Below are positions 1 to 42,422 of a DNA stretch of 42,422 nt, piece after piece. The first letter of the stretch is position 1. The number at the start of each line of letters is the position of its first letter. The notes below the pieces were generated by a model. The model did no database searches. It saw only the letters and a list, made by a program, of their open reading frames with translations, and was not told the DNA's origin. A program made the translations under genes and the position numbers. This DNA comes from a virus. The DNA is taken from positions 1 to 42,422 of the IMG/VR virus record IMGVR_UViG_3300042090_003214. One strand, written 5' to 3'.

Positions 1-1809
1 CGAGTTGTCGGCGAACTGGTAGATCCGGACGAGGATCGTCCCCGTCGGCGGCCCGAGGAACGGCAGGGCGACGTTGGACTTGCCGGTGTTGTCGGCGGGC
101 ACCGGAGGACCCGACGGCGTGTCGTTCTCCTTCGCCGCATAGTTGACGATGTTGGCCATGATCTGCTGGACGTCGCTGCCCGTCGGCGACGAGCCGCGGG
201 ACTCCTCGACGGTGAGGTTGCAGGCGTCCCAGATCGTGATGCCCTGCGGCGCGTAGAGCTGGATAAGCAGGTCGCCCGTCACGCCGGGCGGGACGAGGAT
301 GCCCGTCTCGAGCCGGGTCCACGTCCCCTGCCCCACGTTGACCGTGATCTGCTCGAGCTCGACGTCGCTCGGGAAGGGCGAGCCGGTCGGGTAGAGCGAG
401 ACGACGAGGCCGTTGGAGTCGAGCGCGTCGCCGTACGTCGTGCCGGGCGCGAGGTAGACCCAGGCGGAGAGGTCGAAGAAGAGCCCCTCGGTGCCGCCGT
501 CGACGGCGACGGTCTGGTACACGAAGGTGTTCGTGCCCGCCGTCGACTGGTTGAGCAGGAGCGCCTGGTCCCCGAGGAGGACCGGCAGGTTGTAGCCGTT
601 GGGCGAGGAGATCACCGTCGCCGGCACGCCCGACACCGTCCAGGCGGGGACGTCGCCCGGCCCCGACGAGGGCTGCTCGAAGGAGGGGTTGACGAGGTAG
701 TTGACCATGACGGGGCCGAAGTTCCGTTTCGACAGCGGGTAGAGCAGGCCCGAGCAGCTGAGGTGGACCTGCTTCGCGTCGAACGTCGCGCTCGTCGGCC
801 AGCCCCACCAGATGAGCACCTGGTCGCGCCATATCTGGATCTCTCGCGCGCCGGGGAACGCGTTGATGGGGAGCAGCGCGGCGAGCGTCGGGTCGAGGAT
901 CCAGCAGTCGATGAGGCACTCGCCGAGGTCGTTGAGGACCTTCTGGACCTCCGTCGGCACCGCAGACGTGATCTGCCCGTAGGCGACCCCGTACTTGTCG
1001 CAGACGATGACCTCGTAGTCGTGGAAGCCGTACTCACCCGGGACGGGCGCGGGGGGCGTCGGGTTGGCGCTGGCCGAGAACCGCGGCACGACGACCGTCG
1101 AGGCGGTGAACCCGCCGACGAGCGTCGCCGGCGTCAGGCCGTCGAGGTGGTAGAGGGCGATCGTGTCGGCGTCCGTCGTGAAGGGCGCGGGGTCCGGCGT
1201 GTAGCCGCCGCTGCTGGCGTAGCGCGCGACGCTCGACCAGCGAACCTCATCGATCGTGCCGGGCCCGATGTAGTCCGTCGGCGAGGCGTCGTTGCCGATC
1301 CAGAAGTCCGCCCCCGCGTCGTAGGCGTGGACGCCCGAGAGGGCAGACGAGGCGACCATCGTGCCGTCGAGGTAGAGGCGCAGCGTCGTGCCGTCGTAGT
1401 CCGCCGCGACCTCGTGCGGCGACGTGTCGACCGTCCCCCCGGTGATCTGGACGAGCGTGTCGCTGTTGTCCGAGACGTTGAAGATCCAGCCCCCGACCCC
1501 GATCGCCCCGACCTGGAGCTGCGGCCCGTAGGAGGTCGTGACGACCCCCCAGCCGCAGATCGACCCCTGGCCGCCGCCCGTGCCGAGCTGGACGCGCGCC
1601 TCGAGGGTGAAGGCGCCCGCCGCGCCCGAGCCGCTGACGGCGGTGACCCCGCCAGCGTCCCAGGGCCCGCAGTTGATCCCCTGCCCGCTCGTGCCGTCCT
1701 CGTTGAGGGCGTCGGTGAACCCGCTCCACGGCGACGTTACGAAGGTCAGCCCCGCGCCCGTGAGCGTTCCGTCGAAGCCGTTGCCCGATGAGTCAGGTGT
1801 GGTCGACAC
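1..1809 (-). CDS. Minor tail protein with LamG-like domain (3' end off window)
   Basis: The frame is open for 603 codons from a GTG at 1809 to the left edge, so the C-terminus is missing. The start lies 3 nt after the stop of the distal tail gene. Residues about 1-225 read as a concanavalin-like LamG/jelly-roll domain: FTLEARVQL, then LRLYLDG, then FWIGND and GTIDEVRWSSVARY in the usual order. Residues about 250-365 look like the conserved core of siphophage minor tail proteins (DKYGVAYGQI, LIDCWILDPTL, REIQIWRDQVLIWWGW, LSCSGLLYPLSKR). After that, MVNYLVNPSFEQP opens a probable carbohydrate-binding beta-sandwich. The place directly after the distal tail protein fits a tail-tip component. Gene order and the core motifs make the tail role fairly safe. 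Glycan binding is inferred from fold type. Confidence 0.8.
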   Translation of the reverse strand, partial: MSTTPDSSGNGFDGTLTGAGLTFVTSPWSGFTDALNEDGTSGQGINCGPWDAGGVTAVSGSGAAGAFTLEARVQLGTGGGQGSICGWGVVTTSYGPQLQVGAIGVGGWIFNVSDNSDTLVQITGGTVDTSPHEVAADYDGTTLRLYLDGTMVASSALSGVHAYDAGADFWIGNDASPTDYIGPGTIDEVRWSSVARYASSGGYTPDPAPFTTDADTIALYHLDGLTPATLVGGFTASTVVVPRFSASANPTPPAPVPGEYGFHDYEVIVCDKYGVAYGQITSAVPTEVQKVLNDLGECLIDCWILDPTLAALLPINAFPGAREIQIWRDQVLIWWGWPTSATFDAKQVHLSCSGLLYPLSKRNFGPVMVNYLVNPSFEQPSSGPGDVPAWTVSGVPATVISSPNGYNLPVLLGDQALLLNQSTAGTNTFVYQTVAVDGGTEGLFFDLSAWVYLAPGTTYGDALDSNGLVVSLYPTGSPFPSDVELEQITVNVGQGTWTRLETGILVPPGVTGDLLIQLYAPQGITIWDACNLTVEESRGSSPTGSDVQQIMANIVNYAAKENDTPSGPPVPADNTGKSNVALPFLGPPTGTILVRIYQFADNS

Positions 1810-1812
1810 GGA

Positions 1813-2745
1813 TCAGATCCAGGCGTCGTACCACGTGACGTCCCCCGCTATGGCGCCGAGGCCCGAGACGGTGAACACGTTCGACCCGGGCGCGAGGACG
1901 AGCCACGGCGTCGTCAGGTCGCGCAGGTAGTAGTAGTTCCCCCCCATGTTGTCCTCGATCGTGTTGAGGTAGAAGTTGATGGCGATCTCGGCGGGGAAGT
2001 CCGAGAGGGCGGGCGCGCCGGCCGGGAGGGTCGGGACGGCCAGGGTCATGACGAATGTCCCGTTCGCGTTGACCAGCGTTATGTCGAGCGGCCCGGTCGC
2101 GCCCGAGACGCCGCTGGAGAGGAGCAGGAAGAAGTTCGTGCAGTCGGTCGTCCCCGCGTTGGTGATCGTGACCGTGTTGCCCGCCAGGGCGCTTGGGCCG
2201 TTGTACGGGTTCGAGTATTTGCGCGGGTCCGCGGCGTAGACCTCGATGTCGGCCTTCGTCGGGTAGACGAGGCCGTTGGAGTCGACGGGCGCCGTCGTGA
2301 ACCCGGGCGTCGACGTCACGGTCGCCGAGAGGCCCTGGTCGGTCATGACCAGCTTGCCCATGTTGTTGTTGCCCGAGCGCGAGATGATGACGGACTTGGG
2401 GACCGCCTCGTTGACGTCGAGGGTGCCGGTCGTCCCGACGAGGTCGAGCGCCTGGGCGAGGAGCAGGCGGCTGTTCTCGCGGTCGGTCTCGCTCGAGGAC
2501 GACGCGTAGAGCGTGAAGGTGATCGTGCGCCCCCGGTAGTGCTGGTCGGCGGGGATCTCGCCGTCGGCGTTGGGGCCGCTGCCGATCTTCGTCAGCATCG
2601 TCACGCGCCCGTCGGGCGAGTCCCAGCCGGCCATCTCGCCGTCCATGTACCAGTACGAGCCGAAGGCGTCGGCGACGCCCGAGTTGAAGGGGATCAGGCC
2701 GTTGAGGAGGTAGTCCGGAAATCCGGCACTATTCAAGCAGGTCAC
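1813..2745 (-). CDS. Distal tail (Dit-like) / minor tail protein
   Basis: A 310-residue protein starting at GTG 2745 (MTCLNSAGFPDYLLNG). The length, the N-terminal layout with a short loop then DSPDGRVTMLTKIG, the central RTITFTLYASS with a following helical stretch (ENSRLLLAQALDLVG), and the C-terminal beta-rich part ending in DVTWYDAWI resemble siphophage proteins that cap the tail tube. It sits between the tape measure unit and the LamG minor tail protein, the normal place for Dit. A galectin-like C-terminal domain (about residues 185-310, VTITNAGTTDC) is plausible. The gene is separated from the 75-residue protein gene by a plus-strand HNH gene. The first ten bases of this gene (GTGACCTGCT) are identical to the first ten of the divergent HNH gene. 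Confidence 0.78.
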   Translation of the reverse strand: MTCLNSAGFPDYLLNGLIPFNSGVADAFGSYWYMDGEMAGWDSPDGRVTMLTKIGSGPNADGEIPADQHYRGRTITFTLYASSSSETDRENSRLLLAQALDLVGTTGTLDVNEAVPKSVIISRSGNNNMGKLVMTDQGLSATVTSTPGFTTAPVDSNGLVYPTKADIEVYAADPRKYSNPYNGPSALAGNTVTITNAGTTDCTNFFLLLSSGVSGATGPLDITLVNANGTFVMTLAVPTLPAGAPALSDFPAEIAINFYLNTIEDNMGGNYYYLRDLTTPWLVLAPGSNVFTVSGLGAIAGDVTWYDAWI

Positions 2746-2789
2746 CCCCAGTTTGTGGTCGTGAGATATCGTTGTTTACGTGACCTGCT
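2736..2789. repeat. 10-bp perfect inverted repeat holding two divergent start codons
   Basis: agcaggtcac at 2736-2745 is the exact reverse complement of gtgacctgct at 2780-2789, with a 34-nt spacer. Each arm contains the first ten bases of a gene: the distal tail protein on the minus strand and the HNH endonuclease on the plus strand. It may be an operator or a trace of the insertion event. Neither is shown. Confidence 0.6.
2767..2772 (+). promoter_or_regulatory. Leaderless-type -10 hexamer for HNH gene
   Basis: TATCGT fits TANNNT and ends 7 nt before the GTG at 2780, the spacing of leaderless actinobacterial transcripts. There is no Shine-Dalgarno sequence before this GTG (gttgtttac). I see no convincing -35 box. 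Confidence 0.4.
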
Positions 2790-3370
2790 CCGTCCCCTCC
2801 TGCGACCGCCCTGGCCCCTACAGGATGGGCTGGTGCGGAGGCCACTACATGCGAGTGTGGCAGGGCCGAGGTCTGCATCCGGAGATCCCGTTGCGCCCGC
2901 AGTCTCCTCGCGGCACGTCCGTCGCCGACAAGTTGCACGCCAACCTGACAAAACGAGGGCGCTGCGTCGAGTGGACAGGGAGAGTCGACAAGGATGGTTA
3001 TGGAATCATCGCCCTCCCTCGGACGAGAGGGCGGCATAAGGGAGCGCATGTGGTGGCCTGGGAGCAGGTCCACGGTCCAGTCCCGGACGGGATGCAGGTC
3101 TGCCACCGTTGCGATAACCCGCCCTGCTGCGAGGAGTCTCACCTGTTCCTGAGCGACGCCGTCGGCAACCAGGCCGACAAGGTGGCGAAGGGGCGACACG
3201 CCAGGGGCAGCACAGTCGGTACCTCGGTCCTGACCGAGGCGCAGGTGTTCGCGATCCGCGCTGCGTTCGTGCCGCGGCGCGTGACGGCGAAGGTGCTGGC
3301 GGCGCGCTACGGCATCTCGAAGGTGACCGTCGACCGGATACTCCAACGTCGAGCGTGGACTCACATCTGA
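2780..3370 (+). CDS. HNH homing-type endonuclease with zinc knuckle and HTH
   Basis: A 196-residue plus-strand gene between two minus-strand tail genes. The N-terminus has a Cys4-type knuckle (CSVPSC, then WCGGHYMR, residues 3-24). The middle carries the HNH core of phage free-standing endonucleases: CVEWTG, DGYGII, GAHVVAWEQVHGPVP, QVCHRCDNPPCCEESHLFL, and the usual tail GNQADKVAKGR. The C-terminus (about residues 148-196) is a helix-turn-helix (VLAARYGISKVTVDRIL) likely to bind the target. It is locally richer in A+T than its neighbours and reversed in direction, both typical of a mobile endonuclease gene. It ends 2 nt from the convergent stop of the 75-residue gene. The GTG start is chosen because it precedes the knuckle. 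Target site unknown. Confidence 0.85.
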   Translation: MTCSVPSCDRPGPYRMGWCGGHYMRVWQGRGLHPEIPLRPQSPRGTSVADKLHANLTKRGRCVEWTGRVDKDGYGIIALPRTRGRHKGAHVVAWEQVHGPVPDGMQVCHRCDNPPCCEESHLFLSDAVGNQADKVAKGRHARGSTVGTSVLTEAQVFAIRAAFVPRRVTAKVLAARYGISKVTVDRILQRRAWTHI

Positions 3371-3372
3371 CC

Positions 3373-3600
3373 TCATCGCGTCAGCCCCTGCGTGATCGTG
3401 CTGCCGACGACCTGGCCCGCCTGGGTCTGCACCGCTTTCTTGAACCCAGAGCTCGCCGAAAGCGCGGCGATGAAGGCGGGTGAGTTGGCGAGCGCGGTGA
3501 GGAACGTGCTCGACGCGATGAGGATCGGGGTGATCGCGGCGACGAAGCTGGGCCCGTCGACCTGGAGGTCCTGGGTCTCGTCGCCTTCTTGGTCTGCCAT
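3373..3600 (-). CDS. Small protein downstream of tape measure
   Basis: A 75-residue protein whose ATG follows the tape measure stop by 1 nt, so it is probably translated by coupling. The first 18 residues are acidic (DQEGDETQDLQVDG). The rest is helical and alanine/serine rich with a hydrophobic run (FVAAITPILIASSTFLTALA), which could be amphipathic or a weak membrane segment. I do not recognise a family. The position between tape measure and distal tail protein suggests a tail-related role, now separated from the next tail gene by the HNH gene. Confidence 0.65.
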   Translation of the reverse strand: MADQEGDETQDLQVDGPSFVAAITPILIASSTFLTALANSPAFIAALSASSGFKKAVQTQAGQVVGSTITQGLTR

Positions 3601-3601
3601 C

Positions 3602-6600
3602 TTAGCCTCGCTTCACGGTCAGGGTGCCCTTGGTGCTGATCTTGAGGTGCGGGGGTGGGGTGGTGGCGATCTGCTGGCGCAGGAGGGCGATCCCCTGGTC
3701 GACCTTGTCGATCGACTCCTTGAGCTTCTGCGCGTTCTGGAGCGCGGTCTGGTCCTTGGTGATGTGCAGCGCCACGCTCTTGAGCTGGTCGATGTGCGTC
3801 TGCGTGGCGACGATCTGCCGCCGGGTGTCGGCGAGGGTGCCCTCGGACGCGCCGTGGGCACTCTGAGTGGCGAGCTGCGTCTTGAGGGCGTCGAGCTTGG
3901 CGGTCGACGCGGTCAGTGTCCCGTCCTTCGCCAGCCCAGACTGCTTGGCCTCCAGGCCGGAGAGCGCGCTGTTCGTGGCGCTTATGGCCCGGTTCACCGA
4001 GACGAGGCTGGTGTCCTTCGAGAGGCCCGGCAGCCACTTCGTCTCGGTCGAGTCCAGCTTGGCGATCGCCGCCTTGTAGGCCGCGCTGTGGACGCCGTCC
4101 TGCGCCTTGGCCGAGACGACGGCGGCCTGGAGCGCGGCGAGCGTCGACGTCTGCGTCTTGAGGGTGCTGTCGCGGGCGATCGTCTTGTCGTCGAGGGTGA
4201 CGAGGACGCGCGGCAGCCCGGCCGTGGTCCCCGGCGCCGGGGCGGTCACGATGGCGCGGGCGGCGGCGCGGCGGCCCTGGAGGTCGTGGATCTGCTTGGC
4301 CACGGCGGTCAGCGCGTCGAAGTGGGTCTGCGTGGCGAGGATGGCCGAGCGCGTCGCCTGGAGCGAGGACTCCGACGCGCCGCTGGCGATCTCGCTGCCG
4401 AGCTTGTTCCCGAGCGCCTCCAGCTTGGCGTGCGTGGCGGCGAGCGTCCCGTCCTTCGCCAGGCCCGCCTGCTTCGCCTCGAGCGAGCTCAGCTTCTCGT
4501 TGGTCGTCGCGATCAGCGCCTTGGCCTCGACGATGCCCGTCGGGACCGGGACGAAGGTCGTCGGCGGCGCCGTGGTCGCGATGGCGGTCTTGAGCGTGGC
4601 GATGCTGCCGTTGACCTTCTCCATCTCGCTCCTGAGGATGCCGGCGTTCGTGACGGCGGTCTGGTCCTTGGCGATGCGCGCCGCGGTGTCCTTGAGGTCG
4701 CGCAGGTGTGCGTTCGTCGCGGTGATGCTGGCCTGGGTCGTCAGCAGCGTGCCCTCGCTCGCCCCCGCCGCCTTCTCGCTCGCCAGCTGCGCCTTGAGTC
4801 CGGCGAGCTGCGTCGTCAGCGGGCCCACGGCCGCCGCCCCGCCGAGGCGCGAGTAGGTGGCCTGGTCGCGCCCGAGCTTCGCGTTCGCCGCCGTGATGAC
4901 GTCGTTGACCTTGGTGAGGTCGACGGACTTGGCGAGGCCCGGCAGCCACTGGGCCTCGGTCGTGTAGAGGTTCTGCAGGGCCGTCTTGTAGTTCGCGCTG
5001 TTCGTCCCGTCCGCGTCCTTCGCCGCGACGACCGCCGCCTGGAGGTTCGCCAGCACGCCCGACTGCTTCTGGAGCGTCGAGTCCCGGGCGAGCTCGCCCG
5101 TCATGCTGCCGCCCGTCGTCCGGTTCGCCAGCTTGGCGGCGGCGATGATCTTCTCGTTGCGGGCGTTCTCCCGGGCGTCGCGGGCCTTGAAGGCGTTGTC
5201 GTTCTTGATGATGGCGAAGTCGGCCCGCTGGGAGATGATACCGCCGATGATCCCGCCCGCCACGGTCCCGATGCCGGTGCCGATGACGGGGACGACCGAG
5301 CCGATCCCCGCCCCGATCGCCGCGCCGGTCCCGACGTCGCCGATGACGCTGGCCGCCTTGGTGCCGATGACCTTGCCGACGTCCTTCTCGGCGAAGGAGT
5401 TGTAGAGCTGCACGGCGATCAGGCCGCCTATGGCGGGGGCCGCGGCGGTCATCAGCCCCGTGCTCGTTTCGCCGATGGTCGTCCCAGCCGTCGTCAGCTC
5501 AGCAGGTTCTAAAGCTGCCTCGGGGGCGGCCCGGAGGTCGCTGAGCCCCGCCGTGCTGGTCTTGGCCGCGGCGAGCTCCGCCGCCCTCGCGCCGGCAGGC
5601 ACGACGGCCGACGCGCCGAGTGCCCCCTGCGCCAGCGCCGTCTTGGCCGCGGCGGCCTCGGCGGCCTCGGGGATGAGGGCGAAGGAGGCGGCCGTGCGCT
5701 CGTTGGTCACGATGATGAGACCCGACTGCTCGTCGACGACGGCGGTCATGCCCGTCATCGCCTCGTCGACGGCCGCCTCCGCCGACGAGGAGGACGTGTC
5801 GAGGACGGCGAAGGACGCGCCCGTCTTGTCGAGCGTGCCGGCGATCGTCTGCGAGAGGGTGTCGAGACTGGTCGCGAGGTTGTCCATCGACTCGGTGACG
5901 TTGCCGGCCGCGGTCTGCGCGGCGTCGGCGATCTCCTGCTGGGCGGCGGCGATCTTGTCGGAGGCGGCCTGCGCGTCGGCGGCCTGCTGGTCCTCGGCGG
6001 CCTTGAGCTTCCCCGTGTTCCCCGAGACGGCGCTGCCCAGCTTGCCGATGTTCCCGGCCGCGGTGTCGAGGAACTTGAGGAACTTGGCCCCGGTGTTGAC
6101 CACGAACGCGCCGACGGCGAGGGCCAGGACCGACCCGATCGCGACCGCGAACGCCTCGGCGATGACCTTGTGCTTGGTCATCCACTCGACGTCCTTCTCG
6201 GTCCACTTCGCCAGGTCCTCGAGCTTGGGGATGAGCCACGTGCCGAGCTTGTCCCCCTCGTCGACGAGGGTCGCGCCGAGGAGCTGGGCCTGGCGCTTGA
6301 GCGTCTCGGCCTGCTTCTCGGCCCCGGCGTGCGCGGTCGAGGAGTCGCGGACCGCCCTGCTGGCCTTGTCGTAGGCGGCCGGACCCGCGAGGACGGTGTC
6401 GAGGAGGGCCTTGCTCGCGCTCGCCCCGAAGATCTGCGTCAGGGTGGCGAGCTGCTGCTCCTGGGTCATCTGGTGGAGCCGCGGCGAGAGCTGGGCGATG
6501 ACGCTGCTCATGCCGACGAACTTTCCCGCGGTGTTGTAGACCTGGAGGCCGAGCTGCTGCATCGCCTGGACCTGGAGGTTGGTCGAGGTCCCCGCGCTCG

Positions 6601-7891
6601 CCTGGAGGGTGTTGACCTTCGCCTGGGTCGTCGCGAGGCGCTCCTGGGCCTTCTGGACCGACGTGGCGGCCGCCTCCTGCGCTGTGCTCACGGCCCGTTG
6701 CGCGTTCTGGAGGGCGATCTGTTGGGCGACCGTCGGTGACCCGGCCGTGGTCGACGAAGCGATGCGCTCCTGCTCCTGCTGGAGCTTGAGCTGCGCGTTG
6801 GACACCCGGGTGGCGGCCGCCTCCTGCGCGGAGGCGAGCGACTCGGCCGCCGTGTTCGCAGTGGCGGTCGCCGAGGTCAGCTTCGTCGCGAGGGTGTTCG
6901 CCGCCTTCGCCGTCGCCGCGTCCACGGCGGGAACCGAGGAGAGCAGCTTCGTGATCGCTGAGTTAACGACCAGCAGCCCGCGGCTGCCCTGGACGCCGTG
7001 CTCGTTGAGGTCGACGAGGAGGGTCGAGAGGTCGCCGACGGTCGGGGCGGCGACGCCGAGGCGGGCCTTGAGGCGGTCGATCACCGAGCCGAGGGAGTCG
7101 ATGCCGACGCCCGTGATCCGGCTCGTGTTGAAGAGGTCGTTCGTGAGGCCCGTGACGCCCTTGAGCGGGACCTGGAATCCCTGCATGATCGAGGCGAGGG
7201 TCGAGGTCGTCGACCCGAGGTTGCTGTTCGTCGCCTCTGCCAGCTCGCCGGCCTGCTTGACGAAGCCGAGGCTCTGCGAGACGGTGAGCGCGTGCCCCTC
7301 GACCTGGGCCAGGACGCCCGAGACGGGGCCGAAGGACTCGGCCATCGTGTTCGCCGAGAAGATCGAGGTCCCCGCCGTGTCCTGGAAGGCCTTTCCGATT
7401 CTGTCGGCGGCCTTGACCGAGATGTTCTCGTGGGAGGCGATCTGCGAGTCGGCCGCCTGGAGGCCGCTGGCGAGGTGGACGCTCTCGGCCGCGACCGCGG
7501 CGAACCCGACGGCCCCGACGCCGAGGGCGAGGCCGCCCACGGTCGAGAGGGTCTGGCCCATCTTCTTGGACTTCGACTCGGCCTCGTCGATCTTCGAGCC
7601 GATCTTGCCGATCGAGTTGGAGAACGGAATGCCCCAGTTGGCGAGCGACTCGCCGAGAGACTTGAAGGTGCTCCCGATGTGCGACGAGGTCTTCGAGAGG
7701 TCCTTCTCGGCGTCCTCGCCCGCCCCCCTGAGATTCTTCTCGACGTCGTCGGCCGTCTCCTTGGACTGCGTGCGGATCGGCGCGAACACGTCGGCCCCAG
7801 CGAGCTCCGCGTCGACGCCGGTCTTGACGGCCGTGCCGAAGCCGGTCATGAGGGGGCGGATCGCGATGAAGGCCTCGCCGATGATGGCCAC
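3602..7891 (-). CDS. Tape measure protein
   Basis: A 1429-residue protein, the longest in the window, placed directly after the tail assembly chaperones. It sets tail length and fills the tail tube. The N-terminus (AIIGEAFIAIRPLMTGFG) is typical. Long alanine-rich coiled coils follow (NAQLKLQQEQERIA, AQKALQ-like repeats near residues 335-420). A hydrophobic segment lies near residue 580-600 (VLALAVGAFVV), and a glycine-zipper membrane stretch near 870-900 (GAAIGAGIGSV, GTVAGGIIGGII). The last third contains duplicated blocks of about 60-75 residues. At the usual 0.15 nm per residue the tail would be about 210 nm. The start is GTG at 7891, which follows the chaperone stop by 3 nt. Confidence 0.95.
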   Translation of the reverse strand: MAIIGEAFIAIRPLMTGFGTAVKTGVDAELAGADVFAPIRTQSKETADDVEKNLRGAGEDAEKDLSKTSSHIGSTFKSLGESLANWGIPFSNSIGKIGSKIDEAESKSKKMGQTLSTVGGLALGVGAVGFAAVAAESVHLASGLQAADSQIASHENISVKAADRIGKAFQDTAGTSIFSANTMAESFGPVSGVLAQVEGHALTVSQSLGFVKQAGELAEATNSNLGSTTSTLASIMQGFQVPLKGVTGLTNDLFNTSRITGVGIDSLGSVIDRLKARLGVAAPTVGDLSTLLVDLNEHGVQGSRGLLVVNSAITKLLSSVPAVDAATAKAANTLATKLTSATATANTAAESLASAQEAAATRVSNAQLKLQQEQERIASSTTAGSPTVAQQIALQNAQRAVSTAQEAAATSVQKAQERLATTQAKVNTLQASAGTSTNLQVQAMQQLGLQVYNTAGKFVGMSSVIAQLSPRLHQMTQEQQLATLTQIFGASASKALLDTVLAGPAAYDKASRAVRDSSTAHAGAEKQAETLKRQAQLLGATLVDEGDKLGTWLIPKLEDLAKWTEKDVEWMTKHKVIAEAFAVAIGSVLALAVGAFVVNTGAKFLKFLDTAAGNIGKLGSAVSGNTGKLKAAEDQQAADAQAASDKIAAAQQEIADAAQTAAGNVTESMDNLATSLDTLSQTIAGTLDKTGASFAVLDTSSSSAEAAVDEAMTGMTAVVDEQSGLIIVTNERTAASFALIPEAAEAAAAKTALAQGALGASAVVPAGARAAELAAAKTSTAGLSDLRAAPEAALEPAELTTAGTTIGETSTGLMTAAAPAIGGLIAVQLYNSFAEKDVGKVIGTKAASVIGDVGTGAAIGAGIGSVVPVIGTGIGTVAGGIIGGIISQRADFAIIKNDNAFKARDARENARNEKIIAAAKLANRTTGGSMTGELARDSTLQKQSGVLANLQAAVVAAKDADGTNSANYKTALQNLYTTEAQWLPGLAKSVDLTKVNDVITAANAKLGRDQATYSRLGGAAAVGPLTTQLAGLKAQLASEKAAGASEGTLLTTQASITATNAHLRDLKDTAARIAKDQTAVTNAGILRSEMEKVNGSIATLKTAIATTAPPTTFVPVPTGIVEAKALIATTNEKLSSLEAKQAGLAKDGTLAATHAKLEALGNKLGSEIASGASESSLQATRSAILATQTHFDALTAVAKQIHDLQGRRAAARAIVTAPAPGTTAGLPRVLVTLDDKTIARDSTLKTQTSTLAALQAAVVSAKAQDGVHSAAYKAAIAKLDSTETKWLPGLSKDTSLVSVNRAISATNSALSGLEAKQSGLAKDGTLTASTAKLDALKTQLATQSAHGASEGTLADTRRQIVATQTHIDQLKSVALHITKDQTALQNAQKLKESIDKVDQGIALLRQQIATTPPPHLKISTKGTLTVKRG
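3632..5089 (-). repeat. Duplicated blocks in the tape measure C-terminal third
   Basis: Residues about 935-1420 contain repeated blocks. Block A starts DSTLQKQSGVLANLQAAVVAAK and returns near residue 1238 as DSTLKTQTSTLAALQAAVVSAK, each ending in a WLPGL motif. Block B (EAKQ.GLAKDGTL, GASE.TL, I.ATQTH) occurs three times, near residues 997, 1122 and 1304. Block C (IATT.PPP) ends two of the copies. This looks like growth of the tape measure by duplication. Confidence 0.75.
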
Positions 7892-7894
7892 GGG

Positions 7895-8353
7895 TCAGGC
7901 CTCTCCGACCGCGGCGGCCGCTTCGTCGGCCCACTCCTGCGGAGACTTCTCCAGCAGCTCGGCCTCCTGCTGCGCCATCCGCTTGCGACGCGCCAGCTCC
8001 TCGAGCCCCGCCTGGCGGGCTGCCACGGCGCGCTCGTAGGCCTTGTCGAGGTTCACCCCGAGGACCGCGGCGCTGCCGCGGAGGTTCGCCTGGGCCTCCT
8101 CCTCGTCGGCTCGTCGCTGGGCGGCCGCTTCGCGGGCCTCGGCCTTCTCCCGGTCCTCGGGCCACGCCAGGTGCAGGCGCAGCTCTCGGTGGGACTCGAG
8201 CGGGTAGGTGTCGAGCCACAGCCGCTGGGCCACGTTGAGCAGCCGGCGCGCCGGCATGGTGATCGGGTCAGTCCCCGCGAGGGCCATCGCTGCGTCGATC
8301 ACGTCCCAGTTCTCCGCCGCCCACTCGCTCAGGAAGCAGGCGGCGGCGTAGGG
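7895..8353 (-). CDS. Tail assembly chaperone, frameshifted extension (gpT-like)
   Basis: This frame continues after the end of the upstream chaperone and is shifted by -1. It encodes about 150 residues: AAACFLSEWAAENWDVIDAAMA, then ARRLLNVAQRLWL, then a charged coiled coil (EDREKAEAREAAAQRR), ending EWADEAAAAVGEA. In siphophages such a frame between the G-like gene and the tape measure is normally made as a G-T fusion by programmed -1 slippage and helps tape measure folding and tube assembly. No start codon with a ribosome site is visible near the frame junction. An in-frame ATG at 8287 exists but would cut into the conserved part. The upper boundary given is only the area where the two frames meet (about 8340-8360). 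Confidence 0.7.
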   Translation of the reverse strand, partial: PYAAACFLSEWAAENWDVIDAAMALAGTDPITMPARRLLNVAQRLWLDTYPLESHRELRLHLAWPEDREKAEAREAAAQRRADEEEAQANLRGSAAVLGVNLDKAYERAVAARQAGLEELARRKRMAQQEAELLEKSPQEWADEAAAAVGEA

Positions 8354-8670
8354 AGTCCGGTGTCGTACTCGATGATCCAGCTCGTGATGTCGCGGAGGAC
8401 GTCGGCCGAGACGCCGTGACCGCCGTCGTCGACGAACTCCCGGAAGGCGGCGTAGCCGTCCCCCATGACGGCGCGATAGAACTCCCACATCGGGCCGCTG
8501 CCCGTGCCGACCGTGGTCAGGTCGAAGAGGACGGCGCCCGGGGCGCGCCCGGGATAGCAGAAGAATGTCTCGGTGTGGACCTCTCCCTCGTCGTCCTCCC
8601 ACTTGAGGTCGAAGTCGGCCTTGACGCCGCGCTCGGCTGCCCTGGCGGCGGTGAAGGTCTTGGTGCTCAT
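8329..8670 (-). CDS. Tail assembly chaperone (gpG-like)
   Basis: A 113-residue protein (STKTFTAARAAERG, then DFDLKWEDDEGEVHTETFFCYPG, then ITSWIIEYDTGLPTPPPAS). Length and position just before the tape measure match the first of the two overlapping tail chaperones of siphophages. The ATG at 8670 has a good ribosome site (AAGGAGA, 8 nt upstream). The end of the gene overlaps the extension frame. The coding character in this frame persists to the last few codons, so any slippage should occur near the end, around ggactccctacg. No textbook slippery heptamer is present there. Confidence 0.8.
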   Translation of the reverse strand: MSTKTFTAARAAERGVKADFDLKWEDDEGEVHTETFFCYPGRAPGAVLFDLTTVGTGSGPMWEFYRAVMGDGYAAFREFVDDGGHGVSADVLRDITSWIIEYDTGLPTPPPAS

Positions 8671-8682
8671 GGGGTCTTCTCC

Positions 8683-9177
8683 TTAACTGATCGAGGACAC
8701 GGTGGCGAGTCCACCGGCCTCTCGGACGACGAGCCGCGCCGCCCGGATGACGAACCCGTTCTTCTTCGTGCCCGGGTGGTTGACGTGCGTCGTAAAGACC
8801 CGCGTGCCGCCCTTGACGAAGGTAAGGACGCCGCCGGGCGACGCGTCGATCGGGTGGGCCTCGGTGCCGTTGGTGATCAGCTCGAAGAGGCTCACGGGGT
8901 TCCTGCCCGAGGTCTGCAGCTTGCTCCCGATCTCGATGCGCGGGTCGGGTCCCTCCTGGAAGCGGACCTCCATCGAGTCGCGCAGCGCGCCGTGCGGCTC
9001 CTCGGGCCCGTACTGCCCCGTCTCCATCTCGGTGTGGCCGACCGGCGCCATCGCCTTCGCGCGCTCGCCCATGCGCAGTCCCATGACGTGCCAGGCCGCG
9101 CTCTCGCCCACCATCGCGGCGACGACGTCGTTGCTGACGAGGCGCAGGTCGGCGAAGCCGCCGAAGGTCGAGTCCAT
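8683..9177 (-). CDS. HK97 gp10-like tail completion protein
   Basis: A 164-residue protein starting at ATG 9177, which overlaps the previous stop (TGATG). It has an N-terminal helix ending AWHVMGLRMGERAKAMAPVG, then TGQYGPEEPHGALRDSMEV, then strands with VSLFELITNGTEAHPI, GVLTFVKGG and HVNHPGTKKNGFV. The pattern helix, APVxTGxLRxS, and a late HPGTxxxxF motif is that of the HK97 gp10/minor capsid-tail completion family found at the head-tail interface. It lies directly before the chaperone genes. The more upstream in-frame ATG (7 codons earlier) is less likely because it would overlap the previous gene further. Confidence 0.75.
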   Translation of the reverse strand: MDSTFGGFADLRLVSNDVVAAMVGESAAWHVMGLRMGERAKAMAPVGHTEMETGQYGPEEPHGALRDSMEVRFQEGPDPRIEIGSKLQTSGRNPVSLFELITNGTEAHPIDASPGGVLTFVKGGTRVFTTHVNHPGTKKNGFVIRAARLVVREAGGLATVSSIS

Positions 9178-9383
9178 CAGCGCCGCTCCCCGCAGCACCC
9201 GCGCGGCAGGCGGTCGGGCGGGGCCTCCCCCCTCGGACCCCTCAGCTGCACCAGGCCGGCACGGATCCAGCCGTCGACCCTTTCATCGTCCTCGGCCACG
9301 TCGGCCCACCTGAGGCCACGGAGGGGTCCCACGCCGGCGACGGCGAAGACGCGGCGCCTGCCGGGTCTGAGGTCGCTCGCCAT
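9177..9383 (-). CDS. Small hypothetical protein in head-tail joining region
   Basis: A 68-residue protein (ASDLRPGRRRVFAVAGVGPLRGLRWADV, ending PRGCCGERR). I do not recognise it. It ends by overlapping the start of the gp10-like gene, so it is probably part of the same transcript, which could make it a head-tail connector component. Its start codon is 7 nt downstream of a TACCCT hexamer, so it may also be read from its own leaderless promoter just after the plus-strand HNH-HTH block. Confidence 0.6.
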   Translation of the reverse strand: MASDLRPGRRRVFAVAGVGPLRGLRWADVAEDDERVDGWIRAGLVQLRGPRGEAPPDRLPRGCCGERR

Positions 9384-9390
9384 GCCGTCG

Positions 9391-9396
9391 AGGGTA
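9391..9396 (-). promoter_or_regulatory. Leaderless-type -10 hexamer (minus strand)
   Basis: On the minus strand the sequence reads TACCCT, then 7 nt (cgacggc), then the ATG at 9383. This is the same hexamer and nearly the same spacing as at 9793-9798 on the plus strand. A -35 box is not clear. It would restart tail gene transcription downstream of the inserted plus-strand genes. Confidence 0.4.
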
Positions 9397-9435
9397 GGGG
9401 ATCGGGCGCCCGACGATCGACTGGGATCGGGATAC

Positions 9436-10383
9436 ATGACCGGGCTGCCGGTGATACCGTTTGACGCGGTGAAGAGGACCGACCACCCGGAGCATGGGTC
9501 GTGGCGAGCGATGATCGCCCGGTGCACGAACCCAGAGAACAGCGCCTGGCGCTACTACGGTGGCCGGGGGATCACGGTGTGCCAACGCTGGCGAGACGAC
9601 TTCTGGGCATTCGTCGAGGACATGGGACCACGCCCAGAGGGAATGACGATCGACCGCCGAGACAACGACGGCAACTACGAACCGGGGAACTGCCGCTGGG
9701 CCACTCACCTTGAGCAGGCCCAGAACAAGCGGCCACCTGAATCCCGCACCCCTCGGTTGCCTCGTCCGTTGCTCGACGTCCCTCTTCCCCCCTACCCTTC
9801 GGGGATGCACGGACGACGAGCCTCCTTCTGGACCCGCTGGCCCCACGAGGACCTCGGCCCGCTCTGGGCCGGGATCCACCTCCACGAGAGGGCGGGGGTG
9901 ACGGTGATCGTGGGCGTCGAGATCTTCACCGAGGAGCCGGCGAACGCCCGGTGCTCGCAGGGACCCGCCAGCGAGGACTCGATCGCCTCGGAGATGTACC
10001 CGGCCGCGCCCCTCGCCCTCGGGGCGAAGGACATCGCTGGCGTGGGGATCCAGGAGCTCCTCGACCGCTTCCGTCGATCGAGCGACGAGGCGCGGGCGAT
10101 GGCGGGCGAGCCGGGGACGACGGGGCCGCGCTACTCCGACGACCACTGGGCGCGCCTCGGCGCCTTCGTCCGGACGCTCCAGGCGACCGGGGAGACGAGG
10201 ATCGCGGTCAAAGTCGCGGAGATGTGGTGCGTTTCGCGCCCGACCGCGAAAAAGTGGATCGCCCGGGCGCGAGAGCGGGGGTACCTAGACCCGCCGACGA
10301 ACGGCCACGTCCCCACCAGGGGCGAGAGCGATATTGCCTCCGCGAATGAGGGGGCAAAACCGGAAGTGTCGCCTCAGGAGTAG
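9436..10383 (+). CDS. HNH endonuclease fused in frame to an HTH protein
   Basis: One open frame of 315 codons. Residues 20-99 are an HNH endonuclease: SWRAMIARCTNPENSAWRYY, GGRGITVCQRW, GPRPEGMTIDRRDNDGNYEP, GNCRWATHLEQAQNKR, all hallmarks of the phage HNH/AP2-like group. From residue 124 the text changes to a different protein, ending in a helix-turn-helix (YSDDHWARLGAFVRTLQ, VAEMWCVSRPTAKKWIARARERGYL) of a type I associate with actinobacterial genomes. A -35/-10 pair and an ATG (9805) sit exactly at the junction, so two genes (endonuclease 9436 onward, HTH protein 9805-10383, 192 residues) may share one open frame. The convergent 196-residue gene overlaps the last 10 nt. Start chosen at ATG 9436. 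Confidence 0.8.
   Translation: MTGLPVIPFDAVKRTDHPEHGSWRAMIARCTNPENSAWRYYGGRGITVCQRWRDDFWAFVEDMGPRPEGMTIDRRDNDGNYEPGNCRWATHLEQAQNKRPPESRTPRLPRPLLDVPLPPYPSGMHGRRASFWTRWPHEDLGPLWAGIHLHERAGVTVIVGVEIFTEEPANARCSQGPASEDSIASEMYPAAPLALGAKDIAGVGIQELLDRFRRSSDEARAMAGEPGTTGPRYSDDHWARLGAFVRTLQATGETRIAVKVAEMWCVSRPTAKKWIARARERGYLDPPTNGHVPTRGESDIASANEGAKPEVSPQE
9769..9798 (+). promoter_or_regulatory. Promoter with leaderless spacing inside the HNH-HTH frame
   Basis: TTGCTC (9769-9774), an 18-nt spacer, then TACCCT (9793-9798), followed after 6 nt by ATG at 9805. The expected transcription start would fall on or next to the A of the ATG, as in leaderless actinobacterial mRNAs. This supports separate expression of the HTH protein. 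Confidence 0.45.
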
Positions 10384-10964
10384 GAGAGCTGGACCTCGAT
10401 CGACATGCCCGCCATCCCCCCGACGGGGCCGACCGGCTGCATGGGGCCGACGATGATCTGGTCCTGGACGATCGGGGTCACCGGGGGCGTCACCCTCGCC
10501 CCGTCGAGCGAGAGGGCGCGCAGCACGAAGAAGGCGACCCAGGCCGCCTGGTTGAGGTCCGCCGCCGAGGACATCAGGTCCTCGTCGTCCGCGAGGTACG
10601 CGTTGAGCCCGCCGCTCGGCGTCGGCCAGGGGATCCAGAGCTGGACCTTGAACTCGCCGACCGCGTGGGCGTGCGCGCCGATGTCGCCCTTCTGGAAGCG
10701 GAACATCTTCTCGCCCGCGTTGCCCAACTCGAGCGCGCCGAAGGAGACGAGGAGCTGGCCGATCGGCGTCTCGGGGAGCTGGAGGGGGATGAGGTCGCCG
10801 TGCGACCACACGCGCCGCTCGAACTGCCCCCCGATGCCGTAGGAGTCGAGCGCGGTCCCGACGAGCGCGAGCAGCCCCGCGGCCGAGTCCGTGAGCTGGT
10901 CGACGTTGGGGATCCAGTCCCCGGGCGGCAGCGCCACCGCGGGCGGGAGCACGACGACCGTCAC
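10374..10964 (-). CDS. Probable tail terminator / neck protein
   Basis: A 196-residue protein starting at GTG 10964, which overlaps the adaptor stop (GTGA). N-terminal helix with LTDSAAGLLALVGTALDSYG, then beta strands (RRVWSHGDLIPLQ, GQLLVSFGALELG, GEFKVQLWIPWPTPSGGL), a helix (SAADLNQAAWVAFFVLRAL), and a C-terminal strand-rich part with IIVGPMQPVGPVGGMAGM. Order after the adaptor and the alternating helix/strand plan fit tail terminator or stopper proteins, which close the neck and cap the tail tube. The exact neck role is inference. It ends convergently with the plus-strand HNH-HTH frame. Confidence 0.65.
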   Translation of the reverse strand: MTVVVLPPAVALPPGDWIPNVDQLTDSAAGLLALVGTALDSYGIGGQFERRVWSHGDLIPLQLPETPIGQLLVSFGALELGNAGEKMFRFQKGDIGAHAHAVGEFKVQLWIPWPTPSGGLNAYLADDEDLMSSAADLNQAAWVAFFVLRALSLDGARVTPPVTPIVQDQIIVGPMQPVGPVGGMAGMSIEVQLSYS

Positions 10965-11830
10965 GTCGGGAAGAGCCCGCCCTGCTGCTCGCGCCCGAGG
11001 ATCGAGTTGGGCGCGAGGAAGGCGCTGCGGCGGCGCAGCTTGTTCGGGTTGACGGCGTTGAGGAACAGGTCGCAGATCGGAAGACCGGTGAGGTCGTCTC
11101 GGATGTAGGTCAGCGGGTCGCCGACCGCCACCGTGATCCCCTGCGTGGCGACCGAGAGGACGCGCGAGGGGAGCCGCGCCGAGTTGTCGCCCGAGAGCGA
11201 GAGGGCGAGCTGCACGGCGAGCTCGACGCACGCGAGGCGGCCGGCCTCGGGCGGCGGGCGCCCCCACTCGTAGTCGATGCCGAACGTGCCGCTCTCTGAG
11301 AGGGGGAGCTGGATCTGCTGGTTCCAGGGCCAGGCGTTGGCGCCGCTGAGGTTCGCGTTGATGTTGAGGACGAGGCGGCGGCGGTCGTAGAGCGTGAAGT
11401 TCGGGTTGTTCGGCGGCCACCCGCCGAGGTTCTGCCCGTTGAGCATGACGCCGTTGATCTTCGTCACCGGGCCCTGGAGGACGACCTCGCTCGCGTCCTG
11501 CCCGTTCTGCCACCAGCCCATGCCGACGGCGGTCCAGGCCCAGCCGGCCGCGAACCCCCACGAGTCGCCGTAGCCCGACATCGACGAGTAGGGGTAGAGG
11601 TAGTTCTGGTTGGCGTAGCCCGAGGAGATCTGCGTCGGGCGCACGACCGAGCGCCCCGTGCGGTACTGGCGGCCCGAGAGGACGAAGAGGAGGTCCGTCG
11701 CCGCGGCGATCATCCACGCCTTGTCGACGTCCTGGACCTTCTCGAGGCGCTTCGGCGGCAGGTCGCTCTCCTGGCACCACGGGTTGACCCCGTGGCTGTT
11801 CGCCGCGACGGGGGAGGCGGCGGTCGTCAC
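10961..11830 (-). CDS. Head-to-tail adaptor
   Basis: A 289-residue protein starting at GTG 11830, overlapping the previous stop by GTGA. Early residues form a helix with AWMIAAATDLLFVLSGRQYRTG, then VVRPTQ. The central part has VTKINGVMLNGQNLGGW followed by FTLYDRRRLVLN, then TFGIDYEWGRPPPEAGRLACVELA with a helix, LPSRVLSVATQGITV and ICDLFLNAVNPNKLRRRS. This string of motifs (helix with LSGRQ, then a DxRxL strand, then YxxGxPPPxxGxxA, then LPxRV) is the pattern of actinophage head-to-tail adaptors that sit under the portal. Its extra W/Y/G-rich stretch near residues 70-105 is longer than I expect. Confidence 0.78.
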   Translation of the reverse strand: MTTAASPVAANSHGVNPWCQESDLPPKRLEKVQDVDKAWMIAAATDLLFVLSGRQYRTGRSVVRPTQISSGYANQNYLYPYSSMSGYGDSWGFAAGWAWTAVGMGWWQNGQDASEVVLQGPVTKINGVMLNGQNLGGWPPNNPNFTLYDRRRLVLNINANLSGANAWPWNQQIQLPLSESGTFGIDYEWGRPPPEAGRLACVELAVQLALSLSGDNSARLPSRVLSVATQGITVAVGDPLTYIRDDLTGLPICDLFLNAVNPNKLRRRSAFLAPNSILGREQQGGLFPT

Positions 11831-12465
11831 GACACCGTCTCGTAGACGATGTTCCCCGTCGTGAAGCTGAGGACGCCCGTGCCGGTGAAGACGAGGGTCT
11901 GGTCGAGGGCGAGGAAGAAGCCGCCCGACCCCGTCGGCGTGATCGGCGAGCCGCTCATGGTCGCGGAGAGCTCGAGGGTGTCGCTCGTGGCGCCCACGAC
12001 GTAGTACGTCGTCGGGTCGCCCGACAGCCCGGTCGGGATGACGCTCTGCGCGTTGGGCGCGGTGAAGAGGCGCACGACGTCGCCGTTGGCCAGGCCGTGG
12101 GCGGGGCAGGTGATCGTCGGCGAGCTGGCGAGCGCGCTGGCGATGAGGTAGCCCGCGACCGCGGGGAACCCGCCGAGGAAGGTCCCGCCCGTCTGCGCCG
12201 TCCAGATCCCGTACCACGGGATCGTCTGCGCGCTCGGGATGTCGATGGTGATGGTGGCGGTCGAGGAGTCCGACCCCGAGCCGCCCGACGCGAACGTCGG
12301 CTGCTGGCGCCCGTCCGCGCCCGAGCCCGTCGTCAGCTCGTTGGCCCCCGAGGAGCCGGGGTCCGCGGAGTGCGTCGACACCCAGACCGCGGCGTTGGCG
12401 TAGGAGGCGTCGCGGGTGACGGTCCCGGTGAGGTCCTCGAGCAGCGCGGGGGTGGCGGGCGACAT
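11827..12465 (-). CDS. Gp80-like tail/fibre protein with inserted domain
   Basis: A 212-residue protein (SPATPALLEDLTGTVTRD). The first 105 residues match the Gp80-like family of small phage fibre proteins: AAVWVSTHSADPGSSGANEL, GRQQPTFAS, TIPWYGIWTAQTGGTFLGGF. Between residues about 108 and 185 an extra domain is present (PAHGLANGDVVRLFTAP, IPTGLSGDPTTYYVVGATSDTLEL), a GLxxGDxV...YYV...LS module common in phage fibres. The C-terminal strands (QTLVFTGTGVLSF) then resume the family. The paralogue at 29548-29943 lacks the insert. It lies next to the second GH26-like gene and overlaps the adaptor start. Confidence 0.7.
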   Translation of the reverse strand: MSPATPALLEDLTGTVTRDASYANAAVWVSTHSADPGSSGANELTTGSGADGRQQPTFASGGSGSDSSTATITIDIPSAQTIPWYGIWTAQTGGTFLGGFPAVAGYLIASALASSPTITCPAHGLANGDVVRLFTAPNAQSVIPTGLSGDPTTYYVVGATSDTLELSATMSGSPITPTGSGGFFLALDQTLVFTGTGVLSFTTGNIVYETVS

Positions 12466-12481
12466 CGGGAGTGATCCTAGG

Positions 12482-12496
12482 CTCTAGAACCTAGAG
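12482..12496. repeat. Short palindrome between GH26-like and Gp80-like genes
   Basis: ctctag-aac-ctagag forms a 6-bp stem with a 3-nt loop and includes the TAG stop of the GH26-like gene. It may be a small RNA hairpin or operator; weak. Confidence 0.3.
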
Positions 12497-13384
12497 AACC
12501 TTGGCCATTGCGCCAGCGACGATCGGACCAGCCTTGGGATAGAGCGAGAGCGCCGACTTGTCCTTGTCGTAGTAGAGCGCCCCCACGATCTCGGGCGTCG
12601 CCTCGAGGGCGTCCCACACGCCCGTCGCCCACGCGGGGTCGTCCTTGCCCTGGAGGCCCCACTCGCAGACGATCACCGGCTTGTTGATCCTGCCCCCGAA
12701 GGCGGCGGCGCCGTTGATGATGTTGAGGGCGTTGGAGAGCGCGCCCATGTTGTCATAGAGGTCGAAGCCGACGTAGTCGACGTGCTGCGCGCCGTTGAGG
12801 CCAGTGAGCCGCGGGTCGTACCCTCCGGGTCCGGTGCGGGCGACGTCCCAGACGAAGCGGAACCCGAGCGACTCCTCGAGCGCGAGGGCGATCAGGTGGT
12901 TGCGGGCCAGGATCCGCAGCGCCTCGTTGAGCCGGCCCGCCCAGGCGTACCAGTTGCCCCAGTCCTCCTGGCCGATGCGGATGATGGCGTTGGGGTAGGT
13001 CGCGGCGATCATGCGGAACACGGGACGGAACATCGGATCCCACTTGCCAGCGGCGACGTCGGCGAGGTCCATCGGCGTCGGCACGTTGCCCTTCCCCGTC
13101 GTATCGGTGAAGGTCTGGGGGGAGATCGTCTTGCCGCTGCAGCCGACGTTCCAGCCCGCGCCGAAGAGCATGGCGATGGTGATGACGACCTGCTTGCACC
13201 CGGCGAGCTCGGTGACGAAGAACGAGCTCCACATCTGCGCGGCCCAGTTGTCGTTCGGTCCCCCCTGCGTGCTCTGGCCGGGGTAGGACTGCGAGACGGG
13301 CGGAGCGGCGACCCTGAGCCAGCGCTGCGACTCGGCCGCCAGCGCGCCCGCGGGCGTCGTGATGCCGACGAGCGCGGGGTTCAC
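12491..13384 (-). CDS. GH26-like glycoside hydrolase (virion-associated)
   Basis: A 297-residue protein starting at GTG 13384, overlapping the propeller gene stop by GTGA. It reads as a TIM-barrel glycosidase of the GH26/clan A type: AIIRIGQEDWGNWYAWAG around E140 matches the acid/base motif (xE..G.WY.W), and PVIVCEWGLQG around E241 matches the nucleophile strand. Strands between them are in order (FRFVWDVA 176-183, VDYVGFDLYDN 202-212, EIVGALYYDKD 265-275). No signal peptide is seen. It lies in a fibre gene block, so it is probably a virion enzyme that cuts a host surface polysaccharide such as a mannan or related glycan. Substrate is unknown. A second enzyme of this type is at 30015-31406. 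Confidence 0.72.
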   Translation of the reverse strand: MNPALVGITTPAGALAAESQRWLRVAAPPVSQSYPGQSTQGGPNDNWAAQMWSSFFVTELAGCKQVVITIAMLFGAGWNVGCSGKTISPQTFTDTTGKGNVPTPMDLADVAAGKWDPMFRPVFRMIAATYPNAIIRIGQEDWGNWYAWAGRLNEALRILARNHLIALALEESLGFRFVWDVARTGPGGYDPRLTGLNGAQHVDYVGFDLYDNMGALSNALNIINGAAAFGGRINKPVIVCEWGLQGKDDPAWATGVWDALEATPEIVGALYYDKDKSALSLYPKAGPIVAGAMAKVL

Positions 13385-15582
13385 GCGGGCGTAACGGTGA
13401 CGACGTAGAGAACCGCCGCCCCCTGGGTCGAGCCGGGGTCCGATCCGGTGTTCGTGCCGTCCTGGGACACGCAGACCTTGATCGGCGCCGCGGTCGTGAA
13501 CTTGCCGACGCCGTCGCGCCCGTAGGTGGGCGCGGTCCCGCCGTTGAGGAGGGCGTCGAGGAGCGACGTGCCGGGCGTCCCGTTGTTGAGGAAGCCGGGG
13601 AATGATGTGATGCCCGCCGTGTCGGGCACGGTCATGTTGCACGCGGTCGGGCCGATCGAGGCGAGCATCCCGATGTTGCCCCCGACGAAGGAGGAGAAGT
13701 CGCCCAGCGGCGTCGTCCCGTTCCACGGGGTGTCGACCTCGATCCACGCGTCGAGGAGGACGTCGCCCACCGTCGGCGTGTAGAGCGGCGCCCCGGTGAG
13801 GATGTCCGCCGTGTCGAAGGCGAAGGGGAAGGCGCGGACGACCGGCAGCCCGCGGGCGACGGGACCGGTGATCTTGAGGCCGCCCATGACGACGGTGAAC
13901 GGCGTGACGATGACCGAGCCGCTCGTATCGCCGGTGCTGAGCCAGAGCGACCCATCGGCCGCGGCGCAGATCCACCCCGCGCCGGGAGAGGGCAGCGCGA
14001 AGGACGTCGCCACCCCCTCGGTCGTCAGCTTCCAGAGGACGTGCGCGCTTATGTCGGGCGCCCAGAGGTCGCCCCCGGCGCCGACGCAGATCCCCTCGGG
14101 GAGCGCGCCGCCCGTGAGGGTGAAGGTGTTGAGCAGGACCCCCGCCGTCGAGATCTGGAGGATGGCGCTCGACGTCTGGTCCGTGACGTAGAGGTTCCCG
14201 TCGGGTCCGGTGCAGATGGAGATCAGGGTGTGGTCGAAGCCGATCAGGTGCTCGGCGATCGAGCCCGCGGGCGTGATCCTCCAGACGTAGCCGGGGTACC
14301 CCGTGGCCCAGAGGTTGCCGTCGGGACCGGCGCAGATCGTCTCGGGTTGGCGGCCCGCCGTCAGGGCGAAGGACGTCGCGACGCCCGCCGTCGTGATCCG
14401 CCAGATCAGGGCGTTGTCGCGGTCGGCCGCCCAGAGGTTGCCGTCGGGTCCCGCGCAGATCCCCGAGAGCTGGCCCGCCCCGGTGATGGCGAACGTGTTG
14501 AGGAGCGAGCCCGCCGTCGAGATCTGGTAGACGTTCGGCGGGGTCGTCTCGAGGTCGACGACGTAGAGGTTGCCGTCTGAGCCCGAGCAGATCCCGTAGG
14601 GCGTGTCCGACCCGGCGATGGCGAAGAAGGTCGGCACGCCGTCGAGGGTCCAGCGCACGACGCCCTTGTTGTCGACGCCGGCGATGGGCGTCCAGACGTT
14701 GCCGTCGCGCCCCGCGGCGATGAAGCCGGTGTCGTTGTTCCCCGAGAGGCCCGAGGAGTAGGCGAGGGCGACGCCGGGGAACTCGAAGCCGATGAGGGCC
14801 GGAAGCGGCTGGATGATCCCCGAGGGCGGCACGAGTGGCTGCTTGGTGATCTGCAGGGGCAGCTCGCCCGAGGAGACGAGCGCGCCCGAGTTGACGGTGA
14901 GGTCCGCGCCGCCGCCGCCTAGCTGGACCCACGACGTGGCGCTCGTCGCGACGGTCGCCTGCCAGACGGCGGGGGTCGCCGTGTCGACGACGACGTCGCC
15001 CTTCGACGCCGAGGTCACGTGGGTGTTCGGGTCGCCCGCATAGACGCTAAAGATGACGCCATCGAGCTCGAAGAAGGGGGTGACGACCCCGCCCGCCACG
15101 ATGCCCCCCGGGGTCTGGATGCCGCCCGCGATGTAGACCGGCGCGGGTGCTCCCCCCTCGGCGTTCCAGGTGAGCAGTCCGCCGCTGGCTAGGTTCTGAA
15201 ACGGGCTGAATGCCAGGATGTCGACGATCTGCCCGTCGATCACGAAGATCGTGGCGGTGAAGGTCCAGCCGTCGGGGATCGGGTCCTCGTCCGCGTCGAG
15301 CAGGATGCCGCTCGTGATGCCGCCGGCGCCGACGGTGAGAACCGCGCCCAGGACGTAGAGACTGTCGTCGACGGCGTAGCTCGCCGGGACGCCGTAGCAG
15401 GGCACGTCGAACGGCGCGCTCTGGCCGGTGCCGTCCCAGTAGCTCAGCGAGAGGACCTCTCCCACGCCGCCGCCCTCGCCGGGGGTAAAGGCCACCCAGC
15501 CGTCGCCGGTCGCGTTCAGCTTGAGGGCCTGCCCAGCGACGATGCTGAGGGGCGCGAGGGGCGGGTTCGGGAACGGCGGCAC
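13381..15582 (-). CDS. Modular fibre/decoration protein with Vgb-like seven-bladed propeller
   Basis: A 733-residue protein. Residues 1-40 (PFPNPPLAP, GQALKL, GWVAFTPGEGGG) and 90-145 (LLDADEDPIPDGWTF, IVDILAFSPF) are shared with neighbouring proteins. Residues 190-222 hold a fibre motif (KGDVVVDTATPAVW, SWVQLGG). Residues 280-560 form seven repeats with GxDGNLW-type turns at about 291, 334, 378, 419, 459, 501 and 541, each followed by a strand such as IWRITTAGVATSFAL. This is the plan of virginiamycin B lyase-like or NHL-like propellers. Residues 570-733 are a beta-rich C-terminal domain. Propellers of this kind usually bind ligands. I could not check lyase catalytic residues. Start GTG 15582. 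Confidence 0.7.
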   Translation of the reverse strand: MPPFPNPPLAPLSIVAGQALKLNATGDGWVAFTPGEGGGVGEVLSLSYWDGTGQSAPFDVPCYGVPASYAVDDSLYVLGAVLTVGAGGITSGILLDADEDPIPDGWTFTATIFVIDGQIVDILAFSPFQNLASGGLLTWNAEGGAPAPVYIAGGIQTPGGIVAGGVVTPFFELDGVIFSVYAGDPNTHVTSASKGDVVVDTATPAVWQATVATSATSWVQLGGGGADLTVNSGALVSSGELPLQITKQPLVPPSGIIQPLPALIGFEFPGVALAYSSGLSGNNDTGFIAAGRDGNVWTPIAGVDNKGVVRWTLDGVPTFFAIAGSDTPYGICSGSDGNLYVVDLETTPPNVYQISTAGSLLNTFAITGAGQLSGICAGPDGNLWAADRDNALIWRITTAGVATSFALTAGRQPETICAGPDGNLWATGYPGYVWRITPAGSIAEHLIGFDHTLISICTGPDGNLYVTDQTSSAILQISTAGVLLNTFTLTGGALPEGICVGAGGDLWAPDISAHVLWKLTTEGVATSFALPSPGAGWICAAADGSLWLSTGDTSGSVIVTPFTVVMGGLKITGPVARGLPVVRAFPFAFDTADILTGAPLYTPTVGDVLLDAWIEVDTPWNGTTPLGDFSSFVGGNIGMLASIGPTACNMTVPDTAGITSFPGFLNNGTPGTSLLDALLNGGTAPTYGRDGVGKFTTAAPIKVCVSQDGTNTGSDPGSTQGAAVLYVVTVTPA

Positions 15583-15586
15583 GCGG

Positions 15587-16051
15587 TTATCCCGCGCTTA
15601 CCGTGAGGATGCCCAAGTTGCTCCACAGCTGGCCGGCCACGTAGGGATCCGAACTAGGCAGGTTGAAGATCGACAGGGAGCTGCCCTGCAGGCCGCCCGA
15701 GATGATGAGCGGCTGCGGGGTGCCGCCCTCGCCCCACGAGATGAACCCCGCCGCCGCTCCGATGTTGAAGGCGTTGAAGGCGACGATGTCGAAGATCTCG
15801 TTGTTCTCGACGAAGATGAACGCGGGGAAGGTCCAGCCGTCGGGGATCGGGTCGCTGTTGACGTCCTGCAGCACGCCCGAGGCGACGTTGCCCTCGGGCC
15901 CGACGGTGATCATCGTGCCGAGGGTGGCGATGCCGTCGTTGTCCCAGCCGCCGACGGGAACCCCCCAGCACGCGAAGTCGGCGGCCTGCTCGGCGTAGGT
16001 CAGCGACAGGATCTCGCCTACCACGTTCCCCCGCCCGAAGGTGTCGCTCAT
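15587..16051 (-). CDS. Fibre/decoration protein, family member without N-terminal motif
   Basis: A 154-residue protein starting at ATG 16051 and overlapping the GNAT-like gene by ATGA. The last 98 residues (SGVLQDVNSDPIPDGWTFPA, IFDIVAFNAFNIG, GLQGSSLSIFNLP, LWSNLGILTVSAG) are nearly the same as the C-terminal part of the 16910-17458 protein, differing mainly at conservative positions. The short N-terminus (SDTFGRGNVVGEILSLTY) lacks the PFPNPPLAP motif present in the other members. Probable trimeric beta-rich virion surface protein. Confidence 0.65.
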   Translation of the reverse strand: MSDTFGRGNVVGEILSLTYAEQAADFACWGVPVGGWDNDGIATLGTMITVGPEGNVASGVLQDVNSDPIPDGWTFPAFIFVENNEIFDIVAFNAFNIGAAAGFISWGEGGTPQPLIISGGLQGSSLSIFNLPSSDPYVAGQLWSNLGILTVSAG

Positions 16052-16353
16052 GGTTCACCCCTCGCCTCTCGGGCGCGGCGCGCCTTCCAGTACAGCGCCT
16101 CGCCCGCCTCGGTGCGCCGCTCCTTCTCGACGGGACGGCGCGGACGCTCGGCCTCGGCCACTGCGTCGGAGTTGGCGTACTCCCACATCCCCACGCCGAT
16201 GCCCTGCTTCTGGTGCGCGGGGTCGACCTTGAACAGGACGACCCAGCCCCTCGCCGTGGTCCACGTCAGGCGGCCGACGTCGACGCCGTCGTCGCTCGCC
16301 ACCACCGAGCGGGCGTGGAAGCCGGGCTCGTAGCGGTAGGTCAGTCGTCCCAT
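16048..16353 (-). CDS. GNAT-like acetyltransferase, short
   Basis: A 101-residue protein with GLTW-like strand (VGRLTWTT), a VVLFKVDPAHQKQGIGVGMWEYA stretch that matches GNAT motif A (V.P.....Q..GIG..M), and a basic C-terminal helix with RRTEAGEALYWKARR. It is about two thirds of a normal GNAT domain. The ATG at 16353 lies inside the end of the preceding fibre gene (13-nt overlap), and the stop overlaps the next fibre gene. It may modify a virion or host protein. Acetyl-CoA binding is predicted only from motif A. Confidence 0.55.
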   Translation of the reverse strand: MGRLTYRYEPGFHARSVVASDDGVDVGRLTWTTARGWVVLFKVDPAHQKQGIGVGMWEYANSDAVAEAERPRRPVEKERRTEAGEALYWKARRAREARGEP

Positions 16354-16907
16354 GTCGCGTACGCCTTTATTCGGATGTTGTAGGAGCCGCCCGCGGCGGT
16401 GAGGATGCTCTGGCCGTCGTCGCCGATCGAGAGGTCGGTGCCGATGAGCTGGATCTGGGTGAGGCCCATGACGTCGTCGCCAGCCACGATGCCGTTGACT
16501 ATGAAGCTGGCCGAGAGCAGGTTGTCGCCCGCCTGGTCCCACGCGACGATGGACCCCTCGAGGTCTACGTCGGCCCAGAGGTCGTCGAGGAACGTGCAGA
16601 GGTAGGAGACGACGAGCTGCCCCCCGGGCGCCAGCGCGGTGAGGGGCAGGAAGTCGCTCGCGTACTCGGGCGCGTGGGCCACGAGGTTCGCGGGCGTCTG
16701 GCTCTTCGAGTACGGCGCGACCTCAGCGTCGAGGTCGAGGTCGGACGTGTCGAGGATGTCGACGCTGACGGTGACCGTCCCCATGTCGCTGACGCCGCCG
16801 CCCTCACCCGGGGTGAACGCCACCCACGACTGGCCGTCGTCGCTCAGCTTGAGCGCCTGGCCCGGGGCGATGTCCTCGGGCGCGAGGGGTGGGTTCGGGA
16901 AGGGCAT
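16341..16907 (-). CDS. Fibre/decoration protein sharing the PFPNPPLAP N-terminus
   Basis: A 188-residue protein. Residues 1-40 (PFPNPPLAPEDIAPGQALKL, WVAFTPGEGGGVSD) are the N-terminal motif shared with the 182- and 733-residue neighbours and probably form an attachment or trimerisation segment. The rest is unrelated to them: a beta-rich domain with TVTVSVDILDTSDL, LLSASFIVNGIVAGDDV, YNIRIKAYATWDD. The ATG begins 2 nt after the previous TAG. Same stem, different head, as expected for a shuffled fibre family. Confidence 0.65.
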   Translation of the reverse strand: MPFPNPPLAPEDIAPGQALKLSDDGQSWVAFTPGEGGGVSDMGTVTVSVDILDTSDLDLDAEVAPYSKSQTPANLVAHAPEYASDFLPLTALAPGGQLVVSYLCTFLDDLWADVDLEGSIVAWDQAGDNLLSASFIVNGIVAGDDVMGLTQIQLIGTDLSIGDDGQSILTAAGGSYNIRIKAYATWDD

Positions 16908-16909
16908 CG

Positions 16910-17458
16910 CTACCCCGCGCTCACGGTGAGGACGCCCGCATTGCTCCAGACCTGGCCCGCGACGGCGGGGTCCGAACCGGGCAGGTTGAGGATGGACAGG
17001 GAGGACCCCTCGAGGCCGCCCGAGATGTTGAGGGGGGTGGGCTCCCCACCGCTCTGGCCCCACGAGACGATGCCCGCGGCCCCGCCGAAGATGTAGGCGT
17101 TGAAGGCGACGATGTCGAAGATGGTGTTGCCCTCGACGAACAGGATGGCGGGGAAGATCCACCCGTCGGGGATCGCGTCGCCGTTCGAGTCGAGCAGAAC
17201 GCCCGACGCGATGTTGCCCTCCGCCCCGATCTCGAGCGTCGTCCCTATGCTGCCCTGGCCCTCGGTGCCGAACCAGTTCGCGGGGAGGCCCCAGCAGAGG
17301 AAGTCGAACGGCCCCTGGTCGTTGTAGTAGAGGCTCAGCGTCGTGAGCCCCGGTTCGGGCGTGAACACGACCCACCCGTCGCCGGCGTCGTTGAGCTTGA
17401 GGGCCTGCCCGGCGACGATGCTCTCGGGCGCGAGGGGCGGGTTCGGGAACGCCGCCAC
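16910..17458 (-). CDS. Fibre/decoration protein, full family member
   Basis: A 182-residue protein starting at GTG 17458, 1 nt after the previous stop. It carries both family parts: the N-terminal AFPNPPLAPESIVAGQALKL...WVVFTP motif and the C-terminal block (LLDSNGDAIPDGWIFPAILF, IFDIVAFNAYIF, GLEGSSLSILNLP, VWSNAGVLTVSAG). Glycine/serine- and aromatic-rich strands without transmembrane segments point to a beta-structured virion surface protein. No enzymatic motif is seen. Confidence 0.65.
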   Translation of the reverse strand: MAAFPNPPLAPESIVAGQALKLNDAGDGWVVFTPEPGLTTLSLYYNDQGPFDFLCWGLPANWFGTEGQGSIGTTLEIGAEGNIASGVLLDSNGDAIPDGWIFPAILFVEGNTIFDIVAFNAYIFGGAAGIVSWGQSGGEPTPLNISGGLEGSSLSILNLPGSDPAVAGQVWSNAGVLTVSAG

Positions 17459-17459
17459 C

Positions 17460-17792
17460 TCAGTCGAGGATGCCGGCCGTGGTCAGCTTCGTCTGGAGGT
17501 TGTCCGCCCACGTGATCAGGGCGGCGACGTCGGTGACGGTGTCGTTGATCGTGGCGATCGCCGCGTCGCGGTGCGCCGACGTGTCCCACGCGCCCGCCGC
17601 GGCCCCGGTCCCGCCAGCGGGCGCGTCGGCGGCCGTCTGCGTCGGCTCGGTCGGGTGCGCCTGCGGGATCGTCGCCGCGGGCAGCGAGCCGAGGGTGACC
17701 GGCACCCACGTGTCCGTCGCGGCGCTGTACTGGAGGAGGTCGCCATCGGCCGGGGCGGATGCGATGACTCCTGGGTTGCGAAACTCGGCCAT
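17460..17792 (-). CDS. Small fibre-like protein with C-terminal helical trimerisation motif
   Basis: A 110-residue protein (AEFRNPGVIASAPADGDLLQYS, TDTWVPVTLGSLP). The N-terminus resembles the short repeat that joins phage fibres (DGDxLxYxxxTDxWVPxT). The C-terminus has a helix with DTVTDVAALITWADNLQTKLTTAGIL, a pattern often seen at the end of head or tail fibre subunits. The ATG at 17792 has a strong ribosome site (AAGGAGG). It is the first gene after the hairpin that follows the tail-tube-like gene. Confidence 0.6.
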   Translation of the reverse strand: MAEFRNPGVIASAPADGDLLQYSAATDTWVPVTLGSLPAATIPQAHPTEPTQTAADAPAGGTGAAAGAWDTSAHRDAAIATINDTVTDVAALITWADNLQTKLTTAGILD

Positions 17793-17812
17793 GGAGGCCC
17801 TCCTTCGTTAGG

Positions 17813-17831
17813 GATCCGCTGGGGGCGGATC
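17813..17831 (-). terminator. Hairpin at the end of the tail-tube-like gene
   Basis: gatccgc-tgggg-gcggatc: a perfect 7-bp stem with a 5-nt loop that overlaps the stop codon at 17830-17832. No T-run follows. It may be a terminator, attenuator or mRNA-stabilising hairpin. Confidence 0.4.
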
Positions 17832-19008
17832 AGGTCATCGGCACCGCCTGGTAGCCCGGCTCGATGACGCCCGTGTCGGCGGCGACGCCCGGGAGCTCGA
17901 AGTCGAAGACCATGTTGCACCACGCCGTGGTGTCGATCGCCGCGCCGACGCCGGGCAGCATCGACTCGCGCCAGTCGTCGGCAGGGCCCGTCCCGAAGTT
18001 CGGGTTCTCGATCGCCCATCCCGTGAACATGGGCGTCTGCTCCTTGTTCTCGATCGTGAAGGCGTCGTGCCAGAAGTAGGCGCGGAAGATCCCCGTGCGG
18101 ACGTAGGGCGAGCCGGGGATCGAAGGCGTGCCCGCGGAGGGGTAGGGCGTCGTGCCCTGGAAGCCGGTGCCGCGCACGATCGCCTTTGACCAGACCTCGA
18201 TCGAGACGCCGAAGGGGCAGGCGATCAGGAGCAGGTGCGGGTACTGGTACCCGATCGTGCCGACGGGCTGCGCGCCCAGCGTGATCGAGAGGCCCGTGCC
18301 CGTGAAGAGCGCGCCGGCGCTCATGCGGACCTCGGTGGCCGAGATGTACTCGGTGATGTACGCGTTGGCGGGGATCTCGTAGAAGGTCAGCGTCACCGTG
18401 GCACTCGCGGTCGCGGCCTGCGAGAGGGTAAGGGAGGTGGCGCTCTGGACCGAGGCGACGGTGGTTCCGGTGGCGATGCCGGCGCCGGTGACCGTCATGC
18501 CCGCCACGACGTTGGAGGTGATGAAGTTGTTCGTCGTGGTGACGGTGGTGGTCGAGTTTGTGGTGCAGCTCGCCACCGTGAACCCGGGGCCGGTGACGCT
18601 GCGCCCGACGTCGTCGAGGACGAAGGCCGCGTCCGCGGGCGACGAGAGGATGTTCTCGTTGAGCGAGATGGCGCCGTCGGCGAAGGTCCGGCCCGCGCTC
18701 CCCGAGGCGGTGATCACGGCGCCCTGGGCGACGAGCTCGTTCTGCTCGGGGTCGAAGTCGCCGAGGGTCAGGTTGATGTCCCAGCGCTTGTAGCGGTCGC
18801 AGTCCTTGTACGAGATCACCGGGACGCCGCACGCCGAGATGGGGGTGAACTCGACGCCCGCGACCATGTTCGGCTTGGCCTCGAGCTTGACGAGGGGGCG
18901 GTCGTCCTGGACGACGGAGATCGCGGACGACACGATCGAGCCGTCGGCCGCGAGGCGGCTGATGCGGTAGGCGCACCCCTGGATGACTACGGGACCGTTG
19001 GTTGCCAT
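17830..19008 (-). CDS. Virion structural protein, probable major tail/tube type, with nested module
   Basis: A 392-residue protein with a strong ribosome site (AAGGAGG) before ATG 19008. Outer parts, residues 1-110 (CGVPVISYKDCDRYKRWDINL, TLGDFDPEQNELVAQ) and 250-392 (HLLLIACPFGVSIEVWSKAI, FRAYFWHDAFTIENKEQTPMF, GWAIENPNFGTGPADDW) resemble actinophage major tail-type proteins. The middle holds a beta module split by a second copy of the same module. Position right after the capsid genes is early for a tail-tube gene, so a head decoration protein remains possible. High expression is suggested by the ribosome site and the downstream hairpin. Confidence 0.6.
   Translation of the reverse strand: MATNGPVVIQGCAYRISRLAADGSIVSSAISVVQDDRPLVKLEAKPNMVAGVEFTPISACGVPVISYKDCDRYKRWDINLTLGDFDPEQNELVAQGAVITASGSAGRTFADGAISLNENILSSPADAAFVLDDVGRSVTGPGFTVASCTTNSTTTVTTTNNFITSNVVAGMTVTGAGIATGTTVASVQSATSLTLSQAATASATVTLTFYEIPANAYITEYISATEVRMSAGALFTGTGLSITLGAQPVGTIGYQYPHLLLIACPFGVSIEVWSKAIVRGTGFQGTTPYPSAGTPSIPGSPYVRTGIFRAYFWHDAFTIENKEQTPMFTGWAIENPNFGTGPADDWRESMLPGVGAAIDTTAWCNMVFDFELPGVAADTGVIEPGYQAVPMT
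18268..18678 (-). repeat. Beta module interrupted by a second copy of itself
   Basis: Residues about 111-142 (LSSPADAAFVLDDVGRSVTGPG) are the first half of the module found complete in the two upstream genes. Residues 214-247 (IPANAYITEYISATEVRMS) are its second half. Between them, 18376-18582 encodes another complete copy (TTTNNFITSNVVAGMTVTGAG, GTTVASVQSATSLTLSQAAT). The break falls at GPG|IPA, the GAG|IPA turn of the intact copies. Confidence 0.7.
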
Positions 19009-19017
19009 GTTTCCTCC

Positions 19018-20400
19018 TTAGAGGGTGCTCGTGTCGACCAGGACCGCGGCCCTGAGAAGGTTGTTGGTGATCAGCGCGTGGGACCTCTCAGCGCGGACCT
19101 CGACGAGGTTGTCGACGGGGAGGTCGGGCGACATCTCCCGGAGGTCGAGCGGGTAGGTATGCACGTCGCCCTGGAGGTGGTAGACGAAGTCGGTGGCGTA
19201 GGCCCACTGGAGCACGAGGCCCGTCGAGCTGCCCCCGACGCCCGGGAGCGTGATCGTCACACCGCTCGCCGAGGCGGTGGCCGCCTGGGACATCTCGACC
19301 TCCGTGGCGCTGACCCAGCTGGCGATGACCGTGCCCGCGGGGATGCCGGCGCCCTCGACCGGGTTGCCCACGTCGAAGAGGGTGAAGTCCGCCGTCGCGC
19401 TCGTCAGCTCCGTCGTCGAGTTGGTCACGGCGTCGGCGACGCTGCGGCTCGCCTGGTCGGGGCCCGTGCCCGGGTAGCCGTAGGACGGGACGATCACGTT
19501 GGAGTTGACCGTGCGGATGTCGCCCGAGGAGTCGCGCACGTAGGGGTAGACCTCCATCCACTTCTGCGCCACGTAGGGCGTGCAGTGGATCATCCCCGTC
19601 CCCGAGCTGGTGTCGGCGATCGTCTGGTCCAGCTTGGCCAGCGAGTCCGACAGCGACACCGGCACGCCCAGCACGGTCCCGCCCGGTGCCGTCGGGTCGT
19701 CGAAGGCGTAGCGCAGCGTCCGGTGCGGCGACGTCAGCGAGCTGTTGGGGCTGGCCGACAGGTGCAGGTTCGTCGGGACCTTCGTCCCCGTCCAGAACTC
19801 GTACGCCGCCTGCGTCGCCTCGTAGGAGAGGAGCGCCCGCACGCAGCGCGCGACTCGCGACGCCATGTCGGTGTTGGGCCAGCCGAAGGCCGACCGCGAG
19901 TCGAGGCCGACCGCGAGGAACGGGTCATACCAGAGGAAGAGGGCCTGGTTCGGGCCGACCGGCTTGAGCGCGCCCTGCGTCGGGTTCGAGATCGCCGGGA
20001 ACTCGTCCTCGGTGAAGGTGATCGTCGACGTGTCGTCGAGCTCGGGCAGGAAGACGAAGCCGTGCTCGAAGCGCTGCTGCTCGGCGAGCGTGCTGACGAG
20101 CGACCCCATCTCGCCCTGCCACTCGCTCATCTGCTGCTCGAGGGCCTTGCGCGCGTCCTCGACCGAGTCGGCCTCGCCCGGCTGGTCGTCGTCGCCGACG
20201 ACCCCGCCCATGTCGAAGGCCTCGAGCTGCTCGGCCGCCGACGCCATCTTCTCGACGAGCGCCTGGCGCCGGGCGACGAGGCCCTCGAGGTTGATCAGGG
20301 TCCGCGCCTCGCTGAGGATCGAGACCTGCGGCTGGGTGAGAGGCGGCGCCGCGGGCATGGTCCAGTCCATGCCCATGACCTCTTCGTACTGCTGCGTCAC
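19018..20400 (-). CDS. Capsid-adjacent structural protein
   Basis: A 460-residue protein with a strong ribosome site (AGGAGGTGAGAG) before GTG 20400. Residues 30-110 form an acidic coiled coil (LVARRQALVEKMASAAEQLEAF, EDARKALEQQMSEW). Residues 150-310 contain YDPFLAVGL, ATQAAYEFWTG, LAKLDQTIADTSSGTGMIHCTP and VPSYGYPGTGP, a text I associate with structural proteins encoded beside actinophage capsid genes. Residues 319-386 are the recurrent beta module. The C-terminus (WAYATDFVYHLQGDVHTYPLD, ALITNNLLRAAVLVD) returns to the parent fold. Likely a minor capsid, penton or decoration protein. The exact role is inferred. Confidence 0.6.
   Translation of the reverse strand: MTQQYEEVMGMDWTMPAAPPLTQPQVSILSEARTLINLEGLVARRQALVEKMASAAEQLEAFDMGGVVGDDDQPGEADSVEDARKALEQQMSEWQGEMGSLVSTLAEQQRFEHGFVFLPELDDTSTITFTEDEFPAISNPTQGALKPVGPNQALFLWYDPFLAVGLDSRSAFGWPNTDMASRVARCVRALLSYEATQAAYEFWTGTKVPTNLHLSASPNSSLTSPHRTLRYAFDDPTAPGGTVLGVPVSLSDSLAKLDQTIADTSSGTGMIHCTPYVAQKWMEVYPYVRDSSGDIRTVNSNVIVPSYGYPGTGPDQASRSVADAVTNSTTELTSATADFTLFDVGNPVEGAGIPAGTVIASWVSATEVEMSQAATASASGVTITLPGVGGSSTGLVLQWAYATDFVYHLQGDVHTYPLDLREMSPDLPVDNLVEVRAERSHALITNNLLRAAVLVDTSTL
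19243..19446 (-). repeat. Recurrent beta module in the capsid-adjacent protein
   Basis: Residues 319-386 (LTSATADFTLFDVGNPVEGAG, IPAGTVIASWVSATEVEMSQ, ATASASGVTITL). It interrupts the parent protein between GYPGTGP and LVLQWAYATDF. It matches the modules in the major capsid and tail-tube-like proteins. Confidence 0.7.
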
Positions 20401-20440
20401 CTCTCACCTCCTCCGCGTTTGAACTGGACTCTGTCCTCCA

Positions 20441-20452
20441 CCCCCGAGGGGG
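20441..20452 (-). terminator. GC hairpin directly after the major capsid gene
   Basis: cccccgaggggg gives a 4-bp stem of C/G with a CGAG loop, beginning 2 nt past the capsid stop (20454-20456). No T-run follows on the minus strand. It could be a GC-type terminator or an mRNA-protecting hairpin. Confidence 0.3.
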
Positions 20453-20453
20453 A

Positions 20454-22769
20454 CTACAGGCCCGAGCCGACCCCGAGCGTGATGGACGCCGCGGCGCCGT
20501 AGGTACCGTCGGCGGCGACGGTGTGGACGGTGCGCAGCGACTGGAGGCCGACGAAGGCCGGCGTCTCCCACACTTCCTCGAAGTTCCGGAAGCGGTTCTG
20601 CGAGTTGAGGATCGAGTCGCGCACGAGGCCGAGGTTCAGCTCGCCGGTCGTCAGGCCGAGCCACGTGCCCTCGGCCCACATGAACGAGACGACCTTCGTG
20701 CGGAACGACGTCGAGCTGCCCTGGCCGGGGTAGTCCGGCACGGCGACAGGGGTGGCGTTGTTGACGCCGCCCGTGTTGATCGCGCCCGAGCCGACGGCCG
20801 GGAAGAGCTGGGAGATGTCGCTCGGCCCGTCCCAGTAGAAGAAGGGCAGGATGTGGCGGTCCATGAACCAGCTGTTGAGCTCGTCGTCGGAGAGCCCCCA
20901 GTTGTCGCCCCCGCCCATGAACGTCGAGATGTAGTCGCCGCGCATGGCGTTGATCGCCCACGCCGGGATGCCGAGGCGCAGGACCATCATCGGGTCCATG
21001 CGGTTGAAGTTGCGGTAATAAGCCGCAAGGTGGTCGAACTGTGCGAGCAATTGCCGCGCCGTGCCGAAGGTCTTCGCGAACGTGAGCAGCGTCGACCACC
21101 CGGTGATGTAGTTCAGCGCCTGCGTGTCGGCGACGCGGGCGGCCAGGGCGTTGGCGAGCCGGATGTTGAGCTCGACCTGCTCGGGGAACGTCCGGGCCGT
21201 CAGGTTGGCGAACTGCAGCGACGTGTAGATCGAGTACACGTCGTGCTCGGCCTGCGTCCCGATCGGCACGTCGTACGTGTACTTGAGCGTGCTCGGGGGG
21301 CCGGCCGCGTCCTGCGCCGCGGTGACGACGCCCACGGCCTGGCCGAGGTTGTTCGGGTTGCGCGCCGGCAGCGAGAAGGCGACGCCGGTCAGCGTCGAGA
21401 CGGCCGCCTGCGAGAGCGTCACCGAGCTCGACGACCCCACGGCCGTGATCACGGTGCCCGCGGGGATCGACCCCTGGCCGTCCGTCTCGACGATCGGCTT
21501 GTTGAGGTCCGCCGCGGTGAAGTCCGCGGTCGCCGACGTGAAGGTCGTGTCCGAGGCGGTGACGCCGTCGGTGAAGTAGCCGGGCTGTACGGCCGCGGTC
21601 AGCGTGCCCAGCGACGCCGGGAGGACGAGGCGGATGCCTCCTCGCTCGGCGGTGAAGCCGGGGTAGGCGCCGGCGACGGGCCGGTCGGCCTCCGCCAGGA
21701 GCAGCTGCGCGTAGTACGGCTCGACCGGGGCGGCGAGCCCGCCGGAGGCGACCAGGGCGCTCGGGTCCTCGACCGCGATGCCGCCCTTGCCGATGGGCAG
21801 CTCGCGCCCGAGGTTGAAGGGGTCGACGCCGATGGCCTTGAGGCCCACGACCCGGTCGATGCGGCGGCGCAGCTCGGCGCCGTCGACCGACGTCGCGAGG
21901 CCGCGCAGGTCGCGCATCTCGGAGGGCTCGTGGGCGCGGTACGAGGCGATCTCGACCTTCTCGTCCTGGAGGTTCGTGGCGCGCCCGAGGTCGCGGAACT
22001 TGCGCTGGAACGCGTGGACGAGGTCGTCCATCTCCGTGAACTGGTGGCCGGGCGCCCAGCCGTTGACGTCCCCGGTGTGGACGAGCTCGCCGCGCGGGGC
22101 GCGCTGCGAGGGCGGGTCGACGTGGTCCTCGCCGCGGGAGTTGAAGGCCGCCAGCTCGGCAGCAGAGACGCGGCGGTTCGGCGCGGCGTGGATCACGGGG
22201 CGCTCGCTGGCCGCGGCGAGGATCCGCTCGGCCGAGTCCATGATCGGGGCGAAGGCGCGGGCGGCGCCGCGGGCCATGCCCTCGGCGACGGCCTCTGCCA
22301 GCGCGGCGGGGTCGAGGGCGCGGCCGTCGGCCAGCAGCGAGGCGGGGTCGACGGGGGGCGCGGGCGGGTCGAGGACCTCTCCCAGCGCGGCGGCCAGGGC
22401 GGCGCGCTCGGCGTCGGTCGGCCCCGCGGCGACGGCGGCGGCGTACTCCTCGACGAGGGCGAGGTCCTCGGGCGAGAGGGCGGCCAGCTCGGTCAGCTCG
22501 GCGTCGGCGGCCTCGAGGCGCTCGGCGGCCAGGGCGCGCAGGGCGGGGATCCGCTCCTGGAGCTCTGCCACCCGGGCGACGTCGATCGTGGCGGTGTCCG
22601 CCAGGGCGGCGCGCGCCTCCTCGACGTAGGCGTCGTGCAGGAGGCCGATCTCCTCGTCGCTGAGCGTCGAGAGGTCGGCGGGGTAGTCGGGCAGTCCCTC
22701 GGCGACCAGGGCCGTGATCCGGCCATCGGCGCCAAAGCTGGCGAATCGGTTCGAGCGGCTCTGTGCCAT
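20454..22769 (-). CDS. Major capsid protein with N-terminal scaffold-like domain
   Basis: A 771-residue protein. The ATG at 22769 is chosen because GGAGG lies 6 nt upstream; a start 17 codons earlier has none. Residues 1-200 are helical and acidic and probably act as a scaffold (delta) domain removed at maturation. The HK97-type region follows: YDVPIGTQAEHDVYSIYTSL, VELNIRLANALAARVADTQ, MMVLRLGIPAWAINAMRGDY, and near the end LTTGELNLGLVRDSILNSQN, EVWETPAFVGL, typical of actinophage capsid proteins. Residues 400-469 are an inserted beta module. The length is well above the usual 300-550. The N-terminal motif resembles that of the protease. A hairpin precedes and another follows the gene. Confidence 0.88.
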   Translation of the reverse strand: MAQSRSNRFASFGADGRITALVAEGLPDYPADLSTLSDEEIGLLHDAYVEEARAALADTATIDVARVAELQERIPALRALAAERLEAADAELTELAALSPEDLALVEEYAAAVAAGPTDAERAALAAALGEVLDPPAPPVDPASLLADGRALDPAALAEAVAEGMARGAARAFAPIMDSAERILAAASERPVIHAAPNRRVSAAELAAFNSRGEDHVDPPSQRAPRGELVHTGDVNGWAPGHQFTEMDDLVHAFQRKFRDLGRATNLQDEKVEIASYRAHEPSEMRDLRGLATSVDGAELRRRIDRVVGLKAIGVDPFNLGRELPIGKGGIAVEDPSALVASGGLAAPVEPYYAQLLLAEADRPVAGAYPGFTAERGGIRLVLPASLGTLTAAVQPGYFTDGVTASDTTFTSATADFTAADLNKPIVETDGQGSIPAGTVITAVGSSSSVTLSQAAVSTLTGVAFSLPARNPNNLGQAVGVVTAAQDAAGPPSTLKYTYDVPIGTQAEHDVYSIYTSLQFANLTARTFPEQVELNIRLANALAARVADTQALNYITGWSTLLTFAKTFGTARQLLAQFDHLAAYYRNFNRMDPMMVLRLGIPAWAINAMRGDYISTFMGGGDNWGLSDDELNSWFMDRHILPFFYWDGPSDISQLFPAVGSGAINTGGVNNATPVAVPDYPGQGSSTSFRTKVVSFMWAEGTWLGLTTGELNLGLVRDSILNSQNRFRNFEEVWETPAFVGLQSLRTVHTVAADGTYGAAASITLGVGSGL
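21363..21572 (-). repeat. Recurrent beta module inside the major capsid protein
   Basis: Residues 400-469 (TSATADFTAADLNKPIVETDG, IPAGTVITAVGSSSSVTLSQ, GVAFSLPAR). It lies between AAVQPGYF and NPNNLGQAVGVV, so it would project from an inserted loop of the capsid fold. It matches the modules at 19243-19446 and 18268-18678. Confidence 0.7.
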
Positions 22770-22863
22770 TGTGGCCTCCGGGCGTTGCGTCGTGGGTGTC
22801 GTGGACTGGCCGAATCCCACGGACTCGCACTGCGCCGCCGGCTGTGCCGAGGGTGACGCTCTT

Positions 22864-22900
22864 GCGGACCTCGTCCGCCTGGCGTGCTATCTAAGCACGC
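22864..22900 (-). terminator. Two hairpins between the 117-residue gene and the capsid gene
   Basis: gcgtgct-atcta-agcacgc (22882-22900; 7-bp stem, 5-nt loop) and gcggac-ctc-gtccgc (22864-22878; 6-bp stem, 3-nt loop), in a 157-nt gap before the capsid start. They may end or attenuate readthrough from the upstream fibre block so that the capsid gene is controlled separately. No T-run and no clear promoter is visible in the rest of the gap. Confidence 0.4.
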
Positions 22901-22926
22901 GCGCTCGGGCGAGTCACGCATCCCGC

Positions 22927-23280
22927 CTAGGTGACGACGAGGACGTCGACCGGCGCGACGGGGACCGTCGGGTTGTCGACGACGCGCAGCCAGATCGCGT
23001 AGGCACCCGGGGGCAGCGCGATGACCCCGCCGTCGGGGCCGACGAGGATCGCCGCGAGCAGCCCGCCGCTCGCCGTGGTGACCCAGTACCCGTCGAGCCA
23101 ACCCGTCGACGTCGGCAGGTTCGAGCTCTCGGTCGGCCGGTTGCGCACGGGGAGCCCGCCGAGGACGAACTGGTACTGGACGACGTCGTCCCCCGTGTCG
23201 GGGTTCGCCCCCTCGGGGATGAGGACCTGGACGGGGATGAGGACCTCGAAGGTCGAGAGGCGGTCCTGCGAGAGCGGCAC
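22927..23280 (-). CDS. Small beta-rich structural protein
   Basis: A 117-residue protein from GTG 23280 (PLSQDRLSTFEVLIPVQVLIPEG, ending YAIWLRVVDNPTVPVAPVDV). The C-terminal half (GPDGGVIALPPGAYAIWLRVVD) looks like an Ig-like fold, and the first half states a partner interface (VVQYQFVLGGLPVRNRP). Small proteins of this type occur among actinophage head genes, but I cannot name the family. It is the last gene before the hairpins and the capsid gene. Confidence 0.65.
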   Translation of the reverse strand: MPLSQDRLSTFEVLIPVQVLIPEGANPDTGDDVVQYQFVLGGLPVRNRPTESSNLPTSTGWLDGYWVTTASGGLLAAILVGPDGGVIALPPGAYAIWLRVVDNPTVPVAPVDVLVVT

Positions 23281-23308
23281 GGGGGCAAGTGTGCCACCTG
23301 AGGCGGCG

Positions 23309-24928
23309 CTAGGGGCTGACCGTCTGCCCGACCGCGACCCGCGCCCGCGCCTGCCCGACGGCCCAGCGCCCGACGGGCTGGCCGAGGGACCAGCGCGTCG
23401 AGGTCGACCCCGCCTCCCAGCGCGCCGCGCAGGTCCCGAACGCCCAGCGCGCCGTCGCCTCGCCGAAGGCGTAGAGGCGCGGCGGTGAGGGGAAGTACGG
23501 GAAGCCGAAGGCCGACAGCGAGATCGACCCCGCCGCGGTCGTCGAGGCGGCCGGGACCGCGCCGGCGAGCAGGGTCACCGCGCCCGACGCGGAGAGGGCG
23601 ACGCGCGGCGACCCGGCCGCGACGAGCGAGAGCGCGCCCGACCCCGAGGCGACGGCCCCGACGGAGGCGGACCCCGCGAGCGAGATCGCCCCCGCGGCGA
23701 CCGGCAGCGGGACGGCCGCGCCCGAGAAGGCGATCGACCCCTCGGCGCCCTCGAGCGCGGCGGGCGATCCCGACCCGGTCAGGGCGACGGCCCCCGAGGC
23801 GATCGTCGAGGGGACGCCCTCGCCCGAGAGCGAGATCGAGCCGGCGCCCGAGGGCTGGGCGTAGGCGGTGGCGGACCCGGAGAGGACCACTGAGCCGCTC
23901 GACGAGGACGCCGCCGAGGCGGTCGCCGAGGCCGCGAGGGACAGCGACCCGGCGCCGGTGTCGCCCGTGATCGCGAAGCCGTTGAGGACGATCGAGCCGC
24001 CCGCGGACGTCGCCGCGCCGCCCGCGGCGGACCCGGCGAGGGCGAGCGCGCCCGCGGACGTCGCCGCGTACGTCTCGCTGACCGAGGCCTCGAGGTCGAT
24101 CGACGCCGAGGCGCCCGCCTGGGCCGAGGGCGAGGCGCTGCCGCTCAGGGCGATCGACCCCGCGCCCGTCGTCGGGTACGTCTCGGACGCGGCGGCCGAC
24201 AGCGAGATCGAGCCGGAGGCGCTGAGGGCCTCTACGGGCACGGCGGCGCCGGTGAGGGTGATTCCCCCTGTCGGGCTCGCCGAGGCGCTCTCCGTGGCGC
24301 TGGCGGCCAGCGAGAGCGATCCTGCGCCCGTCTCGGCGTACGTCTCGGCCGCCTCGGCGCTCAGGGCGATCGAGCCAGACGCCGAGGGCTGGCCCGCGGG
24401 GGTCGCTGACCCAGTGAGCGAGAGCGAGCCGGTCGCCGAGGGGACGGCCGCCGGGGTGCCCGAGCCCCCGAGCGAGAGGGACCCGGTCGACGTCGGGACG
24501 GCGGAGACGGTGGCCGACCCGCCCAGGGTCAGCGATCCCGCCGCGGTGGGCTGGCCCGTCGACGTCGCCGACCCCGACAGCGAGACGGCCCCCGAGGCCG
24601 CGGGCAGCGCCGCCGAGGTCGCGGATCCGGTGAGGCTGACGGACCCGCTCGCCGTGACGAGGTACGTCTCGGAGACCGACGCCGCGAGGGAGAGCGCGCC
24701 CGTGGCAGTGACGCCGTACGTCTCGCTGACGGTCGCGGTGAGGGTGATCGACCCCGTCGCCGTGACGGTGTAGGTCGAGGTCCCCGGGATCGAGGCCGGG
24801 AACTGGACCGCTCCGCCGCGGATCCAGTAGGCGAAGGTGGCCGTGCCGGCGACCTCCCCGAGCAGCTCGGGGAGCAGGACCGTCCCGCCGCGGCTCCAGT
24901 AGCTAAAGGTGTTCGGGTTCTGTGCCAC
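23309..24928 (-). CDS. Protein of about 24 tandem 18-residue repeats (fibre-like)
   Basis: A 539-residue protein in three parts. Residues 6-50 have two copies of F.YW.RGG.V..P (FSYWSRGGTVLLP, FAYWIRGGAVQFP). Residues 52-477 are about 24 repeats of the form xxxPSASGSISLSGSATP; 21 are 18 residues and three are 16. Residues 490-534 are five perfect nonapeptides of the form xxxxRWxxG. The rest is Ala/Gly/Ser-rich, with no Cys pairs and no membrane segments. The regular strand-turn pattern suggests a beta-solenoid or triple beta-spiral shaft of a head or tail fibre. It could be made longer or shorter by recombination between repeats. The function is not known. The ATG at 24928 follows a small hairpin. 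Confidence 0.75.
   Translation of the reverse strand: MAQNPNTFSYWSRGGTVLLPELLGEVAGTATFAYWIRGGAVQFPASIPGTSTYTVTATGSITLTATVSETYGVTATGALSLAASVSETYLVTASGSVSLTGSATSAALPAASGAVSLSGSATSTGQPTAAGSLTLGGSATVSAVPTSTGSLSLGGSGTPAAVPSATGSLSLTGSATPAGQPSASGSIALSAEAAETYAETGAGSLSLAASATESASASPTGGITLTGAAVPVEALSASGSISLSAAASETYPTTGAGSIALSGSASPSAQAGASASIDLEASVSETYAATSAGALALAGSAAGGAATSAGGSIVLNGFAITGDTGAGSLSLAASATASAASSSSGSVVLSGSATAYAQPSGAGSISLSGEGVPSTIASGAVALTGSGSPAALEGAEGSIAFSGAAVPLPVAAGAISLAGSASVGAVASGSGALSLVAAGSPRVALSASGAVTLLAGAVPAASTTAAGSISLSAFGFPYFPSPPRLYAFGEATARWAFGTCAARWEAGSTSTRWSLGQPVGRWAVGQARARVAVGQTVSP
23327..23461 (-). repeat. Five RWxxG nonapeptide repeats
   Basis: Residues 490-534: EATARWAFG, TCAARWEAG, STSTRWSLG, QPVGRWAVG, QARARVAVG. 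Each is exactly nine residues. The last copy has V in place of W. It may form a small tip or binding domain at the end of the fibre. Confidence 0.7.
23498..24775 (-). repeat. 54-nt (18-residue) tandem repeats
   Basis: About 24 units, aligned on GS[IL]xL and a following G/A-rich stretch, with 21 of 18 residues and three of 16. The units are diverged in DNA, so this is an old expansion rather than recent slippage. Confidence 0.8.
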
Positions 24929-24931
24929 GGC

Positions 24932-24945
24932 GCGCTATCGAGCGC
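24932..24945 (-). terminator. Small hairpin between the 207-residue and repeat-protein genes
   Basis: gcgct-atcg-agcgc, 5-bp stem and 4-nt loop, in the 23-nt gap. Weak. Similar small hairpins follow other virion genes here. Confidence 0.25.
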
Positions 24946-24951
24946 CCCCGG

Positions 24952-25575
24952 TTAGGTGAGGAGCTCGAGCTGGAAGAAGTAGCAGGTGATCGTGTTCGAC
25001 GTGTTCGACGTCCCCCAGGTCGCCCCGCAGGTCCACGTGTTCGCCGTGGTCGTGTTGATCGTCACCGAGTTGCCCGAGGACGAGGACGTCGGCATGAGCA
25101 CGGGCGTCGACGCGGTGGCCGCGATGCCGTGGCAGAGGCCGAACCCCAGGATCGTGCCGCTGGCCCCGAGGGACGTCACGCGGAACGTGGCCTCGGCGTG
25201 CCACATCAGGTTGGAGACGGCAGCGCCGGTCGCCGTGGCGGCGGTGGCGGCCAGGGCCGTGCCCGCGGCGCCGCCGTAGTAGAAGCCGATGGTGAGGTTC
25301 GGCGTGCCGGTGGTCGAGTAGATGCCCCAGGCCCGGGCGCGCCAGAGCTGGCCCACGTAGTAGAAGTTCGCCGGGACGGTCAGCTGCGGCGCCGGCGAGA
25401 TGTCCGTCGCCGTCGTCGAGTTGGCGAGCGGCGTGCCGTTCGTCGACTGGTAGGGCGAGCCGGCGTTGAGCACGGTCGGCCAATACTGAACGGGCGGAGG
25501 CCTCCCGTCCTTGCGACCTCCGGGGCGGCGGGACCGCGCCTGGCGGCGGCACCGGGAACGGCGGATCGTTCGCAT
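24952..25575 (-). CDS. Virion surface protein, beta-rich
   Basis: A 207-residue protein. The ATG at 25575 has AAGGAG 8 nt upstream. The first 25 residues are very basic (RRSRCRRQARSRRPGGRKDG), and the remainder is beta-rich with PANFYYVGQLWRARAWGIYST, PNLTIGFYYGGAAG, LMWHAEATFRVTSLG and TANTWTCGATWGTS. This resembles small tail or head surface proteins seen in actinophages (VGQLWRxRAxG near the middle). The basic tail could anchor it to the virion or nucleic acid. No enzyme motif. Confidence 0.6.
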   Translation of the reverse strand: MRTIRRSRCRRQARSRRPGGRKDGRPPPVQYWPTVLNAGSPYQSTNGTPLANSTTATDISPAPQLTVPANFYYVGQLWRARAWGIYSTTGTPNLTIGFYYGGAAGTALAATAATATGAAVSNLMWHAEATFRVTSLGASGTILGFGLCHGIAATASTPVLMPTSSSSGNSVTINTTTANTWTCGATWGTSNTSNTITCYFFQLELLT

Positions 25576-25578
25576 GGC

Positions 25579-25926
25579 TCAGACTCCTTGCTTCTGCTGC
25601 GCTAGGGGGGCGGTCAACATGCCGACGCGGATCGCCGACTCGATGCGCTCGAGCTCGCCCTCGAGCCAGAGCTGCTGGCGGTGCTCGGCCGACGCCATGA
25701 GCGCCCTGACGTCGAGGCCCAGCGCCTCCATCGTCACGGCGAAGAGCTCGATGAGGTGGTGCGTGTCGATCCCCGCGAGCGGGATGCCCATGGCGTTGAT
25801 CGCCTCGAGCCGGCGCAGGTTGGAGTCCTCGATCTCCTTCGTCGTCCTGGCCGCGTCCAGCTCGAGGATTCGGGTCATCGGCGGCGATGCTACTCCGAGG
25901 GCTCGGGCGAGCACGGGATGAGTCAC
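25579..25926 (-). CDS. Hypothetical helical protein
   Basis: A 115-residue protein from GTG 25926, overlapping the glycosyltransferase stop by GTGA; an alternative ATG (25878) would give 99 residues starting MTRILELD. It is helical, with EDSNLRRLEAINAMGIPL, IDTHHLIELFAVTMEALG and EHRQQLWLEGELERIESAIR. No family recognised. Helical, acidic make-up and position beside virion genes could fit a chaperone or accessory factor for the fibres. That is inference only. Confidence 0.6.
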   Translation of the reverse strand: MTHPVLARALGVASPPMTRILELDAARTTKEIEDSNLRRLEAINAMGIPLAGIDTHHLIELFAVTMEALGLDVRALMASAEHRQQLWLEGELERIESAIRVGMLTAPLAQQKQGV

Positions 25927-26453
25927 GCCCGGCTCTCGGTCGGGGGAGGCTCGATCGGCGACATCGCCACGAGCCACGGCGCGGCGTTGACGATCCCGGG
26001 GTGGTGCTGGTGGACCTCGAAGCCAGCGGCGCGCGCCGCCGTGGTCACCCTGCCGTCGACGACCCACCAGACGAGCGGCTCCTCCCACATGTCGAGCGTC
26101 CCCGCCATGAGGTCGGCGCCGAACTTCGTGCACCCGAGGGGGACCGTCGACGTCGGGTGGTGCATCGGCCGCTCGCGCAGGCAGGGCAGCGAATACTCGA
26201 AGGTGCACCACGGCTCGGGGCAGCGCATCAGCTCCTCGAGCGCGCCTGGCCAGGGCACGCAGTCGTGCTCGACGTTGACCCACGTCTGGCGCTGAGCCCA
26301 CCGCTGGGCGAAGTGCCGGTAGTAGGCGAAGTCGTCGGCCGAGACGTCGACCTTCTCGTACTGGTACCCGAGGAGCGCCACCTGCGTCGCGGCCGACAGG
26401 TCGGTGTAGGGGACATAGATCCGAATGTTGAGGCCGTCGCAGAACGGGATCAC
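25923..26453 (-). CDS. Glycosyltransferase-like protein
   Basis: A 176-residue protein starting at GTG 26453, overlapping the methyltransferase stop by GTGA. It has RIYVPYTDLSAATQVALLGYQY, then WVNVEHDCVPWPGALEELM, with EHD at residues 62-64 in the place of the DxD metal motif of GT-A enzymes. CTFEYSLPCLRERPMHH and TSTVPLGCTKFGADLM follow. This text matches small glycosyltransferases of actinophages. No membrane segment. Next to a sugar-type methyltransferase and the beta-helix protein, it probably glycosylates a virion protein. Donor and acceptor are unknown. Confidence 0.65.
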   Translation of the reverse strand: MIPFCDGLNIRIYVPYTDLSAATQVALLGYQYEKVDVSADDFAYYRHFAQRWAQRQTWVNVEHDCVPWPGALEELMRCPEPWCTFEYSLPCLRERPMHHPTSTVPLGCTKFGADLMAGTLDMWEEPLVWWVVDGRVTTAARAAGFEVHQHHPGIVNAAPWLVAMSPIEPPPTESRA

Positions 26454-27034
26454 CGCAGCTTCTTGATGAACGCGATCTCCTCGTAGAGGTGGAGCTCGAC
26501 CTGGCCCATGATGGCGAGGCGGGCCATCTCGTCGAGGAGCGCGCCCACTGGGCCGAACGTGTGGGAGTCGCCGCCGAACTGCCCGTGCCGGGTCGTTTCT
26601 AGGTCCTCGATCACGTACCACCCGCCCGGCGCCAATCGCTGCCAGCCGATGGCGAAGGTGGTGAGGATCTCCGAGGCGACGTGCGAGCCGTCGTCGATGA
26701 TGACGTCGGGGACGGCGGAGAGCTGCTGCCAGGGTTCAGGGGTCGCCGCGTCACCGAGGAGGACGCCAACGTCGGCGTAGGCGACGTTGATCTCGATGCC
26801 GATGACCTGAGCGAACGGGTAGAACTCGCGCCAGGTCCGCAGGCTGTTGCCCGCGGCGACCCCGACCTCGACGAGGGTGCCCCGGAACGTGAAGCCGTCG
26901 CCGAGGTGCCGCTCGTAGTGAGGGCAGTAGCCGTGCTCGAACTTGTCCGTGCCGTGGCGCCGGGCGACCTCCGCCAGAGGCGCCGCTGGCGGGAGGGGGG
27001 GATAGATCGTGTGGGTGCCGTCGGCGGTGGTCAT
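26450..27034 (-). CDS. SAM-dependent methyltransferase, sugar O-methyltransferase-like
   Basis: A 194-residue class I methyltransferase. HGTDK at residues 27-31 is the signature of the family that contains macrolide sugar O-methyltransferases. Motif I is LVEVGVAAGNSL (54-65), the acidic residue ending strand 2 is E81 in VIGIEIN, VIIDDGSH (111-118) and GGWYVIEDLE (137-146) follow. It overlaps the beta-helix gene by ATGA and the glycosyltransferase gene by GTGA, so the three are co-translated. Likely to methylate a sugar added by the neighbouring enzyme, on a virion or host glycan. A DNA methyltransferase is unlikely, since no DNA-target motifs are present. Confidence 0.78.
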   Translation of the reverse strand: MTTADGTHTIYPPLPPAAPLAEVARRHGTDKFEHGYCPHYERHLGDGFTFRGTLVEVGVAAGNSLRTWREFYPFAQVIGIEINVAYADVGVLLGDAATPEPWQQLSAVPDVIIDDGSHVASEILTTFAIGWQRLAPGGWYVIEDLETTRHGQFGGDSHTFGPVGALLDEMARLAIMGQVELHLYEEIAFIKKLR

Positions 27035-29184
27035 CCGGCGAACGTATCAAAGTGCACGAGGCTGGCGCCGCTGGTGTCGTAGCTCGTCAGGCGGATCTTG
27101 ACGAACCCGGCCGCGGTCGGCGTGAAGGCGCTGAGGCTGACCTGCTGCCAGGCGCCGTAGGAGCCGCCCGGAGCGGCGACGACCTGGGACACGACGCCGA
27201 TCTCGCCGTTCGAGAGCAGGGTGAGCGTCGGGAAGTTCTGCCCGCCGTAGGCGCCGTCGTAGAGGACGTAGACCGAGAACGTGTTGCTCACCGCGTCGAC
27301 CGGGACCAGCAGGTCGATGTCGCCTGGGCCGGTCAGCTTGGCCGAGGCCGGCGCGCCCGAGTACGTCGTCGTCGTGTCCTCGACCGCGGAGTCGTGGAAC
27401 TCGAGGTACCCGACCGCGGGGTTGTTCGACCCGCCGCCGGCCGGGCGCGGCCGGTTGGCCCAGTCGTAGGCGGTCGGCGAGTAGGTGCCGCGCACGACCC
27501 CGCCGACGAACTGCTGGACGGCGAACCAGTTGGGCCCGCGCGGCGGCGCCATGAGCGGCTGGCGCAGACCCTCGTTGCCCACCGCGGGGAGCGGGAAGGC
27601 GAAGCTGCGCCCGGCCTGGTTCGCCGCGATCGGGCCCTCGGGGATCGGGAGGCAGAACCCGAGGAGCGTCGAGAGGGCGCCGTCGGGGGCGAGGAACGGG
27701 CGCGTGAGGCCCGACCACTTGTAGGACTGGCCGAGCTCGACCAGCGGCGCGTTGAGGTTGGCCACCGAGCCGTAGCCCACGTTCGTGTTCGTGCGGGTCG
27801 TCACCGCGAAGATCAGGTTGTTGCTCTCGATGAGGTAGCCCAGGTTGTTGGCCGACAGCGCCGTGCCGCGGGTGATGATGAGCGAGTTGTGGACCTCGCA
27901 GGGGATCGTCGTCGAGAGCGTCGGCCCGGTGCAGGTGACCGCATTCGAGGACCCGCCGATGACGACGGAGTTGTAGACCCGGACCCCGCCGCCGTGGTAG
28001 GTGGCGCTGCCCGTGCTGAGGACGCCGATGGCGTAGGTGCCGATGGCGAAGATGAACGAGTTGCGGATGACGCACAGGGCGTCGTAGTCGCCGCCCGCGC
28101 TCGAGGCCGACGTCGGGAGCGTGATGGTGATGGCGTAGGTCTGGGCGCTGACGACCGTGCAGCGGTCGAGGGTGAGGGCGAGGGCGGTCCCGGTGCCCGC
28201 CGCCGAGAAGTTGAAGACGCCCTGCGTGGCAGAGGACGTGGGGTAGATCTGGTTGAAGACGCAGTCGGTGAAGGTCCAGTTGTTGCCCCCACCGTTGGTG
28301 ACCATGCCGCCCGTGTTGTTCGACCCGCCGATGAAGGTGAAGAACGCGAAGCTGACGTAGGAGGTGGCGCCGAGGGCGAGCAGCTGGGTCGCGCTCGGGG
28401 CCGTCGTGTCGCTCGTCGTGTAGGCGCTGACCGTGACCTGCCCGGCGTCGCCCGTCTGCGCCCCGTCGACGTCTCCGATGACCGCGACGAAGCCGCCGCC
28501 CGAGGACCCCGACTTCACCGAGGCGAGGGTGGCCCGGTAGACGGTGGCCCCGACGTAGACGGAGTCGCCCGCGGCGACCGAGTTGGTGTTGACGAGGACG
28601 TTGGTCATGGTCGCCCAGGCCCCGCCGACGTTCCAGGTGATATTGCTGTGCCCCTGGAGACTCGACCCTGAGTAGGTAATCGTGCTGGGGCTGGTATAGC
28701 CGGTGACGATGACGAGGTGGTTCACCCCAGTCGTCGGGATGTTGATGCCCTGCCCGACCATGGCGGCGGTGAAGGCGTTCGCCGTTGAGTCAACGAGGAC
28801 GTTGGCAGTAGTGGTGTTGCCGTTCGTCCCCGTGGCGATAACGGTCTTGGAGGTCCCGCCGTTGGCGTCGCTGCCGACGGTGCCGCGCACAAGCCAAATG
28901 GTCGCTGCCATGTTCATGCCGAACATCTCCGCGAGGGCGGCCCAGCGGGCGTACTCCGCGCTGTGGAACCGGACCTGCCGGGGCGTCTGCTCGCGCCACG
29001 TCTCGCTGAGCTCGCGTCCCTTGCGCTGGCCGGCCTCGACGACCTTGTGCGCGCAGTAGCCGTGGAGGCGGGCGAAGGCCGAGGGGCGCGTGACCCCCTG
29101 GTGCTCGGGAGGGTCGGGGTGGCGGAACTGGCGGCGCCGGTCGGTCGGGACCCCGCCGTGGTACTTGTCAGCGAGGGCGTGCAC
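27031..29184 (-). CDS. Beta-helix virion protein with unrelated N-terminal segment
   Basis: A 717-residue protein. From residue 92 (AATIWLVRGTVGSDANGGT) it has the start typical of phage beta-helix proteins, followed by long repeats of strands and short loops (SGSSLQG, GNNWTFTDCVFNQI, ALTLDRCTVV, CVIRNSFIFAIG, VRVYNSVVIGG, CEVHNSLIIT), a right-handed parallel beta-helix. The C-terminal 160 residues are a carbohydrate-binding-like sandwich (GYLEFHDSAVEDTTTTYSG, ending GASLVHFDTFAG). Residues 1-90 are basic and helical (HKVVEAGQRKGRELSETWRE, RFHSAEYARWAALAEMFG), unlike the rest. The true start may be ATG 28911 (or 28917), where GGAG lies upstream. GTG 29184 is used here. Confidence 0.7.
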   Translation of the reverse strand: MHALADKYHGGVPTDRRRQFRHPDPPEHQGVTRPSAFARLHGYCAHKVVEAGQRKGRELSETWREQTPRQVRFHSAEYARWAALAEMFGMNMAATIWLVRGTVGSDANGGTSKTVIATGTNGNTTTANVLVDSTANAFTAAMVGQGINIPTTGVNHLVIVTGYTSPSTITYSGSSLQGHSNITWNVGGAWATMTNVLVNTNSVAAGDSVYVGATVYRATLASVKSGSSGGGFVAVIGDVDGAQTGDAGQVTVSAYTTSDTTAPSATQLLALGATSYVSFAFFTFIGGSNNTGGMVTNGGGNNWTFTDCVFNQIYPTSSATQGVFNFSAAGTGTALALTLDRCTVVSAQTYAITITLPTSASSAGGDYDALCVIRNSFIFAIGTYAIGVLSTGSATYHGGGVRVYNSVVIGGSSNAVTCTGPTLSTTIPCEVHNSLIITRGTALSANNLGYLIESNNLIFAVTTRTNTNVGYGSVANLNAPLVELGQSYKWSGLTRPFLAPDGALSTLLGFCLPIPEGPIAANQAGRSFAFPLPAVGNEGLRQPLMAPPRGPNWFAVQQFVGGVVRGTYSPTAYDWANRPRPAGGGSNNPAVGYLEFHDSAVEDTTTTYSGAPASAKLTGPGDIDLLVPVDAVSNTFSVYVLYDGAYGGQNFPTLTLLSNGEIGVVSQVVAAPGGSYGAWQQVSLSAFTPTAAGFVKIRLTSYDTSGASLVHFDTFAG

Positions 29185-29186
29185 GC

Positions 29187-29531
29187 TCAGGTCGTGGCTT
29201 CGGCCCCGCAGGCCTCGGTGCAGTGGTGCAGCCCGTCGTCGTCGAGCACGCCCTGGGGATCGCGCAGCGCGCCGAGGACCCCCGCCGCCTGGTGGATGAG
29301 CTCGATGTGGTGGCAGATCGGCCCGTCGTGGCCCGGCAGGAACTCGATCGCCTCGGGGCCGACGTCGTAGCGCGTGCCGTCGGAGAGGACGACCGTGCCC
29401 TTGACCGGCCCGGTGTAGAGCACGCCGCAGCCGTCGTCCTCGACGTGCCCGGGGTGGTCCGCGGTGTACGTGTACTTGACCCGCGGCGTGCCGTTCTCGT
29501 TGAGGGCGCCGGAGAGTGCGTGCGTGAGCAT
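29187..29531 (-). CDS. Hypothetical protein, His/Cys-rich C-terminus
   Basis: A 114-residue protein (LTHALSGALNENGTPRVKYTY) with a beta-rich first half and a helix with CHHIELIHQAAGVLGAL. The end holds a His/Cys cluster (HHCTEACGAEATT) that might bind a metal. The ATG at 29531 has AAGGG upstream. No family recognised. Confidence 0.6.
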   Translation of the reverse strand: MLTHALSGALNENGTPRVKYTYTADHPGHVEDDGCGVLYTGPVKGTVVLSDGTRYDVGPEAIEFLPGHDGPICHHIELIHQAAGVLGALRDPQGVLDDDGLHHCTEACGAEATT

Positions 29532-29547
29532 GGAGGTCCCTTCTGGC

Positions 29548-29943
29548 TCAGGAGGCCGTGAGCGTCAGGCCGCCGACGGCGACGGAGAGCACGCCGTTGG
29601 TGACGAAGTCGATCGTCGAGGAGAGGGCGCCGCCGATCTGGTACCCGCCGCCGCCCGTCGACGTGGCCGCGCCCCAGGTCGAGAAGTAGTCGACCGTCTG
29701 GCCCGAGGAGATGTTCAGGCTCAGGGCGCTCGTCGCGTTGGCCACGGACCCGCCCGAGGGCGACGCCCAGGTGATCGCGGCGCGGCTGCCCGAGGAGTAC
29801 GTCGCCTCGCTGGCGCCCGACGTGCCCGGGTCGCCCGTGTTGGCCCCGAAGTAGGCGGCGCCGGCACCGGTGAACGACCCGCCCCCCACCAGCGTGACGG
29901 CGGCGAGGGCGTTGTCCTCAGCGGTTGCAGATGCTCGACCCAT
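29548..29943 (-). CDS. Gp80-like fibre protein, short form
   Basis: A 131-residue protein: AEDNALAAVTLVGGGSFTG, AAYFGANTGDPGTSGASEAT, SRAAITWASPSGG, TVDYFSTWGAATSTGGGGYQ. This is the classical small phage protein with an ADPGxxGxxE motif, paralogous to the 212-residue protein at 11827-12465 but without its inserted domain. It follows the GH26-Fn3 gene and leads the beta-helix block. Role in the virion likely as a fibre or decoration subunit. Confidence 0.7.
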   Translation of the reverse strand: MGRASATAEDNALAAVTLVGGGSFTGAGAAYFGANTGDPGTSGASEATYSSGSRAAITWASPSGGSVANATSALSLNISSGQTVDYFSTWGAATSTGGGGYQIGGALSSTIDFVTNGVLSVAVGGLTLTAS

Positions 29944-30014
29944 GCGACCTCGTCTCTACGTCTCGGGGGACCACCGCACGGAGGTTACCGGATGGCGCCG
30001 CCGCGTTGTCGGAT

Positions 30015-31406
30015 CTATCCGGCGAGGGGCGGGAAGACCTTGATGAACTCGGCCAGGGCGTTGGGGTAGTCGGCGAGCCGCGTGTCCCAGCCCGAGGGGA
30101 AGTCGTCGAAGTAGGACATGTACCCGCCAGGGCGGTCGAAGAGGTCGAGGTTGGCGGCGATCCACTGGGCGTACATGGCGATCCCGTTGGGGTCGTCGCC
30201 CGTGCCGTAGCCCCCCGACTTCGCGCCCACCCCGCACTCGGCGAAGGCGAAGGCGAGGTCGTTGGCCCGGGCGAAGGCGGCGAGGGCGTCGAGGCCGTCG
30301 ACCCCGCCGTGGATCGTGGCCCAGACGTCGGCGCTGGTGTTGCCCGGCGTATTCGGCTGGTTGTTCGGCAGGGGGGTGACGTAGCTCTGGAAGTACGGGT
30401 CGCAGCTCTGGATGTTGTAGTAGCCGAGGAGCGGCTTGCAGACGATCGACAGCACGTCCCAGTAGTTCTGCGCGCAGGTGTTGAGCTCGATCAGGAACCC
30501 AGCCTCCTGGTAGATCGGGACGATGAGCTTCCATGCCGCGATGCCGCCCGCCGGGTCGTTCTTGAAGTCGCCCGTCGTGCCCTCGTTGAGCTCCCAGTTG
30601 ACGCGCAGGGAGTTGACCGCGACGCCCGACGCCTTGATCGCCGCGGCCATCTGCGTGTGCAGGGGGACCAGCGAGGCGGCCTGGGAGAACACGGGCGGGT
30701 AGGAGTAGGGGACGAGCGGGATGCCGAGGCACATCTTGTACGGCGACCCCTTCCACATGCCGAGGATGTAGTCGAGGTCGCCCATCCAGGTGTCGCTCGG
30801 ACCCTGGGTCAGGTACTCGGTGCGCACCGACATCTTGCAGTGCGTCTCGACCCCGAAGGCCGTCGTCAGGGCGATGGACCCCGACGGGTCCTCGTAGGCG
30901 CCCAGGACCAGCGCGGCCGTAGGAGGCGGCGGGGGAGGGGGCGGGGGAGGCGCGGGCGTCGTGTAGGTCACGACGTTCGACTGCGGGCTCTCGCCGAGGG
31001 AGCTGTACGCCGTCACGGTCACCGACTCGATGACGCCGACGGCGGGGATCGGGAGCGTGCCCAGCCAGGTCGCCGTGCTGGGCGCGGCTGAGAGGTCGAT
31101 GTGCGAGGGCACGCCCGCCTGCCAGACCGAAGAGACGGCCTTCTTGCCGCCGACGTAGACGTCGAAACCGTCGACGGAGGGCGTCGCCGCCACCTCGGCC
31201 CACGTGACGGTCGACCCGGTGATGGTGATGACCGGCGCCGTCGGGAGCGCCTGGGGGGCGGAGATCTTCTTCGCGTCGGCCAGCGCCGTGTTGAGGGAGG
31301 CGAGCGTCGCCGCCACGTTGGCGTCGGTCGGCAGCGCCGCCGCCTGGGCGATCGGCACCTGGATCGCTGCTTCGAGGGCGGCCTGCTGCGCGGGAGTGGC
31401 GGTCAC
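30015..31406 (-). CDS. GH26-like glycoside hydrolase with N-terminal Fn3-like domain
   Basis: A 463-residue protein. Residues 1-50 are helical (QQAALEAAIQVPIAQAAALP). Residues 55-150 form a fibronectin III-like domain (APVITITGSTVTWAEV, DGFDVYVGGKKA, VTVTAYSSLGESPQSNVVTYT). A run of prolines (151-162) links it to the catalytic part. Residues 165-463 are a TIM-barrel glycosidase: SLRVNWELNEG carries E272 and E275 at the acid/base position and LAFAFAECGVG carries E390 at the nucleophile strand, as in GH26. The final region (GYMSYFDDFPSGWDT) fits barrel strand 8. No signal peptide. A virion-bound polysaccharide depolymerase is likely. Substrate unknown. GTG 31406 with an upstream AGAGGA. Confidence 0.72.
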   Translation of the reverse strand: MTATPAQQAALEAAIQVPIAQAAALPTDANVAATLASLNTALADAKKISAPQALPTAPVITITGSTVTWAEVAATPSVDGFDVYVGGKKAVSSVWQAGVPSHIDLSAAPSTATWLGTLPIPAVGVIESVTVTAYSSLGESPQSNVVTYTTPAPPPPPPPPPPTAALVLGAYEDPSGSIALTTAFGVETHCKMSVRTEYLTQGPSDTWMGDLDYILGMWKGSPYKMCLGIPLVPYSYPPVFSQAASLVPLHTQMAAAIKASGVAVNSLRVNWELNEGTTGDFKNDPAGGIAAWKLIVPIYQEAGFLIELNTCAQNYWDVLSIVCKPLLGYYNIQSCDPYFQSYVTPLPNNQPNTPGNTSADVWATIHGGVDGLDALAAFARANDLAFAFAECGVGAKSGGYGTGDDPNGIAMYAQWIAANLDLFDRPGGYMSYFDDFPSGWDTRLADYPNALAEFIKVFPPLAG

Positions 31407-31437
31407 GTGGGTCCTCTCGGTCGGGGTCTGGACGCGA

Positions 31438-31472
31438 CACTACCCGGCTCCCTACCGAGAGGCCGGGTAGTG
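31438..31472 (-). terminator. Strong hairpin between the Ig-like and GH26 genes
   Basis: cactacccggc at 31438-31448 and gccgggtagtg at 31462-31472 form a perfect 11-bp stem around a 13-nt loop. The gap of 110 nt holds no gene. No U-tract follows on the minus strand, so it may be a factor-dependent terminator or attenuator. It is the longest perfect stem seen in the gaps. Confidence 0.5.
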
Positions 31473-31516
31473 CGCTCGCAGGACTCCCAGGGAGAGCCCC
31501 TAACGAAGTGTGGTGC

Positions 31517-31882
31517 TCAGGCGGCCGGGGGGATCGCCTGGGGGCTGCCGTACGTCGCGGCGGCCGAGACGGCGGCCCCGCCGTTGACCGTGCCGGTGTC
31601 GCTGAAGATCACCGTGTTCCCGCTCGCCATGACGAGCGTGCCGGTGATCGCGACCGCGCCCTCGCCCGCGCCCGTCGCCGAGACGGTGAAGGCCGAGAGG
31701 TCGCCGTCGTTGGTCCCCGAGCTGGCGTCGCCCGCGACGACGGTCACGTCGGTGCTGGCGTCGGTGCTGTCGGCCGACGTCCACGATGCCGAGGCGACGG
31801 TGTCGTCGGCGGGGAGGTCGATGACGTCCTCGAAGGTCAGCGTGCCCACGACGAGCTGCTGGTCGGTGATCTCGAAACTCAT
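31517..31882 (-). CDS. Ig-like / BIG2-type decoration protein
   Basis: A 121-residue protein (SFEITDQQLVVGTLTFEDVID). It is Ser/Thr/Ala/Gly-rich with beta strands (VASASWTSADSTDASTDVTVV, AVAITGTLVMASGNTVIF), as in small capsid decoration or Ig-like proteins. The ATG overlaps the stop of the DUF4177-like gene (ATGA) and has AAGGA upstream. A gene of this size after the protease and before the capsid protein is a common place for a decoration or scaffold protein. Confidence 0.6.
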   Translation of the reverse strand: MSFEITDQQLVVGTLTFEDVIDLPADDTVASASWTSADSTDASTDVTVVAGDASSGTNDGDLSAFTVSATGAGEGAVAITGTLVMASGNTVIFSDTGTVNGGAAVSAAATYGSPQAIPPAA

Positions 31883-32112
31883 GGCGTTCCTTCTTTCGGG
31901 ATTGGCTTGGGCGCGGAGTAGGTCACCGTCGCCCGTACTGCTGGCCCTGCTGACACTAGACGAGAGAGGATGAGCACGTCGCCCACGCTGCCCGACGGGT
32001 ACCAGCCCTCGCGGCCGAGGCGCCTGAGCTCGCGCTCCAGGCCGTGGTCGGCGTGGACGTCCTTGTCGCGAACCCTGAGGATCTTGGCGTCGTACCGGGC
32101 GATGTCGGGCAT
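31879..32112 (-). CDS. DUF4177-like small protein
   Basis: A 77-residue protein (PDIARYDAKILRVRDKDVHAD). The pattern YxAKIxRV, then a helix with LERELRRLGREGWYPSG, then VGDVLILSRLV resembles DUF4177, a small alpha/beta domain (YEYKVV ... LNELGAEGWE ... LIFKR). Function of that family is unclear. Its stop overlaps the next ATG. Confidence 0.6.
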   Translation of the reverse strand: MPDIARYDAKILRVRDKDVHADHGLERELRRLGREGWYPSGSVGDVLILSRLVSAGPAVRATVTYSAPKPIPKEGTP

Positions 32113-32121
32113 GACCGCAGA

Positions 32122-32190
32122 CTAGAGCACGCGGGCGAGGACCACGAGGACGACCACGACGAGGACGACGATCGCGACGACGCGCAGCAT
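32122..32190 (-). CDS. 22-residue hydrophobic peptide
   Basis: ATG CTG CGC, then an almost uninterrupted Val/Leu/Ile run (VVAIVVLVVVVLVVLARVL). It begins at a TGATG overlap with the 63-residue membrane gene, so translation by coupling is likely. It looks like a single membrane helix. It may be a small membrane partner of the upstream protein. Confidence 0.45.
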   Translation of the reverse strand: MLRVVAIVVLVVVVLVVLARVL

Positions 32191-32381
32191 CAGACGGCCC
32201 AGATCCACCCGAGGGCGACGGCGATGAGGCCGAGGACGACGAAGAGCGGCGCGATCGCCGGACCCTTCGGCTTGACGAGGTAGAGCACGATGGCGATCAC
32301 CCAGGCGACGATGGCGAGGGCGAAGAGCCACCGGGCGGCGGTAGAGGACTGGGCGGCGAGGGCGGCGAGGGCTGCGAGCAC
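32190..32381 (-). CDS. Small two-helix membrane protein
   Basis: A 63-residue protein with two hydrophobic segments (WLFALAIVAWVIAIVLYLV, IAPLFVVLGLIAVALGWIWAV) separated by KPKGPA. The GTG at 32381 has GGAG 7 nt upstream. The size and hairpin topology would fit a holin or a membrane anchor, but no lysis gene is next to it, so a holin call would be speculation. Confidence 0.6.
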   Translation of the reverse strand: MLAALAALAAQSSTAARWLFALAIVAWVIAIVLYLVKPKGPAIAPLFVVLGLIAVALGWIWAV

Positions 32382-32400
32382 GAGATCTCCTTGGGGTCGT

Positions 32401-32415
32401 CGACCCTGTCTCTAC
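32401..32415 (-). promoter_or_regulatory. Upstream motif shared with 29945-29959
   Basis: On the minus strand gtagagacagggtcg here and gtagagacgaggtcg at 29945-29959 match at 13 of 15 positions, both just upstream of a minus-strand gene. They could be phage promoter parts. Two copies are weak evidence. Confidence 0.2.
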
Positions 32416-32445
32416 CCGATCCGCGGCGCCCCCAACCTTCCGTGC

Positions 32446-32799
32446 CTAGCCCTCGGCCGGGCGCAGGGCGAGGACGACGCCGCGCCCGCCGTCGCGCGGG
32501 ACCCGGCCCGTCGGGGCGATGTCGAAGGGCAGGCCGCACTCGCCGCACTGGGCCCGGACCCGCGCCTGCCACTCGACGGCGGGCGCGGCCGGGTCCTCGG
32601 GGTCCTCCTTGACGAAGGCCACGACCGTCTCGAGGAGCACCGAGAGGCTGTGCGCGCACTCCGTCGGCGTGGCGACCCAGTCGATCGGGACCGGGACCCC
32701 GTCGACCATGACGTCGACCTGGACGCCCTCGGTGACGCCCTGGGCGAGGAGCAGCTCAGGGTCGAAGGCGACGCCCGCCGACTCCTCGGTGACGCTCAC
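32446..32799 (-). CDS. Hypothetical protein with CxxC motif
   Basis: A 117-residue protein from GTG 32799, overlapping the protease stop by GTGA. N-terminal half acidic with DPELLLAQGVTEGVQVDVMVDGV, central helix (CAHSLSVLLETVVAFVKEDP), and a CGECGLPFDI motif near residue 90 that could bind zinc with another ligand. A protein at the right edge of the window has the similar text CPVCGLPFEI. No family assigned. Confidence 0.6.
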   Translation of the reverse strand: MSVTEESAGVAFDPELLLAQGVTEGVQVDVMVDGVPVPIDWVATPTECAHSLSVLLETVVAFVKEDPEDPAAPAVEWQARVRAQCGECGLPFDIAPTGRVPRDGGRGVVLALRPAEG

Positions 32800-34919
32800 G
32801 CGTCGACGAGCTCGGGGTCCTCGACGTCGAGGAGGCCGGCGAGCGCGGCGTGGGCCTCGAGGCGCAGGCGCGCGTCGATCGTCTCCTTGCGCTCGCGCAT
32901 CAGGAGGTCGAGCTGGCCCTCGAGGTTGGCGAGGCGCTCCTCGGGCGGGATGGCCCGGACGCGCCCCGCGGCGACGAGGGCGTAGACCTCGCCCGCCTCG
33001 TCCATGCCGGCGCGCACGGAGCGCAGCTCGATGACCTCCGCGCTGGCGACGAGCGCCTCCTCCCGGGCGATCGGGAAGCCGGGCACCGGGACGGCGAGGG
33101 CGGCGACCATGTGCAGCCGACCGGCGATCTCGCGCCAGTCCCCCGACAGGCCGAGGCTCTCGAACCTGCGGATGTCGGCCTCGGTGACGTCCTCGCAGAT
33201 CACGCCCGCCACCCAGATCCCGAAGTCGTCCTCGCCCGCGGCGACGTCGGCCATCTGGATCGCGCCGAAGCCGCCGTCGTAGTGCGCCGCGGCCGGTCGG
33301 CCGTAGTGGGCCTTGGCGGCCGAGGCGTCGCGGATCGACGTCGAGGCGTGCCCGCAGCCCATCGTCAGGTTGCCGACCGCCACCTTCTCGCCCTCGGCGG
33401 TGAGGCGCGCCCCGGTCATGAAGTAGGCGTAGGTCGGGGACTTCGGCGGCTTGCGGTTCTGCCCCGGCAGCCCCGTGTGGTTGGCGCCCCAGTAGGCGAC
33501 GTGCCCGAAGACGCGGCGGTCCTTGGTCACCGTCAGCGGGCAGGCGTAGTGCCCGTCGGCCTGGCGCACGAGGCGGGGGTCGCCGACGTGGAAGCCGGGG
33601 TCCTCGAAGGCCTCCCTCGGCGGCAGCGAGAGGTCGCCCGCCGCCGTGATCGTCGCGGTCTGCGCGCTGGCGACGGCGATCGGCGTCTCGGGGAGCTCGA
33701 CGTTGGCGAGCGTGATCACGGCCTGCATGAGCGCGGGCGTCGCCACGATCGTCGCCGCCCCGATGACGAGGTCGGTGTAGCGCACCCACCAGTCGACGAG
33801 GTCGGGCTCGTCGTCGCAGTCGTAATCGTAGTACCCCGTCGAGGAGATCTCGACCTCGATGATCTCCATCGTCACGTCGCGCGGGTCGATCGAGATGAAG
33901 CGCTGGGTCTGCTCGGTGACGAGGAGCTGGCCCGTCTGGCCGTGCTCGTCGGTCCCGAAGATGCCCTCGCCCGAGATCGCCCCGTAGCCCTGCATGTCGA
34001 GGCGCTCCATCGCGTCGATGCGCCCGCAGGTCACCGCGCCCCAGTGGCCGCCCTCGTCGTGGATCTGGAGGCGCAGCGAGACGGGGAGGTCAGGGAAGCG
34101 GCAGGCGCCCGACATGATCTCGCGCCCGGGGTCCTCGTCGGTGCGCAGCCCCTCGACGCAGAGGATCGCGTGCCACGCCGCGCCCGGGTCGTCGACGATC
34201 TGGGGGACGTCCGCGCCGGCCGCCGTCATGGCGAAGGGCTGGGAGTTGGGCAGCGTCGAGACGAAGGCGCCCCTGGGCACGGTGCCGTCCTTGCCGATGC
34301 GGGCGAAGGGGTCGACCGCCTCGGGGACCCAGCGCACGGCCATCTCGACCTCGACCTCGCCGCTGGCGGTGACGGCGGTGACCGTCATCCGCTCGACCTC
34401 GGGCGCCTGGGCGCGCTGGCGCTCGCGCAGCTGGGCGACCTTCTGCGAGAGGCTCATCCCGTCGACGGGCGTGACGGTCGTGGTCGTCGACTGGTGGTGC
34501 GAGTGGCTGGCGTCGCCCGAGTGGCTGTGCGAGTGGCTGTGCGTGCTGTCGCTGCCCTGGGACCCGTACGCCGAATGCGAGTGCGCGTGCTCCCCCGTCG
34601 TCTTGGCGTGCCACGGCGTCTCGGCCAGCGCCTCGGCCGTCGGGTCGGCGAGGAAGTGCTCGAGCAGCTCGCCCTCGCTGAGGTCCTGCGTGTCGAGCTC
34701 CTGGCTCGCCCACCAGCTCTCGGCGTGGGAGCGGGCGACGCCGAGTGCCCAGTGGACGACGCCGGCGCGGTCCTCGTCGCTCAGGGCGGCCAGCTCGTCG
34801 AGGGCCGGGTCCGGCTCGGGGTCGCCTCCCTCGGCGGTCAGGGCGGTCACCCGTCCCCGGTGGTCGACCGCCACGAAGCGGCTGCGGCGGGGGGGCTGGT
34901 GATCCTGGGGAACGCGCAT
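32796..34919 (-). CDS. Capsid maturation protease
   Basis: A 707-residue protein. The ATG at 34919 is chosen because AAGGAGGAG lies 4-6 nt upstream; an earlier in-frame ATG (34952) lacks one. Residues 14-63 resemble the N-terminus of the major capsid protein. Residues 103-142 are a His-rich linker (11 His; HSHSAYGS, THSHSHSHSG). The C-terminal half carries the motifs of actinophage maturation proteases: KDRRVFGHVAYWGANHTGL, TYAYFMTG, VGNLTMGCGHAST, AAHYDG, DVAAGEDDFGIWVAGV, LSGDWREI, VPVPGFPIARE. It cuts the capsid protein scaffold domain during prohead maturation. It follows the MuF-like gene, the usual order. Catalytic residues are not assigned by me. Confidence 0.8.
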   Translation of the reverse strand: MRVPQDHQPPRRSRFVAVDHRGRVTALTAEGGDPEPDPALDELAALSDEDRAGVVHWALGVARSHAESWWASQELDTQDLSEGELLEHFLADPTAEALAETPWHAKTTGEHAHSHSAYGSQGSDSTHSHSHSHSGDASHSHHQSTTTTVTPVDGMSLSQKVAQLRERQRAQAPEVERMTVTAVTASGEVEVEMAVRWVPEAVDPFARIGKDGTVPRGAFVSTLPNSQPFAMTAAGADVPQIVDDPGAAWHAILCVEGLRTDEDPGREIMSGACRFPDLPVSLRLQIHDEGGHWGAVTCGRIDAMERLDMQGYGAISGEGIFGTDEHGQTGQLLVTEQTQRFISIDPRDVTMEIIEVEISSTGYYDYDCDDEPDLVDWWVRYTDLVIGAATIVATPALMQAVITLANVELPETPIAVASAQTATITAAGDLSLPPREAFEDPGFHVGDPRLVRQADGHYACPLTVTKDRRVFGHVAYWGANHTGLPGQNRKPPKSPTYAYFMTGARLTAEGEKVAVGNLTMGCGHASTSIRDASAAKAHYGRPAAAHYDGGFGAIQMADVAAGEDDFGIWVAGVICEDVTEADIRRFESLGLSGDWREIAGRLHMVAALAVPVPGFPIAREEALVASAEVIELRSVRAGMDEAGEVYALVAAGRVRAIPPEERLANLEGQLDLLMRERKETIDARLRLEAHAALAGLLDVEDPELVDA

Positions 34920-34974
34920 CGTCTCCTCCTTCATCGTCGGCGATTCTTGCACGCGGGGCGGGCGAACCGACGGA

Positions 34975-35769
34975 CTAGACGCCCTCCAGCTCGACCCAGC
35001 AGCGGCAGTTGATCGTCTGGGCGTCGCTCGCCGTCGGGTCGCCCGGGCCGGTCATGTCCTCGCCGCCGACGCTGAACGTCTCGCCGATGCCGACCTCCTG
35101 GCCGTCGGCGTCCTCGTGGTCGGGCCGGACCTTGTCGTCCTCCTGGGTGTTCCAGATCTTCGTCGCGCCGCCCGCGTTCGTCGGGTCCACCGAGGCGATG
35201 TACGAGGCGATGTCCGTCGTGGCCGTGTTCCCGAGGGCCTGGCCCATCGCGCCCACGACGTCGCCGAGGATCGTCCCCGCCGAGTCGAGGGAGGACTGGA
35301 TCCCCGCCGCGACGTCGCCCGAGGACGAGATCCCCGCCTGGTCGAGGCGATCGCCTATCGCCTGCCCCGCGGCGAGGGCGCGGTCGATGATCGCCTGCAC
35401 CGAGGCGTCGACGGTCGTGGCCATCCCCCACGTCGCCGCGCCGGCCACGCCGTCGGCCGCGTCGAGGGCGGCGTCGGTCGCCACGTCGCGGGCGACCTGG
35501 GCGAGGTACTCCTTGACGTAGGCCGCCCACTTCTGCTGGCTCCAGACGAGGGGCACGACGATCGCCGCGGTGGCCGCGGCGGCGGCGGCCTTCTTGCGGC
35601 TCGACCCGTCGGGGTTCGACGCGGCCGTCAGGTGGACGCCCGTCAGCCCGTGGCGGTGCAGGGTCAGGGTGATCGAGTCGACCTGCGCCGCGAGGGCCAG
35701 GGCGACCGCGGCGCGCAGGCGCGCCTCGTAGTCCTCGATCCGGCTCGCCGCGATCAGGCGCCTCGCCAT
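34975..35769 (-). CDS. MuF-like minor head protein
   Basis: A 264-residue protein whose ATG overlaps the portal stop (TGATG). The N-terminus is a helical region (IEDYEARLRAAVALALAAQ). The C-terminal 60 residues are the Mu F / SPP1 gp7 signature: KIWNTQEDDKVRPDHEDADG, then QTINCRCWVELEGV. Such proteins enter the prohead with the portal and may be injected or bind DNA. The order portal, MuF, protease is standard. No toxin domain follows, as the protein ends right after the signature. Confidence 0.85.
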   Translation of the reverse strand: MARRLIAASRIEDYEARLRAAVALALAAQVDSITLTLHRHGLTGVHLTAASNPDGSSRKKAAAAAATAAIVVPLVWSQQKWAAYVKEYLAQVARDVATDAALDAADGVAGAATWGMATTVDASVQAIIDRALAAGQAIGDRLDQAGISSSGDVAAGIQSSLDSAGTILGDVVGAMGQALGNTATTDIASYIASVDPTNAGGATKIWNTQEDDKVRPDHEDADGQEVGIGETFSVGGEDMTGPGDPTASDAQTINCRCWVELEGV

Positions 35770-37964
35770 CAGACCCCGACGTAGACGCCGAGGATCGTCG
35801 ACCCGAACATGTCGGCGGTGACCTCGAGCGGCTCGTCGAAGAGGGCGCGCCGCGCCAGGGTCATGACGATCGAGGTCGCCTCGCCGGCGACGGCGGTGTC
35901 GTCCTCGCACTCGGCCATGCGCGCCCAGGCGGCGACCTTGCGGGTGAACATCGAGATCTCGGCGAGCATGACGTCGTCGGCGTCGCCGAGGACGCGGCGC
36001 ACGACCGTCTGCCCGAGCACGCGGGCAACGCTGGCGTTGTTGACGCCGATGATGGCCGTCTTCTCGTTGTCGGTCAGCGAGGTCCCGCGCGCCTTGGAGC
36101 GGATCTTGCTGCCCACCTTCTCGAGGGCCCGGTCGATCGTCAGCTCCGCCGCGCTGGCGATGCGCACGGCGAGGTAGCGCAGCGGGTCGAGGGCGGCGCT
36201 GGCGACGACGGCGTCCTCGACCGCCTGGGCGTCGACCTTCTTCGCCGCCTGGTTGGCGGCCTCCGCCGCCTTGCCCGCGGTGCCCGCGATCTTGGCCCCG
36301 CCGCTCTGGCCGGGGACGACGGCGTTGCCCGCCGAGGCGTCCTCGATCGGCACGGCCGCGTCGGAGGGGGGCGCGGGGATGACCTCGCGGATCCGGCCGA
36401 GGCGGTAGGCGTCGATGCGCTTCGCGACCTCCTGGTCGTCCGGCCCGTCGTCGGGGTCGAGGCCGAGCGCCTCGCGCATCTCCGCGATCTTGATCGTCAT
36501 GAAGGTCATGTCCTTCGTGAAGACCTCGATGATCTCCTTGGTGCGGTCGGGCTTGGAGATCAGCTTGCGGGCGTCGTAGGTGATCGCCACTTCCATCACG
36601 TCGTCGGGGAAGGGGAGGTCGCCCAGGTGGTCGGCGTCGATGCCGCGCCCGAGGGACATCGCTGGCCAGAGGTACGTGATCGTCAGGGCGTCGCAGATCA
36701 TCTGGAGGGCCGGCTCGATGTAGAGGCCGAAGTTGTCCTCGGAGATCTGCCCCGCGTTGGCGTACGTCGTCTGCATGTGGCCGAGGACCTTCTCGGGCGG
36801 GAGGTCCAGCCCCCGGGCGAGCCGCTCGACCGCCTCGGCGCGCTTGATGACGTTCTCGGAGTCGTCGGTCTGGAAGGGGATGTGCCGAACGTGCTGGATG
36901 AACTCGGCCGGTCCCTGGAGCAGGAACGGCATCCACGCCGCCGCCGAGGCCGGGTCGTCGATCGCCTTGGCGCCCGTGTTGATCATGTCGACGAGCAGCG
37001 GATTCTTCGCCTCCGCGCTCTCGCCGTCCGCGTCGTCGTCGTCGTCGGGCGTGTCCAGCTCGTCGGGGACCAGCAGCACGCCGGCGAGGCTCATGCGCGA
37101 GATCGCCGCGGCGCGCACGAGGCGGGTCAGGACGACGAGCTCCTCGAGCACCTCGAGGCAGGCGCGCACCGAGGACGTCGAGAGCATCTGGTACTGGCCG
37201 TCGGCGCGCCAGATCCGGATGGGCTTGGTGCCCTCGGGCAGCGGCTCGTTGCCCCAGCCCGGCCCGTAGTAGCGCGTGTACCGGTCGCCCTCGGGGAGCA
37301 GCTCCTGCGTCGAGAGGACCTCGAAGACGAGGCCCGTGGGGAAGTCCTCGGGGACGATGTAGCACTCGCCCGCCACGAAGATCTTCTCGCCGAAGGAGCG
37401 CAGCATCTCGGACTGGCCGCCGCGCGGCATCTGGAGCTGGTTGATGTACTCGGCCGCCTCCTGGGCGAGCGGGATGTTCAGCCCGTCCTTGGGCTCGTCG
37501 CCGTCGAACCCCTGCTCGACCGAGCCGTCGGGGTCGCGCTTGCCCACGACCAGCTTGCAGCGCGAGAGGCAGTTCCCGATGAACATCATCGCCGCGTTGA
37601 GCTCGGGGACGGTCCGCGTGTACCCCCACGCCGCGTGCTGCCAGGTCCGGGTGACGGCGTTGGGCGCCGGATAGCCGCTCGTCCCCGCCTTCGTCGGGTC
37701 CATGACCATCGCCGCGGCGACGAGGACCTCGTCGAAGGCCCGCAGCTTCTTGCTCCCGGTGTTGAGGAAGTGGACCTGGATCTCCTGGCTGCGCGCCGCG
37801 GGCGTCGACGGTCGCCTCTTGACCGCCTGGCGCTTGATCTCCGCGCCCGCCGCCTCGACGATCTGCGCCGCCGCGGCGAGGGGGAGCGGAAGTCCCTGCG
37901 AGGGGTCGGCGTCGGTGACGCGCCGCACCCGGCCCTTGGGGCGACGTTCTCGGGTTCCTGCCAT
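35769..37964 (-). CDS. Portal protein
   Basis: A 731-residue protein, longer than the usual 450-550. Early part with VTRTWQHAAWGYTRTVPELNAA, MMFIGNCLSRCKLVVG. The core is PLAQEAAEYINQLQMPRGGQ, GEKIFVAGECYIVPED, FEVLSTQELLPEG, IRIWRADGQYQMLSTSSVRA, LVVLTRLVRAAAISRMSLAG, VLLVPDEL, then RHIPFQTDDSENV. These are the motifs of the actinophage portal family. The extra C-terminal half (after residue 480) is helical with EIIEVFTKDM and AKRIDAYRLG. ATG 37964 with GGAG 10 nt upstream. It forms the dodecameric ring at the capsid vertex. Confidence 0.9.
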   Translation of the reverse strand: MAGTRERRPKGRVRRVTDADPSQGLPLPLAAAAQIVEAAGAEIKRQAVKRRPSTPAARSQEIQVHFLNTGSKKLRAFDEVLVAAAMVMDPTKAGTSGYPAPNAVTRTWQHAAWGYTRTVPELNAAMMFIGNCLSRCKLVVGKRDPDGSVEQGFDGDEPKDGLNIPLAQEAAEYINQLQMPRGGQSEMLRSFGEKIFVAGECYIVPEDFPTGLVFEVLSTQELLPEGDRYTRYYGPGWGNEPLPEGTKPIRIWRADGQYQMLSTSSVRACLEVLEELVVLTRLVRAAAISRMSLAGVLLVPDELDTPDDDDDADGESAEAKNPLLVDMINTGAKAIDDPASAAAWMPFLLQGPAEFIQHVRHIPFQTDDSENVIKRAEAVERLARGLDLPPEKVLGHMQTTYANAGQISEDNFGLYIEPALQMICDALTITYLWPAMSLGRGIDADHLGDLPFPDDVMEVAITYDARKLISKPDRTKEIIEVFTKDMTFMTIKIAEMREALGLDPDDGPDDQEVAKRIDAYRLGRIREVIPAPPSDAAVPIEDASAGNAVVPGQSGGAKIAGTAGKAAEAANQAAKKVDAQAVEDAVVASAALDPLRYLAVRIASAAELTIDRALEKVGSKIRSKARGTSLTDNEKTAIIGVNNASVARVLGQTVVRRVLGDADDVMLAEISMFTRKVAAWARMAECEDDTAVAGEATSIVMTLARRALFDEPLEVTADMFGSTILGVYVGV

Positions 37965-37968
37965 CAGG

Positions 37969-38319
37969 TCATGCTCCGATCCGCGAGAGGAGTCCGGCCG
38001 CGCTCGAGGCGGCGAGCCAGACGAAGCCCGCCAGCTGCCACGAGTCGAGGAGGCCCGCGAAGTGGGCGGCGAGCGTCAGGGCGAGCGAGGTCCAGATCGA
38101 GACGCACCAGTCGCAGTGGACGAGGCGCACGACCCAGTGCGGGACGCTGCGCGCTGAGCCGGGGATCTCGCTGCCGTCGGGGGCCCGCATCGGCTCGACC
38201 CGCGGCGGGAAGCGGTAGACGAGGTCCTCGCGCCAGGGCGCGGTCAGCGAGTCCGTCGTGATCAGCCGGGTCACCCGGTAGACGGCGAGGGCCAGGAGGA
38301 GGAGGTCGGCCCACGTCAC
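37969..38319 (-). CDS. DUF1360-like membrane protein
   Basis: A 116-residue protein from GTG 38319: TWADLLLLALAVYRVTRLITTD with a first membrane segment, a basic stretch, then LVHCDWCVSIWTSLALTLAAHF (CxxC in front of the second segment) and a third segment (WQLAGFVWLAASSAAGLL). The YRVTRLITTDSL and CxxC-W pattern is that of DUF1360. Function unknown. It overlaps an 8-codon frame by GTGA and lies 4 nt before the portal gene. Confidence 0.75.
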   Translation of the reverse strand: MTWADLLLLALAVYRVTRLITTDSLTAPWREDLVYRFPPRVEPMRAPDGSEIPGSARSVPHWVVRLVHCDWCVSIWTSLALTLAAHFAGLLDSWQLAGFVWLAASSAAGLLSRIGA

Positions 38320-38342
38320 CGCTGCGCTGCGCCCGAGGACAT
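38316..38342 (-). CDS. Possible 8-residue leader peptide
   Basis: MSSGAAQR then TGA, with the stop overlapping the start of the DUF1360-like gene (GTGA). Its ATG lies 8 nt after TAGCAT (38351-38356), which fits a -10 hexamer with near-leaderless spacing. It could couple translation to the virion operon. Speculative. Confidence 0.2.
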   Translation of the reverse strand: MSSGAAQR

Positions 38343-38350
38343 GGAGGAGG

Positions 38351-38356
38351 ATGCTA
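38351..38356 (-). promoter_or_regulatory. Possible -10 hexamer before the virion operon
   Basis: TAGCAT on the minus strand, 8 nt before an ATG, in the 130-nt gap between the small-gene cluster and the portal operon. The rest of the gap (38320-38449) holds no other recognisable signal. No good -35 box. Confidence 0.3.
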
Positions 38357-38449
38357 CAGAACCCAGGGCCGTTCGACGTGGACAGAGTGGGCGGTGTTTC
38401 TCCGGACCCTCACCGGTGGACTCCCGCTTTCCAGAGATTGGGGCGAAGC

Positions 38450-38575
38450 CTACTTGGCCACGACGGTCGTCGTCTTCGCCTTCTTGACGCCCTTGGAGCG
38501 GAACACGGACTTGCCCTTGCGGCCCAGCCCGGCGGGCTTCGCCTTCGGTCGCTTCGGGCGATGCGCGGTGGCCAC
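38450..38575 (-). CDS. Lysine-rich basic peptide
   Basis: A 41-residue peptide from GTG 38575, rich in Lys/Arg (HRPKRPKAKPAGLGRKGKSVF, then RSKGVKKAKTTTVVAK). It resembles histone-tail or ribosomal-like basic peptides that bind nucleic acid. It may condense or protect DNA. Ribosome site weak. Confidence 0.5.
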   Translation of the reverse strand: MATAHRPKRPKAKPAGLGRKGKSVFRSKGVKKAKTTTVVAK

Positions 38576-38585
38576 GTCGGCGATC

Positions 38586-38825
38586 CTATGCCACGGGCGT
38601 TATGCCGCGCACGCCTACCCGGCGCCTCGTCGGGACCCGAGAGTGCCGGTCGGCGGCCTCGGCGACCTGCGCCTCGCATGGGCGCGCGGGCGTGTCCCAG
38701 GTGCAGTCCTCGCACTCGGCCCAGTAGCGGCCGCCCGGCAGCTCGCGCACGCGGGCACGGTGGAAGGCGCTCGCCGGCTCAGCGCGACGGCGCTGGGAGC
38801 GCTCGAGGACGAGCCAGCTGCGCAC
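38586..38825 (-). CDS. Small zinc-ribbon-like protein
   Basis: A 79-residue protein from GTG 38825. It holds RYWAECEDCTWDTPARP then EAQVAEAADRHSRV, the form of small actinophage proteins with one CxxC and a helix with AAxxH. It overlaps the previous stop (TAG, then 1-3 nt). A metal site is probable but the second half-site is unclear (C and H of PCEAQ...DRH). Confidence 0.6.
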   Translation of the reverse strand: MRSWLVLERSQRRRAEPASAFHRARVRELPGGRYWAECEDCTWDTPARPCEAQVAEAADRHSRVPTRRRVGVRGITPVA

Positions 38826-38826
38826 C

Positions 38827-39372
38827 CTACGGGGCGACGACGCCGGCGCGCAGCCACCCGTGAAAGCGACAGCTCTGGCGCGGGTCCTCGGGCGGGTACT
38901 CGACGTCGGTGACGGGGTCCTTGGACGGGAGGACCTGGAGGCTCGGGTTCGCCGTGAGGTCGCCGCGCTCGATCGACCCGCTCCAGTCCCAGCACGAGAT
39001 CCGCCCCGCGCCGCGCTTGCAGTCCGCGCCGAAGGTGTCGTTGGCCGGGCAGTTGTGCGCGTGCTCCCAGGCGTGGACGCCGTAGCGGCAGCTCTCGATC
39101 GGGCAGACGAGGCCGTAGCCCGCCACGGGCCAGTGCGCGTCCATCGGCGTGGCCTCGCGGTACGTGTAGCTGACGTTCGGCCCGGCGGGGCGGCGGCGAA
39201 AGACCCAGACATCGCCCGGGCGCGCCTCGTCGTGGCGGTCGAGGTAGGTCAGGAAGTCCGCGTCCCAGCGGATCGAGCGGTCGAGGCGCGGGTCGGGTAC
39301 CGCGCCGAGGAGGATCGCCCGCCAGCGCCCCGCGTCGTGCCAGGAGTCGTAGCGGGCGCGCAGCGCTGTCAC
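38827..39372 (-). CDS. Cys-rich hypothetical protein
   Basis: A 181-residue protein from GTG 39372 (TALRARYDSWHDAGRWRAIL). Contains GYGLVCPIESCRYGVHAWEH, HNCPANDTFGADCKRG and RISCWDWSGS, so several Cys/His ligands for one or two zinc ions. The last part is basic and W-rich. I recall similar text in actinophage genomes without a known function. It overlaps the previous stop by GTGA. Confidence 0.7.
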   Translation of the reverse strand: MTALRARYDSWHDAGRWRAILLGAVPDPRLDRSIRWDADFLTYLDRHDEARPGDVWVFRRRPAGPNVSYTYREATPMDAHWPVAGYGLVCPIESCRYGVHAWEHAHNCPANDTFGADCKRGAGRISCWDWSGSIERGDLTANPSLQVLPSKDPVTDVEYPPEDPRQSCRFHGWLRAGVVAP

Positions 39373-39545
39373 TGGGCCTCCTCGGGAATCCGCACGATGA
39401 ACGAGCGCGCGTGGCGCCGCTCGGGGCCGCCGTCGAGGTAGGCCTCGCAGGTCGTCGAGCACGGGGTCACCTTGACGACGCCCTCGGCGATCCACTCCAT
39501 GATGCACCCGCAGGTGGCGATGCGCGCCGCGATCTTCTCACCCAC
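39369..39545 (-). CDS. Small Cys-rich protein
   Basis: A 58-residue protein from GTG 39545: KIAARIATCGCIMEWIAEG, then TPCSTTCEAYLDGG. Cys residues at 11, 13, 29 and 33 may bind zinc. The start overlaps the previous stop by 8 nt. Confidence 0.55.
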   Translation of the reverse strand: MGEKIAARIATCGCIMEWIAEGVVKVTPCSTTCEAYLDGGPERRHARSFIVRIPEEAQ

Positions 39546-39690
39546 GACCCGTCCCCGCGTCGTGCGTCGGCAGGGTCGCGTCGTGGAGCCAGTTCCCGAG
39601 GCGGTCGCCTCCGCCGTAGACGACGCCGAGGGCGTGGAGGACCTCGCCGAGCGGGTGCGCGATCAGGTTGTGGATCCACCAGCGCCTCAC
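39538..39690 (-). CDS. Small HNLIAHPL-type protein
   Basis: A 50-residue protein from GTG 39690: RRWWIHNLIAHPLGEVLHAL, GVVYGGGDRLGNWLHDATL. The WxHNLIAHPL ... WLHDxT frame is a small actinophage family I recognise by text, function unknown. The stop overlaps the next gene. Confidence 0.65.
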   Translation of the reverse strand: MRRWWIHNLIAHPLGEVLHALGVVYGGGDRLGNWLHDATLPTHDAGTGRG

Positions 39691-39980
39691 GCCTTGACCC
39701 ACCTGCCGTCGTGGATCCAGCCGTGGTCGCCGCAGTCCTCGCAGACCAGCGACCCCTCGACGTGCAGCGGGGAGGTCGAGGCGATCCGGTGCCCGCTCTT
39801 CTTGTCACCCTGATCGCCGATCCATCCCCAGGCAGTGTGGGTCACCGTGGCGCAGTCATGCCACCACATCCACCAGGTCGGCGGATCGCCGCAGGGGCGC
39901 ACGAAGTGGCGAGCGCCGAGGTCGAGGACTCCCGGGACGTTGGCTGGGTACTCGACGAGGTCGGGCGCCGCCGTCGTCAC
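39687..39980 (-). CDS. Trp-rich small protein with CxxC
   Basis: A 97-residue protein from GTG 39980, overlapping the DUF2786-like stop by GTGA. Notable for a run of Trp (PPTWWMWWHDCATVTHTAWGW) and a later LVCEDCGDHGWIHDGRW, possible zinc site. No family recognised. Confidence 0.6.
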   Translation of the reverse strand: MTTAAPDLVEYPANVPGVLDLGARHFVRPCGDPPTWWMWWHDCATVTHTAWGWIGDQGDKKSGHRIASTSPLHVEGSLVCEDCGDHGWIHDGRWVKA

Positions 39981-40621
39981 ATGCCGCCCCACGAGAAGGT
40001 CACGAAGAGGCCGTCAGCCGTGCGCCCGGTGACGACGATCCCCTGCCCGTTGATCACGACGCCCTGCCCGTCGAAGCGGACGACGCTGGGGCCCTGCCAC
40101 GGCATCGAGCGTCCCCAGGCGGCGTTGGTCTGCGTGGTCGTCGCCCCCTGCCCCGGAGGCGTGCCCTCGACCGTGCGTATCAGGTCGTCGATGAGACGCT
40201 GGGCGTTCGCCCTCTCCTGCCGCTCGCGGCGCTCCTGGGCCACCTGGCGCATCTGGCGCAGCCTCTCGGCGGCCGCCTGGTCGGCCGTGCGCCCCGGGTC
40301 GGGCTGCGGCGGGGGACCGGTGTGCGTCGTCGTGAAGCGGATCCCCCCGCTGTCGAAGTCGAAGTTCGGGAACCGCTCCTCGCGGCGCAGGCGCTCGTTG
40401 TCCTGGCGGATCCGGTTCGCCGCCTCGTCGACGCGGTTGGCCCAGCTCGAGCCGGCGCGGGCGAACCCTGGACCGGGAGCGCGCCGCGGCGGGGCGAGGT
40501 CGTACTTCGCCTCCAGGTGCTCGGCCTTGGCGAGGAACGAGGTGCGCTCAGCGGGGAAGGTCGTCGACGCCGCCTTCGCCCGGAGCTGCTCGACGACGCG
40601 CCTGACCGTCTCGGGCCTCAC
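39977..40621 (-). CDS. DUF2786-like protein
   Basis: A 214-residue protein. GTG 40621 (overlap GTGA) is chosen because RPETVRRVVEQLRAKAASTTF then PAERTSFLAKAEHLEAKYDL matches the DUF2786 N-terminal helices, a domain common in actinophage small proteins. The rest has basic helical text (RVDEAANRIRQDNERLRREER), a coiled coil (RLRQMRQVAQERRERQERANA) and a C-terminal beta part (GPSVVRFDGQGVVINGQGIVV). Function of DUF2786 unknown. Confidence 0.7.
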   Translation of the reverse strand: MRPETVRRVVEQLRAKAASTTFPAERTSFLAKAEHLEAKYDLAPPRRAPGPGFARAGSSWANRVDEAANRIRQDNERLRREERFPNFDFDSGGIRFTTTHTGPPPQPDPGRTADQAAAERLRQMRQVAQERRERQERANAQRLIDDLIRTVEGTPPGQGATTTQTNAAWGRSMPWQGPSVVRFDGQGVVINGQGIVVTGRTADGLFVTFSWGGM

Positions 40622-40695
40622 GTCGCCGATACCCCGCCGTAGGCGTTGCCCTCGCGCAGGCGGCGCAGGAGGCGGACGAAGCGGCGCCACGTCAT
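40618..40695 (-). CDS. 25-residue basic peptide
   Basis: MTWRRFVRLLRRLREGNAYGGVSAT. It overlaps the 28-residue gene by ATGA and the DUF2786-like gene by GTGA, so it is likely real by coupling although very short. Amphipathic basic helix. Confidence 0.4.
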   Translation of the reverse strand: MTWRRFVRLLRRLREGNAYGGVSAT

Positions 40696-40778
40696 CGGAT
40701 CAGGCTCGCTATCACCAGCCCGAGGGCCAGCACCCCGAGGGCGACGTCGACGGCTGCCGCGAGCGCCCTTCGGTCCAT
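40692..40778 (-). CDS. 28-residue single-membrane-segment peptide
   Basis: MDRRALAAAVDVALGVLALG then LVIASLIR. One hydrophobic helix with a charged N-terminus. The stop overlaps the next ATG. No function assigned. Confidence 0.45.
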   Translation of the reverse strand: MDRRALAAAVDVALGVLALGLVIASLIR

Positions 40779-40806
40779 CGCCGGATGGTAGCGGACCGCG
40801 ACCTCC

Positions 40807-41043
40807 CTAGGCGTACTCCTCGGGGTTGAAGCGGCGCGGCGAGTAGACCTCGGCGTCGAGGACCGCCGCCATCGTCGCCATCGTCTTGTGCGACTCGGTC
40901 GCCATGTGGCGCGAGAAGATCGCCGTCGCCTGCCACGGCGACATGATCTCGCCCGGGCCGGGGTCGCCCTCGGCCGGCTCGACCTCGTAGGGCCCGCAGT
41001 AGTAGCAGCGGCCCTCGATCGGCCCGTCGAGCGGCGTGCTCAC
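40807..41043 (-). CDS. Small hypothetical protein with CxxC
   Basis: A 78-residue protein from GTG 41043, overlapping the previous stop by GTGA. CYYCGPYEVEPAEGDPGPGE, then a helix (ATAIFSRHMATESHKTMATM) and YSPRRFNPEEYA. Possible zinc ligands C13, C16 with later His residues. No family assigned. Confidence 0.6.
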   Translation of the reverse strand: MSTPLDGPIEGRCYYCGPYEVEPAEGDPGPGEIMSPWQATAIFSRHMATESHKTMATMAAVLDAEVYSPRRFNPEEYA

Positions 41044-41270
41044 GGCAGGGGGCGCGGGGGTCCGGAGCGGGCATCGGCGGCGGCGCGCTCTCGGAAGGCG
41101 CGGTCCTCCTCGCGGCGCTCGGGTCGACCGCGCAGCCAGGTGGCGACGCGGGTCGAGGTCGAGGGCCAGGCGGGGCACGGCCCGGGGTGACCGGCGACGA
41201 GGAGGCAGTACCAGCCGCGGGTCGGGCGGCGACAGCGGCTCCCGCGGGGCTGGCGGCGCCTGCGCCTCAT
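41040..41270 (-). CDS. Small basic protein with GHPGPC motif
   Basis: A 76-residue protein with a strong ribosome site (GGAGGAGAG) right before ATG 41270. The text RGWYCLLVAGHPGPCPAW carries a C...GHxGxC motif found in many small actinophage proteins, possibly a zinc site. Very Arg-rich ends. Confidence 0.55.
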   Translation of the reverse strand: MRRRRRQPRGSRCRRPTRGWYCLLVAGHPGPCPAWPSTSTRVATWLRGRPERREEDRAFRERAAADARSGPPRPLP

Positions 41271-41575
41271 CTCTCCTCCAGGATCTCGGCGACGAGCTGG
41301 CGGACCATCGCCCGCGCCTCGTCGGGATCCAGTACCCCGAGGGCGGGCGTGCCCTCGGGGACGAGCATGACGACGAAGCGGCGGCGGCCCGCCTTCTCGA
41401 CGAGCAGGTCCATCATCTCGCGGTGCCTCTCGGCGCGGGCGGCGGCCCAGTCCTCGGCGTCCTCGTCGCCGAGATCGACCATCGCCTCAGGGATCAGCAC
41501 GATCGACCCAGGCAGGATCGGGTCCGTCACGACGACGGCCCTGACGACGACCTCGACCTCGCCCACGATCGCCAC
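41267..41575 (-). CDS. Hypothetical acidic protein
   Basis: A 102-residue protein from GTG 41575 (AIVGEVEVVVRAVVVTDPIL). A beta strand pair (PGSIVLIPEAMVDLGD, RRFVVMLVPEGTPALGVLDP) with helices (AERHREMMDLLVEKAG, EARAMVRQLVAEILEE). One base overlaps the previous stop (TAGTG). No family recognised. Confidence 0.6.
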   Translation of the reverse strand: MAIVGEVEVVVRAVVVTDPILPGSIVLIPEAMVDLGDEDAEDWAAARAERHREMMDLLVEKAGRRRFVVMLVPEGTPALGVLDPDEARAMVRQLVAEILEER

Positions 41576-41736
41576 TAGCTCGCCTCCTTCTCGTACATCT
41601 CGATCCGGTACAGCTTGCCCTCGGCCAGCTCGTCGAGGGTCAGGCAGGCGACGTCGCTGGGCAGCGGGAGCGGGCCGTCGTAGACGAGCTCACCCGCGAA
41701 GTCGAAGACGCGGGCGGGCACCTTCAGGTGTCCCAC
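41575..41736 (-). CDS. Small hypothetical protein
   Basis: A 53-residue protein from GTG 41736: KVPARVFDFAGELVYDGPLP, DVACLTLDELAEGKLYRIEM. Start overlaps the 104-residue gene by 13 nt and the stop shares one base with the next start. It reads as a real coding sequence with a beta-hairpin-like start and one helix. Confidence 0.5.
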   Translation of the reverse strand: MGHLKVPARVFDFAGELVYDGPLPLPSDVACLTLDELAEGKLYRIEMYEKEAS

Positions 41737-42038
41737 CACTGCTTGCCGGCGAGGCCGAACCCCGACCCCGCGTTGTGGGTCAGGCCTCCGTCGGTCAGCG
41801 AGGAGGCCGCCTTGCCCGTCTCGCCCGCCGCGAGCTGCTCTCGCCAGTCAGCGACCGGGGGGACCATGCCGCGGCCGGTCGCCTCGCGGATCGCCGCCTG
41901 GCGCGCCTGGGGGGCGTCGGGCGTCTTCGTGTTCCCCTTGAGGTCGCGGGCCTTGCCCCGAGGCGGGCGGAAGGGGACCGAGTCCTCGACGATCGGCGTG
42001 CCGTCGAGGTCGTAGTCGTCGTCCCAGACGTCACCCAC
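41724..42038 (-). CDS. Hypothetical protein
   Basis: A 104-residue protein from GTG 42038, overlapping the zinc-motif gene by 8 nt. The first 60 residues are acidic then basic and look unstructured (DDDYDLDGTPIVEDSVPF, PPRGKARDLKGNTKTPDA). The C-terminus contains DWREQLAAGETGKAA. No function assigned. Confidence 0.55.
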   Translation of the reverse strand: MGDVWDDDYDLDGTPIVEDSVPFRPPRGKARDLKGNTKTPDAPQARQAAIREATGRGMVPPVADWREQLAAGETGKAASSLTDGGLTHNAGSGFGLAGKQWWDT

Positions 42039-42422
42039 CGGCGCAGGCCTCGTGCCGGACGTTGTCCCCCGAGACGCGCTCGCCGATCTCGAAGGGCAGC
42101 CCGCAGACCGGGCAGTCGTGCCCCACGCAGGCGTCGCCCTCGGCGACCTCGACGACGACCCGCTTGTAGCCGACGCGGACGTAGCGGTCCTGCTGGTAGC
42201 GGCGCGTGCAGGCGGTACACCAGCTCGTCAGCTGGCCGGTCGCCGGATTCTTGACCTTGAAGGCGCCCTCGTCGAGCATCGCCCCCGCGCCGTCGTCGTG
42301 GCCGGCGCACCAGCGCTTGCCCTTCGGGACGGCCACGAAGAAGCCGTTGATCTTCTGGCGCCCCTTGCGGGCCTGCCCGTTGCGCCCGCCTGGGTTCTCG
42401 GACCGACGCCGGGAGGGGGACG
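42031..42422 (-). CDS. Zinc-binding protein, 5' end off window
   Basis: The frame is open to the right edge, and the in-frame GTG at 42336 has no ribosome site, so the gene probably starts beyond the window. The visible part starts with a basic stretch (RRRSENPGGRNGQARKGRQK) and then has WCAGHDDG, SWCTACTRRYQQDRYVR and CVGHDCPVCGLPFEIG, then NVRHEACAGG: up to three CxxC or CxxH half-sites. The pattern CxxH...CxxC...CPxC...H..C could be a treble-clef or HNH-like zinc site, but no catalytic HNH triad is visible. Function unknown. Confidence 0.55.
   Translation of the reverse strand, partial: SPSRRRSENPGGRNGQARKGRQKINGFFVAVPKGKRWCAGHDDGAGAMLDEGAFKVKNPATGQLTSWCTACTRRYQQDRYVRVGYKRVVVEVAEGDACVGHDCPVCGLPFEIGERVSGDNVRHEACAGG

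Follow-up and report, generated by a model that had tools for sequence, protein, structure and literature searches.

The major tail (tube) protein of an uncultured phage carries a beta module whose two halves are separated by a second, complete module of the same family. The DNA that we analysed, here called the window, is an IMG/VR virus record of 42,422 bp that is probably a fragment. We interpret its tail protein, which is of siphophage type, as the product of a two-level domain insertion, with one module lying inside a distant family relative, and place the probability of this anatomy and of its stepwise assembly at about 0.93. The nested module is a real observation, well documented through relatives, and represents domain insertion in virion proteins, a known phenomenon, in a new form. 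As a whole, the account that joins two-level stepwise insertion to a two-barrel adhesive arm is in our view the best explanation and a probable one.

The tail protein and its nested modules

The 392-aa protein that holds the modules is the major tail (tube) protein of the phage and is phrog_792-like. By tblastn it matches the major tail proteins of Gordonia phage Sixama, of Arthrobacter phages Mimi and Atuin, and of others. Both the capsid gene and the phrog_779 gene lie upstream of it, and the order capsid, phrog_779 protein, major tail protein is alike in the window and in nine annotated phages. Moreover, its AlphaFold2 model matches the solved tail tubes 8ygm, 8rk3_f and 9n71 (Foldseek, E 6e-3 to 3e-2), and its homologue in the metagenome record L013 matches phrog_792 (E 7.8e-6). 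The genes and modules concerned are as follows.

17830..19008, minus strand: major tail (tube) protein gene, 392 aa, carrier of the nested modules (tblastn, gene order, Foldseek)
18583..18684, minus strand: outer module, first half, residues 109-142 (joined-halves profile score; uninterrupted in L013)
18376..18582, minus strand: inner module, complete, residues 143-211, within the beta3-beta4 loop of the outer module (profile, AlphaFold2, comparison with L013 and L173)
18265..18375, minus strand: outer module, second half, residues 212-248 (joined-halves profile score; uninterrupted in L013)
19018..20400, minus strand: phrog_779 protein, 460 aa, between the capsid and tail protein genes (phrog_779 E 1.5e-4; synteny; alignment)
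19240..19434, minus strand: one uninterrupted module within the phrog_779 protein, lacking in the nine relatives (alignment)
20454..22820, minus strand: major capsid protein gene, 788 aa (phrog_777 E 2.2e-38; NF033847 MCP_Sipho E 7.1e-52)
21363..21569, minus strand: one uninterrupted module within the major capsid protein, lacking in the nine relatives (alignment)

Alignment with the nine annotated phages revealed one extra stretch of about 140 aa in the tail protein and an insert at one place each in the capsid protein (about 69 aa) and the phrog_779 protein (65 aa). The tail insert is twice as long as the others because it consists of two modules, one within the other; in the AlphaFold2 model it follows helix 87-94 and precedes strand 268-275. 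Once its halves are joined, the outer module measures ~70 residues and sits in one loop of the tail protein. Against an independent profile, built from module copies outside tail proteins only, the joined halves (109-142 and 212-248) scored 44.8 bits, compared with 10.0 bits for the first half and 27.2 bits for the second when scored alone, and with a top score of 9.5 bits among about 1000 shuffles of the joined sequence. The inner module (143-211) scored 44.0 bits against the same profile. When the inner core was removed in an excision scan, the optimum in the window joined residue 142 to residues 210-212, and that in L173 fell at the homologous point, 142 to 213 ('TDAG/LPAG', the slash marking the joint). 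An unconstrained scan by pairwise alignment did not locate the joint in the tail protein, as local alignments were drawn to the complete inner copy.

We rejected a tandem arrangement, since two first halves precede two second halves along the chain. We likewise rejected a chimeric assembly, since the nested form recurs in two distinct contigs, with about 30% of residues differing between their tail proteins. These two independent sequences, the window and L173, represent one lineage, and between them the inner module keeps its reading frame, with variability of 0.30, 0.29 and 0.48 at the three codon positions (third highest). A preliminary description of this DNA had proposed that one module interrupts another of the same family in a virion protein, with the break at a GxG/IPA turn. 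Both points are borne out, and the coordinates and sequences that it gave were accurate.

Three other proteins of the window were noted. A 733-aa protein in the tail-gene region (13381-15582, minus strand) contains a beta-propeller, seen as a match to Pfam Vgb_lyase (E 4.2e-35) and to NHL repeats; the propeller is probably part of a virion or adhesion protein and not of a resistance enzyme. A 212-aa protein (11827-12465, minus strand) matches the Pfam Gp80 fibre family (E 1.6e-10) and includes an AHGL-like segment with a weak match to the endosialidase beta-barrel. A 539-aa protein (23309-24928, minus strand) is composed mostly of degenerate ~18-residue 'SGSLSLxGSA' repeats, whose spacings at the DNA level are often multiples of 54 bp, and L173 encodes a similar repetitive protein at 1047-1742.

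Probable stepwise insertion and the probable origin of the inner module

The clearest proof of nesting comes from the comparison of relatives, because these present states with no module, with the outer module only, and with the nested pair, and can be read without any scoring. The major tail proteins of the nine annotated phages have neither the outer nor the inner module. In L012 and L013, two metagenome records with identical proteins, the outer module is present and uninterrupted ('VGRSVTGTG-VATGAYVSEYISATEVRVSA'), and the tail protein outside the module is about 74% identical to that of the window. In L173, which stems from a third metagenome record, the modules are nested as in the window, and the boundaries coincide.

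A tree of capsid and tail proteins, built with the modules excluded, grouped the window with L173 (0.93), followed by L013 (1.0) and then by L092, which has a module in the capsid protein only. In the simplest history that we infer from these data, the capsid module, which L092 shares, would have been gained first, the modules of the phrog_779 and tail proteins next, and the inner module last, on the branch that led to both the window phage and L173. Were the nested form ancestral instead, its sister L013 would have lost the inner module through a clean deletion. Such a loss draws some plausibility from a lineage known from three sequences only; it requires, however, one extra event on a tree in which the window and L173 are sisters, and we consider it improbable.

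With regard to its source, the inner module is probably a separately acquired relative of the outer one and not its duplicate, as judged from sequence comparison. The alternative is an origin within this genome, by duplication of either the outer module or the one in the neighbouring phrog_779 protein. The 47% identity between the inner module and the latter fits such an origin, and gene conversion between neighbours is plausible. However, the inner and outer modules are 20% identical, and the nearest modules to the inner one, at up to 61% identity, are those of unrelated viral contigs (L183/L184). In a tree of 102 module copies, moreover, the outer, capsid, phrog_779 and Bridgette modules form one side (0.96), while the inner module groups with copies of unrelated contigs on the other (0.79), although the short alignments limit the weight of this split. 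We therefore find a within-genome duplicate unlikely: separate branches together with 20% identity make an inserted homologue the more likely source, and this separate origin is likely but not proven because the tree uses about 65 columns. The inner module is thus probably no copy of the outer one, and the word 'duplication', by which the arrangement had been described, is best abandoned.

Most likely, the inner module would have come from another module-bearing gene via short-homology or illegitimate recombination. We looked at the joints for direct repeats and for a target-site duplication and saw no more than matches of 5-6 bp, and a search for a donor sequence of the inner module found none. 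Nor does base composition clearly point to a recent acquisition (inner GC3 0.94 against 0.97). The inner module had no tblastn match in annotated phages, an absence that weighs little since the low-complexity filter masks much of the module; the same filter reduced the Bridgette query to 30 residues.

Fold of the module and the loops that receive it

By profile and predicted fold, the module is a beta-barrel of the type found in the Bridgette decoration protein. The nested model and the model of the L013 outer module both had this protein (8ECI) as their top PDB match (Foldseek, E 7.6e-4 and 5e-5), and the module sequence profiles match it at E 7.2e-4 to 1.2e-13 in the region of residues ~13-73. 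The next fold matches of the outer module were an endosialidase barrel and an F1-ATPase barrel; its matches to endosialidase barrels were weak (E 0.08-0.9), and comparison of the module with the endosialidase beta-barrel/'AHGL' profile (PF12195) gave an hhalign probability of 6% (E 0.006). No Ig match was found in Pfam or NCBIfam, and the top PDB fold matches are not Ig folds.

When modelled with AlphaFold2, the inner and outer modules fold as separate domains of six strands in the same order, the inner one in the nested chain (pLDDT about 85-94 over 151-210) and the intact outer one of L013 on its own (pLDDT 82.9). The alignments given to AlphaFold2 had split rows, since MAFFT mixed outer module, inner module and body when tail proteins or modules were aligned whole. 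Within the nested chain the outer module is modelled with low confidence (pLDDT 35-48), probably because just two relatives inform the model, and the two stacked domains are thus deduced from the parts and not seen together. The preliminary description had proposed structure prediction, with two stacked domains of one fold as support, and a profile alignment between inner and rejoined outer parts: the separate folding of both modules agrees with it, as does their common family membership by profile score, but the stacking itself was not seen, and within the family the two modules are remote and fall on different branches.

The break falls at GTG/IPAG, which in the L013 model lies between strands 38-41 and 49-55, the beta3-beta4 loop. 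After removal of the nested insert, this site had 37 inserted residues in 8 of the 102 copies (up to 10), by far the most of any site. As the most length-variable loop of the family, it is the one that best tolerates a change in length, and the inner module entered there.

Across the family, sequence comparison indicates that the module enters specific loops and not arbitrary beta folds, contrary to the earlier suggestion that it could enter 'any beta fold': it was found in particular loops of HK97-type capsid, phrog_779, head-closure and tail proteins. The capsid module occupies the same site in the window, L013, L173 and L092, and in L144/L145 this capsid loop holds an AHGL-type module instead. 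The tail-protein loop elsewhere contains AHGL-type modules (L015 and L144/L145), similar ones (L016/L023/L034) or unrelated-looking inserts (L014 and L147). Further copies were found in tail fibres, in amidase-type proteins, in capsid proteins of a different family (phrog_267) and in a head-closure protein (phrog_578), and a scan of bacterial genomes yielded seven module loci, all distant.

Some further arrangements were observed in this survey. In L144/L145 one and the same AHGL-type module is found in the capsid and the tail protein, at the positions taken up by the window's own modules, as if one phage equips its capsid and tail loops with the same kind of module. In L008 and L010 (Microbacterium phages Pumpernickel and Zooman) an AHGL-type module is located close to the C-terminal end of the tail protein and not in the loop. 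An annotated hydrolase in L174 (3173-5653; MW202566.1) has five module copies, which match the profiles of both family branches.

The module had also been suggested to be able to enter its own fold. In 120 ORFs that contain one or more near-complete copies (108 distinct ones in all), a sample fetched by similarity and hence not random, nesting was confined to the window and L173, a single lineage. We regard it as unlikely that the family is self-stackable, with the GxG/IPAG loop as a standing site for repeated insertion of its members; if it were, phages would have a means of lengthening surface arms by repeated insertion, unlike tandem repeats.

Possible function and comparison with known systems

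On the proposed model, each tail-tube subunit would display a two-barrel arm on the virion, while each capsid subunit and each phrog_779 protein would display one barrel; the inner insert would extend the arm, adding reach and a second binding surface. Ig-like domains of the capsid and tail-tube proteins of phage Douge bind mycobacterial LAM/AM and alpha-glucan (PMC13033339). We hypothesize, by analogy and at roughly even odds, that the modules serve weak multivalent adhesion, a role favoured over stabilisation because, like those of Douge, they sit on the most numerous head and tail proteins. They may instead chiefly stabilise the virion, the tail insert packing on ring neighbours and the capsid insert acting as a fused decoration protein. 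The only solved homologue is indeed a capsid decoration protein, and in the AlphaFold2 model the tail insert is placed equivalently to the extra beta-sandwich 'domain2' that, in the YSD1 tail protein, separates helix 1 from strand 4 and makes the ring interface larger (PMC8718954); both the Bridgette protein and the YSD1 insert are regarded as structural reinforcements. Yet relatives (L092 and the nine annotated phages) manage without tail modules, and modules of quite different kinds occupy the tail loop, a pattern more in keeping with display than with a specific interface, so that a chiefly stabilising role seems possible but the less probable of the two.

The closest known counterpart is gp7 of the Arthrobacter phage Bridgette (8ECI), which the module resembles in profile (E 1.2e-13 over residues 14-70) and, for the outer module, in fold (TM 0.71, rmsd 2.4 A, 36% identity). 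The Bridgette protein is a free-standing chain of 126 aa, whereas in the window the module forms part of the capsid, phrog_779 and tail proteins, and the outer one of the tail protein itself contains a further module. The Ig-like (Big_2 and similar) domains of many phages, as in lambda gpV, T5 pb6 and Douge, are likewise small exposed beta domains on major capsid and tail proteins, but they are C-terminal, while the window's modules lack Ig-like sequence or fold matches and are inserted in a loop and nested. The YSD1/chi domain2 is a beta domain that likewise follows the tube helix and precedes the next strand in a major tail protein, but it is an insertion at a single level, compared with two in the window. 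Nested domain insertions of the A1-B1-C-B2-A2 type have been catalogued previously (PMC13114784), and the window conforms to this pattern with the tail protein as A, the outer module as B and the inner module as C. Here both levels are demonstrated by relatives without the insert; the distinguishing features are that C is homologous to B, both being members of one family, and that intermediate states were found in relatives.

All of these intermediates survive (no module, one module, and one within another), which makes the steps of insertion and the tolerance of the receiving loop directly testable. One capsid loop and one tail-protein loop repeatedly receive different modules. More generally, a family known in the PDB from one capsid decoration protein emerges as a mobile surface module of the main head and tail proteins.
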